Source: a virus
Strand: one strand, 5' to 3'
Virus record (IMG/VR): IMGVR_UViG_3300042673_001035
Coordinates: 52,681 to 116,680 of that record
Length of the DNA: 64,000 bases
Position numbers and translations under genes: made by a program. A model generated the notes under the pieces. That model was not told where the DNA came from, ran no database searches, and saw only the letters and a program-made list of their open reading frames with translations. Below are positions 1 to 64,000 of the stretch, in pieces. Positions within the stretch are counted from its first letter, which is position 1, and each line of letters starts with the position of its first letter.

Positions 1-129
1 TTTAAGGTTTGCAAGTGGTGTACCAATAGGCAGGTATATAGGTTTAATATCGTTTGATGCAGATATCTTCCAATTCTTGCCATCGGTTGTATATCTTTCC
101 GAATTTTGATTGATTAACTTAATACTCAT
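1..129 (-). CDS. Partial unknown protein (N-terminus only)
   Basis: An open frame starts at ATG 129, inside the last codons of the upstream gene, and stays open for 43 codons to the window edge. It begins MSIKLINQNSERYTTDGK and has no recognisable motif. The overlapping ATGAG-type start matches the coupling seen between many neighbours here, which is the main support. The C-terminus lies outside the window. Confidence 0.5.
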   Translation of the reverse strand, partial: MSIKLINQNSERYTTDGKNWKISASNDIKPIYLPIGTPLANLK

Positions 130-418
130 TACTTATTTCTTTATATGCCTTTCTATATAACTTTAATTCATCCTTAATAGTAGTTTTACGATTTACTCTT
201 ATATCGTATATCGTTCTTTGTAGTTCTTTATACAATCCCATATAGATTGCATCTGTTATTATATAGTTAATAGTTAATTTTCTTTCATATTCTTTATACT
301 CTTTCTTTTCAAATTCATCTCTTACTTCCTCTAATGGTTGCAAAGAAAAGATTTTTGCAACTCCAATAGATGTGCCAAACTCTTGTGCAGCTTTGTCAAA
401 GACTTCTTCTTTTAACAT
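119..418 (-). CDS. Unknown charged helical protein, 99 aa
   Basis: Not recognised. The protein is rich in Glu, Lys and Tyr and looks mostly helical, with no membrane segment or cysteine motif. It follows the 76-aa gene at 430 by 11 nt and overlaps the partial gene below it, so it is probably cotranscribed with both. Only the coding frame and context are supported. Confidence 0.7.
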   Translation of the reverse strand: MLKEEVFDKAAQEFGTSIGVAKIFSLQPLEEVRDEFEKKEYKEYERKLTINYIITDAIYMGLYKELQRTIYDIRVNRKTTIKDELKLYRKAYKEISNEY

Positions 419-429
419 ATAGAATAGAT

Positions 430-660
430 TTAATAAGGTTTCTTTTTGGTTGGAATTGGTATAACTAATTTTTTTTGCATGATAGTAGACATGTGTGGAG
501 TAAGATTGATGCCTACACCTCCGTCATTACCCCATCCCTGATTACCACAACGAGTTATAAAATCCTCATCACTCTCTCCTTCTAATCTTTCACACCTACC
601 CTCTAACACTTTAACCAATACCTCTTTTAACTTAATCATTTCTGAATGTTTATTGTACAC
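430..660 (-). CDS. Unknown protein, 76 aa
   Basis: Not recognised. A charged N-terminal helix (MIKLKEVLVKVLEG) is followed by a Gly-rich segment with GNQGWGNDGGVG, then a Lys-rich tail. It is the first gene after a ~290-nt noncoding stretch, so it probably starts a transcription unit, though I see no promoter of the main type upstream. Confidence 0.6.
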   Translation of the reverse strand: MYNKHSEMIKLKEVLVKVLEGRCERLEGESDEDFITRCGNQGWGNDGGVGINLTPHMSTIMQKKLVIPIPTKKKPY

Positions 661-954
661 ATAAATATCTTAGATAAAAGAAATTCAGTTAAAGGGTATA
701 TGTGTGTATCATACATCATGTCAAAAAAGAGCTATAGGTAAAAAATTGGACCCCGGTATTCGCACGTATCCGACCCGGTTTTACAACTCGCGCTTTTTTT
801 GAGCGACATGAAACTGTTACTCGTTTCTCTCCAACCCCGCCACAAAAAAATGAGCACAAAGAGACCGACAGCATTTACGCTATCGGTTCATCCTATGATT
901 AGGAGCTCTTTGTAATTAAAATAAAAATATGAAAACCAATGAAAACTTTTCTCT
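661..954 (-). other. Noncoding gap with GC-richer structured segments
   Basis: No gene is supported in this ~290-nt stretch. Its right part holds a three-way-junction RNA structure (separate entry). The middle, about 750-835, is unusually GC-rich for this genome, with an inverted CCGG pair and a TCGC...GCGA pair around an A-run on the minus strand. It could carry the 3' end of the unit ending at 955 and control sequences for the gene at 430. Confidence 0.4.
842..913 (-). terminator. Three-way-junction RNA followed by a T-run
   Basis: Read on the minus strand, ACAAAGAG (906-913) pairs with CTCTTTGT (856-863), closing a junction. The junction holds hairpin TCCTA/TAGGA with a 4-nt loop and a 9-bp hairpin ACCGATAGC/GCTGTCGGT with a 6-nt loop. 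Seven Ts follow shortly after. This fits a transcript end after the gene at 955-1167, but the junction is more elaborate than a plain terminator and could be a small RNA or ligand-responsive element. Confidence 0.5.
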
Positions 955-1167
955 TTAAAATTGTCTACTTACCCACTTAGGATAATTACTATATTGTTGC
1001 ATGAGTTCAGTTGCTCGATAATCTTTCACTTCTACTCTACAACCTATATTCATCTCTTTGCACCAATGTTGAAAGTTCTCATCTGCTAATACCTTCTCTC
1101 TTTCTTTCTCTATACTATGTAATCTATCTATGTCTATACTATTGATTGTCTCTACTATTGTATTCAT
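955..1167 (-). CDS. Unknown protein, 70 aa
   Basis: Not recognised. It is a charged, probably helical protein (IDRLHSIEKEREKVL near the N-terminus) with two cysteines (HWCKEMNIGC) and an aromatic C-terminus. It is the last gene before the structured terminator-like element at 842-913 and follows the 76-aa gene at 1219 by about 50 nt. Confidence 0.6.
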   Translation of the reverse strand: MNTIVETINSIDIDRLHSIEKEREKVLADENFQHWCKEMNIGCRVEVKDYRATELMQQYSNYPKWVSRQF

Positions 1168-1218
1168 ACTACTATGTTTTATAACTTAACTGAATTTATT
1201 TTTATTAAGATTGTCCGA

Positions 1219-1449
1219 TTAAGCTTTTGCTTTGGGTGGACTCTGCGTGAATAACTCTTTAAGGTATTCTTCCTCATCCTCCATTTGTTCAGCGGTCATC
1301 TCATTGTATCTATCTAACAATGCAATTGCGGACCTGATTTCACTTAACTGCTCACTAGCAGCCCACTTCGGTTTGCCGTCTTGCAGACCTTTAATCTTCT
1401 TCATCAATACTATCTCGTCTTGTTTTAACTTCTTAATTGCGTAGTCCAT
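1219..1449 (-). CDS. Unknown coiled-coil protein, 76 aa
   Basis: Not recognised. Heptad-like patterns run through most of the protein (IKKLKQDEIVLMKKIKGLQ, then EQLSEIRSAIALLDRY), suggesting a short coiled coil or helical hairpin. The start overlaps the end of the metallopeptidase-like gene by 17 nt, so the two are probably translated together. A plus-strand frame across the same bases is a shadow. Confidence 0.65.
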   Translation of the reverse strand: MDYAIKKLKQDEIVLMKKIKGLQDGKPKWAASEQLSEIRSAIALLDRYNEMTAEQMEDEEEYLKELFTQSPPKAKA

Positions 1450-1855
1450 CTTTATACTTTTTATTTATCTTATCTTTAATTTGTTTCCACACTATCGGTG
1501 TATACTTATCTTCGTTTCTTCTTGCTTGTCTCTCATACGGGTTTCTACTATATGAACCGGGGTACTTATAGTATTTCGTTCTTATTGGTTGTAGTTGGTG
1601 TGTCCATTCGTGTATACACGTATTGATTAACTCTCTCACATCACTACATTGGTCCCAGTATATCCATACCTCATTGTCGTCCGCGTCATATGCACCACAA
1701 TCGGTGTCATATCCTTTCACTACGGACCAGATAGGGTCAAACTTCTTTCGTTTGTTTACTCCCATATTCGTGCGACACCATCTCAGGACCATATTTGCAA
1801 TTCGCACTGCAGGTTCTCTACCTAATTTTGTTATAGGCGTTTTTAAATATATCAT
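1433..1855 (-). CDS. Putative HExxH zinc metallopeptidase-like protein
   Basis: The protein carries HEWTH at residues 82-86 of the shorter form and, about 22 residues later, an NPYERQA segment whose Glu (about residue 108) could be the third zinc ligand. This pattern is known from small SprT/gluzincin-like proteins. The frame could open at 1918, but that would translate through a perfect terminator hairpin (1875-1906), so I take Met22 (ATG at 1855) as the start, giving 140 aa. Substrate unknown. Confidence 0.6.
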   Translation of the reverse strand: MIYLKTPITKLGREPAVRIANMVLRWCRTNMGVNKRKKFDPIWSVVKGYDTDCGAYDADDNEVWIYWDQCSDVRELINTCIHEWTHQLQPIRTKYYKYPGSYSRNPYERQARRNEDKYTPIVWKQIKDKINKKYKDGLRN

Positions 1856-1874
1856 ATTCGTTTTAATATGGTTA

Positions 1875-1906
1875 TAAAAAAAGTGGTACTCTCGGGGTAC
1901 CACTTT
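1875..1906 (-). terminator. Rho-independent terminator
   Basis: On the minus strand AGTGGTAC and GTACCACT form a perfect 8-bp stem, extended by A/T pairs, with a 7-nt loop and a T-run of six or more. It ends the unit that carries the lipoprotein-like gene (2117-2440) and the tRNA-like gene (1986-2085). Confidence 0.9.
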
Positions 1907-1985
1907 GTTAACTATCAAAGTTTTTCTTGTAAAGTAAATCGGAGAATAACCTATTTGTAAAGTAACCGAGATAACTTTGATATAG

Positions 1986-2085
1986 AGCGGTGAGCTAGAT
2001 TTGAACTAACCCCTTTAGTCTGGATGACTATCGTGCAACCCATGGGCTTTTACGTCCGTGAGGTAACCATTACACTTTCACCGCT
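1986..2085 (-). tRNA. Aberrant tRNA-Gly(UCC)-like gene with enlarged D-loop
   Basis: A perfect 8-bp acceptor-like pairing (AGCGGTGA with TCACCGCT) encloses a good T-arm (GTTAG, TTCAAAT, CTAGC). The anticodon region TAGTCATCCAGACTA resembles bacterial tRNA-Gly(UCC), but a 7-nt loop would have A instead of U at position 33. The region between the D-stem halves is about 25 nt longer than normal. The whole is about 100 nt. It may be a decayed, interrupted or repurposed tRNA. It is transcribed with the gene at 2117 and ends before the terminator at 1875. Confidence 0.55.
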
Positions 2086-2116
2086 TCATTGGTACGAACT
2101 AATAGTCCGTACTAAA

Positions 2117-2440
2117 TTATTTTACTTCAACAACTTCAGCTGAAGGTGTTTGTAAAGTATCAACTGTTTGTGTTGTAGTTGTATCTACTACTGCTGTTGT
2201 TGAATCAGTTGTTGCTTCAGTTGAAGCAGAACCACAACTAGCCAAACCTAATACTAATACTAAAGACATCGCACCTACTTTTGCTTTATTCAAAATAGAT
2301 GATAATCTTTTTGCGTTGTAAAGAGCTTTAGTTGTATAAAAATCTCTCTTTTGTTCACTCAAAGTCGTACTCGCTTCGTTTAAGTTGTTTACTAATTCAG
2401 TTACTTGATAGTTCACTTTTGTTGCAATTTTCTTTGCCAT
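2117..2440 (-). CDS. Lipobox-containing protein with long N-region
   Basis: The 107-aa protein has a hydrophobic stretch ending in the lipobox-like LGLASCG (Cys about residue 69), followed by a Ser/Thr-rich tail. The hydrophobic segment is preceded by some 55 charged, helical residues, which is far too long for an ordinary signal peptide. Either translation starts at the internal Met just before SLVLVLGL, or this is an unusual membrane-anchored protein. It has its own promoter (2553-2582) and a ~110-nt leader. Confidence 0.65.
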   Translation of the reverse strand: MAKKIATKVNYQVTELVNNLNEASTTLSEQKRDFYTTKALYNAKRLSSILNKAKVGAMSLVLVLGLASCGSASTEATTDSTTAVVDTTTTQTVDTLQTPSAEVVEVK

Positions 2441-2552
2441 GTTATTTTTTTGCTTCCCATTAAGTTATTAATTGTTCAAACTCCATTGAGGCGGGTCGCT
2501 TTTACCTCAGCTTCGTTTGTATCTTTATTGTGTTAATGTCTTTGTTATATGT

Positions 2553-2582
2553 AATATACGACAAATATTTGACATTACCAAA
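2553..2582 (-). promoter_or_regulatory. Phage promoter, consensus type
   Basis: Minus strand reads TTTGGT, 15 nt, TCGTATATT. It lies in the 30 nt just after the stop of the gene at 2584 and ~110 nt before the lipoprotein-like gene at 2117-2440. The leader can form a TGAGG/CCTCA stem-loop. TTTG and TATATT are 20 nt apart, as in Bacteroidetes housekeeping promoters. Confidence 0.85.
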
Positions 2583-2583
2583 T

Positions 2584-2844
2584 TTATTTTGCCCATTGGA
2601 ATTGGATATTATCCACTCGGTCTAATTTCTTTTGCATTTTCATATACAATTCTGCAACTTCAAGGTTTCCTTTGTCGGATAATGTACCTGTGAAAAATTC
2701 TTGTAATACGATATTTAATGCTTTTTCTTTTGCTTCATATTCATATTGCATTGCTTCATCAAACATATCACTTATTAATTCTTGAATACGTGTTTGACTC
2801 AATTTGGAATAGTTTACTTTTTGTTTCTTTACTTTCTTACTCAT
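2584..2844 (-). CDS. Unknown helical protein, 86 aa
   Basis: Not recognised. The N-terminus is Lys-rich (MSKKVKKQKVNYSK) and the rest is acidic and probably helical (ISDMFDEAMQYEYEAKEKAL). The basic head and acidic body recall small nucleic-acid-associated or scaffold proteins, but this is only a composition argument. It follows the gene at 2872 closely. Confidence 0.65.
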   Translation of the reverse strand: MSKKVKKQKVNYSKLSQTRIQELISDMFDEAMQYEYEAKEKALNIVLQEFFTGTLSDKGNLEVAELYMKMQKKLDRVDNIQFQWAK

Positions 2845-2871
2845 TTTGTTTTATTTTGTTTTGTTTATAAT

Positions 2872-3255
2872 TTATTTTCTTTTAGCTACTACATTATTGA
2901 TTGCAGTTCTTGATTTCGTACGTTTATCTGAAAATTGATAAGCTAATTCATTACTTTCTTTTGATTTTCTCCAAGGTTTCTTACTAAGTCTATTGGTATT
3001 TAGGTATATACACAATGAACCGATACCAGGTACATATTGCCTACCTGAATTGATTAAATAATTTTGTACCAATTGAAGTGTTGAATTTGAAAATTCCCTA
3101 TCTTCTCTTAAAGCAGAGTTATCATATATATTTGCAGTCTGCATGCAAAGATGATAGAAGTCTGTGTATTGTTTAGTATATTTATCTGTCCATGTATTTG
3201 GTGGCATTGTTTCACCAATAATTTGTTTTACTTTTGTTGTTTTCACTTTACTCAT
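2872..3255 (-). CDS. Unknown basic protein, 127 aa
   Basis: Not recognised. Both ends are basic (MSKVKTTKVKQI; a C-terminus of KRTKSRTAINNVVAKRK), with a Tyr/Asn-rich centre. Nucleic-acid binding is possible from composition alone. It lies between two similarly basic small genes in a compact run without promoters. Confidence 0.65.
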   Translation of the reverse strand: MSKVKTTKVKQIIGETMPPNTWTDKYTKQYTDFYHLCMQTANIYDNSALREDREFSNSTLQLVQNYLINSGRQYVPGIGSLCIYLNTNRLSKKPWRKSKESNELAYQFSDKRTKSRTAINNVVAKRK

Positions 3256-3278
3256 TTTGTTTCTTTTTTATTTATTAA

Positions 3279-3677
3279 TTATTTATCGGTGTCCTCACCA
3301 TTTGCGGTTGTTGATTCTACATTGATACTACCACCATTGTAGTATGTACTATAAGCGGTGTCCAATGACAATTTGTTTGAAACCAATGCACCCTCTAATG
3401 CATTAGTTGCAATCAATTCCTTTTTATCTTTCTTACTCAATACATTTTTTATCAATGAGGTTTCTAACTTATCCATTTTAGTTTCTACTTCAATCTCACC
3501 TACATACTTACGAACACTTTCTTCGTCAACAAAGATACGAGGTTTGTCCATCTTGGGACCTGATAACTCAATCACTTCGTAGATATGTTTACCATCACCG
3601 AAATTGAATTTCTTATTCTTCACTACAGCTTTATAACCTCTCTTACCTAGCTTAATTTCTTTTACTTTCTTATTCAT
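3279..3677 (-). CDS. Unknown basic protein, 132 aa
   Basis: Not recognised. The first 25 residues are strongly basic (MNKKVKEIKLGKRGYK). A Pro/Glu-containing middle and a Ser/Thr-rich tail ending EDTDK follow. The N-terminal pattern (KVKKVxRxxK, then a short strand, then PK or GPK) resembles the gene at 4704, so the two may be distant paralogues. Confidence 0.65.
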   Translation of the reverse strand: MNKKVKEIKLGKRGYKAVVKNKKFNFGDGKHIYEVIELSGPKMDKPRIFVDEESVRKYVGEIEVETKMDKLETSLIKNVLSKKDKKELIATNALEGALVSNKLSLDTAYSTYYNGGSINVESTTANGEDTDK

Positions 3678-3741
3678 ATATTATCTTTTAATGTTTTTAA
3701 TTACTTCGTTCATTGGGTACCAGGGTATTGACCTTTGCATA

Positions 3742-4059
3742 TTAATGTGTTGAATTTAATTCATAATGAAACTTTTGTAATTGTTTCGTTTCATATTCGT
3801 GAGCGGATTTCTTTCCTCTAATTACTTTGAGGATAAACAAATCATAAACTGACTCACTATGTTCTCTCATATCGTTGTATAAGGACCAGTTTTTGTTTTC
3901 TTTTCTCGCTCGACTAAAGTGTTTTTGTAATCTTAATTTCGCAGAGTAGTGGAAACGTCTACCTATTGCGGCAGTAATACCAATATAACTCTTACCATTT
4001 TCAGTATTGACTATCTCATATACTACATGGTTTCTATCGTTTCGTTTCTTTCGTACCAT
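3742..4059 (-). CDS. GIY-YIG nuclease-like protein
   Basis: The first 35 residues match the GIY-YIG fold: VVYEIVN, then GKSYIGIT, then an Arg in GRRFHYS. A later Glu in AHEYETKQL suits the metal-binding position of the family. At 105 aa it is a bare catalytic domain, as in free-standing homing-type nucleases or small phage nucleases that cut DNA. The start overlaps the end of the gene at 4023. Target unknown. Confidence 0.8.
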   Translation of the reverse strand: MVRKKRNDRNHVVYEIVNTENGKSYIGITAAIGRRFHYSAKLRLQKHFSRARKENKNWSLYNDMREHSESVYDLFILKVIRGKKSAHEYETKQLQKFHYELNSTH

Positions 4060-4292
4060 TTCTTAATCTCTTTATCTATTGAAAAATTTGTTTCTTCTTT
4101 GTTCGTATATTGCACAATTAGTTTTTGTGGTTTCTTACGACAAAGATAAGTTTGTTTTTTCGATTTTAGTTTTTTAATTTTCCCTAATACAAATGCAAAC
4201 CAAACTTTATCCGATTGGTGAACTTCAGGTAATACCTTCTCCCACACTTTTAATTGGTGGTTGATAAGGTGTAATGTTAAATGCTTACTCAT
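4023..4292 (-). CDS. Unknown basic protein, 89 aa
   Basis: Not recognised. It is very Lys-rich (GKIKKLKSKKQTYLCRKK) with a His-rich N-terminus. Its end overlaps the GIY-YIG nuclease start by 37 nt, so the two may be coupled. The sequence shows no membrane segment. The opposite-strand frame here is a shadow. Confidence 0.55.
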   Translation of the reverse strand: MSKHLTLHLINHQLKVWEKVLPEVHQSDKVWFAFVLGKIKKLKSKKQTYLCRKKPQKLIVQYTNKEETNFSIDKEIKKWYERNETIETM

Positions 4293-4309
4293 ATTCTATT
4301 TTATTTATT

Positions 4310-4702
4310 TTATTTTACTATTGTACCATACCCACCTGAATTTGTGTTAGTTCTAAACCAACTCCAATCTTCATCACTATAAAACCTATCCCAATTCTCA
4401 CCTTTCTCCAATCCCTTACGACCATTGTATTTGATTACTTTGATATCTTTTAAATTCTTTCTAATCGTTGAATAGTATCCGTTTACTTTCACTTCATGCA
4501 ATCTACCATCTTCTTTTAACATTAAACTAATGATTGTAGTCCATGCTGGTTTATTCATTAACTCCATTGCATTGTATAAATGTTTATATACTTTTGCAAT
4601 CATTCTTTTGTTAATACTATCATATCCTACTTTTGACTCCCATATTTCGTTTGGTGTATCAATTGGACTTTGTAAATGTGTTGGTGTTATATTCTTATTC
4701 AT
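4310..4702 (-). CDS. Unknown protein, 130 aa
   Basis: Not recognised. A central helix (MIAKVYKHLYNAMELM) is followed by a Trp/Asp-rich C-terminus (FYSDEDWSWFRTNTNSGGYG). There is no signal peptide or cysteine motif. It abuts the gene at 4704 with a one-base gap, suggesting translational coupling. Confidence 0.65.
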   Translation of the reverse strand: MNKNITPTHLQSPIDTPNEIWESKVGYDSINKRMIAKVYKHLYNAMELMNKPAWTTIISLMLKEDGRLHEVKVNGYYSTIRKNLKDIKVIKYNGRKGLEKGENWDRFYSDEDWSWFRTNTNSGGYGTIVK

Positions 4703-4703
4703 A

Positions 4704-4970
4704 TTATTGTATTATTTTAATTGGTAATTTAATATTTTCTATTCTTTTGATTTCAGTAAACACATCAACGATATTCATTTTTGTATCGGTATGTTTTTTA
4801 ACGAACTCACTCGCGTCCTTTCTATTACTGAAAAACTTTTTGATACCTTTAGGACCTGTTACTTTATATACTTCAAATTCAGCAGGTTTAAAGTTCTCAC
4901 TTTTCATTCTCAATACTCTTTTGACTTTCTTTATAGAGTAGTTACTCTTTACATTTTCTTTACTTTTCAT
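4704..4970 (-). CDS. Unknown basic protein, 88 aa
   Basis: Not recognised. A basic N-terminus (YSIKKVKRVLRMKSENFK) is followed by strands containing GPKGIKKFFSNRKDASEFV. The order of basic head and GPK segment recalls the protein at 3279, suggesting a small diverged family; the similarity is weak and needs alignment. Confidence 0.6.
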   Translation of the reverse strand: MKSKENVKSNYSIKKVKRVLRMKSENFKPAEFEVYKVTGPKGIKKFFSNRKDASEFVKKHTDTKMNIVDVFTEIKRIENIKLPIKIIQ

Positions 4971-5009
4971 ACTTTACTTTTTTAATGATTAAACAAAAAT
5001 AGTGTTAGA

Positions 5010-5384
5010 TTAACCTAACACTATATCAATAGCTCGTTTTGACAAACCTAAAGTTTGTTTCAACTCTTTACGACATTGACTAACAAACTTCTTTTCTACT
5101 TTACCCAATTTGATAGGATAAGATGAAATAATTTGTGAAATAGTCAAAGACTCTTTTTTCAACTCAGCGAAAAACTTCATCTGTTTTTTCACTTCGGTAT
5201 TATTTTTACACACTACCTTATGTGTACGACCCATAAAGTCTTTAAACTCAACAATACTATTCGGTTTTGTAGGTATGTTAAACTTACTAGCCGAAAAATT
5301 ACGATATTGAGGTTTTTCGTTACGAGACGTATTATACGCGACTTCCGTATAAAAGTTAAATTCATTTGTCATTCTATTATTCAT
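5010..5384 (-). CDS. Unknown protein, 124 aa, behind the dyad-rich control region
   Basis: Not recognised. The N-terminal half is Asn/Tyr/Phe-rich; the C-terminal half is basic and helical and ends in ALGLSKRAIDIVLG-like helices (GLSKRAIDIVLG), possibly nucleic-acid binding. It is the first gene downstream of the 0.8-kb noncoding region with five dyads, and its leader and promoter region are duplicated before the GP88-like gene at 27432. It may therefore be expressed under the same control. Confidence 0.65.
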   Translation of the reverse strand: MNNRMTNEFNFYTEVAYNTSRNEKPQYRNFSASKFNIPTKPNSIVEFKDFMGRTHKVVCKNNTEVKKQMKFFAELKKESLTISQIISSYPIKLGKVEKKFVSQCRKELKQTLGLSKRAIDIVLG

Positions 5385-5510
5385 ATTACAATTTTTTATA
5401 TGTGATAGGTCATTCTCTCAACCCAATACATAAAGATACGACTATTTAAGGTCCTGGCAATGGACTTTTGAAACTATTTTGAAAAGTTTTTATGGGCAAT
5501 CAACCAGTTG
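5385..5510 (-). repeat. Duplicated upstream control region, copy 1
   Basis: This ~125-bp segment closely matches 28278-28405. Shared blocks include AACCCAATA, AAGATACGAC, GGCAAT, a run around TATTTTGAAAAGTTTTTATG and the half-site ATCAAC(C/G)AGTT, in the same order and spacing. Both copies lie directly before a gene start (5384 and 28277). Confidence 0.8.
5433..5462 (-). promoter_or_regulatory. Promoter variant
   Basis: Minus strand reads CATTGC, 15 nt, TCGTATCTT: the -7 side matches the phage consensus, while the upstream box is TTGCC rather than TTTGG. It probably drives the gene at 5010-5384. The same variant occurs at 28327-28356. Confidence 0.6.
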
Positions 5511-5534
5511 CACATATATTTTTTTACTATGTGT

Positions 5535-5739
5535 AAGTCATTAAGAATCAATCTGTTATAACTCATTGAAAATCAACCAGTTACGGGCCGGGATTTAACA
5601 TAATATCAGTTATATGTCTTTTTGAGCATAACTCATTGATACTGAATAAGTTACTCATTTAACATAATATCTTATATAAGAACACTCTAATGCGTTGAAA
5701 ATCAGTCAGTTATACCAACATATTGATTATCAACGAGTT
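5535..5739. repeat. Array of five 23-bp dyads
   Basis: Five copies of a 10-3-10 inverted repeat lie at 5535-5557, 5560-5582, 5630-5652, 5689-5711 and 5717-5739. The best half-sites are AACTCATTGA and TCAATGAGTT; right halves (TCAAYNAGTT) are better kept than left ones. A single right half lies near 5500. They could bind a phage-encoded replication or regulatory protein. Confidence 0.75.
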
Positions 5740-6195
5740 GCACAGGTCAACCTTTAACTTTACTTTTCCGGGATTCGGTAAAGGGATTACTTTACTTTTT
5801 TAAATATATTTGACTAATATCAGCAGGACCCGTGCAACCCTTGCCCACATTGAGTTTCAGAGGACGACTAAAATAAATTCACTTTACTAAACCCGTGCAA
5901 TCCACTGCCAGTAAGGGTTTGACAGAATATTTTTCTACCAGGTCCGTGCTACAACAGAATATTTTTCGGTGTATTATTTCGTATGGAGAAAAAATCCGTT
6001 TCAATGTGTGAATGTGCAGGATATATTGACTTTGTTTGATATACTTTTATTGATATGTTCGTTTATGTAGTGTGTAAGTATGTAAGTATTTTATTTTGAT
6101 ACATAAAAACTTTTGACACTCTTTAACACAATTTACCACTTTCACCCACAAATTAACACTGAATTATTTATTTTGATATACCATTGATTGATATA

Positions 6196-6330
6196 CTAAC
6201 TAAATAAATGTTTGTATTGTTTAAATATCTTTGAGGCTTTCTTTTTTCGTTTCACACCTACTATCTTTTTATCTTTAATTTGTACTATCTTGCCTGCTCG
6301 TATAGTTTCATTCTCTTTTAATAATATCAT
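6196..6330 (-). CDS. Small basic protein, 44 aa
   Basis: ATG at 6330, TAG at 6196-6198. The product MILLKENETIRAGKIVQI... has a short strand region resembling a small SH3-like barrel (AGKIVQIKDKKIVGVK) and a basic end rich in Lys. It follows the small membrane protein at 6338 by seven bases and is the last gene before the noncoding region. Supported by frame and spacing only. Confidence 0.5.
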   Translation of the reverse strand: MILLKENETIRAGKIVQIKDKKIVGVKRKKKASKIFKQYKHLFS

Positions 6331-6337
6331 ATCTTAT

Positions 6338-6499
6338 TTACTTTCTCATTGTTATACTTCTAAAGTTACTTGCATCCTTTGTAAGTTCTCTTAACTCCTT
6401 CACTTCATATAGTACACATACCATACCTATTATCGCAATACACATTAATATAAACGATATTCCCTCTAATATATCTTTTGTTTTTAGTTCGTTACTCAT
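6338..6499 (-). CDS. Small single-pass membrane protein, 53 aa
   Basis: I take the start at ATG 6499 (MSNELKTKDILEG), because the preceding gene ends at 6501 and the longer frame would overlap it by 39 nt. Residues about 11-30 form one hydrophobic segment (ISFILMCIAIIGMVCVLY), followed by a charged helix. It belongs to a run of five tiny membrane-type genes. Confidence 0.6.
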   Translation of the reverse strand: MSNELKTKDILEGISFILMCIAIIGMVCVLYEVKELRELTKDASNFRSITMRK

Positions 6500-6500
6500 A

Positions 6501-6680
6501 CTATTTTGTTTTTGTTTTAATTCTACTCCAACTCTCAATGATTAGTTCCCCTATAATCAATAATGCAAAGTAATCCTTTACAACAGGTACCTTATTCCAA
6601 TCCTTTAATATAACTTGCCAAAAGATACTTACAATCAATATCAATTCAATTAGAACTATCCACTTATTAATTCCTTTCAT
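6501..6680 (-). CDS. Small membrane protein, 59 aa
   Basis: ATG at 6680, TAG at 6501-6503. Two hydrophobic stretches (WIVLIELILIVSIFW and YFALLIIGELIIE) suggest two membrane passes, with a basic C-terminus. The stop lies two bases before the next start, typical of this cluster. No family recognised. Confidence 0.6.
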   Translation of the reverse strand: MKGINKWIVLIELILIVSIFWQVILKDWNKVPVVKDYFALLIIGELIIESWSRIKTKTK

Positions 6681-6686
6681 ATTATC

Positions 6687-6860
6687 TTATTGTTGCTCTA
6701 TGTCTCTAAATCGTTTCAGTAATTGATTCTCTCGCTTATTGTAGTATTCCTCTAATCTTTCCTCTAATTCCTTTATTCTTTTCTTATCCTTTATATAGTT
6801 CTTATGTTGGTTATACATTACTATTACACTTACTATCATTACTACTATTATTCCTATCAT
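6687..6860 (-). CDS. Small membrane-anchored coiled-coil protein, 57 aa
   Basis: ATG at 6860, TAA at 6687-6689. The N-terminus is one hydrophobic segment (MIGIIVVMIVSVIVMY); the rest is a charged coiled coil (IKELEERLEEYYNKREN). The layout is that of small phage inner-membrane or spanin-like proteins, but there is no direct evidence for lysis. Confidence 0.6.
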   Translation of the reverse strand: MIGIIVVMIVSVIVMYNQHKNYIKDKKRIKELEERLEEYYNKRENQLLKRFRDIEQQ

Positions 6861-6866
6861 ATTGTT

Positions 6867-6962
6867 TTATTTATTTCTTTTATTCTTTATATACACTCTT
6901 AACCATATCAGGTATACTATCATTATACTGACTACATATAGTATTGTTTGTCTTATATACAT
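6867..6962 (-). CDS. Tiny membrane protein, 31 aa
   Basis: ATG at 6962, TAA at 6867-6869. A hydrophobic segment (ILYVVSIMIVYLIWL) is flanked by basic residues, ending KNKRNK. It lies six bases upstream of the next small gene. Short length makes chance possible, but its composition matches the neighbouring genes. Confidence 0.45.
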   Translation of the reverse strand: MYIRQTILYVVSIMIVYLIWLRVYIKNKRNK

Positions 6963-7005
6963 TATTCTTAGCTGAATTTATTTTATCTCATTTTTCAAAT
7001 TTGAA

Positions 7006-7227
7006 TTAGTTTATTATACACTTACTACCTTCCCAAATAATTGTATCACTTTCACACGTTATGTGCCACTTATACCCTACTCCTTCAATCCAATCTTTTG
7101 TAGTCCTTAACTTTACATTGACTTCTACTTCACTTGCGAGATACTCTACTTCATTAATCAGGACTCGCCAATGTAGTGTGTCAGTTTCTAAAGCTTTTGT
7201 ATTATATCTTATATTTACTTTATTCAC
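7006..7227 (-). CDS. Unknown protein, 73 aa, GTG start
   Basis: Begins with GTG at 7227 (MNKVNIRYNTKALETD), overlapping the end of the gene at 7220. The protein alternates strand-like segments with Trp (WHITCESDTIIWEGS) and may be a small beta domain. Not recognised. The GTG start is chosen because no ATG gives a sensible N-terminus and the overlap suggests coupling. Confidence 0.55.
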   Translation of the reverse strand: MNKVNIRYNTKALETDTLHWRVLINEVEYLASEVEVNVKLRTTKDWIEGVGYKWHITCESDTIIWEGSKCIIN

Positions 7228-7369
7228 TATCTTTATTTATTGTTTCATTTGTCGCAAATAGAATAAATAAACAACCTAATCCTACTTCACCCATTAACAT
7301 ATACATTCCACCCAAAAAGAATGCAGTCGGTGCGCATACTACATTCCAAATCCTTTTAATCTTTTCCAT
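7220..7369 (-). CDS. Small membrane protein, 49 aa
   Basis: ATG at 7369, TAA at 7220-7222. MEKIKRIWNVVCAPTAFFLGG begins the protein; two hydrophobic parts (CAPTAFFLGGMYML and VGLGCLFILFA) suggest two membrane passes. The end overlaps the GTG start of the gene at 7006. No family recognised. Confidence 0.55.
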   Translation of the reverse strand: MEKIKRIWNVVCAPTAFFLGGMYMLMGEVGLGCLFILFATNETINKDSE

Positions 7370-7497
7370 TTTACTATTGTTTTATTTGTTATTACTATCT
7401 TATTACTGTTTTTGACTTTGCATGACTATCAAAAAAATTTCCTTAAACGACTCACCCCCAACCCCCGCCCCTTCGGTTCGTGGATCGTGGTTTCGTA

Positions 7498-7803
7498 TTA
7501 ACCTAATGCAACTAATCTTAATTTATCAATGAATATATCCATATTACGAATATCTAATAGGGTTATATAAAGTACATGTCCTGTACTACTTTGTAATTTG
7601 TATGTATTGGTATTCCATTCATTCCTATTCAATGTAACTGTTATTGCGTATTTCATGTTAGATAATTCAAATTTGTATTGATATTCACTTTTACTATATG
7701 TAATATTATCAATACTAAATTGTTCCTCAATTCTTGCAACATAAAAGTTTTTCTTACCCAATCCTTTATTGTTTAGTTTATTTAAGTTCTTAATCGTTAA
7801 CAT
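7498..7803 (-). CDS. LTIKN-family paralogue, 101 aa
   Basis: Begins MLTIKNLNKLNNKG. It belongs to a family of ~100-residue proteins scattered through this window. They share an N-terminal (M)LTIKN or close variant, a middle of alternating strands with an Arg-containing strand (VTLNRNEWNTNTYKLQ here), and a C-terminal D/H-I-x-N-x-D helix (LLDIRNMDIFIDKLRLV). No function is known to me. A GC-richer 120-nt gap with a T-run follows its stop. Confidence 0.65.
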   Translation of the reverse strand: MLTIKNLNKLNNKGLGKKNFYVARIEEQFSIDNITYSKSEYQYKFELSNMKYAITVTLNRNEWNTNTYKLQSSTGHVLYITLLDIRNMDIFIDKLRLVALG

Positions 7804-7806
7804 ATA

Positions 7807-8025
7807 CTATCCTTTTATTTCAAATTCTTTATTGTAGATATTGTTTTCTTTTATCCATTCTATCGCATAGTTTATACCTATTCCCTTTTGATACATTCCT
7901 GCATCTTCTATCTTACTACCCTTATCCATCAATTCATCTGCCAATCCTTGTAATTGATTTAATTCCTTTCTTTCAATTGTTATAAATTGTTTAAAGTCTC
8001 CTATTAATTGATTTGTCTTGTCCAT
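7807..8025 (-). CDS. Unknown helical protein, 72 aa
   Basis: Not recognised. A helix-rich protein (IERKELNQLQGLADELMDKG) with a central Gly turn. It lies four bases upstream of the LTIKN paralogue at 7498 and overlaps the end of the gene at 8004, so all three are probably cotranscribed. Confidence 0.6.
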   Translation of the reverse strand: MDKTNQLIGDFKQFITIERKELNQLQGLADELMDKGSKIEDAGMYQKGIGINYAIEWIKENNIYNKEFEIKG

Positions 8026-8528
8026 AATCCGTTTATTAATTTATAATGTTTAATTCTATCTATTCCGATTGAGTAAGGTATTGTTATAAATGTTCGCTCA
8101 CTTTCAATACTCCATTCTTTTTTTAAACTATTAGCAGTATATTGATTGTTGATATATTCTTTTATTAGTTTATAATCATACCAAAGTAATTCATCTAAGT
8201 TATTATTGAGAAATTGTATATAGTCTACATACCAACCTTTATACTTGTTTGTCCATACTGAATTATCAGTAGCTGTATATGTGTCCGAATTATTCCAATA
8301 CTTTTGTTTTCTTACGGGTATTCTAAAATGATTATATTGTTTAATCCTATCCATTCCGTAACTAATCATCTCAACATCACATCCTCTTTTAAATTTGTTC
8401 ACCTCTAAGTCTAAATCCCATTTGCCACCTATTTGAATGTCGTACCAATTATTTTCCTCTAAAAATTGTTTTGCAACTTCCCTATCTTTTGTATCGTCGT
8501 GAGAAAGTGCATCCTTTCTATTTACCAT
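8004..8528 (-). CDS. Unknown protein, possibly a small nuclease-type fold
   Basis: The N-terminal third has VAKQFLEENNW, then WDLDLEVNKF and CDVEMIS, reminiscent of the D...ExK arrangement in small PD-(D/E)XK proteins, but I cannot place all catalytic residues. Two related segments (GMDRIKQYNHF and GIDRIKHYKLI) hint at an internal repeat. Trp/Tyr-rich. Confidence in the gene is high, in the function low. Confidence 0.55.
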   Translation of the reverse strand: MVNRKDALSHDDTKDREVAKQFLEENNWYDIQIGGKWDLDLEVNKFKRGCDVEMISYGMDRIKQYNHFRIPVRKQKYWNNSDTYTATDNSVWTNKYKGWYVDYIQFLNNNLDELLWYDYKLIKEYINNQYTANSLKKEWSIESERTFITIPYSIGIDRIKHYKLINGLWTRQIN

Positions 8529-8534
8529 TTCGTT

Positions 8535-9077
8535 TTATATTAATTTTCTTTTTGCTTTGTTTCTATTCCTCAATCTATTTGTGTTATCCAATAGGTGTTC
8601 ATACCTTGTATTCATTATACCTATGTAATCCTTTATTCTTTGTATGTCCTCTTTTGTATTATATATCCTTTCGTATGTAACTTGTAAGTCAATTTCTTTT
8701 ATTCCATTAATTAGTTCGTTACGATTATAAATCACATTTTCAAATTGTTTTATATATATTTCGTTTTCTATTATCCATTCATCACTTACTTCATATCCAT
8801 TACGCCATTCCTTTCGTTGTGATGCTCTGGTTTGAGATATTGCACATTCCCTTGCATCCGTTCTAGTCAATCCAATTATCTTGTCCCAATTACTGAAATC
8901 AATATCTTTTATATTTTCTATTTCATTTATCAAATATTTCACTACGATATTATCACCTTCAATAGATTCATTTGTTCGTATTGGTTCGTGTATCATTTTA
9001 TATCCCAACTCCAATGCTAACCATTCATTCAATTGATACCCACCACTTCTCGCCAATGCTATAATTAATATTCTCAT
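8535..9077 (-). CDS. Possible sulfotransferase-like or P-loop-like protein
   Basis: The N-terminus ILIIALARSGGYQLNEWL followed by ELGYKMIHEP resembles the start of small sulfotransferase-type proteins (RSGS, then W-L, then HEP), where the loop binds the 5'-phosphate of PAPS. The second half is helical and charged and gives no further match. 180 aa is short for a sulfotransferase. The call is tentative. Confidence 0.45.
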   Translation of the reverse strand: MRILIIALARSGGYQLNEWLALELGYKMIHEPIRTNESIEGDNIVVKYLINEIENIKDIDFSNWDKIIGLTRTDARECAISQTRASQRKEWRNGYEVSDEWIIENEIYIKQFENVIYNRNELINGIKEIDLQVTYERIYNTKEDIQRIKDYIGIMNTRYEHLLDNTNRLRNRNKAKRKLI

Positions 9078-9086
9078 ACTATTATT

Positions 9087-9338
9087 TTATTTGTCCATTT
9101 CGTTTTCAAAAGCTTTCATCGCTCTTTTTACATTATCCATTTCGGGTATATCTAACTTTTCACCCAATGAAACGAATCCTATTGTTAATATTGCAAATAC
9201 AATACCAATACTAAATTCAACCGCTCGTTCACTATACAATGTGTCATTTTTTGCAGTCACTCCGTTATGTGTGGTTATTTGCAACCCTAATAGTGTTTCT
9301 CTTTTACTTAAAAAGCTAAATCCTAATTCTATTTTCAT
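9087..9338 (-). CDS. Unknown single-pass membrane protein, 83 aa
   Basis: One hydrophobic segment (FSIGIVFAILTIGFVSLG, about residues 42-59) lies between a polar N-terminus and a charged C-terminal helix (VKRAMKAFENEMDK). Not recognised. It sits between the SGNH-like gene at 9350 and the sulfotransferase-like gene at 8535. Confidence 0.6.
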   Translation of the reverse strand: MKIELGFSFLSKRETLLGLQITTHNGVTAKNDTLYSERAVEFSIGIVFAILTIGFVSLGEKLDIPEMDNVKRAMKAFENEMDK

Positions 9339-9349
9339 ATTATATTGTT

Positions 9350-9997
9350 TTATATTATTTCTTTGTTTTTAATTCTGTTATATTTTGCTTCTAATACTTG
9401 GGATAATTTTAATTGTCCTTGTTCACTAAAATGTTTATTATCTATTTCACCATTGGTTTCATTTTTGATTATTTCAAACTCATTTAAACAATCTGCTTCT
9501 AAAGTATTTTTAAATGCTGTCCAATGTATCACATAGTTATTCTTTAATGTATGGTTTATTAAATTTATCCAATTATTAACCTCACTGTCATATTTTTTAT
9601 TACTTCTATTTGCTAATAGTTTCTTTATACTATCCCTATCCATATATTCCGCATCCCTTAACATTCCATTATCATTGGGTAAATAGTTTATCCACTCTCC
9701 ATTCTTATCGGTTAATCTAAATCTAGCACTATTTGACCAACCAAATATAATTAAGTCATCTTTTTTAATTTCTTTTACAACTTTGCAAAAAGATTCAAAT
9801 ATAGAATAGTTATCCCAACCACCTACACCATAATTCATTAACTTCATACCCAATCGTTCCGATAATAGTTCACCATATACTTTTGGTACATATCCTTTCC
9901 AATTTATATAATGGTGTCTCCAATGAATTACTTTACAATCTTTATTTGGTAAAAAACTTTCAGTAAAACTATCACCAAATGTCCACAATTTTAACAT
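9350..9997 (-). CDS. SGNH/GDSL-hydrolase-like protein
   Basis: The N-terminus WTFGDSFTES matches block I of SGNH hydrolases (GDS with the nucleophile Ser at about residue 10). A VGGWDN segment fits the Gly block, and a DNKHFSEQGQ segment near the C-terminus fits the Asp/His block. Such enzymes remove acyl groups from carbohydrates or lipids. Other proteins of this style occur at 15482 and 42123. No signal peptide, so it probably acts in the cytoplasm or virion. Confidence 0.7.
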   Translation of the reverse strand: MLKLWTFGDSFTESFLPNKDCKVIHWRHHYINWKGYVPKVYGELLSERLGMKLMNYGVGGWDNYSIFESFCKVVKEIKKDDLIIFGWSNSARFRLTDKNGEWINYLPNDNGMLRDAEYMDRDSIKKLLANRSNKKYDSEVNNWINLINHTLKNNYVIHWTAFKNTLEADCLNEFEIIKNETNGEIDNKHFSEQGQLKLSQVLEAKYNRIKNKEII

Positions 9998-10064
9998 ATT
10001 ATTTTATTTATACTATCAAAAAAATTTTCACAATTCGAATGGTACTCAACCCTATCCTTTTTTA

Positions 10065-10412
10065 TTAAGATGGAAAATAGTTTATATTGTTATTCATTTG
10101 CGTTTGTGCTTTTGGTTTACATTTTACTATCAATGCTTCAAATATTAATGCGGTAAGTTCAAATGATTTTAATTTTCTACCTACAATCCATTCTCTGCCG
10201 TATTGTGTTATATCTGCACCATCCCTTAATACTATTTCATATTCTTTTGTCGTAGTTCCGTTTCTAAATATTTTTATTGTGTATGGCATAGAATTATATG
10301 CAACTTTAAAACTATATTCCGTTTCGGTTTCTCTTACTTCACCTATTCTAAAGTCTTTGTAGTCATGTGACCAACCTTCTAACTTTTTATAGTTATTTAT
10401 TGTCAAACTCAT
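10065..10412 (-). CDS. LTIKN-family paralogue, 115 aa
   Basis: Begins MSLTINNYKKLEGWS and follows the family plan: N-terminal motif, a strand pair with TEYSFKVAYNS, then an Arg-bearing strand (IKIFRNGTTTKEYEIVL). The start overlaps the end of the small gene at 10393. The C-terminal 20 residues (QTQMNNNINYFPS) extend beyond the usual family end. Confidence 0.6.
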   Translation of the reverse strand: MSLTINNYKKLEGWSHDYKDFRIGEVRETETEYSFKVAYNSMPYTIKIFRNGTTTKEYEIVLRDGADITQYGREWIVGRKLKSFELTALIFEALIVKCKPKAQTQMNNNINYFPS

Positions 10413-10527
10413 ACACTAAATAGTTTTGTTCTTTGTGTGTTTCAACTCTTGTAGGTTTTTGTTTTAGTAAACTATCTACTGACAATTCAATTTCATTTTT
10501 AACAATCATTTCAATTGTCCTTTGCAT
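10393..10527 (-). CDS. Small unknown protein, 44 aa
   Basis: ATG at 10527, TAA at 10393-10395. It begins MQRTIEMIVKNEIELSVD and ends YLVYEFDNK, charged and soluble. The ATGAG start of the next gene lies inside its last codons, the coupling pattern common here. No motif. Confidence 0.55.
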   Translation of the reverse strand: MQRTIEMIVKNEIELSVDSLLKQKPTRVETHKEQNYLVYEFDNK

Positions 10528-10543
10528 GTATATTATTTTCACA

Positions 10544-11113
10544 CTATCCTTTTAAATCGTTTCTAATATCTTGTTTTACTTTTTCCAAATATACCATTCT
10601 TTCATTATGTGAAACAAAGGGTACACTCCAAAATTGACGGGTTTTTGTTTTAAACCAACCGAATACAAATGAATATACACCCATAACCAACCTCAATTTA
10701 ACTGAATTAAAATACATTGTTAATACAGGTAATGCAGGTGCTCCATGTGTCAAATAAGTTCTAACTTTTTTATCACTCAATAAAGGTGTCGGATATCCAT
10801 ACACTTTTGTAACGGGTGTAAACTTATATGCAAATCCTGGTGTAAATATTTGGTCAAAGAATGCCTCCATTGCCGGCGTACATCTAAACCACCAAACGGG
10901 AGATATAAAGTAAATTCTATCTGACCATGTTATCAACTCTTTATATTTTTTTATTTTATCCTTTCCAAAATCAAATGTTATATTTTCTTTGTATAAATCA
11001 ATAACACATGTTTCCTCTTTATTTTCTTTTAAAAAGCTTTCAATAGTTTTTTTAATACCATTGTAGCAGAAACTCTTTTTATCAGGGTGTCCTATTATAA
11101 TTAAGTTTTTCAT
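10544..11113 (-). CDS. Flavodoxin-fold NAD(P)H oxidoreductase
   Basis: The protein begins NLIIIGHPDKKSFCYNGI, the phosphate-binding start of the NAD(P)H dehydrogenase (quinone) family, followed by ISPVWWFRCTPAMEAFFDQ, the hallmark flavin-contact motif of KefF/YwrO-like members. At 189 aa it is full length. Such enzymes bind FMN or FAD and transfer two electrons from NAD(P)H to quinones. It follows the UV endonuclease gene by one base, hinting at a shared stress role. It may have been acquired from a host. Confidence 0.8.
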   Translation of the reverse strand: MKNLIIIGHPDKKSFCYNGIKKTIESFLKENKEETCVIDLYKENITFDFGKDKIKKYKELITWSDRIYFISPVWWFRCTPAMEAFFDQIFTPGFAYKFTPVTKVYGYPTPLLSDKKVRTYLTHGAPALPVLTMYFNSVKLRLVMGVYSFVFGWFKTKTRQFWSVPFVSHNERMVYLEKVKQDIRNDLKG

Positions 11114-11114
11114 T

Positions 11115-12002
11115 TTATATAAATTTTAATATTGCTAAATCTTTTTGTTTTGCTTCAACCATTATGTCCACGTCGTTATTATATGTTTCAGGTAATTTTT
11201 GAATGTAATCACTATGAGCTTGTGGTTTTACTTTTATATTGTTTTCGTGTAATGCTTTTGATTCGGAATAGTGTACTGCGGGTGTTATACCTTTGGGCCA
11301 TGTTGTAATTGCTAGGTCTAATGCATGTTGCTCAATCAAATCACCCGTACAAAATTGGTGGTGGTGATAATCAAATACAATAGGTATGTTAATCTTATTA
11401 TGAATATACATTAAGTCTTTAACCGAATACATACTTGCTTTGTCATCATTTTCAATTGTTAGTCTACTCTTTACTGAATTAGATAGTTTTTCAAAATTAG
11501 TACAAAACCTATCCATTGCTGCAATCTTGTCACCATACACTCCGTTACAATGTATATTAATTTTATTGTAAGGTGTTTTAGATAAGTTCATTGCGTCCAT
11601 TATTTTACCATGCACCTCCAAATCTTTAATCGTATTCAATACCACATTTTCTTTTGGGGATACTAATACATTGAAAGGTCCTGGGTGAAATGATAATCTT
11701 TGTTTATACATTGTTGCCTTTGCACCACATCTTTGTAGTATCTTTTGTATTTCGTTCCAATCTTTAAGGTCAGTAAATTCGTATTCGGTTGCCCACGGAA
11801 ACATATCACTACTCATGCGATACATTTTAATTCCCATTTCCTCATTCCAATCTATAATCTTTTCTAAGTCTGCAACATTCTGCAATACCAAATCCGATAC
11901 ATAGTCAACTCCCTTTGCTATGAAAGTTCGTTTGACCATTGTTCTATTCGTTGTAATCTTTTTACCTAATGAAAGGTTAATACATGCATATCCTATACTC
12001 AT
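11115..12002 (-). CDS. uvsE: UV-damage endonuclease
   Basis: Matches the UVDE family, a TIM-barrel enzyme that nicks DNA 5' of UV photoproducts. Family segments visible are the start MSIGYACINLSLG, RMSSDMFPW, a HPGPFNVL turn, NIHCNGVYGDK, a metal-binding ENDDK and FDYHHHQF. The longest frame opens at 12029, but that places the start inside a promoter; family starts resemble SIGYACINL, so I use ATG 12002 (295 aa). Transcription from 12009-12038 would then give a nearly leaderless mRNA. Confidence 0.9.
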   Translation of the reverse strand: MSIGYACINLSLGKKITTNRTMVKRTFIAKGVDYVSDLVLQNVADLEKIIDWNEEMGIKMYRMSSDMFPWATEYEFTDLKDWNEIQKILQRCGAKATMYKQRLSFHPGPFNVLVSPKENVVLNTIKDLEVHGKIMDAMNLSKTPYNKINIHCNGVYGDKIAAMDRFCTNFEKLSNSVKSRLTIENDDKASMYSVKDLMYIHNKINIPIVFDYHHHQFCTGDLIEQHALDLAITTWPKGITPAVHYSESKALHENNIKVKPQAHSDYIQKLPETYNNDVDIMVEAKQKDLAILKFI

Positions 12003-12008
12003 ATAGTA

Positions 12009-12038
12009 AATATACGACAAATTTTTCACTTTACCAAA
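12009..12038 (-). promoter_or_regulatory. Phage promoter before the UV endonuclease
   Basis: Minus strand reads TTTGGT, 15 nt, TCGTATATT. The last T is at 12009 and the family-like ATG at 12002, so transcription would start at or within a few bases of the start codon. Confidence 0.85.
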
Positions 12039-12308
12039 TTAGATAGTCTGCATGCAAATGATAATCTTATCCGTAGTATCAAACTCATTCGTATTTAACC
12101 AAAGGGTTTTATTGTTATACTCCATTATATACATTCCGTTATCGGTTTGCTTTCTATGTAGTAATATTGTTTCTACTGCCGGTTTTATAGTAGCATCATA
12201 TCCTAATGTAAATTCGTAGTGGTCTTTATGTTCTTTAACTCCAATAATATTAAACACTTCGTTGTATTCTTGTCCGATTATGGTTTGTATATTTTTTATT
12301 TTTAGCAT
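12039..12308 (-). CDS. LTIKN-family paralogue, 89 aa
   Basis: I start at ATG 12308 (MLKIKNIQTIIGQEYN) because the longer frame overlaps the preceding gene by 76 nt and this start gives the family N-terminus. The middle has DHYEFTLGYD and an ETILLHRK strand; the end is DTTDKIIICMQTI. It overlaps the stop of the paralogue at 12302, so two family members lie in tandem. Confidence 0.65.
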   Translation of the reverse strand: MLKIKNIQTIIGQEYNEVFNIIGVKEHKDHYEFTLGYDATIKPAVETILLHRKQTDNGMYIMEYNNKTLWLNTNEFDTTDKIIICMQTI

Positions 12309-12568
12309 ATCAATCTTTTTATTTGTGCACAAAATAAATCCAAATTGTGTATGTCTGAAAATTTCAAATATAAACAATGATTACCATGTGATATTGTGTA
12401 TTTACCTCGTCTACTTTTCATACGATTAAGTTTTAAGTCTCTACATCCACCTTTACCATCTATTAAACTGATATGATAATTTGTATGTCCACATACCATT
12501 GACTTAACACGAAAGGAATATCCTATTGGGTATCTAACTATTTTATTTAAATTATTTATTGTTAACAT
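12302..12568 (-). CDS. LTIKN-family paralogue, 88 aa
   Basis: Begins MLTINNLNKIVRYPIG. Family features include a strand pair around NYHISLIDG, a basic strand (KLNRMKSRRGKYTIS) and the C-terminal DIHNLDLFCAQI, close to the DIRNMDIFIDKL of the member at 7498. It is adjacent to another family member and to a zinc-binding protein gene. Confidence 0.65.
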   Translation of the reverse strand: MLTINNLNKIVRYPIGYSFRVKSMVCGHTNYHISLIDGKGGCRDLKLNRMKSRRGKYTISHGNHCLYLKFSDIHNLDLFCAQIKRLIC

Positions 12569-12571
12569 ATC

Positions 12572-12832
12572 TTACCATTTACTTAATGGACATTTACTTT
12601 CAGGACTTAAAGTCTTTGCTGATATATTACATCCACATCCTTTTGTTTCTTGTTTTGTTATTTCGTTTATTCCTATATTTTTAGGACTACATGTATTATT
12701 TATCCTCATATAACATGAATTACATAATATCAATCTATTCTCTGCCATTTGTTTTATATTCGGGTCCAATGTTCCAATTCTGTCTTTTACTACATTTGCC
12801 CATCCATTTATTATTTCATTTAACTTTGACAT
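12572..12832 (-). CDS. Small zinc-binding phage protein
   Basis: From ATG 12832 (MSKLNEIINGW; an upstream Met would overlap the neighbour), 86 aa. The C-terminal half has CNSCYM, a Cys in NNTCSPK, CGCNISAKTLSP and a final CPLSKW. This cysteine layout with AK...P...CPL.KW is a conserved small phage protein type whose role is unknown to me; zinc binding is the likely reason for the cysteines. Confidence 0.7.
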   Translation of the reverse strand: MSKLNEIINGWANVVKDRIGTLDPNIKQMAENRLILCNSCYMRINNTCSPKNIGINEITKQETKGCGCNISAKTLSPESKCPLSKW

Positions 12833-12848
12833 ATTATGTATTTTTACA

Positions 12849-13226
12849 TTAATTATATAATTGTGTTGCAATTGAATAACTAACTGGTGCCGATGTTAAT
12901 TGTATTTTCAATATTTCATCCACCATATCTTCAAATGTTTGTCTAAAATTTGAAATAGACTTCATCATTTGTTTATTCATTTTACGACTTGTACTAAATC
13001 TATTATCATCCCACATTGATATAAAAAATATACCATCTGCATCATCAGCAATATTAAATTTGTGTTGAGGTGTCAATACTGATAATTCCCATTTTGGTTT
13101 TTGTGGTAAGTTTAAGTTTAATATTGTTGCCTCATACTTTGTTTCATGTGCATTGTGTATTGGGTTAACTATACAATAACCTTTATATGTAATCCCACTT
13201 AATTTTTCCCAACCTTTTATTTTCAT
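12849..13226 (-). CDS. Diverged LTIKN-like protein, 125 aa
   Basis: I start at ATG 13226 (MKIKGWEKLSGITYKG), two bases after the preceding stop. The N-terminus and following strands (ETKYEATILNLN) recall the LTIKN family, and the C-terminal helix (FEDMVDEILKI) sits in the same place, but similarity is weak. Membership needs a profile search. Confidence 0.5.
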   Translation of the reverse strand: MKIKGWEKLSGITYKGYCIVNPIHNAHETKYEATILNLNLPQKPKWELSVLTPQHKFNIADDADGIFFISMWDDNRFSTSRKMNKQMMKSISNFRQTFEDMVDEILKIQLTSAPVSYSIATQLYN

Positions 13227-13227
13227 A

Positions 13228-13668
13228 TTAATATTTTTTGACTGCTTCAATCATTCTATTTATCAATTCATCCCTATCTTGTATTACATCAATTGGTAAA
13301 TTACTAAATTCCATACTTTTACCGGCATTCCAAATATTAAATTGTACTTTGTTATCTATTATCTTAGTATGTATTTCAAATACTACATTGATTGTATGTG
13401 AACCATTTTTAATTCCACAAAATTTGTAAAAAGTATATGGTTTATTATCTGATGCGTTGATTGCCGTTTCATGTCCAACATAATTTATTTGAACCTTTGT
13501 GCCATCTAAACATAAATTCGTTGTATTAATCTTTTCGGGATTACTTATTTTTAGTTTTGTTTTCATTTTAATATTACTTAATGCACATGATAAATGGTCA
13601 TACCCATCTAAATAATCGTAATCAATATCGGATGTATCTTTACCACAATATCTACAAATCCAATTCAT
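13228..13668 (-). CDS. Zinc-ribbon protein fused to LTIKN-like domain
   Basis: From ATG 13668 (MNWICRYCGKDTSDI), whose TAATG overlaps the preceding stop. The N-terminal 35 residues carry CRYC...HLSC, a likely zinc site. The rest starts KLKISNPEKINTTN and follows a family-like plan of strands ending in DRDELINRMIEAV. This may be an LTIKN-type domain with an added zinc head. Tentative. Confidence 0.5.
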   Translation of the reverse strand: MNWICRYCGKDTSDIDYDYLDGYDHLSCALSNIKMKTKLKISNPEKINTTNLCLDGTKVQINYVGHETAINASDNKPYTFYKFCGIKNGSHTINVVFEIHTKIIDNKVQFNIWNAGKSMEFSNLPIDVIQDRDELINRMIEAVKKY

Positions 13669-13910
13669 TATTTTTTTCCACTCTTTTCTCTTATCCACTT
13701 ATACATAAAATCGATATCTGCTTTTTCAATTTCTTTTTGGGATTCTAATTCATGCCCAACACAGGGTTCTATTTTTGCATGTTCTCTTTGATAATCGGTT
13801 TGTGTTTTTGGTTTACTACCTATTGTACCATACTTTGTAAGTCTTTTTTGTTCTTGTTTTGCACCCACTAACCAACCTATCAAAAATGATGCAATTAATA
13901 ATACTACCAT
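13668..13910 (-). CDS. Membrane-anchored small protein, 80 aa
   Basis: One N-terminal hydrophobic segment (MVVLLIASFLIGWLVGAK) acts as a membrane anchor; the remainder is soluble and charged, ending FMYKWIREKSGKK. Not recognised. The TAATG junction with the next gene suggests coupled translation. Confidence 0.6.
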   Translation of the reverse strand: MVVLLIASFLIGWLVGAKQEQKRLTKYGTIGSKPKTQTDYQREHAKIEPCVGHELESQKEIEKADIDFMYKWIREKSGKK

Positions 13911-13913
13911 AAC

Positions 13914-14102
13914 TTATTTTTTAGATTTTAATTCTATTATTTGTTTTTCTACTTTTGCAAACCTTTCTTTCAATCTTTCTAATCTTATACTACGACCCCA
14001 CTTACCTAACCAATTCACTCCCTGAAATTTCTCCCAATAAATGATTTGTTCTTGCAATTCTTTTTTTCTTTTATAGAGTGCCATAACTTTTTCCGATTTC
14101 AT
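13914..14102 (-). CDS. Small basic coiled-coil protein, 62 aa
   Basis: Not recognised. Begins MKSEKVMALYKRKKELQEQ and continues as a basic heptad-rich helix (LERLKERFAKVEKQIIELKSKK). It lies four bases from the membrane-anchored gene at 13668. Confidence 0.55.
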   Translation of the reverse strand: MKSEKVMALYKRKKELQEQIIYWEKFQGVNWLGKWGRSIRLERLKERFAKVEKQIIELKSKK

Positions 14103-14105
14103 TCT

Positions 14106-14297
14106 TTACTTCTTTTGTAATGTGAAATAGTAATTCCACTTCAACCAACTAATTGCTATTCCAAATGCCGGTGTAAATGTATTCGGCCCTGCATAATATT
14201 TTTTACTATACCACAATTTTACTATTGGTAAAACCACTACAATATCTTTATTCTTTTGTAGTTTGTTGTTGTCAATAACCCATTCTAATTTTCTCAT
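14106..14297 (-). CDS. Unknown protein, 63 aa
   Basis: Not recognised. It has a hydrophobic strand (DIVVVLPIVKLWY) and an aromatic, Gly-containing C-terminus (FTPAFGIAISWLKWNYYF), possibly a weak membrane segment. It abuts the gene at 14299 with one base between them. Confidence 0.5.
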   Translation of the reverse strand: MRKLEWVIDNNKLQKNKDIVVVLPIVKLWYSKKYYAGPNTFTPAFGIAISWLKWNYYFTLQKK

Positions 14298-14298
14298 T

Positions 14299-14493
14299 TT
14301 ATTTTGTATTTTGTTTTGTATTTTCTATTGTTTCATTTTGACTTACTACTTTTGCCTTATACATTTGTCTGATTATTTGACCTAATTGTTGGTCGGTAGT
14401 ATTTTCGTCTAATATAATTTCTTTACGGATAGTCAAATATTGTTTTGCTTCCTCTGCCCATTGTATTATTTGTTTTGCGTATTGTTCTTTCAT
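14299..14493 (-). CDS. Small helical protein, 64 aa
   Basis: I place the start at ATG 14493 (MKEQYAKQIIQWAEEAK), because the longer frame to 14559 would run through the promoter at 14511-14540. That promoter then gives a leader of about 10 nt. The protein is helical with a Gln/Asn/Thr-rich tail. Not recognised. First gene of the unit running left. Confidence 0.6.
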   Translation of the reverse strand: MKEQYAKQIIQWAEEAKQYLTIRKEIILDENTTDQQLGQIIRQMYKAKVVSQNETIENTKQNTK

Positions 14494-14510
14494 AACTTTA
14501 TTTATAATGT

Positions 14511-14540
14511 AATATACGAAATTTATTCCATTCTGCCAAA
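14511..14540 (-). promoter_or_regulatory. Phage promoter, consensus type
   Basis: Minus strand reads TTTGGC, 15 nt, TCGTATATT. It follows directly on a strong terminator (14542-14574) and precedes the start at 14493, marking a unit boundary. Confidence 0.85.
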
Positions 14541-14541
14541 T

Positions 14542-14574
14542 AAAAATGGGATACCTCAATTAAGAGACATCCCA
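14542..14574 (-). terminator. Rho-independent terminator
   Basis: On the minus strand TGGGAT pairs with ATCCCA, with an inner CTC/GAG around a TTAATT loop, followed by five Ts. It ends the unit containing the small genes at 14598-14892. Confidence 0.9.
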
Positions 14575-14597
14575 TTTCGCATGGCATGCAAGATTTT

Positions 14598-14696
14598 TTA
14601 TGTATGTTTCCTATAAGATTTTGCTTTTAATTGCTCACTTCTAGTTTTATTTCCCATCTTTTTTCTATTCAGGGATTTTGTTTCTTTCTTAGTCAT
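14598..14696 (-). CDS. Tiny basic protein, 32 aa
   Basis: ATG at 14696, TAA at 14598-14600. The product MTKKETKSLNRKKMGNKTRS... is strongly basic. It starts four bases after the stop of the gene at 14701 and is followed by the terminator. Its size and charge suggest nucleic-acid contact, but it could be a chance frame. Confidence 0.45.
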   Translation of the reverse strand: MTKKETKSLNRKKMGNKTRSEQLKAKSYRKHT

Positions 14697-14700
14697 TTAT

Positions 14701-14892
14701 TTATGCTGGTTCGTTAAATTGAGAAACAGGCATAAATATATATTTAGCTGTATCTGCACATTCTGCAGTTTCCTCAAGTTGTTCATTATCATTGTTTGCA
14801 AACCACTCTTCAACTTGAGCCATAGTCATTGATTCACATCCAGATACAACTGGTCCACCACATGCTTCTCTGATACAAAATAATTCTTCCAT
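14701..14892 (-). CDS. Small acidic cysteine-containing protein, 63 aa
   Basis: Not recognised. It is acidic with cysteines at CIREAC, SGCES and AECAD, and a Pro-containing C-terminus. The opening FCIREACGGPVVSG is the most distinctive segment. A metal site is possible but unproven. Confidence 0.6.
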   Translation of the reverse strand: MEELFCIREACGGPVVSGCESMTMAQVEEWFANNDNEQLEETAECADTAKYIFMPVSQFNEPA

Positions 14893-14925
14893 TTTTTTTA
14901 ATTTTTAATTGTTCGTATATAAATA

Positions 14926-15132
14926 TCAAATAATTTCCAATTCATCAATTTTATTTACAAATAAATATTCCATTGTTTGATTAAACTTCAATATCTTTTC
15001 AACTCCATAATACTTTTTTAATGCCTCTGCATATTCACCCGTCACTTCTCTACTAAATCTTTGTATTGGTAATTTTTTTACTATTTCATATAAGTCCTCA
15101 CCAACTTTAGCTGTTTCTATTTTTCTCATCAT
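14926..15132 (-). CDS. Small helical protein, about 68 aa
   Basis: I start at ATG 15132 (MMRKIETAKVGEDLYEIV), whose ATGATG overlaps the stop of the membrane protein at 15129; longer starts would overlap by 50 nt. Not recognised. It has basic and acidic helices and a C-terminus of NKIDELEII. Confidence 0.6.
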   Translation of the reverse strand: MMRKIETAKVGEDLYEIVKKLPIQRFSREVTGEYAEALKKYYGVEKILKFNQTMEYLFVNKIDELEII

Positions 15133-15470
15133 TTCCAAAATATTTGAACTAATAAAATACTTGCTGCCAATAATAAACAAACCAATGTTTTAAGTGTTAA
15201 TGGTTCTTTAAATAATATCATACTCAAAAGTACAAATACAATCATACCAATACCAAATCCAATAAGACGAGAGGGCCATAATTGACCATCACCCCACGCA
15301 ACTAAATGTTCTACTGATTTAATGTAAAACCATGCCGCGGGTATCGAACTCAATAATATTATAATTGGATATTTTTGATACCAACCATACTTTATACTTC
15401 CCTGTAATTGCATAAAGGAAAAAACCTGCCCAAAGATACCAAAAAAGATACCCAATAATAACCTATTCAT
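15129..15470 (-). CDS. Small DMT/EamA-like membrane protein, 113 aa
   Basis: Four hydrophobic segments (about residues 1-20, 33-52, 68-86, 91-112) and the ending KEPLTLKTLVCLLLAASILL resemble half-size DMT/SMR-type transporters, which work as dimers in the inner membrane. The KEPL turn before the last helix is typical. Substrate unknown. The next gene overlaps its stop. Confidence 0.65.
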   Translation of the reverse strand: MNRLLLGIFFGIFGQVFSFMQLQGSIKYGWYQKYPIIILLSSIPAAWFYIKSVEHLVAWGDGQLWPSRLIGFGIGMIVFVLLSMILFKEPLTLKTLVCLLLAASILLVQIFWK

Positions 15471-15481
15471 TTTCTTTTGTT

Positions 15482-16462
15482 TTAAAAATATTCTTTCATT
15501 AAATGATTAACAATTAAATCCTGATATATTTGTGTTGTGGGGTGTTGACCAAATAAATTTTGGTCATTATTTCTATTATCATATGCGGATATGCCATATT
15601 TGTCAATTGCAAATTCATCTATCCCACCCCAAATAATATTTTTTTCTTCATTTTTATAAAACCACCAATTACTCCAATCAATCATATTATATAATATTTT
15701 TATCATAGAGTTTATGTCCCAAATTTGTTTTGAATTTATGTAATCTTGAAATAAACAATGTTTCCCATCAATAACTTTGGTTTCTTTATTGGTCTGTAAA
15801 CCATTTTCGGAAAACATTGAAAATTGATTATTTATCAAACAAAACTTATATTTGATTCCTTTGGATTTTAAATATTGTTCCGTTGTTAAAATGTTTTGAA
15901 AATATTGGATTGCTCTATCCACAAATTCAATATTTCTTCTATCCATTGATTTTATATCTAAACCATTAACATAACTATCTAATATTGATTGGACTATTTG
16001 GTTTGGAAAGTTTGGTATATTTTCTTTTTCAGGATTTATTACATAATAATTTCTGAATTTAGGATAATCTCCAGGGAATATTTTTTTAACTACTATTTTT
16101 TCCAAAACAGTTTTTGAAAAATCGGTGTGCTTTACGATAACTCTGTCTGGATAATTTATCGGTTCTACTTTAAATGATTCGTCTATTTGATTAACTAAAA
16201 ATTCGTTTTGAATTACAATATCTTTTCTATGTATTTCTGAAAATTCAGCTAGAACAAATATATCATCTATATCTACTCCAATTGAAATTAATTTATCAAT
16301 AGTATCTACGATGGATATCATTTGAAAATTAGAGCCCATAGACATTGAATGCAAGTCTATAACCAATTCCAAATTTTGGATATCTTTTGTAAAATTTTGG
16401 TTAAAAACATCTGCAAATTTGCCATAACTACATCCGGTTGTAACCAGAATTTTTGGAACCAT
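15482..16462 (-). CDS. SGNH-like protein, 326 aa
   Basis: The N-terminus ILVTTGCSYG resembles the GDS block of SGNH hydrolases with Cys-Ser in place of Asp-Ser, and the C-terminus has GQHPTTQIYQDLIVNHL, fitting the block containing the catalytic His (HP). The middle is long and divergent, with many aromatic residues. Similar SGNH-like proteins lie at 9350 and 42123. Enzyme activity is inferred only. Confidence 0.55.
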   Translation of the reverse strand: MVPKILVTTGCSYGKFADVFNQNFTKDIQNLELVIDLHSMSMGSNFQMISIVDTIDKLISIGVDIDDIFVLAEFSEIHRKDIVIQNEFLVNQIDESFKVEPINYPDRVIVKHTDFSKTVLEKIVVKKIFPGDYPKFRNYYVINPEKENIPNFPNQIVQSILDSYVNGLDIKSMDRRNIEFVDRAIQYFQNILTTEQYLKSKGIKYKFCLINNQFSMFSENGLQTNKETKVIDGKHCLFQDYINSKQIWDINSMIKILYNMIDWSNWWFYKNEEKNIIWGGIDEFAIDKYGISAYDNRNNDQNLFGQHPTTQIYQDLIVNHLMKEYF

Positions 16463-16476
16463 ATTTGTTTTTTTAT

Positions 16477-16659
16477 TTAGTAATCATCATCTTCAAATGA
16501 TAATGCGTTTGCTTGTGCATCATCTTCATAGATTTCATCTTCAATCAATTCTAATTTTTCGTAGACATCATCAATTAACGGGTGAGAAATTCCTTCTCTA
16601 TCCATTGATTTTAGATTTTCTTTGATTTGATTTACCAGTTTTAATATTTCCTGCTTCAT
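16477..16659 (-). CDS. Small acidic helical protein, 60 aa
   Basis: Not recognised. Begins MKQEILKLVNQIKENLK and ends in an acidic tail (EDEIYEDDAQANALSFEDDDY). The start lies 62 nt inside the end of the gene at 16598 in another frame, one of the longest overlaps here. Both frames look genuine by composition. Confidence 0.6.
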   Translation of the reverse strand: MKQEILKLVNQIKENLKSMDREGISHPLIDDVYEKLELIEDEIYEDDAQANALSFEDDDY

Positions 16660-16966
16660 TTTCTAAGTTTTGAATAAGTATATCCAAATCACGAATTTCA
16701 GCACATTTTTCATATTCTTCTATTTCCATAAAATATTCCATTGCTTTTTCCAAAGTCAATTTGAGATTTTCTTTCTTTAGAATGAATACCAAGTTGTCAT
16801 AATGATTAGAAACCATTATAGCTTGTACATTATCCAAATCTTCAGTTAGTAATTTTTTAGAATACCTAACTAATTCTGAAAAAATGATATAACGATTTTC
16901 CTCTAACCAACCATTAACCGATTGATTTTCTAAGTCTATATGTAATATAATTGGAATATCTTTCAT
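16598..16966 (-). CDS. Protein with UVR-like helical motif, 122 aa
   Basis: The C-terminal third contains EEYEKCAEIRDLDILIQ, close to the UVR helical-hairpin motif (YExAAxLRDxI) seen in UvrB, UvrC and Clp-associated proteins, where it mediates protein contacts. The rest is unrecognised. The end overlaps the start of the 60-aa gene at 16477. Confidence 0.55.
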   Translation of the reverse strand: MKDIPIILHIDLENQSVNGWLEENRYIIFSELVRYSKKLLTEDLDNVQAIMVSNHYDNLVFILKKENLKLTLEKAMEYFMEIEEYEKCAEIRDLDILIQNLENEAGNIKTGKSNQRKSKING

Positions 16967-17458
16967 CTACAATAAATATTCCAAACCTTTAATATTCGGC
17001 CGTTTTAATTGTATGTCAGTTTCCGACTTTGTAGTTCCAATTTTACATTGTTTCTTATACCAATTATATAAATCCTCCAATGTACCTTTACCTCTACTTC
17101 GTTCCATTGCTTTATCCCACAAATCTTTACCAAATTCCTTAGTAAGTTCACTTCGTAGTTTATACAATATCATATTCTCATCTCTATTTGCTTCAAATTC
17201 TAACTTCAAAGCTTTAACTCTTTTCATTTGAGATGCTTCCAATGCAGCCTGTATTCTATTTTGTTCGTCCGTTCCACCATAGTTTTTGTAAGCCTGTTCA
17301 TATACTTTTTGTGATGTTGCTCTCATTTCTTTTGCTTCACCAAACATATATGAATAATCAAAATCACCATTACGAATTTTCAATAGTAAAGGTGCATCTG
17401 CTTTTAGTGGATTATGTGTTTTACCCTTTGTCCACCAACGAAATTTATTGTATGCCAT
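16967..17458 (-). CDS. Unknown basic helical protein, 163 aa
   Basis: Not recognised. The start MAYNKFRWWTKGKTHNPLK is basic and aromatic, then a long charged helical part (LKLEFEANRDENMILYKLR), ending LKRPNIKGLEYLL. It abuts the start of the gene at 16598 and lies immediately after the FG-GAP lipoprotein gene. Confidence 0.6.
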   Translation of the reverse strand: MAYNKFRWWTKGKTHNPLKADAPLLLKIRNGDFDYSYMFGEAKEMRATSQKVYEQAYKNYGGTDEQNRIQAALEASQMKRVKALKLEFEANRDENMILYKLRSELTKEFGKDLWDKAMERSRGKGTLEDLYNWYKKQCKIGTTKSETDIQLKRPNIKGLEYLL

Positions 17459-17460
17459 AA

Positions 17461-18873
17461 TTAAAATGTTTTGAATATAGATAAATGTAAACTCCTTTCA
17501 AGTATTAAGAAAATATTTACTCCATTTTTTTCATCCGTAAACGCTTTATAGGTATAATGTTTAATTTTACTATCATGTACATTTCCTATCCAACCTGTGT
17601 GGTATAATTTCAATTCATATCTACCATTTATCAATTTATAATAATATGTATCGTTTCCTTTTTTGTGGCCAACACCACTTGCAGGGAATATTTCCATTAT
17701 TCCGTCATTGTCCATATCTGCAAATGTATAAAAAATAAATCCAGTTTGCCAACTGCCAATCCAATCGAATTGTTCATATGTAAGTGGTTTTGTTAATTCA
17801 CTATCCATATATTTATTACTCACATCATTACCATTCTCATCTACAATCATTAAATATGGTGTTGCAGGTATCGTATTGTCTGAATTTTCAGATATCCACA
17901 TTGGTATTATGTATTCCATTTTTCCATCATTGTCCAAATCTTCTATATGAATTTTTTGTGGAGGGCCTGAATTAAGATACCTTGGTTTAAATTTTATTTT
18001 TGGTATTAGTTTATTGTTTTCAACTTTTAAAATAAAATAACTTTCACCAAAAATGTTTTCCGATATGAAAATCATACCTATATTTTTATCTGCATATTTT
18101 GGAGTTATAACATTTAAATTATAGTTTATATTTTTGAAATTGTTATCTAAATATAGATTATTTCTAACAAAGGAATTACCGTTAAATTCAAAATAACATA
18201 GACAAGATTGTGAATATATTTCACTCATGCCATTTTTATTATTATCAAAAATTATTGATTCGGTTGAAGCACCATCATTTTGTATTGGTAAAATATATTT
18301 TGTAAAATTTTTATTTTTATTATTCATAAATACAAAACTATTCATTCCACCTCTACCATTATTATTATAATAAGGTGGTTTTAAAAAGCTCTCGCCTTTC
18401 CAATATCCGGTCATTTGATATATGTCTAAATACCCATCGTTGTTTATATCTGCAACCGATATATCACTATATCCACCCAAATATGAATACACCAAATTAG
18501 TATCTAATTCAAAATAAGTTTTATGGTTTATAAATACACCAACCACAACTCTACTAGAGTCATGTCTTTGAAATTGATATTTAGATTCCGTATTCGTTGC
18601 AAACATAACAACTAAATCTTTTTTACCATCACCATTGAAATCACCTTCACCCTTTCCATTATGTGTTTCAATCCAATATCCTGTAAATTGTTTTTTAAAC
18701 CAATTACTATCAATAACAAATCCAACTTTTGAGGGAGTTGGATTGGTTGTAGGTAGTATCGGTTTATTAATTAAATCAAAGTTTTCTTTTGTTTTCAATC
18801 TCCAAGTATCTGGAGCCACTTTCTCACATCCAAACAATATTATCACCACTATCAGTATCAATAACCTTTTCAT
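17461..18873 (-). CDS. FG-GAP/VCBS-repeat lipoprotein
   Basis: A lipoprotein signal ends at Cys16 (MKRLLILIVVIILFGC). Calcium-binding DxDxDG-type loops occur at about residues 78-86 (DFNGDGKKD), 142-150 (DINNDGYLD), 312-320 (DLDNDGKME) and 386-394 (DMDNDGIME), plus a weaker one near 209. This spacing is that of FG-GAP/VCBS beta-propeller blades. 470 aa. It is probably exported and anchored in the host envelope. Such lipoproteins are unusual in phages and suggest modification of the cell surface. The start overlaps the gene at 18824. Confidence 0.8.
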   Translation of the reverse strand: MKRLLILIVVIILFGCEKVAPDTWRLKTKENFDLINKPILPTTNPTPSKVGFVIDSNWFKKQFTGYWIETHNGKGEGDFNGDGKKDLVVMFATNTESKYQFQRHDSSRVVVGVFINHKTYFELDTNLVYSYLGGYSDISVADINNDGYLDIYQMTGYWKGESFLKPPYYNNNGRGGMNSFVFMNNKNKNFTKYILPIQNDGASTESIIFDNNKNGMSEIYSQSCLCYFEFNGNSFVRNNLYLDNNFKNINYNLNVITPKYADKNIGMIFISENIFGESYFILKVENNKLIPKIKFKPRYLNSGPPQKIHIEDLDNDGKMEYIIPMWISENSDNTIPATPYLMIVDENGNDVSNKYMDSELTKPLTYEQFDWIGSWQTGFIFYTFADMDNDGIMEIFPASGVGHKKGNDTYYYKLINGRYELKLYHTGWIGNVHDSKIKHYTYKAFTDEKNGVNIFLILERSLHLSIFKTF

Positions 18874-19030
18874 ATTCTTTTATTTTACTTTCTAAGAAAT
18901 TAATTGCATCAGAATCACCCGACCAACTATCGTAGTTTCTAAATCGTTTATATAACATTTCCAAACCAAATTCATTATAGTATTTAGTCAATTCAGTTAA
19001 GTTCGGTATATAACAATTATCAAATCCCAC
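18824..19030 (-). CDS. Small acidic protein, 68 aa
   Basis: Not recognised. It is Tyr/Asp-rich with a helical end (FLESKIKEYEKVIDTD). Its last 50 nt overlap the signal-peptide codons of the lipoprotein gene, and its start touches the stop of the gene at 19030, so the three are coupled. Confidence 0.55.
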   Translation of the reverse strand: MGFDNCYIPNLTELTKYYNEFGLEMLYKRFRNYDSWSGDSDAINFLESKIKEYEKVIDTDSGDNIVWM

Positions 19031-19626
19031 TATTTTTTATCTTTTTTCTTTTTAGATTTCATTTTTTTCACTTCACTTTTATATCTTTCATTTGCAGCTT
19101 TTAAGTTTTCATTTGTTTCCCACTCATCACCTTCAAATAAATTGTCATCTTCTGGTATATCACCCCATTCAAAACCAACTCTATCTTCTGGAATTCTCAT
19201 ACCATAGTCATCAAATTCAGCTTCATCTTCATCGGTTGCTCTATAATGTAATCCTTCATTTCCGTTTTGTCCTATGATATCCATTCTCTTTTCATCAATA
19301 TCCAATCCTCCAAAGAAATCATTTTCTAATTCGTCTAGACTTTCATATCCCTCACTATCTTTTAAATAACGATGTCTCAAACCATTATAATCATCTTCAA
19401 ACTTCCATGCTTCTAACTTTTCTTTTAAGTCCTCTGCATCGGTTTCATTATATTCATTTGCTCTATCTATTACCCAATTCTTAAATGAATTTTCGTGATA
19501 TCCCATACCAATAATTAAAGTTTGGAATGCATCCATAACTTCATCTAAACTCAAATCACTATGGTCTATCTTTACTTTGATTTTTGTTCCGTAGGTTTCT
19601 GCTATAAACTTTGATGGTTTATTCAT
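19030..19626 (-). CDS. Acidic unknown protein, 198 aa
   Basis: Not recognised. Strongly acidic throughout (DEDEAEFDDYG and WGDIPEDDNLFEGDEWE), ending in a Lys-rich tail (KKMKSKKKKDKK). This is the largest of four successive acidic proteins (19030-20478), which may form a set of scaffold or interaction proteins. Overlaps the end of 19619 by eight bases. Confidence 0.65.
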   Translation of the reverse strand: MNKPSKFIAETYGTKIKVKIDHSDLSLDEVMDAFQTLIIGMGYHENSFKNWVIDRANEYNETDAEDLKEKLEAWKFEDDYNGLRHRYLKDSEGYESLDELENDFFGGLDIDEKRMDIIGQNGNEGLHYRATDEDEAEFDDYGMRIPEDRVGFEWGDIPEDDNLFEGDEWETNENLKAANERYKSEVKKMKSKKKKDKK

Positions 19627-19927
19627 TGTTTTTTCTTTTTATTTTGTTTATTAAAATATCCTTACCCATTTTATCATGTTGGTCTGCAATTTCTTTTACT
19701 TTATTGTAGTCCAATTTCTGAAACATATCATCCGTTCCTTTGTCATTTTTAGATATCGCTTGGCCAATGTGAGCAAATCGTTTTGTTTGATAACTACTTA
19801 ATGGTGCAATATGTTGTTTTAAGTGTAATGCTTTTGCATCCAAATATTCAAACAATTCATCATCACTCATTCGTTTTAATTCTTCATCAGTCTTGCTGAA
19901 AGTCATCATCATCTTTTTCCCATTCAT
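19619..19927 (-). CDS. Unknown protein, up to 102 aa
   Basis: Not recognised. The first Met overlaps the preceding gene by 41 nt; internal Mets at residues 6-8 (19912-19906) are equally possible starts. A charged, helical protein (TDEELKRMSDDELFEYLDAK) with a basic C-terminus (KIKRKNNE). Part of the acidic-protein run. Confidence 0.6.
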   Translation of the reverse strand: MNGKKMMMTFSKTDEELKRMSDDELFEYLDAKALHLKQHIAPLSSYQTKRFAHIGQAISKNDKGTDDMFQKLDYNKVKEIADQHDKMGKDILINKIKRKNNE

Positions 19928-20234
19928 AATCTTTATTTGCTGAATACACTATTTCACCATCTTCATTTATACTCATATTAAGTGCACCCTTATCTACTAA
20001 ATCTTCAATCGTTTTACCAATTTCATTATTAGAAACACTTTGACAAACATCTAAAAATTCGTCATCAGTTAAAAACATATCATCTTCTTGTTCCCACTTT
20101 TGTTGCATTCTAATTTGTAATGCTCTCTTTAGAGGTATTTGTTCTAAAAAAGGATTTTCTAAAAAGAAATCACTCTCTTCTAAAGCATCTATCATATGAT
20201 TTGATGCTTCAATTATTTCATTAAGAATGTCCAT
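19887..20234 (-). CDS. Acidic unknown protein, 115 aa
   Basis: Not recognised. Begins MDILNEIIEASNHMIDALEE; later WEQEDDMFLTDDEFL and an acidic tail. Overlaps both neighbours in other frames. Likely a soluble helical protein. Part of the acidic-protein run. Confidence 0.6.
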   Translation of the reverse strand: MDILNEIIEASNHMIDALEESDFFLENPFLEQIPLKRALQIRMQQKWEQEDDMFLTDDEFLDVCQSVSNNEIGKTIEDLVDKGALNMSINEDGEIVYSANKDYEWEKDDDDFQQD

Positions 20235-20478
20235 CTTGTTTTATTTGTTTAAAGTTTTCTGCCTCCTCGTCGGGTGTTGGTAAATAACTTGATTTATAAT
20301 ATTCATCATCATATTCCATATCATCTGGAAATATAGAATGACTTTGTGCATTTTTCCATTGCCAATATTCCTCATTCATTTGTTCTTGAGCAATGTATTG
20401 TTCATATAAAAAATCTTCATCACCACCAATAGAACCTGTCAATTGTTGTTTCATAAATTCTTCGTTTGTCTTACTCAT
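20221..20478 (-). CDS. Acidic unknown protein, 85 aa
   Basis: Not recognised. Rich in Glu, Asp, Gln and Tyr (DMEYDDEYYKSSYLPTPDEE). First gene of the acidic run; a weaker promoter-like sequence (TTTGA, then GTGTATATT on the minus strand, about 20497-20525) lies just upstream, overlapping the end of the lipoprotein gene at 20516. Confidence 0.6.
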   Translation of the reverse strand: MSKTNEEFMKQQLTGSIGGDEDFLYEQYIAQEQMNEEYWQWKNAQSHSIFPDDMEYDDEYYKSSYLPTPDEEAENFKQIKQDGHS

Positions 20479-20515
20479 AATTATTTTCTTTTAGTAAATA
20501 TACACCAATTATTTG

Positions 20516-21145
20516 TTATTTCAAAATTATTTTTTGGATAACTAAAACCGAATCCGATTTCCATGCAGTTTCAAACATACCATTCTTTTTAGTTGCATAT
20601 GTATATTTTACTCTTGCAGTTATCGTCATTGTATCACCTCTCATTTCACTCACCGGTGCAATGTTTGTGTTTATCTCACCCGTTTCTCTATTAGAATAAC
20701 ACGACTTATTTATCGTAGGTATCACATAGTCAGCTTGTGCAATTACATCAGGTAATTGTGAGGTTGTCCATTGACCATTGTATTGGTTTAAGTAATTCTT
20801 ATATACTTTGAAAACCGTACTACCGGCTTTTAATAACCAAAAGTGTGAACTTTCCCAATTTACTATTACGGGTTCTGGACTTGGTGGTAAACCATCTATC
20901 AATACTCTACCACTTATTCTATGAATATTTTGTCCGTCTGGATTATATAAAGTAAAATACGGATAACCATTTTGGTCAATAGGTAATCTCGTATTTAATA
21001 CCAAACTAATAACTGGTTTCTTTATCGGTGGTTCTACTTCTTTACTACAACCCATAAGTCCTGCAGCTATAAGTGCAAATAATATACACAATGCTAATAG
21101 AGCACTAAGTTTTAAATCTTTTTTATCACTTTCTTTACCTTGCAT
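20516..21145 (-). CDS. Lipoprotein of unknown function, 209 aa
   Basis: I start at ATG 21145 (MQGKESDKKDLKLSALL), two bases after the preceding stop. A hydrophobic segment ends in IAAGLMGC, a good lipobox at about residue 33. The mature part is beta-rich with Pro/Asn segments (FTLYNPDGQNIHRISG and RVLIDGLPPSPEPVIV) and may be a surface domain. It is one of several phage-encoded lipoproteins in this window. Confidence 0.7.
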   Translation of the reverse strand: MQGKESDKKDLKLSALLALCILFALIAAGLMGCSKEVEPPIKKPVISLVLNTRLPIDQNGYPYFTLYNPDGQNIHRISGRVLIDGLPPSPEPVIVNWESSHFWLLKAGSTVFKVYKNYLNQYNGQWTTSQLPDVIAQADYVIPTINKSCYSNRETGEINTNIAPVSEMRGDTMTITARVKYTYATKKNGMFETAWKSDSVLVIQKIILK

Positions 21146-21146
21146 T

Positions 21147-21350
21147 TTATTTCTTTTTTCGTTTGTCATATCCAACTGGATAGTAAGATATTCCATCCAA
21201 TTTAATATTAAGAACTTTGAATCCATTGTCCTCATCTTTCACTTCGATTGCTTTATCTGGGTTTTTATCCCATACCAATCCATCTAATACAATTCTATCA
21301 TTGTCTAATTTTCTAAATTCATTCATTTGTGTTTGTACTACTTTTGCCAT
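21147..21350 (-). CDS. Unknown protein, 67 aa
   Basis: Not recognised. Strand-like, charged (FRKLDNDRIVLDGLVW and FKVLNIKLDGISYY) with a basic end (GYDKRKKK). Directly upstream of the lipoprotein gene and six bases downstream of the SWIM-motif gene. Confidence 0.6.
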   Translation of the reverse strand: MAKVVQTQMNEFRKLDNDRIVLDGLVWDKNPDKAIEVKDEDNGFKVLNIKLDGISYYPVGYDKRKKK

Positions 21351-21356
21351 GTTATT

Positions 21357-21950
21357 TTATTTTGTTTTAAGTTGTTTAATATGTTTACATTCATTTCCAC
21401 CTGTGTATGTATAAGATGGACAATCACATTCCCAATTACCATTATCTTCAGTTACATTGTATTGAACATTCGGGTCTTTTGAGGATTGGATTTTATACTT
21501 TTTAGTTTCCGATAATCCTTTATCTTTTAATTTTTGTTTAATCAAATCATCTACGGCATCATTGGTACTCCATTCCGCTCTATTCTTTCTAAACTCCGAA
21601 AAGAAATATTGGTCATCAAATAATGCATCCAATACTTTTACCGATATGTCCTCACCTTCATTACTTGCTACATTGTAAAGATTTCGGTCAGCTTCTTTTA
21701 CAAACTTACCTTCATCGGCGTAATCACCTGCAACAACAATGTTATCACCTGCCCAACTACCTACGATACCATTTGTACTATGTAAGTCTCCACCACCTCT
21801 ACCATTTCCGTCAGCAAGTAATATTGCTAAACCGGCCATTACACCACTAGCTGACATACTAAATTCCATTAACTTTGAACCATCACCAAATGTGTGAGGT
21901 GATATGTATTGTTTCTTTTTGATATTTACTATCTTGTAATATTGTCCCAT
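21357..21950 (-). CDS. Conserved protein with C-terminal SWIM-type zinc motif
   Basis: The N-terminal ~120 residues (MGQYYKIVNIKKKQYISP, then GDGSKLMEFS, ILLADGNGRGGGD and VGSWAGDNIVVAGDYADEG) belong to a conserved bacterial/phage protein of unknown role. The C-terminus has WECDCPSY followed by ECKHIKQL, the CxC...CxH pattern of SWIM zinc fingers. The same tail type is on the unrelated protein at 23961. SWIM motifs bind DNA or proteins. No membrane segment. Confidence 0.75.
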   Translation of the reverse strand: MGQYYKIVNIKKKQYISPHTFGDGSKLMEFSMSASGVMAGLAILLADGNGRGGGDLHSTNGIVGSWAGDNIVVAGDYADEGKFVKEADRNLYNVASNEGEDISVKVLDALFDDQYFFSEFRKNRAEWSTNDAVDDLIKQKLKDKGLSETKKYKIQSSKDPNVQYNVTEDNGNWECDCPSYTYTGGNECKHIKQLKTK

Positions 21951-21953
21951 GTT

Positions 21954-22364
21954 TTATAATTTATATACTTTTACTTTTTTTAATTTTGTTTGTTTGTCGT
22001 TATGTCCAATCAATATATCAATTCTATTTCTATATCGTTTGTTCATTACATCATGTACTCTATAAGTTCCGTTGTATTTTCCTGCACCTGTTATCCTAAC
22101 CTTTTGTCCGAATTTATACTTTCGCTTCAGGTCTCTACTAACTGCAATTATTCTATGTTTCTTTGGGTTAGTAATTTTAAACCCACTTGCTGTAATATTT
22201 GGTGTCGAATCCGTTTCACTTTCACTTGCTTTGTATGTAGTTAGTGTTACAATTTCAGGTGTTATTGTTTCTATCATTTTGTTTACTCTAATTTCCTCTT
22301 TCTCCATTTCGTAAGGTAAACATATCAATACCATTGAAAGTATTATATTGTAATTCATAATCAT
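21954..22364 (-). CDS. 3D-domain / double-psi barrel-like protein
   Basis: After a hydrophobic start, residues about 35-130 (TTYKASESETDS, NITASGFKIT, HRIIAVSRDLKRKYKFGQ, KVRITGAGKYNG, RYRNRIDILIG) follow the 3D-domain plan of TASG, IAVD..iPlGt and RIDi, found in MltA-like and RlpA-like peptidoglycan-acting proteins. The usual Asp triad is only partly evident. It may act on cell wall. N-terminal signal is poor, with Cys15 not in a standard lipobox. Confidence 0.6.
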   Translation of the reverse strand: MIMNYNIILSMVLICLPYEMEKEEIRVNKMIETITPEIVTLTTYKASESETDSTPNITASGFKITNPKKHRIIAVSRDLKRKYKFGQKVRITGAGKYNGTYRVHDVMNKRYRNRIDILIGHNDKQTKLKKVKVYKL

Positions 22365-22369
22365 AACTT

Positions 22370-22717
22370 TTAATTTTGGAATGTTCCATCTTTAATTTCA
22401 TTTGAAATACATTTTGAAATATATTGAATAAATGTATCTTTTGTTTTCATCCACTTTGGGTGTATCAAATCATCTTGAAATATATAATTACCCGTTGTAC
22501 CTTCACCTAATACACATTTTTTCATACTATAACAATCATGTTCCCATTTTAATTCAAATAGAATTGCATACTCACCTAATATTTGTCCGTTACAAAATAC
22601 CCATACCCAACTACTTTCTTTTCTATTTTGTAAGGTATCTAAATCGGTATAAAACGAATTACCCATCATTTCAAAATCCACCGCATCTATTGTTTCAAAG
22701 TTTACTGGTCGTTTCAT
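22370..22717 (-). CDS. Unknown protein, 115 aa
   Basis: Not recognised. It has aromatic strands (SSWVWVFCNGQILGEY), cysteines in HDCYSMKKCVLG, and a helical C-terminus (DTFIQYISKCISNEIK). Probably soluble. Follows the LTIKN-like gene at 22724 by six bases. Confidence 0.6.
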   Translation of the reverse strand: MKRPVNFETIDAVDFEMMGNSFYTDLDTLQNRKESSWVWVFCNGQILGEYAILFELKWEHDCYSMKKCVLGEGTTGNYIFQDDLIHPKWMKTKDTFIQYISKCISNEIKDGTFQN

Positions 22718-22723
22718 ATTATT

Positions 22724-23035
22724 TTATTTACTATTTACATAATCGGTTTGCATTTGTTTTATTCTCATTATTTGTTTACAAAATAACTTCAAATCTTTAA
22801 TGTGTTCCATTGGTAAATCCAATTCTCTTGTTGAACAATGTAATTTATACCATACACCATTGGGATTTTTATCCAATTCAAAATGCCAACCTCCATCACC
22901 TATTGTAAATCTAAAATGATATTGATTTGTATCATCCTCAATTGAAACTTTAGATATACTTCCACCTAATTGGTTTTCCATCAAAATTCCAAATTTATGT
23001 ATTGATTGTTCGTTTATATCTAATTTTAATCTCAT
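22724..23035 (-). CDS. Diverged LTIKN-like protein, 103 aa
   Basis: Begins MRLKLDINEQSIHKFG. Later NQYHFRFTIGDGGWHFEL and a C-terminal HIKDLKLFCKQIMRI closely match the family plan (compare DIHNLDLFCAQIKRL in 12302). The N-terminal motif differs from LTIKN, so I call it a likely but diverged member. Confidence 0.55.
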   Translation of the reverse strand: MRLKLDINEQSIHKFGILMENQLGGSISKVSIEDDTNQYHFRFTIGDGGWHFELDKNPNGVWYKLHCSTRELDLPMEHIKDLKLFCKQIMRIKQMQTDYVNSK

Positions 23036-23038
23036 AAC

Positions 23039-23398
23039 TTATAATTTTCTTTTATGTCTTTCTTCAAATTTATCTTCTACTAATTGTGCAGCTTTGGTAT
23101 ATCCCTTATCTTTTAGTAATATGATTGCAAACATATCAGCTGCAATTTCATCATCATCATTTCTATCCTTTGTATGTTTCAACATTATGTGTGCTAACTC
23201 ATGTGCTTCAACCCACCTTAATTCATCTTTGGTTAACTTCACTTCACCATCTATGAATACACAACCCGAACTTGTCTCAGCAAAACCAAAACCACATTGT
23301 TCAAATAGTGGTTTCATCACTTCATATCGGTAGTCATCTTTGGTTAGTATTGCAACTGCAACATCACTTTTGAACTCACTAAAATATGTCTTACTCAT
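23039..23398 (-). CDS. ImmA/IrrE-type metallopeptidase-like protein
   Basis: The protein has HELAHIMLKH at about residues 66-75 followed some 15 residues on by DEIAADMFA, the HExxH plus Glu/Asp arrangement of the ImmA/IrrE family. Family members cleave repressors (ImmA, in mobile elements) or regulate DNA-damage responses (IrrE/PprI). At 119 aa it is a bare catalytic domain. The target could be a host or phage repressor; this is inference. Confidence 0.75.
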   Translation of the reverse strand: MSKTYFSEFKSDVAVAILTKDDYRYEVMKPLFEQCGFGFAETSSGCVFIDGEVKLTKDELRWVEAHELAHIMLKHTKDRNDDDEIAADMFAIILLKDKGYTKAAQLVEDKFEERHKRKL

Positions 23399-23401
23399 AA
23401 C

Positions 23402-23572
23402 TTATATATTTTGATTTAGTAGGTGATAATTAATCCATTCAAATTTATCAGAATGTTCAAATGAAAAATTTGCACTCCATACTTTAATTCCCATATCATA
23501 TTCAGTAAATGGGCCAAAGTATTCTACACTTCTATCATTCCATTTTACTTCTGCAATCCAAATTTGTTTCAT
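23402..23572 (-). CDS. Small unknown protein, 56 aa
   Basis: ATG at 23572, TAA at 23402-23404. Begins MKQIWIAEVKWNDRSVEYFG and ends WINYHLLNQNI. It alternates short strands with Trp and Phe and may be a tiny beta domain. It fills the gap between two well-supported genes, which raises confidence. Confidence 0.6.
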   Translation of the reverse strand: MKQIWIAEVKWNDRSVEYFGPFTEYDMGIKVWSANFSFEHSDKFEWINYHLLNQNI

Positions 23573-23582
23573 AACTTTGTTT

Positions 23583-23957
23583 TTAATATACTATGTGTAT
23601 TGGTTCTTTAATTTTTACATTACCACCATTATAGTCACCCCATCCCTGGTCGGGGTCTCCTTCACTTTGTTCAGTTGGTATCGTATCCCTAAAATACTTT
23701 TCTAATACTACTGCGATACCATCACCTACATTATCATTAAACATCATATCACATACATCACTCCAATGCATTTTCCATTCAAACGAATCCTCACATATTC
23801 TATCTTTGAATACTCTACCATAAGAGTCGTAATGACCTCTCATCTCCTCTATAACCTCACCATTTTTTAATAGATACAATCTTACCGCATCACCACTAAA
23901 AGAGTCTGATGCAACTGGCAATCCACTCTCTTTACATATAAAACTAAAACATCCCAT
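23583..23957 (-). CDS. Conserved protein of unknown function, 124 aa
   Basis: I recognise the style MGCFSFICKESGLPV, SDSFSGDAVRLYLLK, EMRGHYDSYGRVF and GDPDQGWGDY as a conserved protein found in bacteria and phages, without known activity. It starts like the 21357 protein in being fully conserved through its length. No membrane segment. Confidence 0.65.
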   Translation of the reverse strand: MGCFSFICKESGLPVASDSFSGDAVRLYLLKNGEVIEEMRGHYDSYGRVFKDRICEDSFEWKMHWSDVCDMMFNDNVGDGIAVVLEKYFRDTIPTEQSEGDPDQGWGDYNGGNVKIKEPIHIVY

Positions 23958-23960
23958 AAC

Positions 23961-24299
23961 TTATTTATTTTTTATTTCTTTAATGTGTTTACAATCTCTA
24001 CCTCTACCAAATCCATGTGCAGGACAACTACAACTCCAAAATCCCTCATCATTTACTACCTTATATACATTGTCTTTACTTCCTTTGACTTTGTATTCAA
24101 TTTTCACTTCGGTCTTTTTGAACTCTTTTGGTTTTATGTAGTCAATTTTATCCCACATCTTTTCCAATTCGTTCCAACTATACCATCTATTTACTTCTAT
24201 CCACCCACTACTTTCTTTACCACCCGTACATACGATATATGTCTTACCTGATAATGTTGATTCAAAACAAATGGGTGGTAATGTTGATTTAATTCTCAT
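23961..24299 (-). CDS. Protein with C-terminal SWIM-type zinc motif
   Basis: The C-terminus has WSCSCPAHGF followed by RDCKHIKEIKNK, nearly the same CxC...CxH tail as in the protein at 21357 (WECDCPSY, ECKHIKQLKTK). The N-terminal 75 residues (ICFESTLSGKTYIVCTGG) are unrelated to that protein. A shared zinc tail on different bodies suggests domain shuffling within the phage. SWIM motifs usually contact DNA or protein. Confidence 0.7.
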   Translation of the reverse strand: MRIKSTLPPICFESTLSGKTYIVCTGGKESSGWIEVNRWYSWNELEKMWDKIDYIKPKEFKKTEVKIEYKVKGSKDNVYKVVNDEGFWSCSCPAHGFGRGRDCKHIKEIKNK

Positions 24300-24300
24300 A

Positions 24301-24609
24301 CTATAATAATTTTGGTTTCCAATCGTCAGTCATTAATTTAAGTTTGTCCATTAGACTATTTATATTCACTATGTCCTCATGCTTTATCCAATAGGGATAT
24401 CTTACACACATTGCTTCATTACTCCATTTTCCAATTTTGTAATAACCATTTTCTACCGGCCTTCTTTCTAAAATAATAAAATGTCTCATATGTTCTCTCC
24501 ATACATTAATTCTATATTCATTCCTATTTTCATCAATGTCCTCAATGTAGTTTTTATCATCCCATTCTTTACGGAATAGTTTTTCATAATTCTTTATAGT
24601 CAATTTCAT
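24301..24609 (-). CDS. LTIKN-family paralogue, 102 aa
   Basis: Begins MKLTIKNYEKLFRKEWD. Family features: strands with NEYRINVWRE, an Arg strand (FIILERRPVENGYYKIG), and the terminal DIVNINSLMDKLKLM. It lies directly after the SWIM-tail gene with one base between. Confidence 0.65.
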   Translation of the reverse strand: MKLTIKNYEKLFRKEWDDKNYIEDIDENRNEYRINVWREHMRHFIILERRPVENGYYKIGKWSNEAMCVRYPYWIKHEDIVNINSLMDKLKLMTDDWKPKLL

Positions 24610-24619
24610 AACTTATATT

Positions 24620-24997
24620 TTACCACCAACTTGTATAATAAACTGTCTTACCTTCTTTGATTGCTTCTCTCGCTTTACTAACGAACTCTAAATCGTAATC
24701 ATTTTCTTCATCATTGTTAGAACTTTCACCAAAAAAGAAACCCGATGTATCGGGTAAATTACCATCCTTAATATCTTGTTCTAAATTGTCTAAGTCTTCA
24801 CTATCTAATACAACACAATCACCATTAAAGTCGTCTGATGTTCCACCCTTTGCGTCATATAAGTTCTGCATCCAACCATGTAAGTTAGGGTGCTTTCTCC
24901 AATAGTGTAATTCATCTTGTTCAAAGTTCTTCGTTGAAAAGTCTACATCCGTTTCCGGTTTTGCTTTTGTAGCTAAAGCGTACATATCTAATCCCAT
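24620..24997 (-). CDS. Conserved phage protein, MGLDMY type, 125 aa
   Basis: The sequence MGLDMYALATK, HYWRKHPNLHGWMQNLY, DFNGDCVVLDSEDL and DTSGFFFGESS matches a widespread phage/bacterial protein with a YWRK-NLHGWM core and a GFFFG turn. Its function is unknown to me. It is complete at 125 aa, acidic and soluble, ending YYTSWW. Confidence 0.75.
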   Translation of the reverse strand: MGLDMYALATKAKPETDVDFSTKNFEQDELHYWRKHPNLHGWMQNLYDAKGGTSDDFNGDCVVLDSEDLDNLEQDIKDGNLPDTSGFFFGESSNNDEENDYDLEFVSKAREAIKEGKTVYYTSWW

Positions 24998-24998
24998 C

Positions 24999-25262
24999 TT
25001 AATTTAAGTTTATATTGTTTGTTAATACTTCGTTTAATATTCTATCTCCGTTTAATTGTCTAACGATACTTTGCATCTCATTGTCCATTGCTGTTGATAA
25101 CTGAATTAGTTCATCATTCAAAAACGGACTACCTTCCTCACCAATCAAATGTTGAAATGTTGATATCGTTGCTTGTTTAGTTGCTTGCGGTGTGTGTTCA
25201 CTTTTAACTATTGAACATAATACACCGAATAATTGTGCTATTGCTTTTTCACTATTTGTCAT
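24999..25262 (-). CDS. Unknown helical protein, 87 aa
   Basis: From ATG 25262 (MTNSEKAIAQLFGVLCSI), because the longer frame overlaps the preceding gene by 86 nt. Mostly helical and neutral. It abuts the MGLDMY-type gene. Not recognised. Confidence 0.6.
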   Translation of the reverse strand: MTNSEKAIAQLFGVLCSIVKSEHTPQATKQATISTFQHLIGEEGSPFLNDELIQLSTAMDNEMQSIVRQLNGDRILNEVLTNNINLN

Positions 25263-25272
25263 TTGTTTTAAT

Positions 25273-26004
25273 TTATATGTTACTAACTTTATATTTTCCA
25301 TCGGTATCTTTATACAAATACCTACCACATCTTCTACCAATTGCATTACGCATATCAATCAAAGAATGTAAATGATGTATGAAACTTCCACCTTTTTGGA
25401 TAGTTGCATTACCTCTCATTACAATATCATAATGACTTTTCAATTGTGAAAATGATACTTTATTACATAGGTAAGTGTAGTCTAATAACTCTTGTGCTAT
25501 ATAACCCCAATCACCTTTTTGTAATTTGTAAGTCTTATTCATATACTTTCGTTTCATTTCCTTTCTTTGAAACTTTGGGTCTTTCATTTGAGTTTGATAT
25601 TGTAATTCCTTAATTGCCATTAAAGGAGAACTCGGACGAGATTGTTCGGTATGTTTAACACCATCTGCTAAACTATAACCCATACTACCCAATGTCCTAG
25701 CAATCATTACATTGGTATCATTCAATTGTAAGTTCTTTCGTTCCATACCTTGCTTTTTCCATATCCTCATACGATTTGGATTAGCAGCGTGTAAGTAAAT
25801 GTCAATGTATTGTGCTACTCTCCACGGCACATCATTTTGTTTACTTCTACCCCAACCTTTCACTACGGATTTTCTATCACTATGACGACCTCTCAATGTA
25901 ACCCAACCAAATATTTGTTCTAATACTTTTTTCACTTCTAACACTTGCTCCTCATTCTTCATTGGAATAGTTGCAATGTAGTTTGATGTTCTATTTGCTG
26001 CCAT
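25273..26004 (-). CDS. Unknown basic protein, 243 aa
   Basis: Not recognised. A basic, Arg/Lys-rich protein with segments WVTLRGRHSDRKSV, IDIYLHAANPNRMRIWKK, and a C-terminus with MRNAIGRRCGRYLYKD. The N-terminal KNEEQVLEVKKVLEQIFGW suggests a small alpha-beta domain. Nucleic-acid binding is plausible from charge. It is one of the larger unknowns here. Confidence 0.65.
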   Translation of the reverse strand: MAANRTSNYIATIPMKNEEQVLEVKKVLEQIFGWVTLRGRHSDRKSVVKGWGRSKQNDVPWRVAQYIDIYLHAANPNRMRIWKKQGMERKNLQLNDTNVMIARTLGSMGYSLADGVKHTEQSRPSSPLMAIKELQYQTQMKDPKFQRKEMKRKYMNKTYKLQKGDWGYIAQELLDYTYLCNKVSFSQLKSHYDIVMRGNATIQKGGSFIHHLHSLIDMRNAIGRRCGRYLYKDTDGKYKVSNI

Positions 26005-26005
26005 A

Positions 26006-26167
26006 TTATTTTATTTTTTTATCGTATTGTTTTGTAATTGTGATTGATTTTAATTCAGTATTATTACTTGCTATGTTCATAATAGTTGAATAACTCAATC
26101 CCTTAATTGTAATTGTGTCACCTGATTGAGATACTATTTCAATGTCGTGCATCGTTTTGTAATTCAT
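26006..26167 (-). CDS. Small unknown protein, 53 aa
   Basis: ATG at 26167, TAA at 26006-26008, one base before the next start. MNYKTMHDIEIVSQSGDTIT begins the protein. It contains short Thr/Ile-rich strands (DTITIKGLSY) and ends KQYDKKIK. No motif. The tight junctions support it. Confidence 0.6.
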   Translation of the reverse strand: MNYKTMHDIEIVSQSGDTITIKGLSYSTIMNIASNNTELKSITITKQYDKKIK

Positions 26168-26176
26168 ATAATTGTA

Positions 26177-26524
26177 TTAAAGATATTCAGGTCCGTATAT
26201 ACCATAACGAGCAGTTCCGTCAATGATATTTCCTCTCGCATGTTTTGCTGGTGCTTTCCACGTTGCACATTTTAATAAATCACCTTTCTTAATTGGTGAA
26301 CCTTTTAAGTCTCCATCAACTCTACTAATGAAACCCCAACAAGTAGTACCCACCCATAAACGAATATACTTTTGTCCAACCTCAACCGTTAACTCTTTCC
26401 ATTGATTAACCATATCTGCTTTCACATAGTGGTCTTTTCTTTGGATGTTTAGTTTGTTTATAAAGTTTGCTACAATAGGATTACCTTTAAGATACTCCAT
26501 TGCTTTTTTATCAGTCGTTCTCAT
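26177..26524 (-). CDS. Conserved phage protein, 115 aa
   Basis: The segments KADMVNQWKELTVEVG, YIRLWVGTTCWGFISRVDG, KKGDLLKCATWKAPAKHARG and DGTARYGIYGPEYL are strikingly conserved-looking and match a small phage protein type I recognise only as hypothetical. The GDLLK...WKAPAKHARGN core may bind a ligand. Soluble, no cysteine motif. Confidence 0.65.
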   Translation of the reverse strand: MRTTDKKAMEYLKGNPIVANFINKLNIQRKDHYVKADMVNQWKELTVEVGQKYIRLWVGTTCWGFISRVDGDLKGSPIKKGDLLKCATWKAPAKHARGNIIDGTARYGIYGPEYL

Positions 26525-26532
26525 AATATTAT

Positions 26533-26748
26533 TTAATCTATGTTATCTAATCTATTAACTTCATCATACAGAGCAGTTTGAATTTTATGTAACAACTGAA
26601 CTGACTTACTTAATTCTCTATCAAAATAGTTTTCCAATTCAGGTGTAGTTCGTTTAGCTATTTCAACTAACTCTTTATGAGACTCTACTCCTTTATTAAC
26701 CACATAATAAAGGTCATTCAATTCCATTAAACTTAATTCCAAATTCAT
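26533..26748 (-). CDS. Unknown helical protein, 71 aa
   Basis: Not recognised. Mostly helix (LMELNDLYYVVNKGVES and SVQLLHKIQTALYDEVN), charged, soluble. It sits six bases after the zinc-binding gene at 26755. Confidence 0.6.
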   Translation of the reverse strand: MNLELSLMELNDLYYVVNKGVESHKELVEIAKRTTPELENYFDRELSKSVQLLHKIQTALYDEVNRLDNID

Positions 26749-26754
26749 ATTATA

Positions 26755-27018
26755 TTATTTATAGTTTCCTTTAATTCCTTTACTAACTCCATACCCTTGT
26801 CTTTGTGATAGTGTGTATAATCTATCAGCATCTTCTTTAGGCATAATTTGTATTTCGTTACCCGTCTTATGATTTGCAATTGCAACACCACCAACTTTTT
26901 GAATAGTGGAACAATCAACACAACTTTTGTAACCATACTTCACTACTCGCAAAAGTGGCATCTTACCACCACACTTAATACATTGTGTCATTTCTAATTT
27001 TACTTTCACTCCTTTCAT
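26755..27018 (-). CDS. Zinc-ribbon protein, 87 aa
   Basis: Two CxxC pairs (QCIKCGG and SCVDCS, 21 residues apart) form a likely zinc ribbon. After it comes VGGVAIANHKTGNEIQIM, then a basic helical tail (LSQRQGYGVSKGIKG). It resembles a small conserved phage zinc protein of unknown role. An overlapping frame at 26745-26936 is a shadow. Confidence 0.7.
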   Translation of the reverse strand: MKGVKVKLEMTQCIKCGGKMPLLRVVKYGYKSCVDCSTIQKVGGVAIANHKTGNEIQIMPKEDADRLYTLSQRQGYGVSKGIKGNYK

Positions 27019-27019
27019 A

Positions 27020-27430
27020 TTATCTATCGTTATTTAATGTGAATAATTTTCTTTCAGTTTCGGTATAAGGTTTGAACCAACCTTTAATTACTCTATGTGT
27101 TAAATCATCTCCGTTACTATCCTTATCATTGTATTCTTGTTTGACAATGGATAAAACTCTATCTAACAAATCATCAGCATCATATCTACATACCGAAATT
27201 AGTATGTGTAGTTTTTCTTCAATTTGTCTTTCAAAACTACGACCTCTCATATAAACATTGTGGTCATCACTCATCATATAAGAATAGTCGTGCAGTTTCA
27301 CTTCATCCATAAACTCACCATACAATTTACTTTCTTCATTATACGCATCATTGATAAATGCATCGTTATTTACTTTCATATTTTCTTTTTTTAATTGTTG
27401 TGCAAATGCAACTATTTGATAATAATTCAT
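27020..27430 (-). CDS. Unknown protein, 136 aa
   Basis: Not recognised. Helical, with MNYYQIVAFAQQLKKEN at the start, a central MMSDDHNVYMRGRSFERQ and a C-terminal GWFKPYTETERKLF. It lies one base after the GP88-like gene and may be cotranscribed with it. Confidence 0.6.
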   Translation of the reverse strand: MNYYQIVAFAQQLKKENMKVNNDAFINDAYNEESKLYGEFMDEVKLHDYSYMMSDDHNVYMRGRSFERQIEEKLHILISVCRYDADDLLDRVLSIVKQEYNDKDSNGDDLTHRVIKGWFKPYTETERKLFTLNNDR

Positions 27431-27431
27431 A

Positions 27432-28277
27432 CTATTTTATTTTAAGTTTACTTTGTGCTGCTTTTGTTATCATAGGATTAACATCATACACACTAAATTG
27501 ACTATCCATTGGTATAATGAATTTGTTGTTTGCTGTGTCAATCTTATTACGGACAAACTTAAACTTCAATCCTACAATAACACCTTGCTCATCCAAATAT
27601 CTCATATCGTATTCATCACCATCAATTACCTTATAACCCATAAATGATTTGGGTAATTGTTTACCTTCAAATACCATTGCAACTCTACCTTTATTTTCAC
27701 TTAACAATTCTAATGATTGTAACATATTATAACCACTAAAAGAATAAGTCAAATCATAGTTAGGATATTTGTCCATTAACTTAAATCGTTTACTTACCTT
27801 TGTATAATCATAGAATTGAGTATCGTTAAACAATTCTAATATGTTTCGTTTACCATTTAATTTGAAAGTAGTAATGTCAATATCACTCGTACCATTGATA
27901 CGAACTGAAAAACGATAACCTAATTGTTCCGCGTTGTACTTAGCTTTCTCAATTTCGGTAACTAACCAACTCATAAAGAAATTTCTATGTTCAAAGAACA
28001 ATTTAGTTTTTGCAATCCTTGCTTTATTAATATTATTCTTTTTGACATCAATACGATTATGTCCACTTTCAGTTAAACACGCGGTACGACATTCTTCCGT
28101 ACTCATAGGACAAACATTGTAACCCGATTGACTAGCGGGAGCGAGATACAAAATGTAAGTCATTTCGTTATACTTTAACCCTTTAGCGATTTTTGAACTA
28201 CTCGCGACACTACCTAAATAAGATAACTTAGTTAATTTCTTCGCGGAACTAATTGTTGTAAATTTCATTGTATTCAT
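27432..28277 (-). CDS. GP88-like phage protein, 281 aa
   Basis: Resembles the gene-product-88 family known from mycobacteriophages and others. Visible family segments are NVCPMSTEECRTACLTESG (a Cys cluster), RIAKTKLFFEHRNFFMSWL, and SVRINGTSDIDITTF. The family's biochemical role is not established. It is the first gene downstream of the second copy of the duplicated control region (28278-28405) and its promoter variant. Confidence 0.75.
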   Translation of the reverse strand: MNTMKFTTISSAKKLTKLSYLGSVASSSKIAKGLKYNEMTYILYLAPASQSGYNVCPMSTEECRTACLTESGHNRIDVKKNNINKARIAKTKLFFEHRNFFMSWLVTEIEKAKYNAEQLGYRFSVRINGTSDIDITTFKLNGKRNILELFNDTQFYDYTKVSKRFKLMDKYPNYDLTYSFSGYNMLQSLELLSENKGRVAMVFEGKQLPKSFMGYKVIDGDEYDMRYLDEQGVIVGLKFKFVRNKIDTANNKFIIPMDSQFSVYDVNPMITKAAQSKLKIK

Positions 28278-28405
28278 ATTATGATTTTTTTTAATGTGAG
28301 TAGGTAGTCTTTCAACCCAATAACCAAAGATACGACAATTTAGGGTACTGGCAATACCATTATGAAACTATTTTGAAAAGTTTTTATGGGCAATCAACGA
28401 GTTAC
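28278..28405 (-). repeat. Duplicated upstream control region, copy 2
   Basis: Matches 5385-5510 in order and spacing: AACCCAATA, AAGATACGAC, GGCAAT, TATTTTGAAAAGTTTTTATG and the half-site ATCAACGAGTT. It separates the GP88-like gene from three dyads and the ligase terminator. Confidence 0.8.
28327..28356 (-). promoter_or_regulatory. Promoter variant
   Basis: Minus strand reads TATTGC, 15 nt, TCGTATCTT. Like 5433-5462 it has TTGCC in place of TTTGG. It probably drives the GP88-like gene (start 28277). Confidence 0.6.
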
Positions 28406-28430
28406 ATATATGTTTTTTTGTAATAAGCAT

Positions 28431-28538
28431 AACTCATTGAGGGCCAATAAGTTAGAATTTGAGGTCTAAAGCGTTATGGGCCATTGGGTTATACATAGAA
28501 ATAACCCCAATTCATAACTCGTTGATTATCAATAAGTT
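28431..28538. repeat. Three 23-bp dyads
   Basis: Dyads of the 10-3-10 type lie at 28431-28453, 28468-28490 (weak left half) and 28516-28538. The last lies in the loop of the terminator stem at 28499-28555. A single right half occurs near 28393. Confidence 0.7.
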
Positions 28539-28555
28539 ATAAAATGGGGTTATTT
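28499..28555. terminator. Terminator-like 11-bp stem enclosing a dyad
   Basis: AAATAACCCCA (28499-28509) pairs with TGGGGTTATTT (28545-28555); the loop is a complete dyad. It lies 34 nt after the ligase stop and is A/T-flanked on both sides. It probably ends ligase transcription, possibly modulated by whatever binds the dyad. Confidence 0.7.
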
Positions 28556-28588
28556 TAGGGTATATTATAAATTTTTGTTATATGATTA

Positions 28589-29701
28589 TTATTCGTAACT
28601 TTTTCTATCAATATTCACTACATACGGAAAACGAGGTATACCGGCCGGCGTTAAGTTGAAATACTTAATCGTTGCTTCCTTACCTATCAACTTCTTTTTG
28701 TTCTTTAACATTTCAGCAGTTTCTTCCCAAGAACCTTTTACATTACTTTTGAATCTATCACCATTTTCAGTTTCAAATACCATATATCCAGCGGTACCAG
28801 TTCGGTTTCCTTCCCCTTCCACAATATCCAAAATAGTATATTCCTCATCTATGAATGACTTATGCTTCATTAAAGACTTACTTCTCTTATTTTCGTATTT
28901 TTTATCTAATCGTAACATCTGACCTTCGAATCCTTTATCTACATATTCACCATACAATTCCATCACTTCATCCTCATTGTTACAAGTATCGGTTTCAACT
29001 AATACACAATGTTTTTCAAATGATTCTAATTCGGTATCAAACAATTCATCTAATGCATAACACCTTTCACCAAAGTTTTGGTCTTCACTTGGTATATCGT
29101 AAATCCAATACTGAATATTCTTTTTACTTTCTTTTAAGTCAGCATCCGTTGGTTTTGTTTTCTTTACCAACGATACAATCTTATTAAAGTCATTTGCGAA
29201 CTTGTCAGCATATAACTCACCATCCAATATCAATTCAGGATATGATTCAAATACTTCACTTAAACTTTCTATAATATGTGGTGCTGAAATGATTGGTTTA
29301 CCATTACGACTAAACATTCCATCTTTTGTAACGATACATCTAATACCATCCAATTTAGGTTGAGAGAATATTGGGTAAGTAATCTTATCTTTACTATCCT
29401 CCCACTTACTCGCTAACATTGGTTCAAAGTATTGTGTTTTGTTTATGTGTTTAATGTTCTCAAAGTAACCACTCTCTAATTTCTTTGTTCTCTTTGCAAT
29501 AGCTTCTTTAAGAGCTTGTTCATTATCGGTAGTACCATTTGCCTTACCTTCGTTCTTACCATACACTAATGTCCATGCATTTGTAGTAATTATACCACCA
29601 ACTTGTCCACTATGAGTTCGGTATTTATTATCCGATACTTCAATTGTCCATTCTTGTGTTGCACCCGTCTTTGTCTTTTTATATATTGTTTCTAATTTCA
29701 T
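28589..29701 (-). CDS. ATP-dependent DNA ligase with WGR-like N-terminal domain
   Basis: The nucleotidyltransferase motif I is QPKLDGIR, with the adenylated Lys at about residue 116. FSRNGKP fits motif Ia/III surroundings, GFEGQMLRL motif IV and a C-terminal OB-fold has TGTAGYMVFE and VKGSWEETAEM. The first ~80 residues (EWTIEVSDNKYRTHSGQVGG) look like a WGR-type nucleic-acid domain. 370 aa. It seals nicks in duplex DNA during phage replication or repair. It overlaps the DUF262-HNH gene by 23 nt. Confidence 0.88.
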   Translation of the reverse strand: MKLETIYKKTKTGATQEWTIEVSDNKYRTHSGQVGGIITTNAWTLVYGKNEGKANGTTDNEQALKEAIAKRTKKLESGYFENIKHINKTQYFEPMLASKWEDSKDKITYPIFSQPKLDGIRCIVTKDGMFSRNGKPIISAPHIIESLSEVFESYPELILDGELYADKFANDFNKIVSLVKKTKPTDADLKESKKNIQYWIYDIPSEDQNFGERCYALDELFDTELESFEKHCVLVETDTCNNEDEVMELYGEYVDKGFEGQMLRLDKKYENKRSKSLMKHKSFIDEEYTILDIVEGEGNRTGTAGYMVFETENGDRFKSNVKGSWEETAEMLKNKKKLIGKEATIKYFNLTPAGIPRFPYVVNIDRKSYE

Positions 29702-31337
29702 AATCTATTTTGTTACTCTTTTTTGCATTTGGTATACCACCGACTAATCTTAAATTTTCAAAATCATTGGTACCACCATTGTCTATTGCTAAATCATGGT
29801 CAACTTCGTATCCAGTAGTTCTATCCGTATTATATACTTCTGAAAAAGGTATTTGTAAACCAGTTAATGTGTCTATTCCCTTTTGTTCATTCCAAAGTGC
29901 CAATCTAATTTCGGGTGTATTAACATTTGCAGTTCTATCATCCTTTATAACAAAAAAGTTCACTTTGTTATTTTGTAAAAAATCAGATAAAAATAATTCT
30001 AAAGATTCAGACCATTCAATTACACCCGTTTGTTTATCTCTATAAGTAAAATAACCTATACCACCACGATATGCGGCCCAATCACCTCTACCTTTACCTA
30101 CTTTATAAATGTTACCTTTTTTTCTTTGTTGTTCCATCCATTTTGCATGTAATTTCATTACTCTTTCCCAACCTTTGTTATTTCCTGTTTTTTCATCAAC
30201 GTCCGCGTCAATTAACGATGTAGCTATTTTATTTTGAACCATCCATTTAGCTATTGCAAAAATATCTACAAATAAAGCCTTATGATTTAAACTATTTGTT
30301 TGTGTGTTTGACAATTTGATAAAAGTATTCCATATTTCATTTTCAAAAGTTGAAAAATATGAATCACGTGTTTCTTTCCAAAATTTGTCTAATCCACTTG
30401 CATTTAATTTTCTTCTACCATTTTTAAGAGAGGTTTCATGTTGAAGATAGTACATACAAAATCCAACCATTTCGTGATGTGTTCTATCTAAAAGAGATGC
30501 TGAATTCATTTTTTGTTCAAAACACCTACTCAATTCTGGAGAAATGTTTCTAACAGAATTGGACATACCACAATCGAACGCGTTTCTAATATCCTGTCTA
30601 TTTATAATTTCATTTAAGTTATAATGAATAAATAAATTATGCATTTCCGGTTTGGTTATTTTTCCCCAAATTTCTATGTTAAATTTAATACTAGATGTAT
30701 AATATTCATACATTTCAATTAGATTATTAATATCACTTTTATCCAATTCTATTTTTTTATTACCATTGTATTTAATTAAACCTTCTTTTTTAATTGTTTT
30801 TTCATCTTTAATTTGATATAGTGCAAATGATGGATATATGGATTTATTTTTAGACTTTTTTGTCATTAATGCAATTGTTCTTGTGAATTTTTTGTCTTTT
30901 GGTAAATCATTATAGTCCCAGGGATACTTTAAATTAAAGTTTTTATTGTGTATATCCGTTTTTGGCCCTTTGATATTATCTAATATTTGTTTTGTAAATC
31001 CTGAAATAAATAATGAGTTCCATGTAGTTCTAGAATTACCATCTAATGAAACATATTTATAACCATCTTTTTTTAATTTTGTAAAATATACAAATGATTC
31101 TAAATGATTTATTTCCTTTGAATATTCCAATGCACTATTTACACAAACAACACGTATTTCAACATTTCCAAGTCCGTCTATAACAGAGCTAAAGTATTGA
31201 AATCCCCTAATAGAAGCCCATCTAGTCCATCTTTGGAAATCCAAATCAAGATAAGTTTCTAAAAAGAATTGAACCATCTCTTTTTGTGTCAACAATTTTG
31301 ATTCTTTAATTCTATCTTCTTTGAATAAACTATTCAT
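29679..31337 (-). CDS. DUF262-like/HNH protein, GmrSD-style
   Basis: The N-terminal part has the YVSLDGNSRTTW segment of DUF262/ParB-like NTPase-type domains. The C-terminus has YEVDHDLAIDNGGTNDFENLRLV, a clear HNH nuclease core (DH...N...N). This order is that of GmrSD-type modification-dependent nucleases, which normally defend bacteria. 552 aa. In a phage it could exclude competing phages or act on host DNA. Its coupling to DNA ligase is notable. A weak promoter-like TTTGGA lies at 31387-31392. Confidence 0.75.
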   Translation of the reverse strand: MNSLFKEDRIKESKLLTQKEMVQFFLETYLDLDFQRWTRWASIRGFQYFSSVIDGLGNVEIRVVCVNSALEYSKEINHLESFVYFTKLKKDGYKYVSLDGNSRTTWNSLFISGFTKQILDNIKGPKTDIHNKNFNLKYPWDYNDLPKDKKFTRTIALMTKKSKNKSIYPSFALYQIKDEKTIKKEGLIKYNGNKKIELDKSDINNLIEMYEYYTSSIKFNIEIWGKITKPEMHNLFIHYNLNEIINRQDIRNAFDCGMSNSVRNISPELSRCFEQKMNSASLLDRTHHEMVGFCMYYLQHETSLKNGRRKLNASGLDKFWKETRDSYFSTFENEIWNTFIKLSNTQTNSLNHKALFVDIFAIAKWMVQNKIATSLIDADVDEKTGNNKGWERVMKLHAKWMEQQRKKGNIYKVGKGRGDWAAYRGGIGYFTYRDKQTGVIEWSESLELFLSDFLQNNKVNFFVIKDDRTANVNTPEIRLALWNEQKGIDTLTGLQIPFSEVYNTDRTTGYEVDHDLAIDNGGTNDFENLRLVGGIPNAKKSNKIDYEIRNNI

Positions 31338-31402
31338 AATTATTTTTTTTTAATTTTTTGAAAGGTAATAATAATTTTTTACATTTCCAAATTTATTTTA
31401 CA

Positions 31403-31744
31403 TTAATTTGTTTTTTGATTTTCCCACCAATATTTTGTTGTTCGTAACACTTCGGATATTTCAACTAATAAGGATGTAAAATGTTGTATTTCGGCTAAAA
31501 CAAGTCTCCTTTCCGTTGCTACTTGTAATCCCATAGTAAATAATCCATATGTTCCATCAAACTCATTACGAACTAAATGAACTTCTTGTGGTGCATTCCA
31601 TCCACCAAAACCACTATCATGTATATCAAATTCAAATACATATGCACCTTGTCCGACACTATTTGTAAATTCTCTTACATGATAAATCGGTCTACCATAA
31701 CAGGTCATATTTATTACCTTATCTATATTCTTAATTGTTAACAT
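31403..31744 (-). CDS. LTIKN-family paralogue, 113 aa
   Basis: Begins MLTIKNIDKVINMTCYG. Family features: QGAYVFEFDIHDSG, an Arg strand (VHLVRNEFDGTYGLF, close to VTLNRNEWNTNTYKL of 7498), then LAEIQHFTSLLVEI. It is followed by another family member at 31746 with one base between. Confidence 0.7.
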   Translation of the reverse strand: MLTIKNIDKVINMTCYGRPIYHVREFTNSVGQGAYVFEFDIHDSGFGGWNAPQEVHLVRNEFDGTYGLFTMGLQVATERRLVLAEIQHFTSLLVEISEVLRTTKYWWENQKTN

Positions 31745-31745
31745 A

Positions 31746-32036
31746 CTATAAATCTTTTAATGCTTCTGTAAATGTAAATTTCATATTCCTAATTATACCA
31801 AAGTATTTAGCTGATATCCAATGGTTGTCAAATTTACCATTATCAACTCTATACATATTTACATTTTGTTCACTATCCCATTTTGGGTATCTATATACAT
31901 CAACATATACCCACCTACTGGTTTCCTTAAATGCAAATCTATACTTCTCATAAAATATTTCAACACCTCTTAATGTAAATCTACCATCTACAAAATTCAT
32001 TCCTTTTATATCATCTGGGTTTTTAATCACTAACAT
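31746..32036 (-). CDS. LTIKN-family paralogue, 96 aa
   Basis: Begins MLVIKNPDDIKGMNF. Strands KYRFAFKETSRWVYVDVYR and an NVNMYRVDNG segment occupy the family positions; the C-terminus is IIRNMKFTFTEALKDL. In tandem with 31403. Confidence 0.65.
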   Translation of the reverse strand: MLVIKNPDDIKGMNFVDGRFTLRGVEIFYEKYRFAFKETSRWVYVDVYRYPKWDSEQNVNMYRVDNGKFDNHWISAKYFGIIRNMKFTFTEALKDL

Positions 32037-32037
32037 A

Positions 32038-32406
32038 TTATATTGATTTTGCCATATTATAAAATACTTTTTTTAGTCCACCTAATGAACTCAATTTTGA
32101 TTTAGTAACCATTACTTTTGTCAAAACAACATCACGACCTTTTGGGCGGGGTTCAATCATATGTACGTGTGCGGGTTCACCATTTGCATCGGTGGTGGGT
32201 ATAAACAAATCGATAGTTATTCTTTCTGGAACCGAATAGTTTTGTTTTACTTCACTTAAAGAAATAGTGTAATCTTTACCACCCGGTGAGGATGCTATTT
32301 CGGAAACATCTGTGCAAACATACATTTGTGTTGCTGCATTGAATAAAGGAATATTAAACTCCATATCAATTAAACTATTCGGACTTTTTTTTGTCATCTT
32401 TCTCAT
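32038..32406 (-). CDS. Unknown protein, 122 aa
   Basis: Not recognised. Beta-rich with Pro-containing segments (LFNAATQMYVCTDVSE, ERITIDLFIPTTDANG, HVHMIEPRPKGRDVVL). Its start shares a base with the end of the HAD gene. It lies between the LTIKN pair and the HAD-like gene. Confidence 0.6.
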   Translation of the reverse strand: MRKMTKKSPNSLIDMEFNIPLFNAATQMYVCTDVSEIASSPGGKDYTISLSEVKQNYSVPERITIDLFIPTTDANGEPAHVHMIEPRPKGRDVVLTKVMVTKSKLSSLGGLKKVFYNMAKSI

Positions 32407-32927
32407 TATCTATTTAGTTTTGTTATACATTCATCAACCTTATCTCTTAATTTACCACCATATCCAAAATCACCATTAACTTGTACATGCCTCCATTGTG
32501 GAATACCTAATGACTTATATCCAAAGTTTAACTTCATATCATCAATAGAAATCCAATTGGTAGGTTTGAATGACTTAACCCACATTTCAATCTCACATGC
32601 TCTATCCCATTCTAACGATGAACTCATTTTCTTTTTGGGATTAAAGTTTGTTGTAGTATCTAATAAGTTCCACCTACCAATACCATAGTGTTCAAATATC
32701 ATACTCAACTGAATAAAACCATAATGCTTTTTCCAGTCAGACGATACTACTAATCTTGCATCAGTTTGTTTTATAATCTCACTCAATGCATCACACTCAG
32801 CTTTGTCCCATGCGTAAGGTATTGTAAACTCATTCATCGTTCCTTCCATTATTTTCACTTTACCATCTCCCCAATTACCCCACGATAATGGGCCATCTAT
32901 GTCTATGAATATTGCTTTACCTCTCAT
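32406..32927 (-). CDS. HAD-superfamily h ydrolase-like protein
   Basis: HAD motifs are visible: IFIDIDGPLS (motif I with the nucleophile Asp), LVVSSDWKK (motif II) and WISIDDMK (motif IV). At 173 aa it is a minimal HAD phosphatase, similar to HAD domains seen in phage nucleic-acid repair proteins. The insert with WNLLDTTTNFNPKKKM could give specificity. A cREC-like protein that may act in the same RNA-end pathway lies at 41645. Confidence 0.75.
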   Translation of the reverse strand: MRGKAIFIDIDGPLSWGNWGDGKVKIMEGTMNEFTIPYAWDKAECDALSEIIKQTDARLVVSSDWKKHYGFIQLSMIFEHYGIGRWNLLDTTTNFNPKKKMSSSLEWDRACEIEMWVKSFKPTNWISIDDMKLNFGYKSLGIPQWRHVQVNGDFGYGGKLRDKVDECITKLNR

Positions 32928-32930
32928 AAC

Positions 32931-33146
32931 TTATTTCATTATCTTATTAACTAATTCATTCCATTCTTGTCTTTCTATCTTGTCTGCATTAAACATTTCA
33001 AACTCATCTTCATCTTTATTATTTCTCAATGTTATGATATGATAGTCATCTGCTAATGGTGACTTAAATAATGTATCTTTACATTTTGAAAATTCATAAT
33101 CATCCATTGACATACGAAACTTCATTATGAATATTGGTTTTGCCAT
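32931..33146 (-). CDS. Unknown protein, 71 aa
   Basis: Not recognised. Charged, starting MAKPIFIMKFRMSMDDYEFS and ending EWNELVNKIMK. Probably a small alpha-beta domain. Four bases upstream of the HAD gene. Confidence 0.6.
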   Translation of the reverse strand: MAKPIFIMKFRMSMDDYEFSKCKDTLFKSPLADDYHIITLRNNKDEDEFEMFNADKIERQEWNELVNKIMK

Positions 33147-33154
33147 AATCTATT

Positions 33155-33472
33155 TTATTTATTTGTTACATTATCCCAATCATACAATACCTCTTTCAAA
33201 TAGTTGAGTAATGTGAATGGGTCTTTTACATCATGCAATCCAAAATTATATTCTAATGGTGTAGAATTTATATCATCCCATAATTTCATTTTATATGAAT
33301 CGTTATCACCTTTATCGGGATATCTACTCATATGAACTTTGAAATTGGTTGAATAAATATTATCATGTTCAAATATAAATTGATAATAATCAGGTTCACA
33401 TTCCCAACCCATCACTTCAATATTTTGTGAATTGATTGATAATATTTTTTCTATATTGTTTATTGTTATCAT
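33155..33472 (-). CDS. LTIKN-family paralogue, 105 aa
   Basis: Begins MITINNIEKILSINSQN. Strands PDYYQFIFEHD and an Arg-bearing FKVHMSRYPDKGDNDSYKM follow the family plan. The C-terminus GLHDVKDPFTLLNYLKEVL matches the usual helical end. First of three consecutive family-type genes (33155, 33474, 33778). Confidence 0.65.
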   Translation of the reverse strand: MITINNIEKILSINSQNIEVMGWECEPDYYQFIFEHDNIYSTNFKVHMSRYPDKGDNDSYKMKLWDDINSTPLEYNFGLHDVKDPFTLLNYLKEVLYDWDNVTNK

Positions 33473-33473
33473 A

Positions 33474-33776
33474 TTATTTTTTTAATAGTTCATCCATATG
33501 CTCTAATAATACCCATTGGTTTTCAATATCTTTTTTTGGTATCTTTAATCTTTTAGTTTTAACTCTACGAGATGGTTTTGGTGATGGTTGTCTTATCCAT
33601 AATTCATAATCACCATTAATACCCAATCGTTCTAAACATATTGTAAAACGTGGGTTTTTATCATCATATAAAATTATAGTATATTGCGTTGGTAATTCAT
33701 CCACACCTACAATTTTATGGCCTTTATCACCCACATGTTGTCCACATATCTCACTATAATTCTTTATTGTTAACAT
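33474..33776 (-). CDS. LTIKN-family paralogue, 100 aa
   Basis: Begins MLTIKNYSEICGQHVG. Includes TQYTIILYDDKNPR and the Arg strand CLERLGINGDYELWIRQ, followed by a basic loop (PKPSRRVKTKRLK) and the helix WVLLEHMDELLKK. In tandem with neighbours on both sides. Confidence 0.7.
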   Translation of the reverse strand: MLTIKNYSEICGQHVGDKGHKIVGVDELPTQYTIILYDDKNPRFTICLERLGINGDYELWIRQPSPKPSRRVKTKRLKIPKKDIENQWVLLEHMDELLKK

Positions 33777-33777
33777 A

Positions 33778-34041
33778 CTATAATTTTTGTATTTTTTCCA
33801 TTACTTCGGTTACATCTATTGGTCTTAAATAACCAATCACATCATCCGTAATTGGTGTATCGTAACATATCTCACCATCTTTGAAAACTGCTAATTCATA
33901 TAATCCTGTTTCACCACCATAAGAGTATTTACTTTTCACTACTGATACTTCATACCCATTGTCAAATTTTGTTCTACTTACAATTCCATATTCTTCACCC
34001 ATTGGGTTTGATTTGAATATTATGTCGTTAAATGTTTTCAT
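33778..34041 (-). CDS. Possible LTIKN-type protein, 87 aa
   Basis: Starts [17 protein letters not shown], without the typical motif, but the order of strands ([14 protein letters not shown]), a Gly-Tyr turn ([11 protein letters not shown]) and the C-terminal [11 protein letters not shown] resemble the family. It lies one base from a family member. Tentative. Confidence 0.5.
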
Positions 34042-34042
34042 T

Positions 34043-34636
34043 TTAAATACTTTGTTCTTTATATAATTTTAATAATCTTTCACTCATCTGTGTATATCTC
34101 ATATTGAATTTGTTACTCATTTTAGATACAATCATTTGGTTTGTGTAAGGTGCGTTATTAGGATTTGACCACTTACGAGAATGATACATATAGTTGTAAA
34201 ACATCACATACGCATTTGCCTTTCTAATGTAATCATCTATGTCAATGTTTAAACCCCACTTCTTCATTAAAGCAACCGACCTCTTTTCGTTATCCAATTC
34301 CAAGTCTCTACTTTTAGCAAGTGCTGTTTTGATACCTCTCACATTTTTACCATCTAACCATTCTTCAACTTTCTCTAAACCTTTACAACCATCAGTCCAT
34401 ACTTTCACTCCTTCCAACCATTGTGTCATGTGACAATATTCATGTACGACTACACCCAACGAATCATTACTATTCATAGCAACTACTAATTCTTTACTTT
34501 CTTCGTCAAAGTAACCACTACATCTAATATTACCACTTAACTTCAAATACTTCACTTTGCGTAAATCACACTTTACACCATTCTCTTTACATTGTTTTTT
34601 CACCCATTGTATAAATCTCTTTTCTTTTGCTCTCAT
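34043..34636 (-). CDS. HExxH metallopeptidase-like protein, 197 aa
   Basis: The motif [12 protein letters not shown] (about residues 68-72 for HEYCH) is followed ~40 residues later by [10 protein letters not shown], whose Glu could be the third zinc ligand. This is the pattern of small gluzincin/SprT-like proteins, as also seen at 1433. A C-terminal Tyr-rich helical part ([14 protein letters not shown]) may bind a partner. Substrate unknown. First gene after the terminator that ends MoxR transcription. Confidence 0.65.
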
Positions 34637-34673
34637 ATAATTTTTTTCGTTACCAAATTGGTAGATAAAATGA

Positions 34674-34701
34674 TAGGGGATAGAACTTAATCTACCCCCT
34701 A
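34674..34701 (-). terminator. Rho-independent terminator after MoxR gene
   Basis: On the minus strand TAGGGG and CCCCTA, with inner TAGA/TCTA around TTAAGT, form an ~11-bp stem with one wobble. A short T-rich tract (ATTTTAT) follows. It ends the MoxR transcript. Confidence 0.8.
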
Positions 34702-34723
34702 CACATTCTCACCATTAAAACTA

Positions 34724-36016
34724 CTACCAAACGATAGTTTCGTCATCGGTTGTCTCATCATCTTTCACTTCATTGAAAAGTTGAGACTCATCATCCGACT
34801 TAATATATTTTTGTAGTAATTGAGTCATAAATACTCTCTCACTATCTAATCCACCATCATTACTGAAATAAGGTAAGATTGCAATGTTTGCTGCTTCAAA
34901 CAATGTGAAACCATCATAGATAAGTCCAGCAGCTTCTACATTCACACGGGTAGAAACGATAGTTGAAATCTTACTTGCGTCAGTCTTAATCAATTGACGA
35001 GTAGTGTCAGCAATCTCTGCTAATGCGTTCAATGAATACTCATCAGCTTCAGGAAACTTAAACTTCAATAAGGCAAGTTCACCCTCTTTGTCCAATAAGT
35101 CCATTTCAATTTGAACAAATCTATCCATCAATGCTCTATCCATTACTCTCGTAGCGGTGTATTCTCCACCAATATTGGCCGTCGCGATAAACGTCACGCC
35201 ATTTGCAACTTTTACAATTGGTGAACCTTCCGCCTCATCCAAACGTAAGTATCTTTGACCAGCATCTAACACAGTCATTAAGATATTCGCAGCTTCTGGG
35301 TGAGCTCTACTCAACTCATCCAATAAGATAATTGCGTTCGGTGTTTTGATTGCTTTAACGAATGCTGATTCACTAAAGAAAGTACCACTCTCTTTGTTGA
35401 AATGTGTGTTACCGATTAAGGTTGCTCTCGCATCTTGTGTAGCACCTAAGTTGAAATAGAAATCAGGTCGTTTCAAAGACTTCACTAACGATTGTGCAGC
35501 TAATGTCTTACCACAACCCGTTGGACCTGTCATTAAGATATTCTTACCTCTAACTGCTGAACGGAGTAAATACTTCCACTTCAATTCTTCAATGAATAGT
35601 CCGTTTGGTTTTAAGTCCTTACCCTTTGTATGGATAAATTCTTTTAGTAAGTCATGTGTTTCAAATGCTTCTTGTACTGAATCACACGCCTCATCCGATA
35701 TAGTAGCTGAATGTTTTTTGAACTCATCCATCTCTACCATTTTGTAGGATAACTTACCTGTTTTACCTATGTAAGCTTGGATTGCTTTATTCTCATCCAT
35801 TGCTTTTTTCATAGTTTGTTTACTTACACCGGCTAACTTAGTTACCGGTTGATTGTTTGTGGTTAACATTGCAAATGTTCTACCGACTTGAATTACTTTG
35901 TAAATTTCATTTGTGAAACCCACTGTGAAATCTTTCACTTTTGTTGTTGTTCTTTTTACCATTGTTTTTGTAGTTTTAACTTTATTAACTTTTTTGTTAG
36001 TTTGATTAGTTCGCAT
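34724..36016 (-). CDS. MoxR/CobS-type AAA+ ATPase
   Basis: Walker A GPTGCGKT is at residues 164-171 and Walker B IILLDE at 229-234. It matches the MoxR/CobS group of AAA+ ATPases, which act as chaperones with a VWA-domain partner. The N-terminal ~130 residues are basic and extra. 430 aa. It lies next to a VWA/CobT-like gene (36243), a pairing known from CobST cobalt chelatase and MoxR-VWA systems and from several large phages. Own promoter at 36052. Confidence 0.85.
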   Translation of the reverse strand: MRTNQTNKKVNKVKTTKTMVKRTTTKVKDFTVGFTNEIYKVIQVGRTFAMLTTNNQPVTKLAGVSKQTMKKAMDENKAIQAYIGKTGKLSYKMVEMDEFKKHSATISDEACDSVQEAFETHDLLKEFIHTKGKDLKPNGLFIEELKWKYLLRSAVRGKNILMTGPTGCGKTLAAQSLVKSLKRPDFYFNLGATQDARATLIGNTHFNKESGTFFSESAFVKAIKTPNAIILLDELSRAHPEAANILMTVLDAGQRYLRLDEAEGSPIVKVANGVTFIATANIGGEYTATRVMDRALMDRFVQIEMDLLDKEGELALLKFKFPEADEYSLNALAEIADTTRQLIKTDASKISTIVSTRVNVEAAGLIYDGFTLFEAANIAILPYFSNDGGLDSERVFMTQLLQKYIKSDDESQLFNEVKDDETTDDETIVW

Positions 36017-36051
36017 AACTTTATAATGTTTAATTGGTGAATTGTTTACAC

Positions 36052-36081
36052 AATATACGACTTTTTTCCCGTATCACCAAA
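36052..36081 (-). promoter_or_regulatory. Phage promoter before MoxR
   Basis: Minus strand reads TTTGGT, 15 nt, TCGTATATT, with a ~35-nt leader before ATG 36016. The dyad at 36091-36113 lies just upstream of it, where a bound protein could affect initiation. Confidence 0.85.
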
Positions 36082-36090
36082 TCTATTTTT

Positions 36091-36162
36091 AATTGATTGA
36101 TTATTAATGAGTTATAGGCAGTAAAAAGACCTAATACATAACTCATTGATTATCAACGGATT
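36091..36162. repeat. Two 23-bp dyads
   Basis: Dyads lie at 36091-36113, directly before the MoxR promoter, and at 36140-36162, inside the loop of the terminator stem 36123-36181. Confidence 0.7.
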
Positions 36163-36181
36163 AGTGTTTTTAGGTCTTTTT
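36123..36181. terminator. Terminator-like 12-bp stem enclosing a dyad
   Basis: AAAAAGACCTAA pairs with TTAGGTCTTTTT; the loop holds a dyad (36140-36162). T-runs lie on both sides, so it could work in either direction. It ends VWA-gene transcription before the MoxR promoter. Confidence 0.8.
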
Positions 36182-36242
36182 TACCTATATTTGTGAAAAA
36201 TGGGACCCGAAAGTCCCAAATTTCACTTTGGGCTTTCCGAGC

Positions 36243-38537
36243 CTATTTTTTGTTTTTAGATAGGAATAATTCGTTCATAGTTTTAGCGACTTCAAACATA
36301 TTTTCCACGTTGACATATTTTGCGTCATTTCCATACATTGTTTTGAATGCTCTCCAATCGGATGAATGTTCAAAGTTACTACCATAATCGGTAATAAAGT
36401 ATGAAAGGACATCTATACCACTATCTCTAATTTTTTTCACTTGCTTTTTAGTGTGTAATGCAGCAGGTTCACCTGAATACTGAATTTCATCACTACCTCT
36501 ACTAATTGAGTAAGAGGGTTGACCATCAGAAAAGTTTAGGAAATACGATTGACTTTCATTCGTTGACGGAACTAATTGTTTCAATATTGCCTCAAAACAC
36601 AATCCTTCTGGTGTAGTGTTGTTTGCTTGTAAGATAGACATATATCTTGCGAATTGTCTAAATGAATCTCTACGACTATCGTGGATAATTGCAACATATG
36701 GTAAACAAGTACTACCTCTATCAGTAGAACGAATTGAAACTTGTACATTGATATTACGAGCCATCTCACATGCTTTCACAATAGCGACAGTTGATACAAT
36801 ACATTTTCTCAATTTATCACCACTCATTGAACCAGAATAGTCAATTGATATATGTAGGTTTGCTTTTTTGAATTGGTCAACTTCGTTTGTGAAAAACACA
36901 TTCTCATTATCATAACCCAATGACGCAACCATACGACCATCAATCTTACCTCTTTTCAATCTACTGAATACCGTCTCACGACTTTCACTACGAACTTGTA
37001 GTTTCTTACCCAATAGTGTACCTAATGTTGTACCTCTACGAACTTCGTCAGCTGCCCATATCTTTGGTTCACTTGTGTTCCAATCATTATGTGAGAATGG
37101 AAAGTCATCCGACTTCAACATATTTTCGGTCAATCGTTTCACTACGATACAATCAACACCTTTCATCACACTACCATGTCTATCCATACCATTACCAACA
37201 CGAACCAATTCGGTATCTGATTCTTGAATGTCTTTCAGTTTCTCCAATTCATTCTTTTGGACATTCTTCTTTTTGATATTACCATCAATAAAGTCTTTTT
37301 GCTTTTGGATTTTCTTATCCAATTGTTTTTTAGCAGCATCGGATAACTTCACTTTGGTATTACCTTGCTGACCTTGTCCGTCATCGGTGTTACCCAATTT
37401 AGCAGTTACTTGACCACTCATTTGTCCATCCGTTCCACCCATATCACCGTTGTCATCATTATCATCATCTTCATTGATATCGGCAATTTCTATTTCACTA
37501 TCACCATCACCATCCGTTCCACTTTCACCTTTACCCTTACCTTTACCTTTCATCATTTGTGCGTTATCGTAAGGGACAGTTTTAAGTATCTCAGCAAGAA
37601 TGTCTACTGCTAATTGGAAACTATCTTTTGTTGATGTCAAACGACTAATGTCCTTTAAGTTCACTAAACGATAGATTGCTCTCAATCCTTTCAATTTAGA
37701 TAGGTCAGTTTTCTCATTCATCAAGTTAATGATACGGAACATATAGGCTTCGAATGTCTCATCCGTATATTCATCACTCTCAATACCTTTAGTTACAATC
37801 TTATCGTTGAAATAGTTATCATACATTTGAGTATAATAATCTCTATAACCAGGTGCAGTTTTGAATATGTGCATATCAATACGTCTATCCTCTACCCAAT
37901 TGGTAAGAGAACTAATGATATTGAATATCTCATCATTCATACTACCCTTACTACCAATCTTACCCGTTGACAAATACATCTCATTGAATAGATTTTCGTA
38001 TATTGGATATTGACAAGTATATTTTCTAATCTGAGCATCCACTTTATCAATAGTCCAACTGATTGGTAGATTGTTCTCAATTTCATTTTGAGTATCACTA
38101 TTGATTTGTCTTTGTACTCTTTCGTAGTTAGATAACATATCGTTCATATTAGACAACAACTTAAAGTCCGACAATATAATGTGTGAACCTTCGTGTAATG
38201 CTAAACCAACCGACACGTCGAATTTGTCATCAACATCGGCCGAAAGAATAACTCTCTTACCATCCGTTTTACTATCACTTTTTGTAGCGAATGTAACGGG
38301 TATGTTTTTTTGTGTAACGATTTGTACGAAGTTAGAAATAGCTCGTCTTACTGATGCTAACTTATATAGGTTGTTAGTCTTTTTATACAAGTCTAAATCT
38401 TGTTTTTTGAAACCACCATAGGTTTCTAATACATCATACGAAGTGTCATAATCATCATACCAAAATGATGATGCGTAACTTTTACCTTTTGTTAGGTAGT
38501 CTTTCGTACCTGTCTTGAATTTGTCATACCAACTCAT
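36243..38537 (-). CDS. VWA-domain CobT-like protein
   Basis: A C-terminal VWA domain carries the MIDAS motif DYSGSMS at residues 566-572, and FLNFSDGQPSYS near its end. The middle (331-395) is a Gly/Asp/Glu-rich low-complexity linker, as in CobT. The N-terminal part has HEGSH at 115-119 and NWVEDRRID at 213-221, a pattern shared by VWA proteins of this type. 764 aa. It probably partners the MoxR ATPase at 34724 to remodel a target complex. Own promoter at 38587. Confidence 0.85.
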   Translation of the reverse strand: MSWYDKFKTGTKDYLTKGKSYASSFWYDDYDTSYDVLETYGGFKKQDLDLYKKTNNLYKLASVRRAISNFVQIVTQKNIPVTFATKSDSKTDGKRVILSADVDDKFDVSVGLALHEGSHIILSDFKLLSNMNDMLSNYERVQRQINSDTQNEIENNLPISWTIDKVDAQIRKYTCQYPIYENLFNEMYLSTGKIGSKGSMNDEIFNIISSLTNWVEDRRIDMHIFKTAPGYRDYYTQMYDNYFNDKIVTKGIESDEYTDETFEAYMFRIINLMNEKTDLSKLKGLRAIYRLVNLKDISRLTSTKDSFQLAVDILAEILKTVPYDNAQMMKGKGKGKGESGTDGDGDSEIEIADINEDDDNDDNGDMGGTDGQMSGQVTAKLGNTDDGQGQQGNTKVKLSDAAKKQLDKKIQKQKDFIDGNIKKKNVQKNELEKLKDIQESDTELVRVGNGMDRHGSVMKGVDCIVVKRLTENMLKSDDFPFSHNDWNTSEPKIWAADEVRRGTTLGTLLGKKLQVRSESRETVFSRLKRGKIDGRMVASLGYDNENVFFTNEVDQFKKANLHISIDYSGSMSGDKLRKCIVSTVAIVKACEMARNINVQVSIRSTDRGSTCLPYVAIIHDSRRDSFRQFARYMSILQANNTTPEGLCFEAILKQLVPSTNESQSYFLNFSDGQPSYSISRGSDEIQYSGEPAALHTKKQVKKIRDSGIDVLSYFITDYGSNFEHSSDWRAFKTMYGNDAKYVNVENMFEVAKTMNELFLSKNKK

Positions 38538-38586
38538 AGCTCGGAAATTTTATGTGTTTTTGTTAAATAATTGTTGAATATACCTC

Positions 38587-38616
38587 AATATACGACAAAT
38601 AATTGACATTACCAAA
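38587..38616 (-). promoter_or_regulatory. Phage promoter before the VWA gene
   Basis: Minus strand reads TTTGGT, 15 nt, TCGTATATT, with a ~50-nt leader before ATG 38537. Confidence 0.85.
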
Positions 38617-38636
38617 TATTTATTAAACTTTTTTTT

Positions 38637-38708
38637 AATATGTTGATAGTCAATGAGTTATACATAAAAAAAGACCTACATATGTAAGTCTTTGATTATC
38701 AATGAGTT
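38637..38708. repeat. Two 23-bp dyads flanking a terminator
   Basis: Dyads at 38637-38659 and 38686-38708 bracket the terminator hairpin. The right halves are TCAATGAGTT in both; the left halves are weaker. Confidence 0.7.
38665..38693 (-). terminator. Rho-independent terminator
   Basis: On the minus strand AAAGACTTACA and TGTAGGTCTTT form an 11-bp stem with one wobble and a 2-nt loop, followed by seven Ts. It ends transcription from the gene at 38723. Confidence 0.85.
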
Positions 38709-38722
38709 ATGAAAATACCCCT

Positions 38723-38890
38723 TTATAGGGTAAAATCCTCGTTAGTTTGCATCCCTTTTGGGATTTTTGTATTATTTTGAGGTTTATTACCTACTACGGT
38801 AATTTTCGTTTGAGGTTGTTTGTCCTCTTTCAATAAATCCCTTATTTCTTCTAAAAGACTTTTGATAATTGTAAATTGTTCTACATCCAT
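38723..38890 (-). CDS. Small unknown protein, 55 aa
   Basis: ATG at 38890, TAA at 38723-38725. Begins MDVEQFTIIKSLLEEIRDLL, a helix, then a Lys/Pro/Asn-rich tail (TVVGNKPQNNTKIPKG). Not recognised. It follows the glycosyltransferase-like gene by six bases and precedes the terminator. Confidence 0.6.
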   Translation of the reverse strand: MDVEQFTIIKSLLEEIRDLLKEDKQPQTKITVVGNKPQNNTKIPKGMQTNEDFTL

Positions 38891-38896
38891 ATTTGT

Positions 38897-39967
38897 TTAA
38901 TTTAATAACTTTTTAATGATTTCTTCACTTTGAGAATAATCGTTTAAATGATGAAATAACATTTTTCTATTGTTTTGTGATTTTTCTAGCCAAATATTAT
39001 ACATTTTTTCAAATTCTTCTTCGGTGGCCAGTTTTATCCAATTTTTGAAATTATTAAAATTATGATTTAAATCTGTAATAGAATCAAAACTACTTCCAAA
39101 TTCAAAATTTAATAAATAAAACCCTCTAGATTTTAAATAAGATATTATATTCACAGGTGCAAGTAAATAAAAGGGTTTTGCAAAAAATAATCCTTTATAT
39201 GTTTTTTCTGTTAAAAATGCCTCAGCTTTATTATCACAATTAATTGTTTCAAATATTAAATTGATATTACAATTCGTATAATCAAATATTGTTTCAAAAT
39301 GTTTATACTTTGGATATGTTAAATCATATGCATCGTTTGCAGAATTTTTAGGTGTTAAATCTTCTCCAAGTTGTAAAATATATTCATTTCTCCAACTACT
39401 AGAATTATATGCTCTACTATAACTAAATAATCTTGGAGAATTTCTATTGTATTTTGTATAAATAAAATTATTCATCAAATCTTCAATCCAATAATAACCT
39501 ATATAGTATCTAAAATATCTAAAAGGTAATAGATAATCTATTTCACATTCTAATTCTGGTCTATTTGAACCTAATAGAATTTTATCGTATTTTATTTTTT
39601 CAAATGATTTTAAAAATTGTTTAGTAAATACTTCACCAAAATACCATATAAATATTTTCTTTGAATTTGGTATTTTTGATATTTTTTCATCGAATAAAAA
39701 TTCCTTTCCATCAATTAAATCCATAGAAAAAATCTTAACATCATATTCATCAAATATTTCATTTGATTCTTCTAAAAAATAAAAAGTATCCGCATAAATC
39801 AAAATATCACAATTCAATTTAGTATGATAATACAATTGTGTTTTACTTTCATCAAAAATAGTTGGGTTAAACTCCGATTTATATTCTAAATTTTCTTTTC
39901 CAAAAAATCCCAAAATAAATGGAATATGAGATTTGTAACTTCCTACAAAAACTATAACACTTTTCAT
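38897..39967 (-). CDS. Glycosyltransferase-like protein, 356 aa
   Basis: The region about residues 240-290 reads FETINCDN...EAFLTEKTYKGLFFAKPFYL...YLKSRGFYLL. This TEKT-K-x-F-KPF...LR.xGF pattern is shared by fucosyltransferase/GT-B-type phage proteins that decorate surface glycans or DNA. No classical donor-binding motif is evident elsewhere. No signal peptide. Substrate unknown. Confidence 0.55.
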   Translation of the reverse strand: MKSVIVFVGSYKSHIPFILGFFGKENLEYKSEFNPTIFDESKTQLYYHTKLNCDILIYADTFYFLEESNEIFDEYDVKIFSMDLIDGKEFLFDEKISKIPNSKKIFIWYFGEVFTKQFLKSFEKIKYDKILLGSNRPELECEIDYLLPFRYFRYYIGYYWIEDLMNNFIYTKYNRNSPRLFSYSRAYNSSSWRNEYILQLGEDLTPKNSANDAYDLTYPKYKHFETIFDYTNCNINLIFETINCDNKAEAFLTEKTYKGLFFAKPFYLLAPVNIISYLKSRGFYLLNFEFGSSFDSITDLNHNFNNFKNWIKLATEEEFEKMYNIWLEKSQNNRKMLFHHLNDYSQSEEIIKKLLN

Positions 39968-39970
39968 TAT

Positions 39971-40267
39971 TTATTCGGTTTCAGTTTCCATAAATCTTTG
40001 AAATTCTAATCCCGCACTTTGATTCACTTCGTGTAAATGTTCTAAACTTAATTCATATCTCCCATTCATAGTTTGAGACATGAATAATTCAGTTTCTAAA
40101 CTATCTACTACTTTTTGCAAACTATCCGTTGTTTTTGGTGTAGATATAACTACTCTTTCACTTCTAAGTTTACTTAATTCTTTTTGTTGGAAATAACAAA
40201 TCAATAATACTGATACTGCACCTGTTCCAATAATTGCTTTCTGATGTTTTTGTATAAATTCTTTCAT
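39971..40267 (-). CDS. Membrane-anchored coiled-coil protein, 98 aa
   Basis: A single N-terminal anchor (AIIGTGAVSVLLICYF, about residues 11-26) is followed by a periplasm-sized coiled coil (DSLQKVVDSLETELFM). The layout resembles an inner-membrane spanin subunit or a small envelope protein. It lies with two other single-pass genes (40278 and 40998). Confidence 0.6.
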   Translation of the reverse strand: MKEFIQKHQKAIIGTGAVSVLLICYFQQKELSKLRSERVVISTPKTTDSLQKVVDSLETELFMSQTMNGRYELSLEHLHEVNQSAGLEFQRFMETETE

Positions 40268-40277
40268 ACTGTTTTAT

Positions 40278-40454
40278 TTAAAAGTCTCCTTCCGAATGTA
40301 TGTTATTGTCATCCCAACCATCTCTACCAGCTGATGTTAGAAAATCACTTTCATCAACATCAATTTCATCTTCAACCATATAATCAACACTCTTTACCCA
40401 TGCCCAAATGAGAAAAGATAATCCAATTAGGATAAAACCATAAACCAACAACAT
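40278..40454 (-). CDS. Small single-pass membrane protein, 58 aa
   Basis: ATG at 40454, TAA at 40278-40280. The first 20 residues (MLLVYGFILIGLSFLIWAW) are hydrophobic; the rest is acidic (MVEDEIDVDESDFLT). It lies 10 bases upstream of the coiled-coil membrane gene. Confidence 0.6.
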   Translation of the reverse strand: MLLVYGFILIGLSFLIWAWVKSVDYMVEDEIDVDESDFLTSAGRDGWDDNNIHSEGDF

Positions 40455-40485
40455 AAAATATATACTTTAACAATTAATAATCCTT

Positions 40486-40995
40486 TTAATCCCACCAACC
40501 TCTCATTCCGCCTTTCAAATTTTTCCACAATTCCTTCCATTCAGCCTCTTGTATTTCGTGAGACCTTTTGAATACTTTTGAATTATGTTCTCTTTGTTCG
40601 GGTGTATCTTCTATTTCATCAAACCACCAATCTTTGTTTTGGATTTCTCCTAATTCCGTTTCAGCATCTTTAAGATATTCATCTTCTCTAATTCTATCAA
40701 TTAAGTATATTACTCTTTTGATTTCTTTAACTTTCTTTAATCTACTTTCATCCACCTCCTGTCCATAAAACTCCAATGTGTGAGCAAGTTTAGTCAAAGA
40801 ACGTCTTAACATCATTAGTGAGAAAATATAATCCCAACTACGATACTCCCATAATTCTTTTCTAAAATACCAAACATTGTCAACGAAACATGGTATTTTA
40901 TATCTAAATAATTCATAGGTTTTATACCACCAAGTTTGGTGCCTATTCATTGTCTTTAAAGATTTCAAAAAACTATCCGTAAATTGAACATCCAT
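40486..40995 (-). CDS. Conserved phage protein, 169 aa
   Basis: Recognisable as a widespread phage hypothetical: FRKELWEYRSWDYIFSLMM...RRSLTKLAHTLEFYGQEV, then AETELGEIQ. Its activity is unknown to me. It is strongly helical, charged and Trp-rich, probably soluble. It is cotranscribed with membrane genes on both sides. Confidence 0.7.
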   Translation of the reverse strand: MDVQFTDSFLKSLKTMNRHQTWWYKTYELFRYKIPCFVDNVWYFRKELWEYRSWDYIFSLMMLRRSLTKLAHTLEFYGQEVDESRLKKVKEIKRVIYLIDRIREDEYLKDAETELGEIQNKDWWFDEIEDTPEQREHNSKVFKRSHEIQEAEWKELWKNLKGGMRGWWD

Positions 40996-40997
40996 AA

Positions 40998-41159
40998 CTA
41001 TTTGTTTTTATTTTTTTTCTTAAAAAAGTCGATTATTTTCTTTTCTTTTCTTATCGTAGTCCACGAACCATCAGGATTTTCTCTTAAAAGTGGTGCTTTC
41101 CACATCTCAAATGCAATCCATAAAAATGTACCGACAACTCCAATTAAAATATATTCCAT
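40998..41159 (-). CDS. Small membrane protein, 53 aa
   Basis: ATG at 41159, TAG at 40998-41000. One hydrophobic segment (YILIGVVGTFLWIAFEMW) is followed by a basic tail (IRKEKKIIDFFKKKNKNK). It lies two bases before the conserved protein at 40486 and one base after the DUF6580-like gene. Confidence 0.6.
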   Translation of the reverse strand: MEYILIGVVGTFLWIAFEMWKAPLLRENPDGSWTTIRKEKKIIDFFKKKNKNK

Positions 41160-41160
41160 A

Positions 41161-41643
41161 TTATACAAATTTTAAAAATCTACTTTCGGTAAACTTATAA
41201 GAATACTTTATAACAAATCCCCAAAATAAATCACCAATGATAGAATATCCAAAGAAAGGAATTGCTAATGTATAACACATAGTCAATCCCTGAATTGTAT
41301 GTGGATAGTCCATAAGCCATACTCCAAAATTTGATACTATAAAAAATATTAAAGATGATAATAAGATTGATTTAACATTCATCTGATTTAAAATCCAACC
41401 CAACATTGTAATCATTATAAATGCAGAATATACCCACAAAGATATCATTCCAAATCCTAATACCATATCCGATACGAACATTGCAACCAATGGTACTAAT
41501 ATACTCAACCATCTTTTTTGAAACATTAGTCCTGAGAATAATGCCAATGAGGTTATTGGTGTAACATTTGGTGGATGTGGTATTAATCTAAACCACACTG
41601 CAATTAGGATAAATATCACTAATAGATTTTGTTTTTTATTCAT
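41161..41643 (-). CDS. DUF6580-like membrane protein, 160 aa
   Basis: Five or so hydrophobic segments and the motif RLIPHPPNVTPITSLALFSG, then VPLVAMFVSDMVLGF, match a Bacteroidetes-typical membrane family (DUF6580). Its role is unknown; resemblance to small-molecule transporters is sometimes suggested. Finding it in a phage suggests host acquisition. Confidence 0.7.
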   Translation of the reverse strand: MNKKQNLLVIFILIAVWFRLIPHPPNVTPITSLALFSGLMFQKRWLSILVPLVAMFVSDMVLGFGMISLWVYSAFIMITMLGWILNQMNVKSILLSSLIFFIVSNFGVWLMDYPHTIQGLTMCYTLAIPFFGYSIIGDLFWGFVIKYSYKFTESRFLKFV

Positions 41644-41644
41644 A

Positions 41645-42136
41645 TTATTTGTTTTTATATTTTTCTAATATTTTATATCTTCTATTTCTTTCCTCTTCTG
41701 TCGTAATTGTATCAGGTGCATATGTATGTTCAATATTCACTTTTACACATACTTCCGGTAATTTATTATTTCTAAAATAGTTGTTTACATATCCTATTAT
41801 GTTTGCTGCACCAATTGGATTTGCAGAATGGACATAGACAGTTGGTAATGGAATTTTTTTATTCATTCCTTCTGCAACCAAATACCTTGCACAATCCATT
41901 CCTGTTTTTTCAGGTATACGATTGTAGTCTAATTCGTAATTTGGTTTTACATTTGTATAGTATTCTACCATTGCACCTTCACCTAAATCGTGGTCTAAAC
42001 TAATCACTTCATAATTTTCTATTCCATTCATTTTTATATGAGCAACAAATTCATCATAGTTTCTCACTACTTCCCATTCACCTTCGGTTGGTATTCTTAC
42101 ATCATCCAAATACAACCATATTTTATTCTTTCTCAT
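41645..42136 (-). CDS. cREC-type receiver-like protein (cyclic-phosphate processing)
   Basis: From ATG 42136 (MRKNKIWLYLDDVRIP); the longer frame would overlap further. LYLDDVR near the start, YEVISLDHDLGEG in the middle and YVHSANPIGAANI toward the end are the marks of the cREC (cyclic-phosphate processing receiver) domain, predicted to act on RNA ends or cyclic phosphates. 163 aa. A HAD phosphatase lies at 32406 and a DNA ligase at 28589. Its ATGAG start overlaps the SGNH-like gene. Confidence 0.7.
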   Translation of the reverse strand: MRKNKIWLYLDDVRIPTEGEWEVVRNYDEFVAHIKMNGIENYEVISLDHDLGEGAMVEYYTNVKPNYELDYNRIPEKTGMDCARYLVAEGMNKKIPLPTVYVHSANPIGAANIIGYVNNYFRNNKLPEVCVKVNIEHTYAPDTITTEEERNRRYKILEKYKNK

Positions 42137-42956
42137 TTTGTAATTTTTTAATGTGTTCAATTACTATATTCGCAACTCTACGATGTCCTTCTATGGAGCC
42201 ATGATCTTCTTTAAAATTGTATTGATAATTACCATTAAATGCCTTTGCTTTATTCCAAACTTGTATTTTTTGTTGTAATTGAAAATCGTATACCGATAGA
42301 TATTTTTTATTATTTTCTACAATTGGAATAATATTTTCCTTTAAACTAAATTCATTAGGTATTGAATCACGATTAAAATGCCAAGGTAATATTAAAAACT
42401 CAATTTCTTTATACTTTTCTTTCAAATAAAATATTTTCTTATAAAGTTCATTCATATATGTAGATAAATCAACTTCTTGTATCCATTGCAATGTTTTTGA
42501 TACAATAGTTATATCACTTTTTGGATTATTTATTAAATTAATCATTTCTTGAATAGTGTTTGGGTATTTATCACCATCTTTACCTCCATGCAAGTTCTCA
42601 TCATACCATCTAATATATCCTATTTCTAATATAACATATTTTGTTTTTTCTAAAATGTGTTTTATTTTTTCCTCATCTCTAACCATCATCCATATCGTTT
42701 CAACTGCATTACCACCTATTTTAATATCATTTTCCATATCATGGACATTGTATTGCACATACCCCAATTCATTACAAACCAATGTTGGCCATCTCTTTTC
42801 TCTCCAATATTTTTGATAAACATCTGGTCTTGGAATTGGTAAGTTTACTCCCTTTTGTAAATATTCTTCACTATTTAATATTGGGTCTAATTCCCATTCC
42901 AATCCCAATCCAAATGTATGTGATGCACCTGAAAATATAATTGTATTTCTTTCCAT
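42123..42956 (-). CDS. SGNH-like protein, 277 aa
   Basis: The N-terminus IIFSGASHTFGLGLEW resembles the GDS block (here GAS-H), and the C-terminus KEDHGSIEGHRRVANIV resembles the DxxH block (D/H with SIEGHRR). It is shorter in conserved motifs than the protein at 9350 and may not be an active hydrolase. No signal peptide. Role unknown. Confidence 0.5.
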   Translation of the reverse strand: MERNTIIFSGASHTFGLGLEWELDPILNSEEYLQKGVNLPIPRPDVYQKYWREKRWPTLVCNELGYVQYNVHDMENDIKIGGNAVETIWMMVRDEEKIKHILEKTKYVILEIGYIRWYDENLHGGKDGDKYPNTIQEMINLINNPKSDITIVSKTLQWIQEVDLSTYMNELYKKIFYLKEKYKEIEFLILPWHFNRDSIPNEFSLKENIIPIVENNKKYLSVYDFQLQQKIQVWNKAKAFNGNYQYNFKEDHGSIEGHRRVANIVIEHIKKLQNEKE

Positions 42957-43717
42957 TAAATAAATTCCAATTGTCTTGTTATAAAATCATAGTCAAATGT
43001 AATTGGATTATTATCAATATCATATCTCAAATTACAACTACATCCGTTAAATGTATAAATATCACCCCACTCATCTTTATATGGAATAGTTCCCCAACCA
43101 TATGCTTCGTGAATATGTCCTGCAAAGTGTAAATGTGGTTTTACTTCTTGTAATCTATGATATAAATCTTCACAACCTACTTTTTGATTTGTATTAGATG
43201 CTCTATCACAATAACCGTGAATTGGTGTATGTGTAATTACGATATCGGTGTCCGTTGGTATTCGATTCCATATTTCATTTATATCATGTCCCCTATCTTT
43301 ATTGAAGGCCCAACCGTATCCAAAACTAGGACTGATAGGTGAACCCCATATTTTAATATTGTCAAATTCAATAGAACTATTCTCTAAATAAAATACATCA
43401 TCATCTAATTCGGATATTAAACCAACTAACCAATTCGGTTTACCATCAACGGGTGGTTCAAAATATTGTTTCCTATCAAAGTGGACTGACTTATCTCTAA
43501 ATAAAACATCACTATCGAATGGTAAATCGTGGTTACCTGCAATGAATATCTTAAATCTATAAGGTTGTTTACTAAACCATTTGATAAAATCTTCAACTTC
43601 GTGCTTTCTGCCAATTGAACTTATGTCTCCACTATGTATTAAAATATCCCCACCAGGTGTAATTACCTTATTGTGTTTATTATGTGTATCACTAATGTGC
43701 GTTATTCTCATCTTCAT
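42956..43717 (-). CDS. Calcineurin-like metallophosphoesterase, 253 aa
   Basis: All five metallophosphoesterase motifs are visible: ISDTHN, HSGDIS, AGNHDL, THTPIHG and AGHIHEAYG. The two metals coordinated by these residues hydrolyse phosphodiesters or monoesters. It resembles the MPPED-like class III. The start is Met1 or Met3 (43711), overlapping the gene at 43692. Substrate unknown; a nucleic-acid end or cyclic nucleotide is plausible. Confidence 0.8.
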   Translation of the reverse strand: MKMRITHISDTHNKHNKVITPGGDILIHSGDISSIGRKHEVEDFIKWFSKQPYRFKIFIAGNHDLPFDSDVLFRDKSVHFDRKQYFEPPVDGKPNWLVGLISELDDDVFYLENSSIEFDNIKIWGSPISPSFGYGWAFNKDRGHDINEIWNRIPTDTDIVITHTPIHGYCDRASNTNQKVGCEDLYHRLQEVKPHLHFAGHIHEAYGWGTIPYKDEWGDIYTFNGCSCNLRYDIDNNPITFDYDFITRQLEFI

Positions 43718-43928
43718 AAAATCCTTCTTTATTTCCTATTAATTGGTATGCATCCCATAATGCATCTAATGCAATTTCAAATTTTTCTTTTAAGTCATTT
43801 TCATTATCGGTTAGTGGATGTTCTAATAGATGTGAATTTATATTATCCATTATTACATGTGTCCTATCCATTAATTCTAAATAATGTCCAGCATTAATCG
43901 AATTTTTTCTTTGTTTCTTTGATGACAT
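43692..43928 (-). CDS. Small helical protein, 78 aa
   Basis: Not recognised. Basic N-terminus (MSSKKQRKNSINAGHYLEL), acidic C-terminus (GNKEGFYEDENNAH). It overlaps the neighbouring genes in other frames on both sides. Cotranscribed with the metallophosphoesterase. Confidence 0.6.
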   Translation of the reverse strand: MSSKKQRKNSINAGHYLELMDRTHVIMDNINSHLLEHPLTDNENDLKEKFEIALDALWDAYQLIGNKEGFYEDENNAH

Positions 43929-44061
43929 CTGATATTGATTTATTTGGGTTGTCTTTCATTATTCTTAAGGCCTTAACAATGAATTGACTTAATTGATTTT
44001 TTTTATCAATCTTTTTAATTAATTCATTAAGAGTGTCCAAATCTTCATAGAATTTTCCCAT
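43894..44061 (-). CDS. Small helical protein, 55 aa
   Basis: ATG at 44061, TAA at 43894-43896. Begins MGKFYEDLDTLNELIKKIDK; helical with a basic end (VIKETKKKFD). It starts ~23 nt after the promoter at 44084 and overlaps the next gene by 35 nt, strong contextual support. Confidence 0.65.
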   Translation of the reverse strand: MGKFYEDLDTLNELIKKIDKKNQLSQFIVKALRIMKDNPNKSISDVIKETKKKFD

Positions 44062-44083
44062 ATTGTTGTTTTATTAGATATGT

Positions 44084-44113
44084 AAGATACGAAAAAAACC
44101 CCACATTACCAAA
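44084..44113 (-). promoter_or_regulatory. Phage promoter, consensus type
   Basis: Minus strand reads TTTGGT, 15 nt, TCGTATCTT. It lies between tRNA-Ser and the small gene at 43894, so it drives the unit running left through the metallophosphoesterase. Confidence 0.85.
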
Positions 44114-44150
44114 ACTATTTTTAGTAACATTGGGGTTCAATATATTTTGC

Positions 44151-44234
44151 GGAAGCTCAGGGATTCGAACCCCAGATACCTTTCAGTATGACGGTTTTCA
44201 AGACCGTTCCATTCAACCACTCTGGCAAGCTTCC
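44151..44234 (-). tRNA. tRNA-Ser(UGA)
   Basis: Acceptor GGAAGCT/AGCTTCC, class II variable arm, anticodon loop CTTGAAA (anticodon TGA), T-loop TTCGAAT. 84 nt, complete. It follows the gene at 44242 and precedes the promoter at 44084. Confidence 0.95.
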
Positions 44235-44241
44235 TATTCTA

Positions 44242-44514
44242 CTAATAGATATGTGTTTCTTCGTTTCTGAAAGTATCTGCATCTAAAAAAGTATTATCCG
44301 ATTGTCTCCTTCTAGCCTCTTCAGCTTTTTTATACCAACTAATCCAAGTCATACCAAAATCAATTGGTGCTAATAACCAAGCTAATGCAACAACCATAAT
44401 GGCATCCAAACCAGGATTTAATCCAATCATACCATCATTATATCTTTCTTGATATCGGGTGAATAATTGATAGAAACAATAGATAACACAAATAACATAA
44501 TAAGTCCAAAACAT
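44242..44514 (-). CDS. Small membrane protein, 90 aa
   Basis: Two hydrophobic segments (YYVICVIYCFYQLF and GLDAIMVVALAWLLAPIDFG) separated by a charged loop; a polar, acidic C-terminus follows. Not recognised. Directly behind the promoter at 44538. It may be a small envelope protein. Confidence 0.6.
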   Translation of the reverse strand: MFWTYYVICVIYCFYQLFTRYQERYNDGMIGLNPGLDAIMVVALAWLLAPIDFGMTWISWYKKAEEARRRQSDNTFLDADTFRNEETHIY

Positions 44515-44537
44515 AATTTTCTTTTTTAATTTTAATA

Positions 44538-44567
44538 AATATACGATAATATTTTTATATTACCAAA
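44538..44567 (-). promoter_or_regulatory. Phage promoter, consensus type
   Basis: Minus strand reads TTTGGT, 15 nt, TCGTATATT. It begins 10 bases after tRNA-Met and drives the membrane gene at 44242 and tRNA-Ser. Confidence 0.85.
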
Positions 44568-44576
44568 TTTTTTTGT

Positions 44577-44649
44577 GGGAAAGACAGGGCTCGAACCTGT
44601 GACCTCAAAATTATGAGTTTTTTGCTCTAACCAACTGAGCTACATTCCC
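44577..44649 (-). tRNA. tRNA with CAU anticodon (elongator Met or Ile2)
   Basis: Acceptor GGGAATG/CTTTCCC (one mismatch), D-arm GCTCAGTTGGTTAGAGC, anticodon loop CTCATAA (CAT). It lacks the C1-A72 mismatch of the initiator at 47745. Met versus lysidine-Ile cannot be decided from sequence alone. Confidence 0.9.
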
Positions 44650-44655
44650 TAAAGA

Positions 44656-44730
44656 AAATAAGCAGGTGTGGAGTCACCTACCTATTTTAGTGAATGAGAA
44701 ACATCTGTCTCTCTTTGTGGCTCTATCACT
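44656..44730 (-). ncRNA. Hairpin RNA segment between tRNAs
   Basis: The gap between tRNA-Met and the Leu-like tRNA holds a 13-bp hairpin (44656-44687, two G-U pairs, 6-nt loop) and a stem-loop closed by AGTGA/TCACT with GAG/CTC above it (44689-44730). They could be processing signals or a small RNA. Confidence 0.5.
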
Positions 44731-44744
44731 TTAGCCCATAAGGT

Positions 44745-44851
44745 GCCGGTGGAGGGATTGATTACCCACACGATGTCCATTTCGGATACATCACCTTTCT
44801 AGAATTACGGGACGTCTAATAACTGTACAATTATCATTCCGCCACACCGGC
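44745..44851 (-). tRNA. Aberrant tRNA-Leu-like gene
   Basis: A perfect 7-bp acceptor pairing (GCCGGTG/CACCGGC) and D-arm pieces GGCGGAAT and TAGACG match tRNA-Leu. The D-loop carries a palindrome-like insert ATAATTGTACAGTTAT; the anticodon region around TTCTAGAA cannot be folded normally; the T-loop is TAATCAAT with no TTC. A variable-arm hairpin (GATGT/ACATC) is present. 107 nt. It may be decayed, interrupted or functionally altered. Confidence 0.45.
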
Positions 44852-44857
44852 ATATTG

Positions 44858-44929
44858 TAGTCCGTCGTGGAATCGAACCACGAACATCTCATTAGAAGTG
44901 AGAAGTTATATCCATTTAACTAACAGACC
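44858..44929 (-). tRNA. tRNA-Arg(UCU)
   Basis: Acceptor GGTCTGT/ACGGACT with wobble, anticodon loop CTTCTAA on stem TCTCA/TGAGA, T-loop TTCGATT. About 72 nt. Confidence 0.92.
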
Positions 44930-44932
44930 ATT

Positions 44933-45096
44933 AGTTGTTCTAACTTGCAAGTTTACTCTTAACATTTCTTTCTCTACAACGACTGAACTTAATCACATTT
45001 GTAGTCCGAATGTTGCTTTGGGTAATTACTCCATGCATCTATGTAACTCTATATACCTTACCTTGTCAATAGGTGTGTTAAGTGTATAGAACAACT
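44933..45096 (-). ncRNA. Structured RNA closed by a perfect 10-bp stem
   Basis: Between tRNA-Arg and tRNA-Asp, AGTTGTTCTA (45087-45096) pairs perfectly with TAGAACAACT (44933-44942), enclosing ~144 nt without an ORF. It ends three bases from tRNA-Arg. With the next entry it tiles the whole gap. Likely a novel small RNA or a tRNA-precursor domain; no family recognised. Confidence 0.6.
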
Positions 45097-45098
45097 TT

Positions 45099-45170
45099 AA
45101 AACACAATCACCTCACATCTTCAGGTGTCCAAATTGCCGAGCTAATTGCATAACAATTTAATTGTGTTTT
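45099..45170 (-). ncRNA. 72-nt structured RNA closed by a perfect 10-bp stem
   Basis: AAAACACAAT (45161-45170) pairs with ATTGTGTTTT (45099-45108). Inside are hairpins AATTG/CAATT (loop TTATG) and CACCT/AGGTG. tRNA-like in size but without T- or anticodon-arm signals. It starts two bases after tRNA-Asp on the transcript. Confidence 0.6.
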
Positions 45171-45172
45171 GC

Positions 45173-45245
45173 GGACGGGACGGGACTCGAACCCGCGACC
45201 TTCGGCGTGACAAGCCGACATTCTAACCAACTGAACTACCCATCC
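45173..45245 (-). tRNA. tRNA-Asp(GUC)
   Basis: Acceptor GGATGGG/CCCGTCC, anticodon loop TTGTCAC (GTC) on TCGGC/GCCGA, T-loop TTCGAGT. 73 nt. Confidence 0.95.
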
Positions 45246-45251
45246 AATTTG

Positions 45252-45325
45252 AGCCCAAGATAAGAATCGAACTTACGACCTACTGATTACAAATCAGTTG
45301 CTCTACCAGCTGAGCTACTCGGGCT
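45252..45325 (-). tRNA. tRNA-Thr(UGU)
   Basis: Acceptor AGCCCGA/TTGGGCT, anticodon loop TTTGTAA (TGT) on CTGAT/ATCAG, T-loop TTCGATT. 74 nt. Confidence 0.95.
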
Positions 45326-45329
45326 ATTG

Positions 45330-45401
45330 TACTCAGTACGGGATTCGAACCCGTATTACATCCGTGAAAGGGATGTGACCTAACCCTTAGTCGAACTGAG
45401 C
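45330..45401 (-). tRNA. tRNA-Glu(UUC)
   Basis: Acceptor GCTCAGT/ACTGAGT, anticodon loop CTTTCAC (TTC) on CATCC/GGATG, T-loop TTCGAAT. 72 nt with discriminator. Confidence 0.95.
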
Positions 45402-45409
45402 ATTAAAGG

Positions 45410-45529
45410 AAAGTAAAAGATGGGTGCGTGGACATTTACTTTTATGATTGGCTTTACTAACCGGTAGTAGTATATTAGATTTTCACTAACTCGATTTAGC
45501 GGACTACTTTTGTTCCCAATCAACCTTAT
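45410..45529 (-). ncRNA. ~120-nt structured RNA behind its own promoter
   Basis: It begins about seven bases after the promoter at 45536. A TGATTGG/CCAATCA pairing (45516-45522 with 45445-45451) closes a domain with inner AGTAGT/ACTACT and a TTAG/CTAA hairpin. An 8-bp hairpin AAAGTAAA/TTTACTTT (45410-45442) follows and may be a 3'-end signal. No ORF. tRNA-Glu and others follow. Confidence 0.55.
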
Positions 45530-45535
45530 AAATTA

Positions 45536-45565
45536 AATATACGATAAATAATTTACTTTACCAAA
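45536..45565 (-). promoter_or_regulatory. Phage promoter inside the tRNA cluster
   Basis: Minus strand reads TTTGGT, 15 nt, TCGTATATT. It lies between tRNA-Leu(UAG) and the ~120-nt structured RNA, which it probably transcribes together with tRNAs Glu to Met. Confidence 0.85.
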
Positions 45566-45571
45566 TATTGT

Positions 45572-45645
45572 ACCCGTAATAGGACTCGAACCTATAATTG
45601 TATGGCTTCTAAGACCACTGCGTATGCCAATTCCGCCACACGGGT
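45572..45645 (-). tRNA. tRNA-Leu(UAG) with short variable arm
   Basis: Acceptor ACCCGTG/TACGGGT, D-region GTGGCGGAATTGGCATACGC, anticodon loop CTTAGAA (TAG) on TGGT/GCCA, T-loop TTCGAGT. 74 nt, so the variable region is only about six bases instead of the class II arm expected for leucine. Confidence 0.88.
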
Positions 45646-45650
45646 GTTGG

Positions 45651-45722
45651 GGTGTAAGGACGGTACCGACCCGTCTTATCCGGCTCCACAAACCGACGCA
45701 TCACCTTAATGCTTCAAACACC
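45651..45722 (-). tRNA. tRNA-His(GUG), poorly paired acceptor
   Basis: D-arm GCAT/ATGC with loop TAAGGTG, anticodon loop TTGTGGA (GTG) on TCGGT/GCCGG, T-stem GACGG/CCGTC. The acceptor GGTGTTT/TTACACC has two mismatches at its base and the T-loop is GTCGGTA rather than TTC-type. Probably functional but atypical. Confidence 0.7.
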
Positions 45723-45728
45723 ATTTGA

Positions 45729-45797
45729 GGTCAATGTTGGAATCGAACCAACTCCATAAGATTTGCAGTCCCACCGGCCTCCACGACCAAACTGACC
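45729..45797 (-). tRNA. tRNA-Cys(GCA)
   Basis: Acceptor GGTCAGT/ATTGACC, D-arm GGTC/GGCC, anticodon loop CTGCAAA (GCA), T-loop TTCGATT. 69 nt. Confidence 0.9.
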
Positions 45798-45805
45798 ATA
45801 TAGTA

Positions 45806-45875
45806 GTCCTATTAGGAATCGAACCCAAACTAAAACATCCGTAGTGTTTCGTGCTATCCAATTACACCATAGAAC
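45806..45875 (-). tRNA. tRNA-Arg(ACG)
   Basis: Acceptor GTTCTAT/ATAGGAC, anticodon loop CTACGGA (ACG) on AAACA/TGTTT, T-loop TTCGATT. 70 nt. Confidence 0.93.
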
Positions 45876-45882
45876 TAATTGC

Positions 45883-45950
45883 ACGCAGTGAAGGAATTGA
45901 ACCCTCTCCTTTGGTTTTGGAGACCAATTGGCTGCCATAGCCTACCACGC
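45883..45950 (-). tRNA. tRNA-Trp(CCA)
   Basis: Anticodon loop CTCCAAA (CCA) on TTGGT/ACCAA, T-loop TTCAATT. The acceptor GCGTGGT/ACTGCGT uses several wobbles. 68 nt. Confidence 0.9.
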
Positions 45951-45956
45951 ATTTGT

Positions 45957-46029
45957 TGGGAATGCAGGATTCGAACCTACGGCCTCTAGCTCCCAAAGCT
46001 AGCGCGATACCTGACTACGCTAATTCCCA
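45957..46029 (-). tRNA. tRNA-Pro(UGG)
   Basis: Acceptor TGGGAAT/ATTCCCA, anticodon loop TTTGGGA (TGG) on CTAGC/GCTAG, T-loop TTCGAAT. 73 nt. Confidence 0.95.
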
Positions 46030-46036
46030 TTTTTGT

Positions 46037-46106
46037 TATTCGGGCTGGATTCGAACCAGAACTAATTGCACCAAAAACAATTGTGCTACCGTTACACCAC
46101 CGAACA
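46037..46106 (-). tRNA. tRNA-Gln(UUG)
   Basis: Acceptor TGTTCGG/CCGAATA, D-arm GTG/CAC, anticodon loop TTTTGGT (TTG) on ATTGT/GCAAT, T-loop TTCGAAT. 70 nt. Confidence 0.9.
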
Positions 46107-46112
46107 ATTTGA

Positions 46113-46183
46113 GCAGATGAGAGGAATCGAACCTCCGTCTCCTACTTGGAAGGAAGGAGTAATGGCCATTATACGACATCTGC
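46113..46183 (-). tRNA. tRNA-Gly(UCC), copy 1
   Basis: Acceptor GCAGATG/CATCTGC, anticodon loop CTTCCAA (TCC), T-loop TTCGATT. 71 nt. A second Gly(UCC) lies at 46529, and a defective-looking one at 1986. Confidence 0.92.
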
Positions 46184-46189
46184 TTTTGC

Positions 46190-46260
46190 GCTTTCTGAGA
46201 ATTACGATATCCCGGCCCCATCATTAACAGTGATGTGCTCTACCTCTGAGCTAAGAAAGC
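46190..46260 (-). tRNA. tRNA-Asn(GUU), atypical T-arm
   Basis: Acceptor GCTTTCT/AGAAAGC, D-arm AGCTC/GAGCA, anticodon loop CTGTTAA (GTT) on CATCA/TGATG. The T-arm is GGGAT, ATCGTAA, TTCTC with a changed T-loop (ATC for TTC). It follows the terminator at 46268. Confidence 0.88.
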
Positions 46261-46267
46261 ATATAAA

Positions 46268-46300
46268 CAAAAAAACCCCTAACTTTTCAGTCAGAGGTTT
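46268..46300 (-). terminator. Rho-independent terminator within the RNA locus
   Basis: On the minus strand AAACC/GGTTT and CTGAC/GTTAG form a ~10-bp stem with a TGAAAA loop, followed by six or more Ts. It separates tRNA-Gly(46529) and the gap RNA from the tRNA-Asn unit. Confidence 0.85.
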
Positions 46301-46459
46301 CTTAATATTATTCAAAAATTATTACATTTTATCCTACATCCGTATCCTCTAACTGCACGAAATTGCCATCCCAATTTTGATTAGGTTGGCTACAAAGTGT
46401 ATGTGTTAGAGTTCTCATTGTTAATATATATCTAATTCTTTTATTTAATATTCAAAAAG
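46301..46459 (-). other. Gap with possible 29-codon frame
   Basis: A frame from ATG 46418 to TAA 46329 would encode MRTLTHTLCSQPNQ... (29 aa), following an AT-rich leader. Nothing else is visible. It is too short to call with confidence and is listed here so the position is not lost. Confidence 0.25.
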
Positions 46460-46522
46460 TAATTTAATTTCAAAATACGCCATCCAAGTCATGCTCTGGT
46501 TAATACAAGCCTCATTAAATTA
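46460..46522 (-). ncRNA. RNA domain closed by a 9-bp AT stem
   Basis: TAATTTAAT (46514-46522) pairs with ATTAAATTA (46460-46468) six bases after tRNA-Gly on the transcript, enclosing ~45 nt with a GG/CC-containing interior, then CTTTTTG. AT-only stems can arise by chance, but the position copies that of other closed domains in the cluster. Confidence 0.4.
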
Positions 46523-46528
46523 CTATTG

Positions 46529-46600
46529 AGCGGGACTAAAGAATTGAACTTCAACTTCCCCCCTGGAAGAGGGGTGTGCTACCGTTACACTAATTCCGCT
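46529..46600 (-). tRNA. tRNA-Gly(UCC), copy 2
   Basis: Acceptor AGCGGAA/TCCCGCT (one mismatch), D-arm GTGTAACGGTAGCAC, anticodon loop CTTCCAG (TCC) on CCCCT/GGGGG, T-loop TTCAATT. 72 nt. It follows the large structured RNA by a few bases. Confidence 0.88.
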
Positions 46601-46603
46601 TAT

Positions 46604-47511
46604 AAATAGATGAGAATACTCTATTTGGTGAACCAGCTTTAGAAAGATTATTTGTTTCCTTCCGTTTCCACTACCTTTTGAGTAGTACCAATTCAATGTG
46701 GATGATTTTAGACTATCAGTCTTTAAGTTGCCGATTACTCTCTACTTACTTATTTTCTTCAAGCCTCGCAGCCTGATTAATTCTTGCGGAATTAGAAACC
46801 TTTCGATAGAATCACAGACCTCTTGCGGAGGTATCGTGGCTAAGAACATCTCTTAACTATGTACACACCTTTCATCTGCAACTGGTAAACACTCATGCTT
46901 AATTTTTAAATTGTAGTTTTTACACCTTAGTAAAAATTGAGTTTTAGTTTATAGAATCATTCAGGTAGTGGTTTACCACTAGCTCCCCCATCTTTTGAAC
47001 GAGAGAATACTAAACTACCCGATGCAATATCCCTACTGCGGTTTTTTAAGTCATCTTCATTTATAGGTTTTGGTAAACTCTATAAAAGGATGGTAACAAC
47101 ACCACTTGTACACTATCTTATCTTGCGTCCTTTCGGATGGCTTGATGTTAAGATAACTTTGAAACTGAATACCGCAATGATGTAGAGGGATTAAGTCTAC
47201 ACTTCTTACTGATATTCTATGGGTTATTCTTATTGTTGTTCCCAACTCAGTCGGAGTATCTATACTACCCCAACTATTCAAACTCTTCCGATATAGTGTT
47301 ACCCTTTCGTACAAAGCTCAAATAATATCCCACTTGCCTACTCAAGCTAGTCTCTCCTTACGGGGAGAGTAGCCGCAGATGTATCACTTAATACACCCAC
47401 TTTATCCTACTTTCGTAGTTTATTTGACCACCATAGGCGGCGGTTGTTTACTATGTGAGACGAACTCACTATGTAAAATATTTTAATCTTTAAAAGAACT
47501 TCTTTTTGGTT
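46604..47511 (-). ncRNA. Large (~900 nt) structured noncoding RNA candidate
   Basis: The region behind the promoters at 47518 and 47622 has no convincing ORF but many local hairpins on the minus strand: GTGAG/CTCAC (TTCGT loop), CTAC-GAAA-GTAG, TGTAT/ATACA, CTCTCC/GGAGAG, TGTAGA/TCTACA, TCC-GAAA-GGA inside a TCTTA/TAAGA pairing, TAGTGGT/ACCACTA, ACCTC-CGCAA-GAGGT, TAATTC-CGCAA-GAATTA, ending in AAATAGA/TCTATTT (46604-46626). Size and place beside tRNAs in a phage recall GOLLD and ROOL RNAs. Family membership is not shown. Confidence 0.65.
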
Positions 47512-47517
47512 TTAATA

Positions 47518-47547
47518 AATATACGAATAATTTTTTATTCTGCCAAA
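47518..47547 (-). promoter_or_regulatory. Phage promoter (proximal) for the large RNA
   Basis: Minus strand reads TTTGGC, 15 nt, TCGTATATT. Transcription should begin near 47511, at the edge of the structured region. Confidence 0.85.
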
Positions 47548-47621
47548 TTTATTTAAAACTTTTTTTTGTAAATTTGATAACGAGTATCTTTCATCACCTA
47601 TTGTTTCTCATTTACTTATGT

Positions 47622-47651
47622 AATATACGAAACATTTTTTACACTACCAAA
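47622..47651 (-). promoter_or_regulatory. Phage promoter (distal) for the large RNA
   Basis: Minus strand reads TTTGGT, 15 nt, TCGTATATT. It lies ~100 nt upstream of the proximal promoter and faces the same way, giving the large RNA tandem promoters; the stretch between (47548-47621) has no ORF. Confidence 0.85.
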
Positions 47652-47744
47652 TTTATTTTCAAAAAACTTTTTAAGATAATCGGTGTCCGGCTTTAACACA
47701 TAGTCGGTTTTATTACTATTGGCTTCAACCAATCATCTTATTTG

Positions 47745-47816
47745 TTGCAGGAGAAGGATTCGAACCTCCGACCTTGTGGTTATGAGCCACGTGAGCTACC
47801 TCTGCTCTATCCTGCG
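47745..47816 (-). tRNA. Initiator tRNA-fMet(CAU)
   Basis: The acceptor GCAGGA/TCCTGC is preceded by C1 and followed by A72, the mispaired C1-A72 that marks bacterial initiators. D-arm GAGCAGAGGTAGCTC and anticodon loop CTCATAA (on GTGG/CCAC) also follow the initiator pattern. T-loop TTCGAAT. CCA is not encoded. It has its own promoter (47828). Confidence 0.88.
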
Positions 47817-47827
47817 ATATTAAATGT

Positions 47828-47857
47828 AATATACGATAACTTTTTCAAATTACCAAA
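47828..47857 (-). promoter_or_regulatory. Phage promoter before initiator tRNA
   Basis: Minus strand reads TTTGGT, 15 nt, TCGTATATT, 12 bases before the mature tRNA 5' end. Confidence 0.85.
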
Positions 47858-47867
47858 TATATTTTTT

Positions 47868-48234
47868 TGGTGGAGATGAGGGGAATCGAACCCCTGTCTT
47901 ACAAAGAACTAATAATATCAGCATTTCACACGTTTAGGATAAAGTTTAATCTTATTAACTTTCCAAAATAATTGAGGTCGGATGGTTAGTCCAACTTTCC
48001 ACCAACTGATTTAAGGTTTCAGTAAACTCATCTCACATTCTATTTAAAGTCCCATGATGTGTACGGGATTGGTTAGGCTGCTACAGCGTAATCCATACCT
48101 ACAAATGCCATAAGGTCATTGTAAGTCATTGTTGACTTTTCGTCTTTTGTTGTTTTGCAAGTATTTAAAGACATTCATGCTTTGTCTACGTGTGATACTA
48201 CCATTTACATTGCAATCAAGTCCATGGCATCCCC
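47868..48234 (-). ncRNA. ssrA: tmRNA
   Basis: The ends pair as a tRNA-like acceptor (GGGGATG with CATCTCC), with a T-arm AGGGG, TTCGATT, CCCCT and an encoded A-CCA 3' end. The tag frame ends in codons for MDYAVAA followed by TAA. Downstream GC-richer segments fit the pseudoknots. 367 nt, one-piece. tmRNA frees stalled ribosomes and tags the peptide for proteolysis. A phage copy may protect late translation or recognise host stalls. Confidence 0.92.
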
Positions 48235-48247
48235 AATTTGTTTACAC

Positions 48248-48277
48248 AATATACGATAAATATTTGATACTACCAAA
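48248..48277 (-). promoter_or_regulatory. Phage promoter before tmRNA
   Basis: Minus strand reads TTTGGT, 15 nt, TCGTATATT, 14 bases before the mature tmRNA 5' end at 48234. Confidence 0.85.
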
Positions 48278-48280
48278 TAA

Positions 48281-48322
48281 ATTTATAAATTGTTAATAAT
48301 CAATGAGTTATATATTATAAAT
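48281..48322. terminator. Stem enclosing a dyad after SET gene
   Basis: ATTTATAA (48281-48288) pairs with TTATAAAT (48315-48322); the loop holds the dyad at 48287-48309. It lies two bases from the SET gene stop. The same arrangement of stem and dyad occurs after the ligase and VWA genes. The AT stem is weak as a terminator alone. Confidence 0.5.
48287..48309. repeat. Single 23-bp dyad
   Basis: Right half TCAATGAGTT is perfect; left half (AAATTGTTAA) is weak. It lies just upstream of the tmRNA promoter. Confidence 0.6.
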
Positions 48323-48324
48323 AT

Positions 48325-48702
48325 TTATATTAATGTATTTTTATAAAGCTCAAAATCATCATCAAAATTTTCATAACATACTACTATTTCTTCATTTGGA
48401 TAAATATCTCTGGCTGCTATCATTTTATCTTTACCCAATTCAATAGAATTTGGATTATTACTATGATTTTGAAAAATCGAATGGTCACATGATGAATAAT
48501 AGTAATCTCCCTCTCTCCAAAAATATTTATCGATATGATTTTTTTGAAGTTCAGTTAGGGTTTCATATTTTTCTTTATGAACTTTTATATCAAATCCTTC
48601 AATAAATTGCCAAATTATGGTATTTTTTGGAATAAATTCTTCAGCAAATAAACCCAATCCTTTATTTAAAGACTCACCCAAATATGTTTTTATTAATAGC
48701 AT
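48325..48702 (-). CDS. SET-domain protein, 125 aa
   Basis: From ATG 48702 (MLLIKTYLGESLNKGLGLFA), which avoids overlap with the upstream gene. SET motifs are seen: KGLGLFAEEFIPKNTII, FQNHSNNPNSIE (the NHS..PN core) and YPNEEIVVCYENFD. Such domains transfer methyl groups from S-adenosylmethionine to protein lysines. It is a minimal catalytic unit without pre- or post-SET parts. In a phage the target may be a host ribosomal, DNA-associated or phage protein. Confidence 0.75.
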   Translation of the reverse strand: MLLIKTYLGESLNKGLGLFAEEFIPKNTIIWQFIEGFDIKVHKEKYETLTELQKNHIDKYFWREGDYYYSSCDHSIFQNHSNNPNSIELGKDKMIAARDIYPNEEIVVCYENFDDDFELYKNTLI

Positions 48703-48710
48703 TTTATGTA

Positions 48711-49364
48711 TTATTCCGTGTAATCCCAATTTGTATCGGATGGTCTCCATTTACCAAAATCTTCACATTTCCACACTTTTGTAGAATATCTAAAATATGG
48801 TATTTGAGTAATATCTACCGTTCTACTGGGTTGATAAAATCTTGTTCTATTATTTGGTTGTGCACAAAACTGACCATTTTCTAATTTAGATATGTTATAA
48901 CACTTGTGTTCGTTTGGGGTTTCACTCCACCCACAATCTATCTCATTTGGGTCAGAATGAGATGTATCAATTGTAAAAAGATAATCACCACCAATTACCG
49001 AATGGTCTTTCATTGTAGTATAGGTTTTAACACCCCTTAACACCCTTTTTTCGATGACTGATATGTTATATGATAGACAATCCCAAAGTTGTAAGAAGTC
49101 CAAAGGAAACACCGTATCTGTCGATTCTAATGGTCTCCAACGGAATGCATGGATAGGTAATTTGTCATATACTGCACCAAATGTGTCAATGTATGTTTCA
49201 AATAACAATGCACGATTTGGAATTGATTTAACACTTACCCAATGTCCTCTTTCCCATTCACCATCTCCCAAATAATTACCCTTCTCATCTTTTTGAAAAT
49301 CGTATAGAAATTTCTTATCAATTAAGACTTCAATTGGTGGTATGTTGGCAACCAAATAACTCAT
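48711..49364 (-). CDS. Conserved phage protein, 217 aa
   Basis: The sequence MSYLVANIPPIEVLIDKKFLY, HWVSVKSIPNRALLFETY, YDKLPIHAFRWR, DYLFTIDTSHSDPNEIDCG, and LENGQFCAQPNNRTRF matches a protein widespread in large phages. Its activity is unknown. It is soluble and full length. It lies upstream of the SET gene and downstream of the AdoMet decarboxylase homologue, the three overlapping or abutting. Confidence 0.75.
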   Translation of the reverse strand: MSYLVANIPPIEVLIDKKFLYDFQKDEKGNYLGDGEWERGHWVSVKSIPNRALLFETYIDTFGAVYDKLPIHAFRWRPLESTDTVFPLDFLQLWDCLSYNISVIEKRVLRGVKTYTTMKDHSVIGGDYLFTIDTSHSDPNEIDCGWSETPNEHKCYNISKLENGQFCAQPNNRTRFYQPSRTVDITQIPYFRYSTKVWKCEDFGKWRPSDTNWDYTE

Positions 49365-49805
49365 TTAGAATTTTTTCTTTTTGAATACATCCGTAAATTT
49401 AGACTTTAGGCCTTTTTTGAAATTTCCACTATCCAATGTGTAAAACTCACTACCATTTCTATCTATAAATTGCCAATGTGCTTCTTGTAAACCAAACCAA
49501 TCGTCTATATGATTCAATACCTGTTTTGGTGTAAAATCCGAACAACTATATAAGTCAAATTGAAACATAACAGGATTTATATTATCCCAAATATGAATTG
49601 ATGCATGTGATGTTGCCAATGTTACCGTTCCGGTCAATCCTTCATTACCAGGTTCATCAACATATACCGATGTGGGCCCTGCTACCACTTTCATTCCTAC
49701 ATTTTGTACTAATTGTGTAAACCATATGTTTAACACTTTTTCTGTTTTTGGTGGTGTCTTAATATACCCCTTTACTAGTAGGTGTAAGTGGTTTGGTACG
49801 AACAT
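49365..49805 (-). CDS. S-adenosylmethionine decarboxylase homologue
   Basis: LATSHASIHIW followed by FQFDLYSC is the pyruvoyl-processing core of bacterial AdoMet decarboxylases (SpeH/SpeD). Ser66 would be the self-cleavage/pyruvoyl site, preceded here by Thr rather than the usual Glu, and Cys88 matches the catalytic Cys. His67 and His71 also fit. 146 aa, typical of the small class. The product decarboxy-AdoMet feeds spermidine synthesis, and polyamines neutralise packaged DNA. Activity needs testing because of the Thr. Confidence 0.75.
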   Translation of the reverse strand: MFVPNHLHLLVKGYIKTPPKTEKVLNIWFTQLVQNVGMKVVAGPTSVYVDEPGNEGLTGTVTLATSHASIHIWDNINPVMFQFDLYSCSDFTPKQVLNHIDDWFGLQEAHWQFIDRNGSEFYTLDSGNFKKGLKSKFTDVFKKKKF

Positions 49806-49807
49806 CT

Positions 49808-50443
49808 TTATTTAAATTTTAGGCCTGTTAATTTTTCTATATCTTCTCTTAAAACTTTATTGTTATTTATTCCGTCTGGATTTGATTGGTCATTTTCAAA
49901 TAAGAAAAACATCCACTCTTTTGTTTTTTTAATGTATACAACTTTCCAACATTGTTTTGGAACTGCAACTTTACCTATCCTTCTAATCTCACCTACATTG
50001 CCTGCCCATATACGAACTGAATCATTTTTGACTGCAATTTCTCTTGTTAGGGTTTCCAATGATTTCCAATCTCCCGCATTCAATCTATGTGTTTGTGCAG
50101 CCATATTTGAATAATAGAAACATTCATCTTGTACTACTTGAGTTTGACATTGGTTTGATTTTGCTGGCATCAAATGCCCTCTATCTAAACCACTGCCAAC
50201 ATAGTCGTTTCCAATATTAGTTTCAACTGGTAACAATGGGTCTGGTTTGAAATTATCTTTACGAGGTAATGGAGTTGGACAACCTACTTTTGCTTTGGTT
50301 TCCCACCACTCTACCATTACTGGATATTTTTTTGACTTACTGAAATGTGATGTATAATTTGTATGTTTTAATACTACAACATCTTGTGCAAATAATGTAA
50401 CACTAATAACTAATAGTGTAACTAACAATAATACTTTTTTCAT
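49808..50443 (-). CDS. Secreted NUC1-type DNA/RNA nonspecific nuclease
   Basis: Signal peptide MKKVLLLVTLLVISVTLFAQ, then the nuclease core GLDRGHLMPA with catalytic His at residue 90, and YYSNMAAQTHRLNAGDW containing the metal-binding Asn. 211 aa. Family members (Serratia-type nuclease) degrade DNA and RNA outside the cell. The enzyme should be exported to the periplasm, where it could degrade incoming phage DNA or salvage nucleotides. Confidence 0.85.
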   Translation of the reverse strand: MKKVLLLVTLLVISVTLFAQDVVVLKHTNYTSHFSKSKKYPVMVEWWETKAKVGCPTPLPRKDNFKPDPLLPVETNIGNDYVGSGLDRGHLMPAKSNQCQTQVVQDECFYYSNMAAQTHRLNAGDWKSLETLTREIAVKNDSVRIWAGNVGEIRRIGKVAVPKQCWKVVYIKKTKEWMFFLFENDQSNPDGINNNKVLREDIEKLTGLKFK

Positions 50444-50480
50444 CCTCTTTTTACTTTAGGATAAATATAACATTTTTCAA

Positions 50481-51983
50481 TTATAACATCATTCTACTAC
50501 CTACTAAAAACATATGTAATAGTGGTGTTCCTGGTTGTGTAGAACCATTGAATTTGTAGTTAAAACTGAATCCAAATCTTTTACTTAATTTATAGTCAAA
50601 AGATGAACCCATTAAAAATCCTGCATGTCTATTTACCGTTGTTCCACCCGTTGATGAATTATAAGATAAAGGTGATGACATTACAAATACTTGTGGTGAT
50701 ATTGTAAGTTTCTTCGAATACTGATATGGTTTAGTCCAGAATGCAACAGCTGATGTTATGATAGAATAATCAAATTTATTGTCTGCATTTTTTAAGAATA
50801 AGTTTACCATACCCACATTATAACCATATGTTCCGTATTTAGGATGTGGTTTAATCCACGTATATCCTAACAATCCCATGTAGTTTCCATCCAAATATGC
50901 ACCAGTTACTCCGTAAGAGTGTATTGCATCCAATTTACCCTCATTAAATTCCATTTTAGTATAACCACCACCCAATGCAAATTGTTTCAAATTAGACCAT
51001 ATCATTGCGTTTGCAGAGAACATTTCATCACCCGCCATACTTGCTCTACTCCAACCCAATCCCAATATAGAACCAAACTTTCTATCTGCACTTTCTACAA
51101 CTGAGTAATCCGATGATACTAACATTGGATTTAAGTTACCACTTTTCTTTTTTTCTTCTTTTTTCTTTTCCTCCTTCTTCTCTTCTTTCTTTTCTTCCTT
51201 TTTTTCCTCTTTCTTTTCTTCTTTTTTCTCTTCAGATTTTTTCTCTTCTTTCTTTTCTTCACTCTTACTTTCAGATTTCTTTTCTTCACTCTTACTTTCG
51301 GATTTACTTTCTGATTTCGATTCACTCTTTGTTTCCGTTTTCGTCTCCGATTTTGTTTCAGATGATGAAGAAGAACTACTACTAGATGATGAACTCTCTC
51401 CAGATGATGATGAAGAACTACCCCCACTTTGTGACGAAGATGATGAAGAACTACCCCCACTTTGTGTAGAACCACCACTTGCAGGTGGAGGATTCGATGA
51501 ACTACTACTTGCCGGAGGTGGTGCCGATGCCGTTGGTGCAGGTGGTGGAGGTGCCGATGCTGCCGGTGGTGGAGGTGGTACATTTATAGTAGGTGGTTTT
51601 GCTGCGGTAGATGCTGCCGTACTTGCTGCAGCGGATGCTGCATTACTTGCTGCACTACTTGCGGCGTTTGATGCCGTTTGTGCTACTGCATTGGTTACCG
51701 TTTGTTGAACTACTACATTTGTAGGACATGCCAATGTTGAATATCTAAGATAGACTTGGTTTATCCAAATTTGTAATTGTCCTGTTTGAACTTCTATTGG
51801 TGAAAATGTTCTTACCTCATTGTAAAAAGAAACCGTTGCACTACCATTTATCATTGTTGTAGTTGCAACCTTTCTCTCACCGGTACACTTATCTATAAAT
51901 GATTGGGTATAAGTTTGTCCTTCAGCTTTGTATGCTGTTAGAGATATAACAATTATTATTAAACTTAGTATCCATTTTTTCAT
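50481..51983 (-). CDS. Outer-membrane-like protein with long Ser/Lys/Glu-repeat linker
   Basis: 500 aa. Signal peptide (1-22), a short N-domain, an Ala/Pro-rich stretch (about 105-160), Ser-rich tract (165-210), a KE-rich repeat (215-283), then a C-terminal beta-barrel-like domain (about 290-500; SPQVFVMSSPL, FGFSFNYKFNGS). That C-domain resembles the protein at 57106 (ISPQVFAMSD). The linker probably spans a distance in the envelope. An overlapping frame at 51131-51583 is a shadow. Confidence 0.75.
   Translation of the reverse strand: MKKWILSLIIIVISLTAYKAEGQTYTQSFIDKCTGERKVATTTMINGSATVSFYNEVRTFSPIEVQTGQLQIWINQVYLRYSTLACPTNVVVQQTVTNAVAQTASNAASSAASNAASAAASTAASTAAKPPTINVPPPPPAASAPPPPAPTASAPPPASSSSSNPPPASGGSTQSGGSSSSSSSQSGGSSSSSSGESSSSSSSSSSSSETKSETKTETKSESKSESKSESKSEEKKSESKSEEKKEEKKSEEKKEEKKEEKKEEKKEEKKEEKKKEEKKKSGNLNPMLVSSDYSVVESADRKFGSILGLGWSRASMAGDEMFSANAMIWSNLKQFALGGGYTKMEFNEGKLDAIHSYGVTGAYLDGNYMGLLGYTWIKPHPKYGTYGYNVGMVNLFLKNADNKFDYSIITSAVAFWTKPYQYSKKLTISPQVFVMSSPLSYNSSTGGTTVNRHAGFLMGSSFDYKLSKRFGFSFNYKFNGSTQPGTPLLHMFLVGSRMML
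51135..51360. repeat. Lys-Glu-coding low-complexity DNA repeat
   Basis: The plus strand is a near-continuous run of TTCTTCTTTT-type pyrimidine units, encoding alternating Lys-Glu and Ser-Lys on the minus strand. Likely to vary in length by slippage. Confidence 0.8.
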
Positions 51984-52282
51984 TATCTATTTCTTGGTAC
52001 TCTTGGTGGTAAAGTTCTTTGTGGAGTACTAGGCCTAATCCATCTATTTGGTTGTACTATTGGTCTACGTGGAACTAGGATAGGTCTTTGTCTTTGTATA
52101 ATGATTGGATTGTAAAATGGTACACCCCATCCGTAATTAAAAAAGAATGGTGATGGAACATATAAATCATCATATACTACTCTTTGTTTTTTTACAACTG
52201 AGTCCTTTTGGTCTACATACACATATCTAACAGGTGTACATGAACTTAATATCAATAATAATCCTAATAATAATTTTTTCAT
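51983..52282 (-). CDS. Small lipoprotein, 99 aa
   Basis: Lipobox LILSSC at residues 11-16 (signal MKKLLLGLLLILSSC). The mature part is Arg/Pro-rich (RQRPILVPRRPIVQPNRWIRP). Its start overlaps the stop of the outer-membrane-like gene by one base. Envelope function unknown. Confidence 0.7.
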   Translation of the reverse strand: MKKLLLGLLLILSSCTPVRYVYVDQKDSVVKKQRVVYDDLYVPSPFFFNYGWGVPFYNPIIIQRQRPILVPRRPIVQPNRWIRPSTPQRTLPPRVPRNR

Positions 52283-52294
52283 ATTATTCTATAT

Positions 52295-52810
52295 TTAGAA
52301 GTTTCTAATAGCCCTGTAGAATATATTTGCGGTTTTTGCTGGCGTTCTCCAAGAACCATCAAATAAAAATATAGCATATGCATTTGTACTATTAAATTGG
52401 GTTGAAGACCAGAACTCAACTTCACCACCAAATCCGCCAATAGCATTTCTATTTACATATAATTGATACAACTCGTCGTAACTTGGTAAGTACCAATCAG
52501 AATAACCTCCTTCTGTTAAATCGCTAGCTAGTTTAGCAGCAATATTGCTTTGATTACAAGCATTTACAATTGCAACTGTATTTGCTGCACCTGTACCTAT
52601 TGCAGTAGCTGTTGCTCCGGGAATGTCTGTACCTTCACATCCCCAATTACAATTTGAGCCTAATGATAATGTTGCTACTAAACCTGACGTACCTGTTGAA
52701 CCTCCTCCGTTTATATAAGCTATAACGCCACCTAATGCAGTTTGACCTATTGTATATGTTGGTGGTGGTACTTTTGATAAACTAAATCCGTTTGTAAATT
52801 CTATTGCCAT
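52295..52810 (-). CDS. DUF1566/Lcl-domain protein, 171 aa
   Basis: The C-terminal part has YSDWYLPSYDELYQLYVNR, EFWSSTQFNSTNAY and TANIFYRAIRNF, the marks of the Lcl/DUF1566 C-type-lectin-like fold (YLPS...L..ly...... yWSST). The N-terminus lacks a signal peptide, unlike its neighbours, so it may be a virion tip or appendage part. Lcl domains bind glycans or proteins. Confidence 0.75.
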   Translation of the reverse strand: MAIEFTNGFSLSKVPPPTYTIGQTALGGVIAYINGGGSTGTSGLVATLSLGSNCNWGCEGTDIPGATATAIGTGAANTVAIVNACNQSNIAAKLASDLTEGGYSDWYLPSYDELYQLYVNRNAIGGFGGEVEFWSSTQFNSTNAYAIFLFDGSWRTPAKTANIFYRAIRNF

Positions 52811-52828
52811 TTTGTTTGTTTTTTATTT

Positions 52829-53551
52829 TTATTTGGTGAATACACCCTTTTTAATCATCTTATCCAAAATATTTGCACATGCAATATCTAATGCTTTCTT
52901 TGTTGAAATACTGATTGTTGATTGATTAAATTTAATTGGGTCTATTGAAGCATCTGATAATAGAGTTAATTGTCTATTTGTTTTAGCTTCACCCAATCCA
53001 CTTGCTGCTATAATAGTTCCGTTCTCTGCATTTGTAAATCTAACCTGCAAACCTAAACGAGTTACTAAGTTATCTTTGATACCATCCTTTAAGTTGATAG
53101 TTTCATCTTCGGATACTGAATAATCATATACTTCAATCTCTACAAAGTAATGTGCTAACTTAATCTTTCCTCTACCATCTAATTTGTTTTCGGAAATACC
53201 AGCTGCTGATGCCTGATATTGCTTTACCATACGATTCTTAATCTCAGTCTTATCTTCGGTAAATTCAAATCTATTAAGGTTATCCAAATATTCTAATACG
53301 ATATTTGCAACACCCAATCCAACTCTTTTTTCTTTTAGTTCAGGGTACATTTCATATACTTCTTCACCAATACCACATTTTAGGATTTGAATATTTTTTT
53401 TAGGGCCTTCATAATCCATAAATTGTGAAATGTCTTTCTTCTTTTCAAAATCTGCTTTGAAATCTTCAGTCTTTGTGCTTCCTATTGTTTGAGCAACACC
53501 CACAACACTGCTTAACAAACAAAAACTTAATAATACTAATAATTTTTTCAT
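52829..53551 (-). CDS. CsgG-like secretion/assembly protein, 240 aa
   Basis: Signal peptide (MKKLLVLLSFCLLSSVVGVAQ; Cys11 is inside the hydrophobic run, not a lipobox). The remainder (VGLGVANIVLEYLDNL, LDGRGKIKLAHYFVEIEV, GLQVRFTNAENGTIIAASG) resembles CsgG, the curli-secretion channel, and its envelope relatives. CsgG usually needs a lipobox for outer-membrane targeting; its lack here suggests a periplasmic homologue. A second protein of similar design is at 62233. Confidence 0.6.
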   Translation of the reverse strand: MKKLLVLLSFCLLSSVVGVAQTIGSTKTEDFKADFEKKKDISQFMDYEGPKKNIQILKCGIGEEVYEMYPELKEKRVGLGVANIVLEYLDNLNRFEFTEDKTEIKNRMVKQYQASAAGISENKLDGRGKIKLAHYFVEIEVYDYSVSEDETINLKDGIKDNLVTRLGLQVRFTNAENGTIIAASGLGEAKTNRQLTLLSDASIDPIKFNQSTISISTKKALDIACANILDKMIKKGVFTK

Positions 53552-53557
53552 ACATGA

Positions 53558-54280
53558 TTACTTTTCATATAAATATATCTTTCCGATATTATCTATACAA
53601 ATAGCACTCATATTCTCAACCCAATCCCCACTATTGAGATATCTTTTTCCATTAATCATTCTATCCGCAGGTTGGTGGATATGTCCACAAATCACCCCAT
53701 TACATCCTTTTTTGGTGGCCATACTCAATGCAGTAATTTCAAAATCGTTTACATAGTTTGTAGCTACTTTAACACTCCCCTTAATTTTTTGAGATATTGA
53801 AATGTATGGCAATTTTCTCCATTTACGATATATGTTATAAACTCTATTTAACCAAAGTGCAAAATCGTAACCTACTGAACCTATTTTTGATAACCATTTA
53901 TATTTGGTTATAAAAACATCAATAACATCTCCGTGGAAAATATAATAACTCTCCATAGTATTATTGATATCCAACTTATAATCTTCTCTAATTTCAATTG
54001 CTCCCAAATGTGTTCCGATGAACTCTTGTACAAATTCGTCATGGTTACCTCTTATCCAGATAATTCTGGTTTTGTTTGATAATTTTAATAATTTTGAAAT
54101 AACCTTTGTATGTTGTTTTTTCCATTTAGTTCCTCTATTCAAAGCCCAACCATCTATGATATCCCCATTAAGAATAAGTAAGTCGGTTGGATGTTCATCT
54201 AAAAATTGTATAAACTCTTCTGCTTTACTATCTTTAGTTCCCAAATGTAAATCGGATACAATTACTGCTTGATATTTCAT
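53558..54280 (-). CDS. LpxH/UDP-diacylglucosamine-type metallophosphoesterase
   Basis: From ATG 54280 (MKYQAVIVSDLHLGTK), whose ATGA overlaps the preceding stop. Motifs: SDLHLGTKD, LNGDIID, RGNHDEF, ICGHIHQP. The long insert between GNHD and GHIH resembles the LpxH-type family that cleaves pyrophosphates in lipid A synthesis, but other phosphoesterase roles are possible. Cotranscribed with GT2. Confidence 0.75.
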   Translation of the reverse strand: MKYQAVIVSDLHLGTKDSKAEEFIQFLDEHPTDLLILNGDIIDGWALNRGTKWKKQHTKVISKLLKLSNKTRIIWIRGNHDEFVQEFIGTHLGAIEIREDYKLDINNTMESYYIFHGDVIDVFITKYKWLSKIGSVGYDFALWLNRVYNIYRKWRKLPYISISQKIKGSVKVATNYVNDFEITALSMATKKGCNGVICGHIHQPADRMINGKRYLNSGDWVENMSAICIDNIGKIYLYEK

Positions 54281-54972
54281 TTCCAGTAATTGTGGTGTTT
54301 TTTGAAAAATTCTGTATTGTTTCGGTTGATGTAGCATTTGATACTTAATATAAACATATAAAAAAATCCTTTGTTTTTAAATCTTCTTGCAGATGTCCAC
54401 ACACCTTTTGTATTGTGTATTTTCATACTATCTGCTTTTTGTGAAACCCAATAATCTTCTGCAAATAAATGTGTTTCATCATATCCACCCGTTTTCCAAT
54501 ATGCATCAGTTTTCCATAATTGAAAACCACCAATAGCAAATGGAGTTCCTAACCAATTACTCATTCTTTGTTGAATATCAAATAATCTAAATATCCAATT
54601 GAATCCTTTTTCAGTTTGAAATGGTACAGTCACTAAATCGATATTATATGTTAAACATTCACCCAATATAAATTTATCCTGCAACATTATGTCTGCATCC
54701 AAAAATAAAATGTAGGGTGTAGTTACTAATTTACTGCCATCCAAACGGGCTTTTGCAGGAAAACCACCTTGTATAATTTCTATGTCCAATGAGTATTTAA
54801 AATCTCTTTTAACATAATATAAAAAATCTAAACTATCACCTTCATCGGAGTTATCTGCAATAATAACTTTAAGTCCTGCGGAACCCACTTGCTTTGCAAT
54901 ATATGCAATACACTCATATATGTTATCTCTTTCATTCTTACAAGGTATTACTATCGTTAATAAGTTATCCAT
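54277..54972 (-). CDS. Family-2 glycosyltransferase
   Basis: Begins LLTIVIPCKNERDNIYE (the donor-binding start of GT-A family 2), with the metal-binding DADIM at about residue 94 and IGGFQLWKTDAYW later. 231 aa. It transfers sugars to an unknown acceptor, perhaps a surface glycan or lipid. ATGA overlap with the LpxH-like gene. Confidence 0.85.
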   Translation of the reverse strand: MDNLLTIVIPCKNERDNIYECIAYIAKQVGSAGLKVIIADNSDEGDSLDFLYYVKRDFKYSLDIEIIQGGFPAKARLDGSKLVTTPYILFLDADIMLQDKFILGECLTYNIDLVTVPFQTEKGFNWIFRLFDIQQRMSNWLGTPFAIGGFQLWKTDAYWKTGGYDETHLFAEDYWVSQKADSMKIHNTKGVWTSARRFKNKGFFYMFILSIKCYINRNNTEFFKKHHNYWK

Positions 54973-54982
54973 ATCAATAAAT

Positions 54983-55010
54983 AAAAAACCCCCACCTAAA
55001 GTGAGGGTTT
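54983..55010 (-). terminator. Rho-independent terminator
   Basis: On the minus strand AAACCC and GGGTTT, with TCAC/GGTG inside around TTTA, form the stem, followed by six Ts. It ends the unit from the endolysin side before the GT2 gene. Confidence 0.88.
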
Positions 55011-55026
55011 CAATGTTAAGAAATTG

Positions 55027-55302
55027 TTATCCTAATTCTTCGGTTTCAGCTTCTAATTTAGCTGCATCATGTTCTGCTTTCTTATTGATAAATTTATCAA
55101 CTGAAGCGATACCAAATGAACCCAAAGTGATTACCAAAAATCCGTTAAAGATGTATTCGTTAATCAATAATGGTTTGCCCATATATCCTGTTACAAGGTC
55201 AACTACTAAAGCTAAGACCATACAACCGAAAGATGCAAACCCTACAACTGATTTCTCATTAATGTCGTTGCTATCACTAAATAATTCTCTAAAAAATCCC
55301 AT
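55027..55302 (-). CDS. Holin-like two-pass membrane protein, 91 aa
   Basis: Two hydrophobic segments (VVGFASFGCMVLALVVDLV and IFNGFLVITLGSFGIASV) and charged termini fit a class II/III holin. It sits in the same orientation as the GH19 endolysin at 63168 but is separated by ~8 kb, so the role is inferred from architecture only. Confidence 0.55.
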   Translation of the reverse strand: MGFFRELFSDSNDINEKSVVGFASFGCMVLALVVDLVTGYMGKPLLINEYIFNGFLVITLGSFGIASVDKFINKKAEHDAAKLEAETEELG

Positions 55303-55339
55303 AGTTTTTAATTTAAATTGTTAATACTATGTAACCGAT

Positions 55340-55999
55340 TTATCCTGCCATTTCAGCATCTTCATCTTTTATCTTTCCACACTTCAAACATTCTTCATCA
55401 CCATCACCATCTGCATCACCCCAAATATGTTCACATTGTCTGTGTGCAAAATACATATCAATTTTACCATCACCATCAAAATCAATACCATCCATTGTAC
55501 CATCACCATCTTCATCAACTTCAACACCAGTTCTTGGTTGTGGTTTGAAAGGAGTTTCGATATGTTGTGGGTTATTTGGTTCCGATTTTACATCTACTTT
55601 GTTTGCTTCGATTAAATTGATTTCATGTGCGTTTTTTGCAGCTTGTACAAATGCTTCTGGAATTAATGGAGTATTGTTTGGTGGAGTTACAGGCATATCG
55701 GCAGTATTACTTAATGATGTACCATCTTCCTCATCCATCTTTTGTACTAACATCTTATCCTTATCGGTATCACTAAACCAATAGTCAATGATTTTACCAT
55801 AACTACCAATGAATGCTCCCAATAACAATAATAGAAGTTCTTTCCACTCTCCTGCTATTTCTGATTTAGAAAATATAGCAAAGAACATTCCTCCTATAAT
55901 AAACATAAATCCTCCCAATACTAACGCAGTAATGTACCATCTGCGTTTCATCATATTACTCAATAGGTCTTTAAAACCACTTGGTGTTTGTTCTGCCAT
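55340..55999 (-). CDS. Two-pass membrane protein with calcium-loop and zinc tail
   Basis: Residues about 20-65 hold two hydrophobic segments. The C-terminal half has DEDGDGTMDGIDFDGDGK (two EF-hand-like DxDxDG loops) and CEHIWGDADGDGDEECLKC, a Cys-containing pair that may bind zinc or calcium. 219 aa. A membrane-anchored, metal-loaded sensor or structural protein is possible. No family recognised. Confidence 0.6.
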   Translation of the reverse strand: MAEQTPSGFKDLLSNMMKRRWYITALVLGGFMFIIGGMFFAIFSKSEIAGEWKELLLLLLGAFIGSYGKIIDYWFSDTDKDKMLVQKMDEEDGTSLSNTADMPVTPPNNTPLIPEAFVQAAKNAHEINLIEANKVDVKSEPNNPQHIETPFKPQPRTGVEVDEDGDGTMDGIDFDGDGKIDMYFAHRQCEHIWGDADGDGDEECLKCGKIKDEDAEMAG

Positions 56000-56025
56000 T
56001 TTATATAAATTTTTATTTTTCTAAA

Positions 56026-56337
56026 TTACCAAGCTGCAGGTTTCTCTTTAAACTCATCACCATCTTTCTTTTTTACAGGAGCTGGTTTTTCTTTTTCAAC
56101 TACTCTTTCTCTTTCGATAACTTTAGTTGTTCCACCTGCAGATTGTGCTTGTTGGTTAGAATTTGTAATGTTAATTACTGGAGCTGCTTGTTGAACTGGA
56201 GCTTCTTTTTCGTCACCACCTGTTAACTTTGTTGTGAACCAACCACCCACACCTAATGTGATTGTTGATACTAAACCGATAAGTATATTCTTAATTGAAC
56301 CACCGGTTGATTCTGATTTTTCTACTTCTTCTGACAT
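56026..56337 (-). CDS. Single-pass membrane protein, 103 aa
   Basis: A hydrophobic segment (IKNILIGLVSTITLGVGGWF, about 15-34) anchors it; the rest is charged and disordered (VIERERVVEKEKPAPVKKKDG). Not recognised. Confidence 0.6.
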   Translation of the reverse strand: MSEEVEKSESTGGSIKNILIGLVSTITLGVGGWFTTKLTGGDEKEAPVQQAAPVINITNSNQQAQSAGGTTKVIERERVVEKEKPAPVKKKDGDEFKEKPAAW

Positions 56338-56349
56338 AAATTGTTGTTT

Positions 56350-56733
56350 TTATAATTTGTTAAAATCTGTTATTCCTAATTGTTTACCACTCATATCATA
56401 TATTCCAATTCTATAAGCAGATGATGGTAGTGCATTTGTATATACTTTTAATACATTGTCACCCACATTTACATCACTTGTAGATTTTGATACAACTTTG
56501 TTTGCAATATCAAATATTCTAATAGTCACAGTTTGTGCTACATCACTTTTTACATTCATTGCAACTTCTGATGTTACGAATGCAGTTTGTAATTTAATAC
56601 CTACTGAATTTGATATTTTTAATTCCGTTGGTAATTCTTGTGCAACTGGTGCAGGTAAGTCTATCTTTCTACAACTCAATGCCAAAAGGGTTACCAAAAA
56701 TCCCAATCCTAAAATTTTGTCGATTTTTCTCAT
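56350..56733 (-). CDS. Lipoprotein with T9SS-like C-terminal domain
   Basis: Lipobox LLALSC at about residue 21. The C-terminal ~80 residues (TVTIRIFDIANKVVSKS, LPSSAYRIGIYDMSGKQLG, ITDFNKL) resemble the beta-sandwich sorting domains of the type IX secretion system. A signal that is both lipobox-like and T9SS-like is unusual. It could bring proteins to the host surface. Confidence 0.6.
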   Translation of the reverse strand: MRKIDKILGLGFLVTLLALSCRKIDLPAPVAQELPTELKISNSVGIKLQTAFVTSEVAMNVKSDVAQTVTIRIFDIANKVVSKSTSDVNVGDNVLKVYTNALPSSAYRIGIYDMSGKQLGITDFNKL

Positions 56734-56734
56734 T

Positions 56735-57106
56735 TTACTTTACTATTATTATTGTTTTTCCTACTTTACTTTTGTTTTCATCCTCCAATAACAGATATAA
56801 ATATTTAACTGAAAGTGATTTAGTGTATATTTTCTTTTTATTTTGTCCAATTTGTCCGATAAATCTTTCTCTTGTCAAAACTTGGTTATTCACACTATCA
56901 CCTAAAGTCAATGTATACGCACCACTTTTAGGTAATTCAAATTGTATTTCTTGTCCGTTTGATACATTACTTTCTTTAACACTAAATATGTTTGGAACAG
57001 GTTGTGGTGTAGGCATAACTTGTGTTTTTCTACAACCACTAAATAATATTACAAATGTGGTTAAGAAATAAATTACTATGAATGATATTAAATCTTTTTT
57101 ACTCAT
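56735..57106 (-). CDS. Lipoprotein, 123 aa, with beta C-terminal domain
   Basis: Lipobox TFVILFSGC at about residue 25. The C-terminal part (GAYTLTLGDSVNNQVLT...SVKYLYLLLEDENKSKVGKTIIIVK) again resembles a T9SS-type sorting domain. Start touches the stop of the outer-membrane-like gene. Confidence 0.6.
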   Translation of the reverse strand: MSKKDLISFIVIYFLTTFVILFSGCRKTQVMPTPQPVPNIFSVKESNVSNGQEIQFELPKSGAYTLTLGDSVNNQVLTRERFIGQIGQNKKKIYTKSLSVKYLYLLLEDENKSKVGKTIIIVK

Positions 57107-57999
57107 TAAAATTGAAAGTTTGTTCCTATCATAAATAGGATTGGGTTACTCTTTTTATATCCAACCGATTTACTTAATTTATCCCAAGTTGTGTTATATC
57201 TGATATTGGTATTTAATACAAATCTTTTAGTTATTTTCCAATCCATAGATACACCATAATATAAGTCCAAATTAAAATCATCTACATATGCTAAATCCGA
57301 TTCAGTTCCATCTTTAAATACTTTATATACATCACTCATTGCAAATACTTGCGGTGAAATATCTACCCTCTTTGTTTTCAATGTGTAAGTGTACATCACC
57401 ATACCTCTATAAGTAAGTTCGGATGATGCGGGCATTTGTGGATATATTAAATCTTTAAAATCACCATTTTCATCTACCGTGTATTTCCCTTCCCACTCAC
57501 CCTGATAAGTTCCCCAAAATGATTTTGATGCAATTACACTATAACCAAATGTTCCCCACTTTTTAGTTCTGAACACATCGATAAATGATAATGTAATATC
57601 TTTTTGAAAATCAAAATCAGTTGAGTAGAATGTTTGTATTGTTGTTGTTCTCTTTTCGGTATTTTTACTAAGACCATATCCCACACCATAATAGTTCCAT
57701 ATAGGGTTTATTGATGCTGCGAATGAATGTCCCCACTGCCCATTCATAGATGATTTGTGATATCCTAAATTAAGTGTGGTAGATACTTGTCTCCCAATTA
57801 CACCAACTGAAAGGTTTGATGATGAGAGAACATCTTTTGAGAAATTAACATAGGATTGTAATATACCCACATCGTTCCAGTCATCACTTTCCCCAAATAG
57901 TTCTTTTGGAGATAGTTGCAATGTATCAGGTTTTTGTATTTGGGCATTTGATACAAATCCAATTAAAAGTAGTGATATGATTAATAATAGTTTTTTCAT
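57106..57999 (-). CDS. Outer-membrane-like protein, 297 aa
   Basis: Signal peptide MKKLLLIISLLLIGFVSNAQ, then alternating aromatic strands (WGHSFAASINPIWNYYGVGYG, FSTDFDFQKDITLSFID) and the ISPQVFAMSDVYK segment shared with the C-domain at 50481. The C-terminus GTNFQF fits the terminal aromatic of outer-membrane barrels. It is probably inserted in the host outer membrane. Confidence 0.7.
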   Translation of the reverse strand: MKKLLLIISLLLIGFVSNAQIQKPDTLQLSPKELFGESDDWNDVGILQSYVNFSKDVLSSSNLSVGVIGRQVSTTLNLGYHKSSMNGQWGHSFAASINPIWNYYGVGYGLSKNTEKRTTTIQTFYSTDFDFQKDITLSFIDVFRTKKWGTFGYSVIASKSFWGTYQGEWEGKYTVDENGDFKDLIYPQMPASSELTYRGMVMYTYTLKTKRVDISPQVFAMSDVYKVFKDGTESDLAYVDDFNLDLYYGVSMDWKITKRFVLNTNIRYNTTWDKLSKSVGYKKSNPILFMIGTNFQF

Positions 58000-58292
58000 T
58001 TATATAATAAATCTAATATTTTACTTTTGAATTCTCTGTAAAAAACTGATTCGATACTCCATCTCATAAGTTCGTCTTTTCTTTTTCTATATCTTTCGTC
58101 AAATATCCATTTTTCAGTCTCAATATCATCTATTAGGTAAGCCACTTCCATATCTACTTCTTCTTCTTCTCTTCTAAATTGATTATACCAACTACTAGGA
58201 ACTTGAATAAAACACTTAACATTTACAATTTTATATTTACCCGTGTGAGAGATAAAATTCTTCATCTCATTATAGTCAAATAATATATTCAT
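57996..58292 (-). CDS. Unknown soluble protein, 98 aa
   Basis: Not recognised. It has an acidic/basic centre (FRREEEEVDMEVAYLIDD) and a basic C-terminus (KRKDELMRWSIESVFYREF). It lacks a signal peptide, unlike its neighbours, and overlaps the next gene by four bases. Confidence 0.6.
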   Translation of the reverse strand: MNILFDYNEMKNFISHTGKYKIVNVKCFIQVPSSWYNQFRREEEEVDMEVAYLIDDIETEKWIFDERYRKRKDELMRWSIESVFYREFKSKILDLLYK

Positions 58293-58305
58293 AATTTTCT
58301 CTTTT

Positions 58306-60588
58306 TTATTTCATTATTACTTTTAACGTTTTTCCACTTTTATTAACCACATCCACAAATTTAACCGAAACCAAACCCAATATATTATCCAATTTAGTTT
58401 GTGGTTTGAAAGTGATTTTATATTCAGTTGTATTATCTAAAATTCCACCATCCGTAATCAATGAACCGAAATTTACATAATCACCTTTATCAGTTCCGTA
58501 GTTAGTTGGTGAACCTTTTGTTTTATAAGATACACTACTAAATTTCAATAAACTATTATCATAATTTAATTGGAATTGTGTACCAACCAATTCTTGTTGT
58601 AATGGGTCGATATTGATATATGCATATACACTATCACCAATTAATTCAGTTATGATTGTTGCATTGATTTCATTTGATATTGGTGAGGATGATACACCCA
58701 TACTTCTATATGAATTAGTTGCAACACTACTTACACTTTGTTGTGCAGAATGTGATAAATTCACATCACCTAACCAAGTTACACTTAAATTATATGTGTT
58801 ATTCAAACTACTCAATGTAAAAGGAATTAAGTTACGAGTATAATTAAATTGAGTTCCCCAATTTGATGTTGTTATATTATCGTAGTCCGATTTGTTATAT
58901 AACTTCATCAAATATGTTAATGCAGTAGATTGTGAAAGTGACTCTACACCGGTTAGATGTCGTAATAGTTTGTAGGTATCTGCCTCATTAAATACACCAT
59001 TACCATCCACATCTGCATTTAAATATTGAATACCATTCGTTAATCCTAATCCACTTTGGTTTCCCAATATACCTTTATCTGCCAATTCTTTGAATGCCAA
59101 AAATACATCCGATACGGTCACAATACTACTATACAAAGTGTTTAGTTCCGTTTGATTTGAATGTGTTAATTCTATTCCATGTGATTTGTATGACATTATT
59201 GGTGAGAAAGTAAATTCGGCTCTAGTCCCATACCAACCATCTTGTAATCTTAATTGTGATTGAAATGTTGATGAAGTTATTTTCGTTGTCAAATTACCAG
59301 GCATTACATATGTTTTCCACCATCCACTTACATTGTTAACACTAACTGGCCCATCGTATATATCAAATAATTTAATTGATGTTATATCGTTTGGAGATAC
59401 TCCTGTTCCATCAAATTCTCTTTCATCTATTAATAATTGATGCCCACCTAAATTTGCATCATATGGATTTATTATTGCCCATTCAACTTGTCCGGCAGAT
59501 GTTAATGCTCTATATCCATTACCGGCAATTTTATTAGTATCCAATAAAGTAGTCAAATCAACTTTACCCAAACCACTCAATTGTCTAGCAGTTCCGTTTA
59601 CTATATTCCAATTATTGTTTGTATATGTGTATCCTCTTGCTGTAAATTTAGTTTCATCTACATTCGTTCCAAAATCAATATTGAATGCCGCTCTTAATAC
59701 TTCTCCGTTTGAGTGAGTTACTGAATTGGTGTAAAACTCTGTAAATGTTGCATCATCAGGATTAGTCCAAGTTCCGTATTCAATTACATAAGGATTTGAA
59801 AAATGGTTTGGTAAATCATTCCATTGAGAACCATTCCATTTCGTTACTGCGTAATCCTCATTACCACTATCATTTGGTTCACCAGGTGCCCAGTTGTTGT
59901 ATTGACCAGGAATGTTACCATTTAATTGACCATTGTTGATTTTAATTAAAGTTCCTTTTTCAGGTCCTGCATCAATTGTCCATCTTGCTTCACTTGCTTC
60001 ATCCGTTAATGCAAACCAGATATTTGATTGAGGTACATTTGCAAAAATAAATGCATCTTCCGATGCTGATGTTATAGTAACTAAATACCCTTGTTGTCCT
60101 TTGAATGTTGTCAATAATGCTGCTGCTCTTGCGTTTGTATAAGTTGCTCCGGTCGATATTGGTCTGTAAAAGTGTCCGTTTACACCATTGTAAAAAAATC
60201 CAACGGGATTGACAGTTGCTGCTACCGATATTTGAACATTACCAACTACTGAACCTGTGTTTATTTTTAGGGATGCCAATGCATTATTGATATTATCCAT
60301 TGTACCGGTTACCACTAAACGAATTTTATTACCACTTAAAGTAAACCCACTTGCTGCGGTTAAACCTGTTGTTGTATTAAGGTAGAATGTAGTATTTGTT
60401 GATGGGTTGATTAAACTGATTGATGCTAGTAAAGTAGATGTTGCTGTAAATCCATTTAATACAAACCCACTACCATCTTGTCCGCTTGTGGATGGTATAA
60501 ACGATTTAGAGTCCGGAGCAGATACACTCTGTCCGAACCCTAAAAATGATGTTAATAAAAATAATAATGTAACAAATAATTTTTTCAT
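58306..60588 (-). CDS. Secreted C-type lectin with dockerin/cohesin-like domains, 760 aa
   Basis: Signal peptide (1-19), an N-terminal beta region, then a C-type lectin fold around residues 155-275 with the WAPGEPND sugar-contact motif. A dockerin-like calcium loop (NADVDGNGVFNEADTY) follows near residue 530 and a cohesin-like C-domain with NYDNSLLKFSSVSYK. The next gene upstream shares the dockerin and cohesin-like parts. It likely binds surface or environmental glycans. Confidence 0.75.
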   Translation of the reverse strand: MKKLFVTLLFLLTSFLGFGQSVSAPDSKSFIPSTSGQDGSGFVLNGFTATSTLLASISLINPSTNTTFYLNTTTGLTAASGFTLSGNKIRLVVTGTMDNINNALASLKINTGSVVGNVQISVAATVNPVGFFYNGVNGHFYRPISTGATYTNARAAALLTTFKGQQGYLVTITSASEDAFIFANVPQSNIWFALTDEASEARWTIDAGPEKGTLIKINNGQLNGNIPGQYNNWAPGEPNDSGNEDYAVTKWNGSQWNDLPNHFSNPYVIEYGTWTNPDDATFTEFYTNSVTHSNGEVLRAAFNIDFGTNVDETKFTARGYTYTNNNWNIVNGTARQLSGLGKVDLTTLLDTNKIAGNGYRALTSAGQVEWAIINPYDANLGGHQLLIDEREFDGTGVSPNDITSIKLFDIYDGPVSVNNVSGWWKTYVMPGNLTTKITSSTFQSQLRLQDGWYGTRAEFTFSPIMSYKSHGIELTHSNQTELNTLYSSIVTVSDVFLAFKELADKGILGNQSGLGLTNGIQYLNADVDGNGVFNEADTYKLLRHLTGVESLSQSTALTYLMKLYNKSDYDNITTSNWGTQFNYTRNLIPFTLSSLNNTYNLSVTWLGDVNLSHSAQQSVSSVATNSYRSMGVSSSPISNEINATIITELIGDSVYAYINIDPLQQELVGTQFQLNYDNSLLKFSSVSYKTKGSPTNYGTDKGDYVNFGSLITDGGILDNTTEYKITFKPQTKLDNILGLVSVKFVDVVNKSGKTLKVIMK

Positions 60589-60589
60589 A

Positions 60590-62233
60590 TTATTCTATTG
60601 TCAAATCAACTTTCTTACCCAAACCATCAACTGCATCTGCTAATATAAAGTAGAATAGTCCTGCAGTATTTGTTAAAGTTTCTTTTGGTGTGAATACTAA
60701 TCTATATGGCGTTCCCACTTTGATTCTTGCCGTTTTTAATTGGTCAATTGAACCAAATGTTAATCTACTACCATCACGAGTTGAGAAGTTTGTAATTGTA
60801 GACCCTGCATCAAATGATACATTATCCAAAGTTAATTTACTTTCGTCATAATTCATAATAACTTGTAAACCTGCTAATCCTTCTTTTGTCAACGTTGCGG
60901 TTAATACGACTTTACCATTTTCCAAAGTAGAGTTAATACCCAATGTTGCCTTTTCAAATGTAGGTTGAGTATATGACATTGACTTTACTGAGAATGATTG
61001 GAAGTTTCTATCGTTTATTGAATTTGTAAAATTACCTTGTGTAATTCTAGTTGCAATTGTGTCAGGATGAGATGAGTGTGACCAGTTTAAATCACCACCC
61101 CATGCAAACACCGCATCAACGGTTTGTGATGGAGCCGTAACATATACTCTATTCTTAGTAACACCATCTAACCAACTTTGATTCAATAAACCACTATGCC
61201 ATCTCCAAGAAGTTGCAGTTGATGTTGGGATAAATGCATTTGTAGATACATCTTGTCCGATTACATATGCAAATAAGTTATATGAGTCAGCTTCATTAAA
61301 TGTCATATCATTCTTTGTTACATTACCTATTTTTCTTTCCAAAACAGGTCTTGTAAAGAAGTTTGCAGTTCCACTAATATCAGTTTGAGAGTGTCCTAAG
61401 AATGCTTTATATGCATCTGAAACTGTGATTACATTATTCATCCAAGTCTTTTGAGAAGCAGGTGATACAAATACACCAACACTATCACCAACTTTAATAC
61501 CTGATGTGAATATTACCTCACCACTTGCATCCAATGCAGCCTGGGTAATAGGTTGTTGTGACCAATCTATATCACCACTACCATCTGTTTTCAATCTCAT
61601 TAATTGAACATTGTGGTCAGCAATATTATATCCTTGTGGAAATAACACTCTTACTTTAAATTGTGATGTATTACCCGTTACATTTGATATAGATGAAAAC
61701 CCACCACCGGTAATAGTTCCTACATTTGCACCAGTTGTATCAGTACCAGTTGCTAAATCTATTTTAAAAATGTTGTTGTAAGTGTTTTGGTCTTTTAAGA
61801 TATATTTTTGTGTTGCCAATAATCCGGTGATAGAACGGTCTGCTCTTTGAATAGTCAATTGGCCAACATTCCAATCTGCATTTACTGCATAATTCCAAGG
61901 ACTCAATGTATATTGTAAATTCAAAGAGTTATCATTTGCACCTGCATTTGGAGTGAACTTATAATTAGCCCAACCTGTGTAGAATGTTTGTGTTGATGCA
62001 CCTTGATTAAATTCAGTTGAAAGGTAAGTTAATGCCTTATTGTTAAATTGGTATCTAAACCAAAGATAACGAGGATTAACAATAGTGTCTCCTTTTGTTA
62101 GATTATATCTAATCGTAATCGTATCACCAACTTTTAATCCAGTTGTTGGAGTTAATGACTGACTGATTGTTAATTGACTAAATGCCGATAGGGATACAAA
62201 TAATACCCCAATTAATAAAATGATTTTTTTCAT
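60590..62233 (-). CDS. Secreted dockerin/cohesin-like protein, 547 aa
   Basis: Signal peptide MKKIILLIGVLFVSLSAFSQ. A dockerin-like segment (ITVSDAYKAFLG, then NDMTFNEADSYNLF) corresponds to that in the lectin gene, and the C-domain (GLQVIMNYDESKLTLDNVSF, LTFGSIDQ, YRLVFTPK) to the cohesin-like domain of that protein. The first half is a different beta region. One base separates it from the lectin gene. The pair may assemble with each other. Confidence 0.7.
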   Translation of the reverse strand: MKKIILLIGVLFVSLSAFSQLTISQSLTPTTGLKVGDTITIRYNLTKGDTIVNPRYLWFRYQFNNKALTYLSTEFNQGASTQTFYTGWANYKFTPNAGANDNSLNLQYTLSPWNYAVNADWNVGQLTIQRADRSITGLLATQKYILKDQNTYNNIFKIDLATGTDTTGANVGTITGGGFSSISNVTGNTSQFKVRVLFPQGYNIADHNVQLMRLKTDGSGDIDWSQQPITQAALDASGEVIFTSGIKVGDSVGVFVSPASQKTWMNNVITVSDAYKAFLGHSQTDISGTANFFTRPVLERKIGNVTKNDMTFNEADSYNLFAYVIGQDVSTNAFIPTSTATSWRWHSGLLNQSWLDGVTKNRVYVTAPSQTVDAVFAWGGDLNWSHSSHPDTIATRITQGNFTNSINDRNFQSFSVKSMSYTQPTFEKATLGINSTLENGKVVLTATLTKEGLAGLQVIMNYDESKLTLDNVSFDAGSTITNFSTRDGSRLTFGSIDQLKTARIKVGTPYRLVFTPKETLTNTAGLFYFILADAVDGLGKKVDLTIE

Positions 62234-62883
62234 TATTTTTCTCCTAATAGTTTGGTGATTAATTTATCAGAACCTTTTTTAAGTGCGTTACTCAATGATG
62301 TCTGATTAAACTTACCACCCTCATCTATTATGAGAGTCGACATTGAGATTTCTGACGAACTTTCTTCTACTATAACCTCTTTGTCTTTCTTACCATCTTT
62401 GTATAATGTACCTTTCAAACGAATTACCACTTCTTCTTCTCCTTTATGGAAAATAGAAATGTTTGTTTTTGTAGATAACACATCCAAATATATAATTGAA
62501 ACTTTTAATTTTCTTGTTGCATCTGGTGCTAAATCCAAACCTCTTTCTTGTAAATATTCTTCTAAAATATTCTTAACACCAAATTCTAATTTTCTATTAC
62601 CTGCTAATTTACCAATCTTAACTTCGTTGGTAACCGATTCAACCCAGATGTGGTCTTCGGCATTGTAAAATATGTTTTCTGGACTATTTTTAAAAGTACC
62701 ATTAAATTTGTGGTCAAACCAATTTCCAACTTGGGTAGGAATATCACTTCCACTATAATGCATTCCAATCATTGTAAACTGAAATAGTAATGCAATTATT
62801 ACCCATGCTACTCCAATGTATGCAAGAAATGATATAACTATATCATTCCAATTTTCTTTTAATTCTAATAATTTTGCCTTCAT
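62233..62883 (-). CDS. Membrane-anchored protein of CsgG-like style, 216 aa
   Basis: One hydrophobic anchor (about 14-36) precedes a soluble domain (LEFGVKNILEEYLQERG, LKVSIIYLDVLSTKTN, EVVIRLKGTLYKDGKK). The C-terminus FNQTSLSNALKKGSDKLI resembles FNQSTISISTKKALDIA of the CsgG-like gene at 52829, suggesting related folds. Its start is one base from the next stop. Function unknown. Confidence 0.55.
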   Translation of the reverse strand: MKAKLLELKENWNDIVISFLAYIGVAWVIIALLFQFTMIGMHYSGSDIPTQVGNWFDHKFNGTFKNSPENIFYNAEDHIWVESVTNEVKIGKLAGNRKLEFGVKNILEEYLQERGLDLAPDATRKLKVSIIYLDVLSTKTNISIFHKGEEEVVIRLKGTLYKDGKKDKEVIVEESSSEISMSTLIIDEGGKFNQTSLSNALKKGSDKLITKLLGEK

Positions 62884-62940
62884 TTATAAACGATTTTAAC
62901 TTTACGAATATAAATATAAAGGAGTAACTATAATCAGTAT

Positions 62941-63129
62941 TTATTCTATATTATCTTTTCCTATTGTATTGAAATAATGATGTAGAGGTGTCCAAAGACA
63001 ATATACACCAACTGCTTCTAAAAATGAAAGTTTAGGCAATACTGATATCAATTGTGTCAAATAAGATATTGCTAAACCTATTACACAGGTAACAATAATG
63101 ACATTTAATGTAATTTTTAATTTTTCCAT
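62941..63129 (-). CDS. Small membrane protein, 62 aa
   Basis: One clear hydrophobic segment (VIIVTCVIGLAISYLTQLI) and a second weaker one (LEAVGVYCLWTPLHH). Own promoter at 63136, placing its start seven bases from the -7 box, so the mRNA would be nearly leaderless, like that of the UV endonuclease. Confidence 0.6.
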   Translation of the reverse strand: MEKLKITLNVIIVTCVIGLAISYLTQLISVLPKLSFLEAVGVYCLWTPLHHYFNTIGKDNIE

Positions 63130-63135
63130 ATAAGT

Positions 63136-63165
63136 AATATACGAAAAATTATTTAATACACCAAA
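63136..63165 (-). promoter_or_regulatory. Phage promoter, consensus type
   Basis: Minus strand reads TTTGGT, 15 nt, TCGTATATT. It begins two bases after the endolysin stop and ends seven bases before ATG 63129. Confidence 0.85.
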
Positions 63166-63167
63166 TT

Positions 63168-64000
63168 TTAAGATAATAAATGATAATACTCTTTGAAATG
63201 TTTGATTCTATCTGCTAATCCAATAGTTCCACCATTTACTCTTTTAGTAATTGAGGTTACTACTGCATCAGTTGCTCCACCATCTGCCATTTTGTGTAAT
63301 CCGTTTTTATTAAAGAACCATGCTGCTGATAATAATGCATATTTTTCAGCTACTACTTGTGGGTTAGCACAAACATCTTCACCGATTGATTTACCAAATG
63401 CAGTATAGTTATCCTTTCCTGTCAATTGAATATATCCTCTACCACAAAATTTTGCACCATCACCACTTGATTCAGGTCCGTTACCCATTCTACCACCATA
63501 TACTTTGTTTGCAATCTTTTCAGGCTTTCTTTCGTAAGGTAAAGCTGATTGTAATGTTGGGAAGTATTTCTTAAAGATACCATTCAAACCTTTAGCTGAA
63601 TAGTTTAAGTTTTCTTTTGTAAGTCTAAATCCACCACTCTCATGTCCACATTGTGCTAAGAAGTGTGCTAATCTCAATGCAGAATCAATTTGAAACTTTT
63701 GTGCTACTGCAGGAATCATTGCGATAACTGCATCTGGAATATGTCCTTTTAATTTTTCTAATTTTAATCCACCTGTTGATTGTGGTATTGGAGTTTCTAC
63801 TGGAGCAGGAACAGATTGTCCTTCTGCCATAATCATTGCCCATGTTTTATCACCAACTATTCCGTCAGCATCTAAACCATGTGCAGACTGCCAAGCTTTT
63901 ACTGCAGCTTCTGTTTTTGGGCCAAAGTTAGTAACAGCTGGTTCAATACCCAACTTTTGTTGCATTAACTTTACATTCTCATTATTATCACCTTTTCTTA
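63168..64000 (-). CDS. GH19 endolysin with peptidoglycan-binding domain (5' end outside window)
   Basis: The frame is open to the window edge and the upstream codons (RKGDNNENVKLMQQKLGIE) match the start of a PG_binding_1 repeat, so the start lies beyond 64000. After it, residues AHFLAQCGHESGGF, KFCGRGYIQLTGKDNY and the C-terminus have the GH19 chitinase fold, with catalytic Glu in HESGGF. Phage GH19 enzymes cut chitin or peptidoglycan and act as endolysins here. The visible part is 277 aa. Confidence 0.88.
   Translation of the reverse strand, partial: RKGDNNENVKLMQQKLGIEPAVTNFGPKTEAAVKAWQSAHGLDADGIVGDKTWAMIMAEGQSVPAPVETPIPQSTGGLKLEKLKGHIPDAVIAMIPAVAQKFQIDSALRLAHFLAQCGHESGGFRLTKENLNYSAKGLNGIFKKYFPTLQSALPYERKPEKIANKVYGGRMGNGPESSGDGAKFCGRGYIQLTGKDNYTAFGKSIGEDVCANPQVVAEKYALLSAAWFFNKNGLHKMADGGATDAVVTSITKRVNGGTIGLADRIKHFKEYYHLLS

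What the first reader, a model, noticed from the sequence alone, without database searches (positions are those of the whole stretch)
46604..47511. A ~900-nt structured RNA behind tandem promoters in the tRNA array
Two copies of the phage promoter (47622-47651 and 47518-47547) point into a ~900-nt stretch with no credible gene. On the transcribed strand it contains at least ten local hairpins, among them two GAAA tetraloop hairpins and two different stems capped by the same CGCAA loop. It ends in a hairpin four bases before a tRNA. Phage genomes are known to carry very large ornate RNAs (GOLLD, ROOL) next to tRNAs, and this region matches them in size and setting. Whether it belongs to either family or is a new class cannot be read by eye. 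If new, it is the most interesting object here.
Basis: partly seen in the sequence, partly recalled or inferred. Interest (0 to 1): 0.9.

Follow-up and report, generated by a model that had tools for sequence, protein, structure and literature searches.

The report
A GOLLD RNA beside initiator tRNA
The stretch encodes a full-length GOLLD RNA, a known giant phage RNA that folds into hollow cages, and comparing about 190 relatives shows that its gene often sits beside a gene for the special tRNA that starts protein synthesis, which hints at what the cage may be for.

Summary
A ~900-nt non-coding RNA lies on the minus strand behind two phage promoter copies and ends four bases before tRNA-Gly. 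It is not a new class. Rfam GOLLD (RF02032) matches 46607-47022 over its whole length at 281.5 bits (cut-off 150). The 5' half, which Rfam does not model, is also GOLLD: 59 dereplicated viral homologues align over ~840 nt, and 161 of 192 predicted pairs show compensatory changes. Pseudoknots and a loop-linker contact consistent with the GOLLD cryo-EM structure also covary and are present here. By homology this is a cage-forming RNA; no transcript or cage was shown for this phage.

What may be new lies next door. The tRNA(CAT) upstream of GOLLD is an initiator tRNA (C1xA72). Among 60 GOLLD loci dereplicated at 85% identity, 35 carry an initiator-type tRNA(CAT) on the same strand within 600 nt. 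CAT tRNAs make up 28 of 53 tRNAs near GOLLD against 16 of 208 farther away, and the far ones are mostly elongators. tmRNA is also more frequent in GOLLD phages (30/50 against 5/37 controls). The link is not universal: two cultured Acinetobacter phages examined have GOLLD without it. I found no published mention. Verdict: new member of a known kind, with a testable translation-linked lead.

The parts
46607..47022 (-). GOLLD 3' domain (conserved ring domain)
   Evidence: RF02032 281.5 bits, model 1-416 complete, E 2.5e-79; 67 of 82 consensus pairs with compensatory change
47023..47444 (-). GOLLD 5' domain (cap domain), not covered by the Rfam model
   Evidence: Full-length homology to ~190 viral GOLLD loci; 90 of 108 consensus pairs with compensatory change, 96% of cells paired versus 37-41% when slid
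47445..47511 (-). Unconserved leader between inferred transcription start and the 5' domain
   Evidence: Low conservation in the 62-sequence alignment; start inferred from the promoter position
47518..47547 (-). Proximal promoter copy TTTGGCAG..TCGTATATT
   Evidence: conserved in L046 and L155
47622..47651 (-). Distal promoter copy TTTGGTAG..TCGTATATT
   Evidence: conserved in L046
46884..46977 (-). Pseudoknot helix GGUAAA (46977-46972) with UUUACC (46889-46884)
   Evidence: All six pairs covary, 97-100% standard pairs in 59 sequences; letters
46696..46868 (-). Pseudoknot helix GUGUG (46868-46864) with CACAU (46700-46696)
   Evidence: Four of the five pairs listed as covarying, 100% standard; letters
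46951..47263 (-). Three-pair contact between a 5'-domain loop (AUA 47263-47261) and a 3'-domain linker (UAU 46953-46951); the majority has GUG/CAC
   Evidence: this phage itself carries the compensatory version
46616..46666 (-). Single tertiary pair A46666-U46616, consistent with the terminal loop (L27) to J24/26 contact of the cryo-EM structure
   Evidence: AU 28, UA 27, CG 4 of 59; contact described in PMC12286853; assignment inferred
46528..46599 (-). tRNA-Gly(UCC) directly downstream; RNase P cleavage at its 5' end is the inferred source of the GOLLD 3' end
   Evidence: ARAGORN and Rfam; spacing 11-21 nt from the UCUCA motif in most loci with a close downstream tRNA
47744..47816 (-). Initiator-type tRNA-Met(CAU), C1xA72
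47828..47857 (-). Promoter copy just upstream of the initiator tRNA
47868..48234 (-). tmRNA
   Evidence: RF00023 79.8 bits, cut-off 47
48248..48277 (-). Promoter copy just upstream of tmRNA
44149..46260 (-). tRNA array downstream of GOLLD

Best explanation
This is a phage-encoded GOLLD RNA of about 905 nt. It is transcribed from one or both tandem promoters (start near 47511). Its 3' end is most likely released by RNase P when the tRNA-Gly four bases downstream matures. It folds into a 5' cap domain and a 3' ring domain joined by a variable linker, and by homology assembles with copies of itself into a closed RNA cage like the 14-mer solved for GOLLD env-38. Shown here: family membership, both domains, covarying secondary and pseudoknot structure, gene order. 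Inferred: transcription, processing, cage assembly. Most likely purpose (inferred, much weaker, about 0.3): it works with the phage's own translation parts, meaning the adjacent initiator tRNA, the tmRNA and the tRNA array, for example by storing or shielding ribosomal or tRNA cargo while the phage takes over translation. The confidence below is for the identity as a GOLLD RNA.
For: RF02032 at 281.5 bits end to end. 5' domain homology and covariation. Non-nested helices and a terminal-loop contact consistent with the cryo-EM description. The self-complementary loop dinucleotide that switches GC/CG between homologues, reported for bridge B8, shows both states in the alignment, with GC here. Same gene order tmRNA - initiator tRNA - GOLLD in relatives L046, L073, L150, L155, L019, L097, L117. 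Initiator tRNA enrichment and tmRNA excess. Kretsch et al. report cages for GOLLD and state that ribosomes bind GOLLD in pull-downs (PMC12286853).
Against: No expression or structure data exist for this phage. Neighbourhood is not mechanism: 25 of 60 GOLLD loci lack a nearby initiator tRNA, and two cultured Acinetobacter phages examined carry GOLLD without one. GOLLD in this clade has an enlarged hairpin relative to most homologues, so its oligomer could differ from 14.
Confidence: 0.93

Rival explanations
1. GOLLD is present, but its neighbourhood to the initiator tRNA is only the habit of phages to collect tRNAs and small RNAs in one island; the two have no joint function.
For: Initiator-type CAT tRNAs are also common in control phages (17 of 58, plus 15 with a weak first pair). 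GOLLD without a nearby initiator exists. Presence/absence changes at least 12 times on the tree, which also fits loose linkage.
Against: CAT makes up 28 of 53 tRNAs within 600 nt of GOLLD but 16 of 208 farther off in the same contigs and 60 of 646 in control contigs; near ones are 21 initiator, 6 weak, 1 unclear, 0 elongator (85% dereplication). In many loci it is the only tRNA found nearby. Both upstream and downstream placements occur, switching at least four times on the tree.
Confidence: 0.45
2. It is a new large-RNA class, or ROOL, that only resembles GOLLD.
For: Size and setting alone would allow it, and the 5' half is not in the Rfam model.
Against: Full-length GOLLD match. The 5' half is shared by ~190 loci that carry the GOLLD 3' domain. 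No ROOL match at E<=1.
Confidence: 0.01
3. The stretch is a protein-coding or decaying gene region with chance hairpins.
For: An 85-aa frame exists at 47057-47314.
Against: The frame is broken in 10 of 11 relatives; differences to L046 show no codon-phase bias (18/13/13); 21 of 23 substitutions at paired sites keep the pair.
Confidence: 0.01

Closest known systems
GOLLD RNA (Rfam RF02032), GOLLD env-38 structure (PMC12286853)
   Same: Complete 3' domain match, two-domain layout, variable AT-rich linker, GAAA loop, self-complementary GC/CG loop, terminal-loop contact, Met-tRNA upstream (env-38 was also found downstream of a Met-tRNA), tRNA setting
   Different: This clade has a ~17-nt extension of one 5'-domain GAAA hairpin (around window 47122-47145); flanking tmRNA and initiator tRNA; host probably Bacteroidota; oligomer not measured
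GOLLD of Acinetobacter phages Bestia (MW316733) and vB_AciJM_313 (PX050566)
   Same: GOLLD over the cut-off (221.8 and 207.2 bits) inside a tRNA array; in Bestia a tRNA begins about 10 nt after it
   Different: Only the 3' domain is recognisably alike by blastn; no initiator tRNA next to it
ROOL RNA
   Same: Phage RNA cage near tRNAs, similar size (PMC12286853)
   Different: Different sequence and fold; no match here

Membership tests
GOLLD (RF02032) | Score above the curated threshold over the whole model | tested here: met
   281.5 bits against 150, model 1-416
GOLLD (RF02032) | Conserved 3' region with covarying stems | tested here: met
   82 pairs, 67 with compensatory changes, shuffle z about -106
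GOLLD (RF02032) | Structured, less conserved 5' region, total length often over 800 nt | tested here: met
   108 pairs, 90 compensatory; ~841 nt conserved core
GOLLD (RF02032) | Location in phage or prophage near tRNAs | tested here: met
   IMG/VR record of 116,680 bp; 14 tRNAs plus tRNA-Met
GOLLD (RF02032) | Self-complementary L21a dinucleotide (bridge B8) and terminal-loop contacts seen by cryo-EM | tested here: met
   CCGCAAG loop with GC here and UCGA (CG) in others; A46666-U46616 covaries; loop numbering assigned by inference
GOLLD (RF02032) | Expression rising at lysis | not testable with these tools
   No RNA data for this phage
GOLLD (RF02032) | 14-mer D7 cage | not testable with these tools
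   Needs the RNA in vitro
ROOL | Match to the ROOL covariance model | tested here: not met
   Only GOLLD and two tRNAs found at E<=1 in 46500-47860

The most novel reading that the evidence does not exclude
GOLLD cages belong to a phage translation-takeover module together with a dedicated initiator tRNA and often a tmRNA: the cage handles ribosomes or initiator tRNA during infection. The recurrent, strand-matched linkage of GOLLD to an initiator-type tRNA would be a direct genomic pointer to GOLLD function.
Probability: 0.3. Interest if true: 0.8.

Novelty: new member of a known kind. Interest (0 to 1): 0.42.

Why it matters
GOLLD makes one of the largest RNA-only cages known, and its function is unknown. 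A full-length member with covariation in both domains adds a clean sequence for structure work, and ~190 homologous loci give a deep alignment of the 5' cap domain that Rfam lacks. The excess of initiator-type tRNA next to GOLLD, and of tmRNA in the same phages, turns 'function unknown' into a specific, testable idea about translation start or ribosome handling. Cultured phages with GOLLD (for example Acinetobacter johnsonii phage vB_AciJM_313) make experiments possible.

Tried and rejected
Blastn of the stretch against cultured phages found no full-length match, only a weak one to a 642-kb uncultured phage; other GOLLD members as queries reached Acinetobacter phages. The 3'-motif scan of bacterial genomes returned 118 chance hits and no GOLLD by the profile, so no host conclusion was drawn. 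Flavobacterium phage immuto and Microcystis phage Mel-JY01, which share the baseplate protein at 40-44%, were tested as lab models: no GOLLD, no tmRNA and no initiator tRNA matched. A protein-coding reading was rejected. ARAGORN missed divergent CAT tRNAs; a covariance model recovered ten or so beside GOLLD. Original GOLLD papers (Weinberg 2009, Morgado 2020) are not held, so whether they mention initiator tRNAs could not be checked; no held paper contains both 'GOLLD' and 'fMet'.

Full report
What was checked. The claimed stretch was read on the minus strand. Two copies of the phage promoter TTTGG-N20-TATATT run from 47651 and 47547 towards it; the window has 16 TTTG-N18-21-TATATT sites, all on the minus strand. 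The same pair at the same spacing precedes the homologue in L046 (94% identical), and single copies occur in several other relatives. The GAAA hairpins, the two CCGCAAG-capped stems and the final hairpin ending four bases before tRNA-Gly (46599) are all there. No frame is credible as a gene: the 85-aa frame at 47057-47314 is broken in 10 of 11 relatives, and substitutions relative to L046 show no codon phase.

What it is. Rfam identifies GOLLD (RF02032) at 46607-47022, complete, 281.5 bits against a threshold of 150, E 2.5e-79. Nothing else but two tRNAs is found at E<=1 in the stretch, so it is not ROOL. Rfam models only the 3' domain. A DNA pattern from that domain and one from the 5' half, followed by a profile built from 62 aligned homologues, gave 194 other GOLLD loci from viral contigs. 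They align with this RNA over ~840 nt, 5' half included.

Structure. In 59 dereplicated sequences, RNAalifold predicts 192 pairs, 161 of which have at least one compensatory double change. Taken separately, the 5' domain has 108 pairs, 90 compensatory, with 96% of cells paired against 37-41% when partners are slid; the 3' domain has 82 pairs, 67 compensatory; both lie tens of SD below column-shuffled controls. A mutual-information scan found covarying pairs outside the nested structure that exist here letter for letter: GGUAAA/UUUACC (46977-46972 with 46889-46884), GUGUG/CACAU (46868-46864 with 46700-46696), and a 5'-to-3' domain contact AUA/UAU (47263-47261 with 46953-46951), where most homologues have GUG/CAC. 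A single pair A46666-U46616 (AU/UA/CG among homologues) is consistent with the terminal-loop to linker contact in the cryo-EM paper. The loop whose middle dinucleotide switches GC/CG, reported as the self-kissing bridge B8, shows both states in the alignment and GC here.

How it most likely works. Shown in the literature: GOLLD env-38 forms a 14-mer hollow cage of RNA alone, with the 5' domain as cap and the 3' domain as ring; GOLLD rises during lysis; ribosomes are said to bind GOLLD in pull-downs (PMC12286853). Inferred for this phage: transcription from about 47511, release of the 3' end by RNase P at tRNA-Gly (in most loci with a close downstream tRNA, it begins 11-21 nt after the UCUCA motif), and self-assembly into a cage.

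The neighbourhood. Upstream of GOLLD lie tRNA-Met(CAU) at 47744-47816 and a tmRNA at 47868-48234, each behind its own promoter copy. The tRNA has C1xA72 and the GAGCAG..GGCUCAUAACC body of initiator tRNAs (that these mark bacterial initiators is general knowledge). The order tmRNA - initiator tRNA - GOLLD is kept in L046, L073, L150, L155, L019, L097 and L117. Across GOLLD loci dereplicated at 85% with both flanks present (60 loci), CAT tRNAs are 28 of 53 within 600 nt on the same strand, against 16 of 208 elsewhere in the same contigs (Fisher p 1.8e-12) and 60 of 646 in control viral contigs; the near ones are 21 initiator-type, 6 with a weak first pair, 1 unclear and no G-C elongator, while the far ones are mostly elongators (control). 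No tRNA near GOLLD lies on the opposite strand. A covariance model found further divergent ones missed by ARAGORN, giving 35 of 60 loci with a linked initiator-type tRNA: 22 upstream, 13 downstream. On a GOLLD tree, presence changes at least 12 times and side at least 4 times, so this is not one inherited arrangement. tmRNA passes the Rfam threshold in 30 of 50 GOLLD records but 5 of 37 control records; contig sizes and kinship were not matched, so this is weaker evidence.

Limits. The link is not universal. Cultured Acinetobacter phages Bestia and vB_AciJM_313 carry GOLLD (221.8 and 207.2 bits) inside tRNA arrays, with tRNA-Met more than 1 kb away and not initiator-like. Control phages also carry initiator-type tRNAs quite often. 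At 70-75% dereplication the CAT excess stays significant, but the initiator-versus-elongator contrast becomes weak with small numbers. Fisher tests on related loci overstate significance even after dereplication.

The phage. The record is a 116,680-bp virus contig. Its baseplate wedge protein is ~40% identical to Flavobacterium phage immuto and 44% to Microcystis phage Mel-JY01; neither has GOLLD, tmRNA or a matching initiator tRNA at the thresholds used. With the TTTG..TATATT promoters this suggests a contractile-tailed phage of Bacteroidota; host is inferred.

Judgement. It is a new member of a known kind. The part that deserves follow-up is the recurrent initiator-tRNA linkage, for which I found no statement in the papers that could be searched; the original GOLLD papers were not held.

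Noticed in passing
47868-48234 (-), tag frame 48073-48174: Phage tmRNA not reported by ARAGORN in the window; by homology with L015 the tag would be unusually long (about 23 aa, ...DYAVAA).
   Followed up: partly
window, minus strand (48277, 47857, 47651, 47547, 45565, 44567, 38616, 36081, 14540, 12038, 2582 and others): A shared promoter TTTGG-N20-TATATT repeated about a dozen times, all on one strand; a ready regulon for this phage.
   Followed up: partly
around 47122-47145 (-): This clade (L046, L073, L015, L150, L151, L011) has a ~17-nt extension of a 5'-domain GAAA hairpin that is short in most homologues; it may sit near the cage opening.
   Followed up: partly
L449 (MW316733.1), L450 (PX050566.1), PP763259.1: GOLLD in cultured Acinetobacter phages (confirmed by Rfam in Bestia and vB_AciJM_313, blastn only in others); in phage Ab15 the matching stretch is annotated as a hypothetical protein.
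   Followed up: partly
L132 8680-8753, L034 1411-1484, L018 5988-6061, L002 4066-4139: A second, divergent family of CAT tRNAs beside GOLLD (body GGGGGGAGGUAAGG / GGUCUCAUAAGCC) that ARAGORN misses.
   Followed up: partly
L451 (LR745206.1) 2821-2894 and ~3010-3838: A 635-kb uncultured phage has GOLLD with an initiator-like tRNA(CAT) about 100 nt upstream.
   Followed up: partly
48325-48750 (-): A small SET-domain protein (putative methyltransferase) next to the tmRNA.
   Followed up: no
L443 53-1750 (genome position about 35052-36749): A Nol-like carbamoyltransferase gene (PHROG 1601) in the phage.
   Followed up: no
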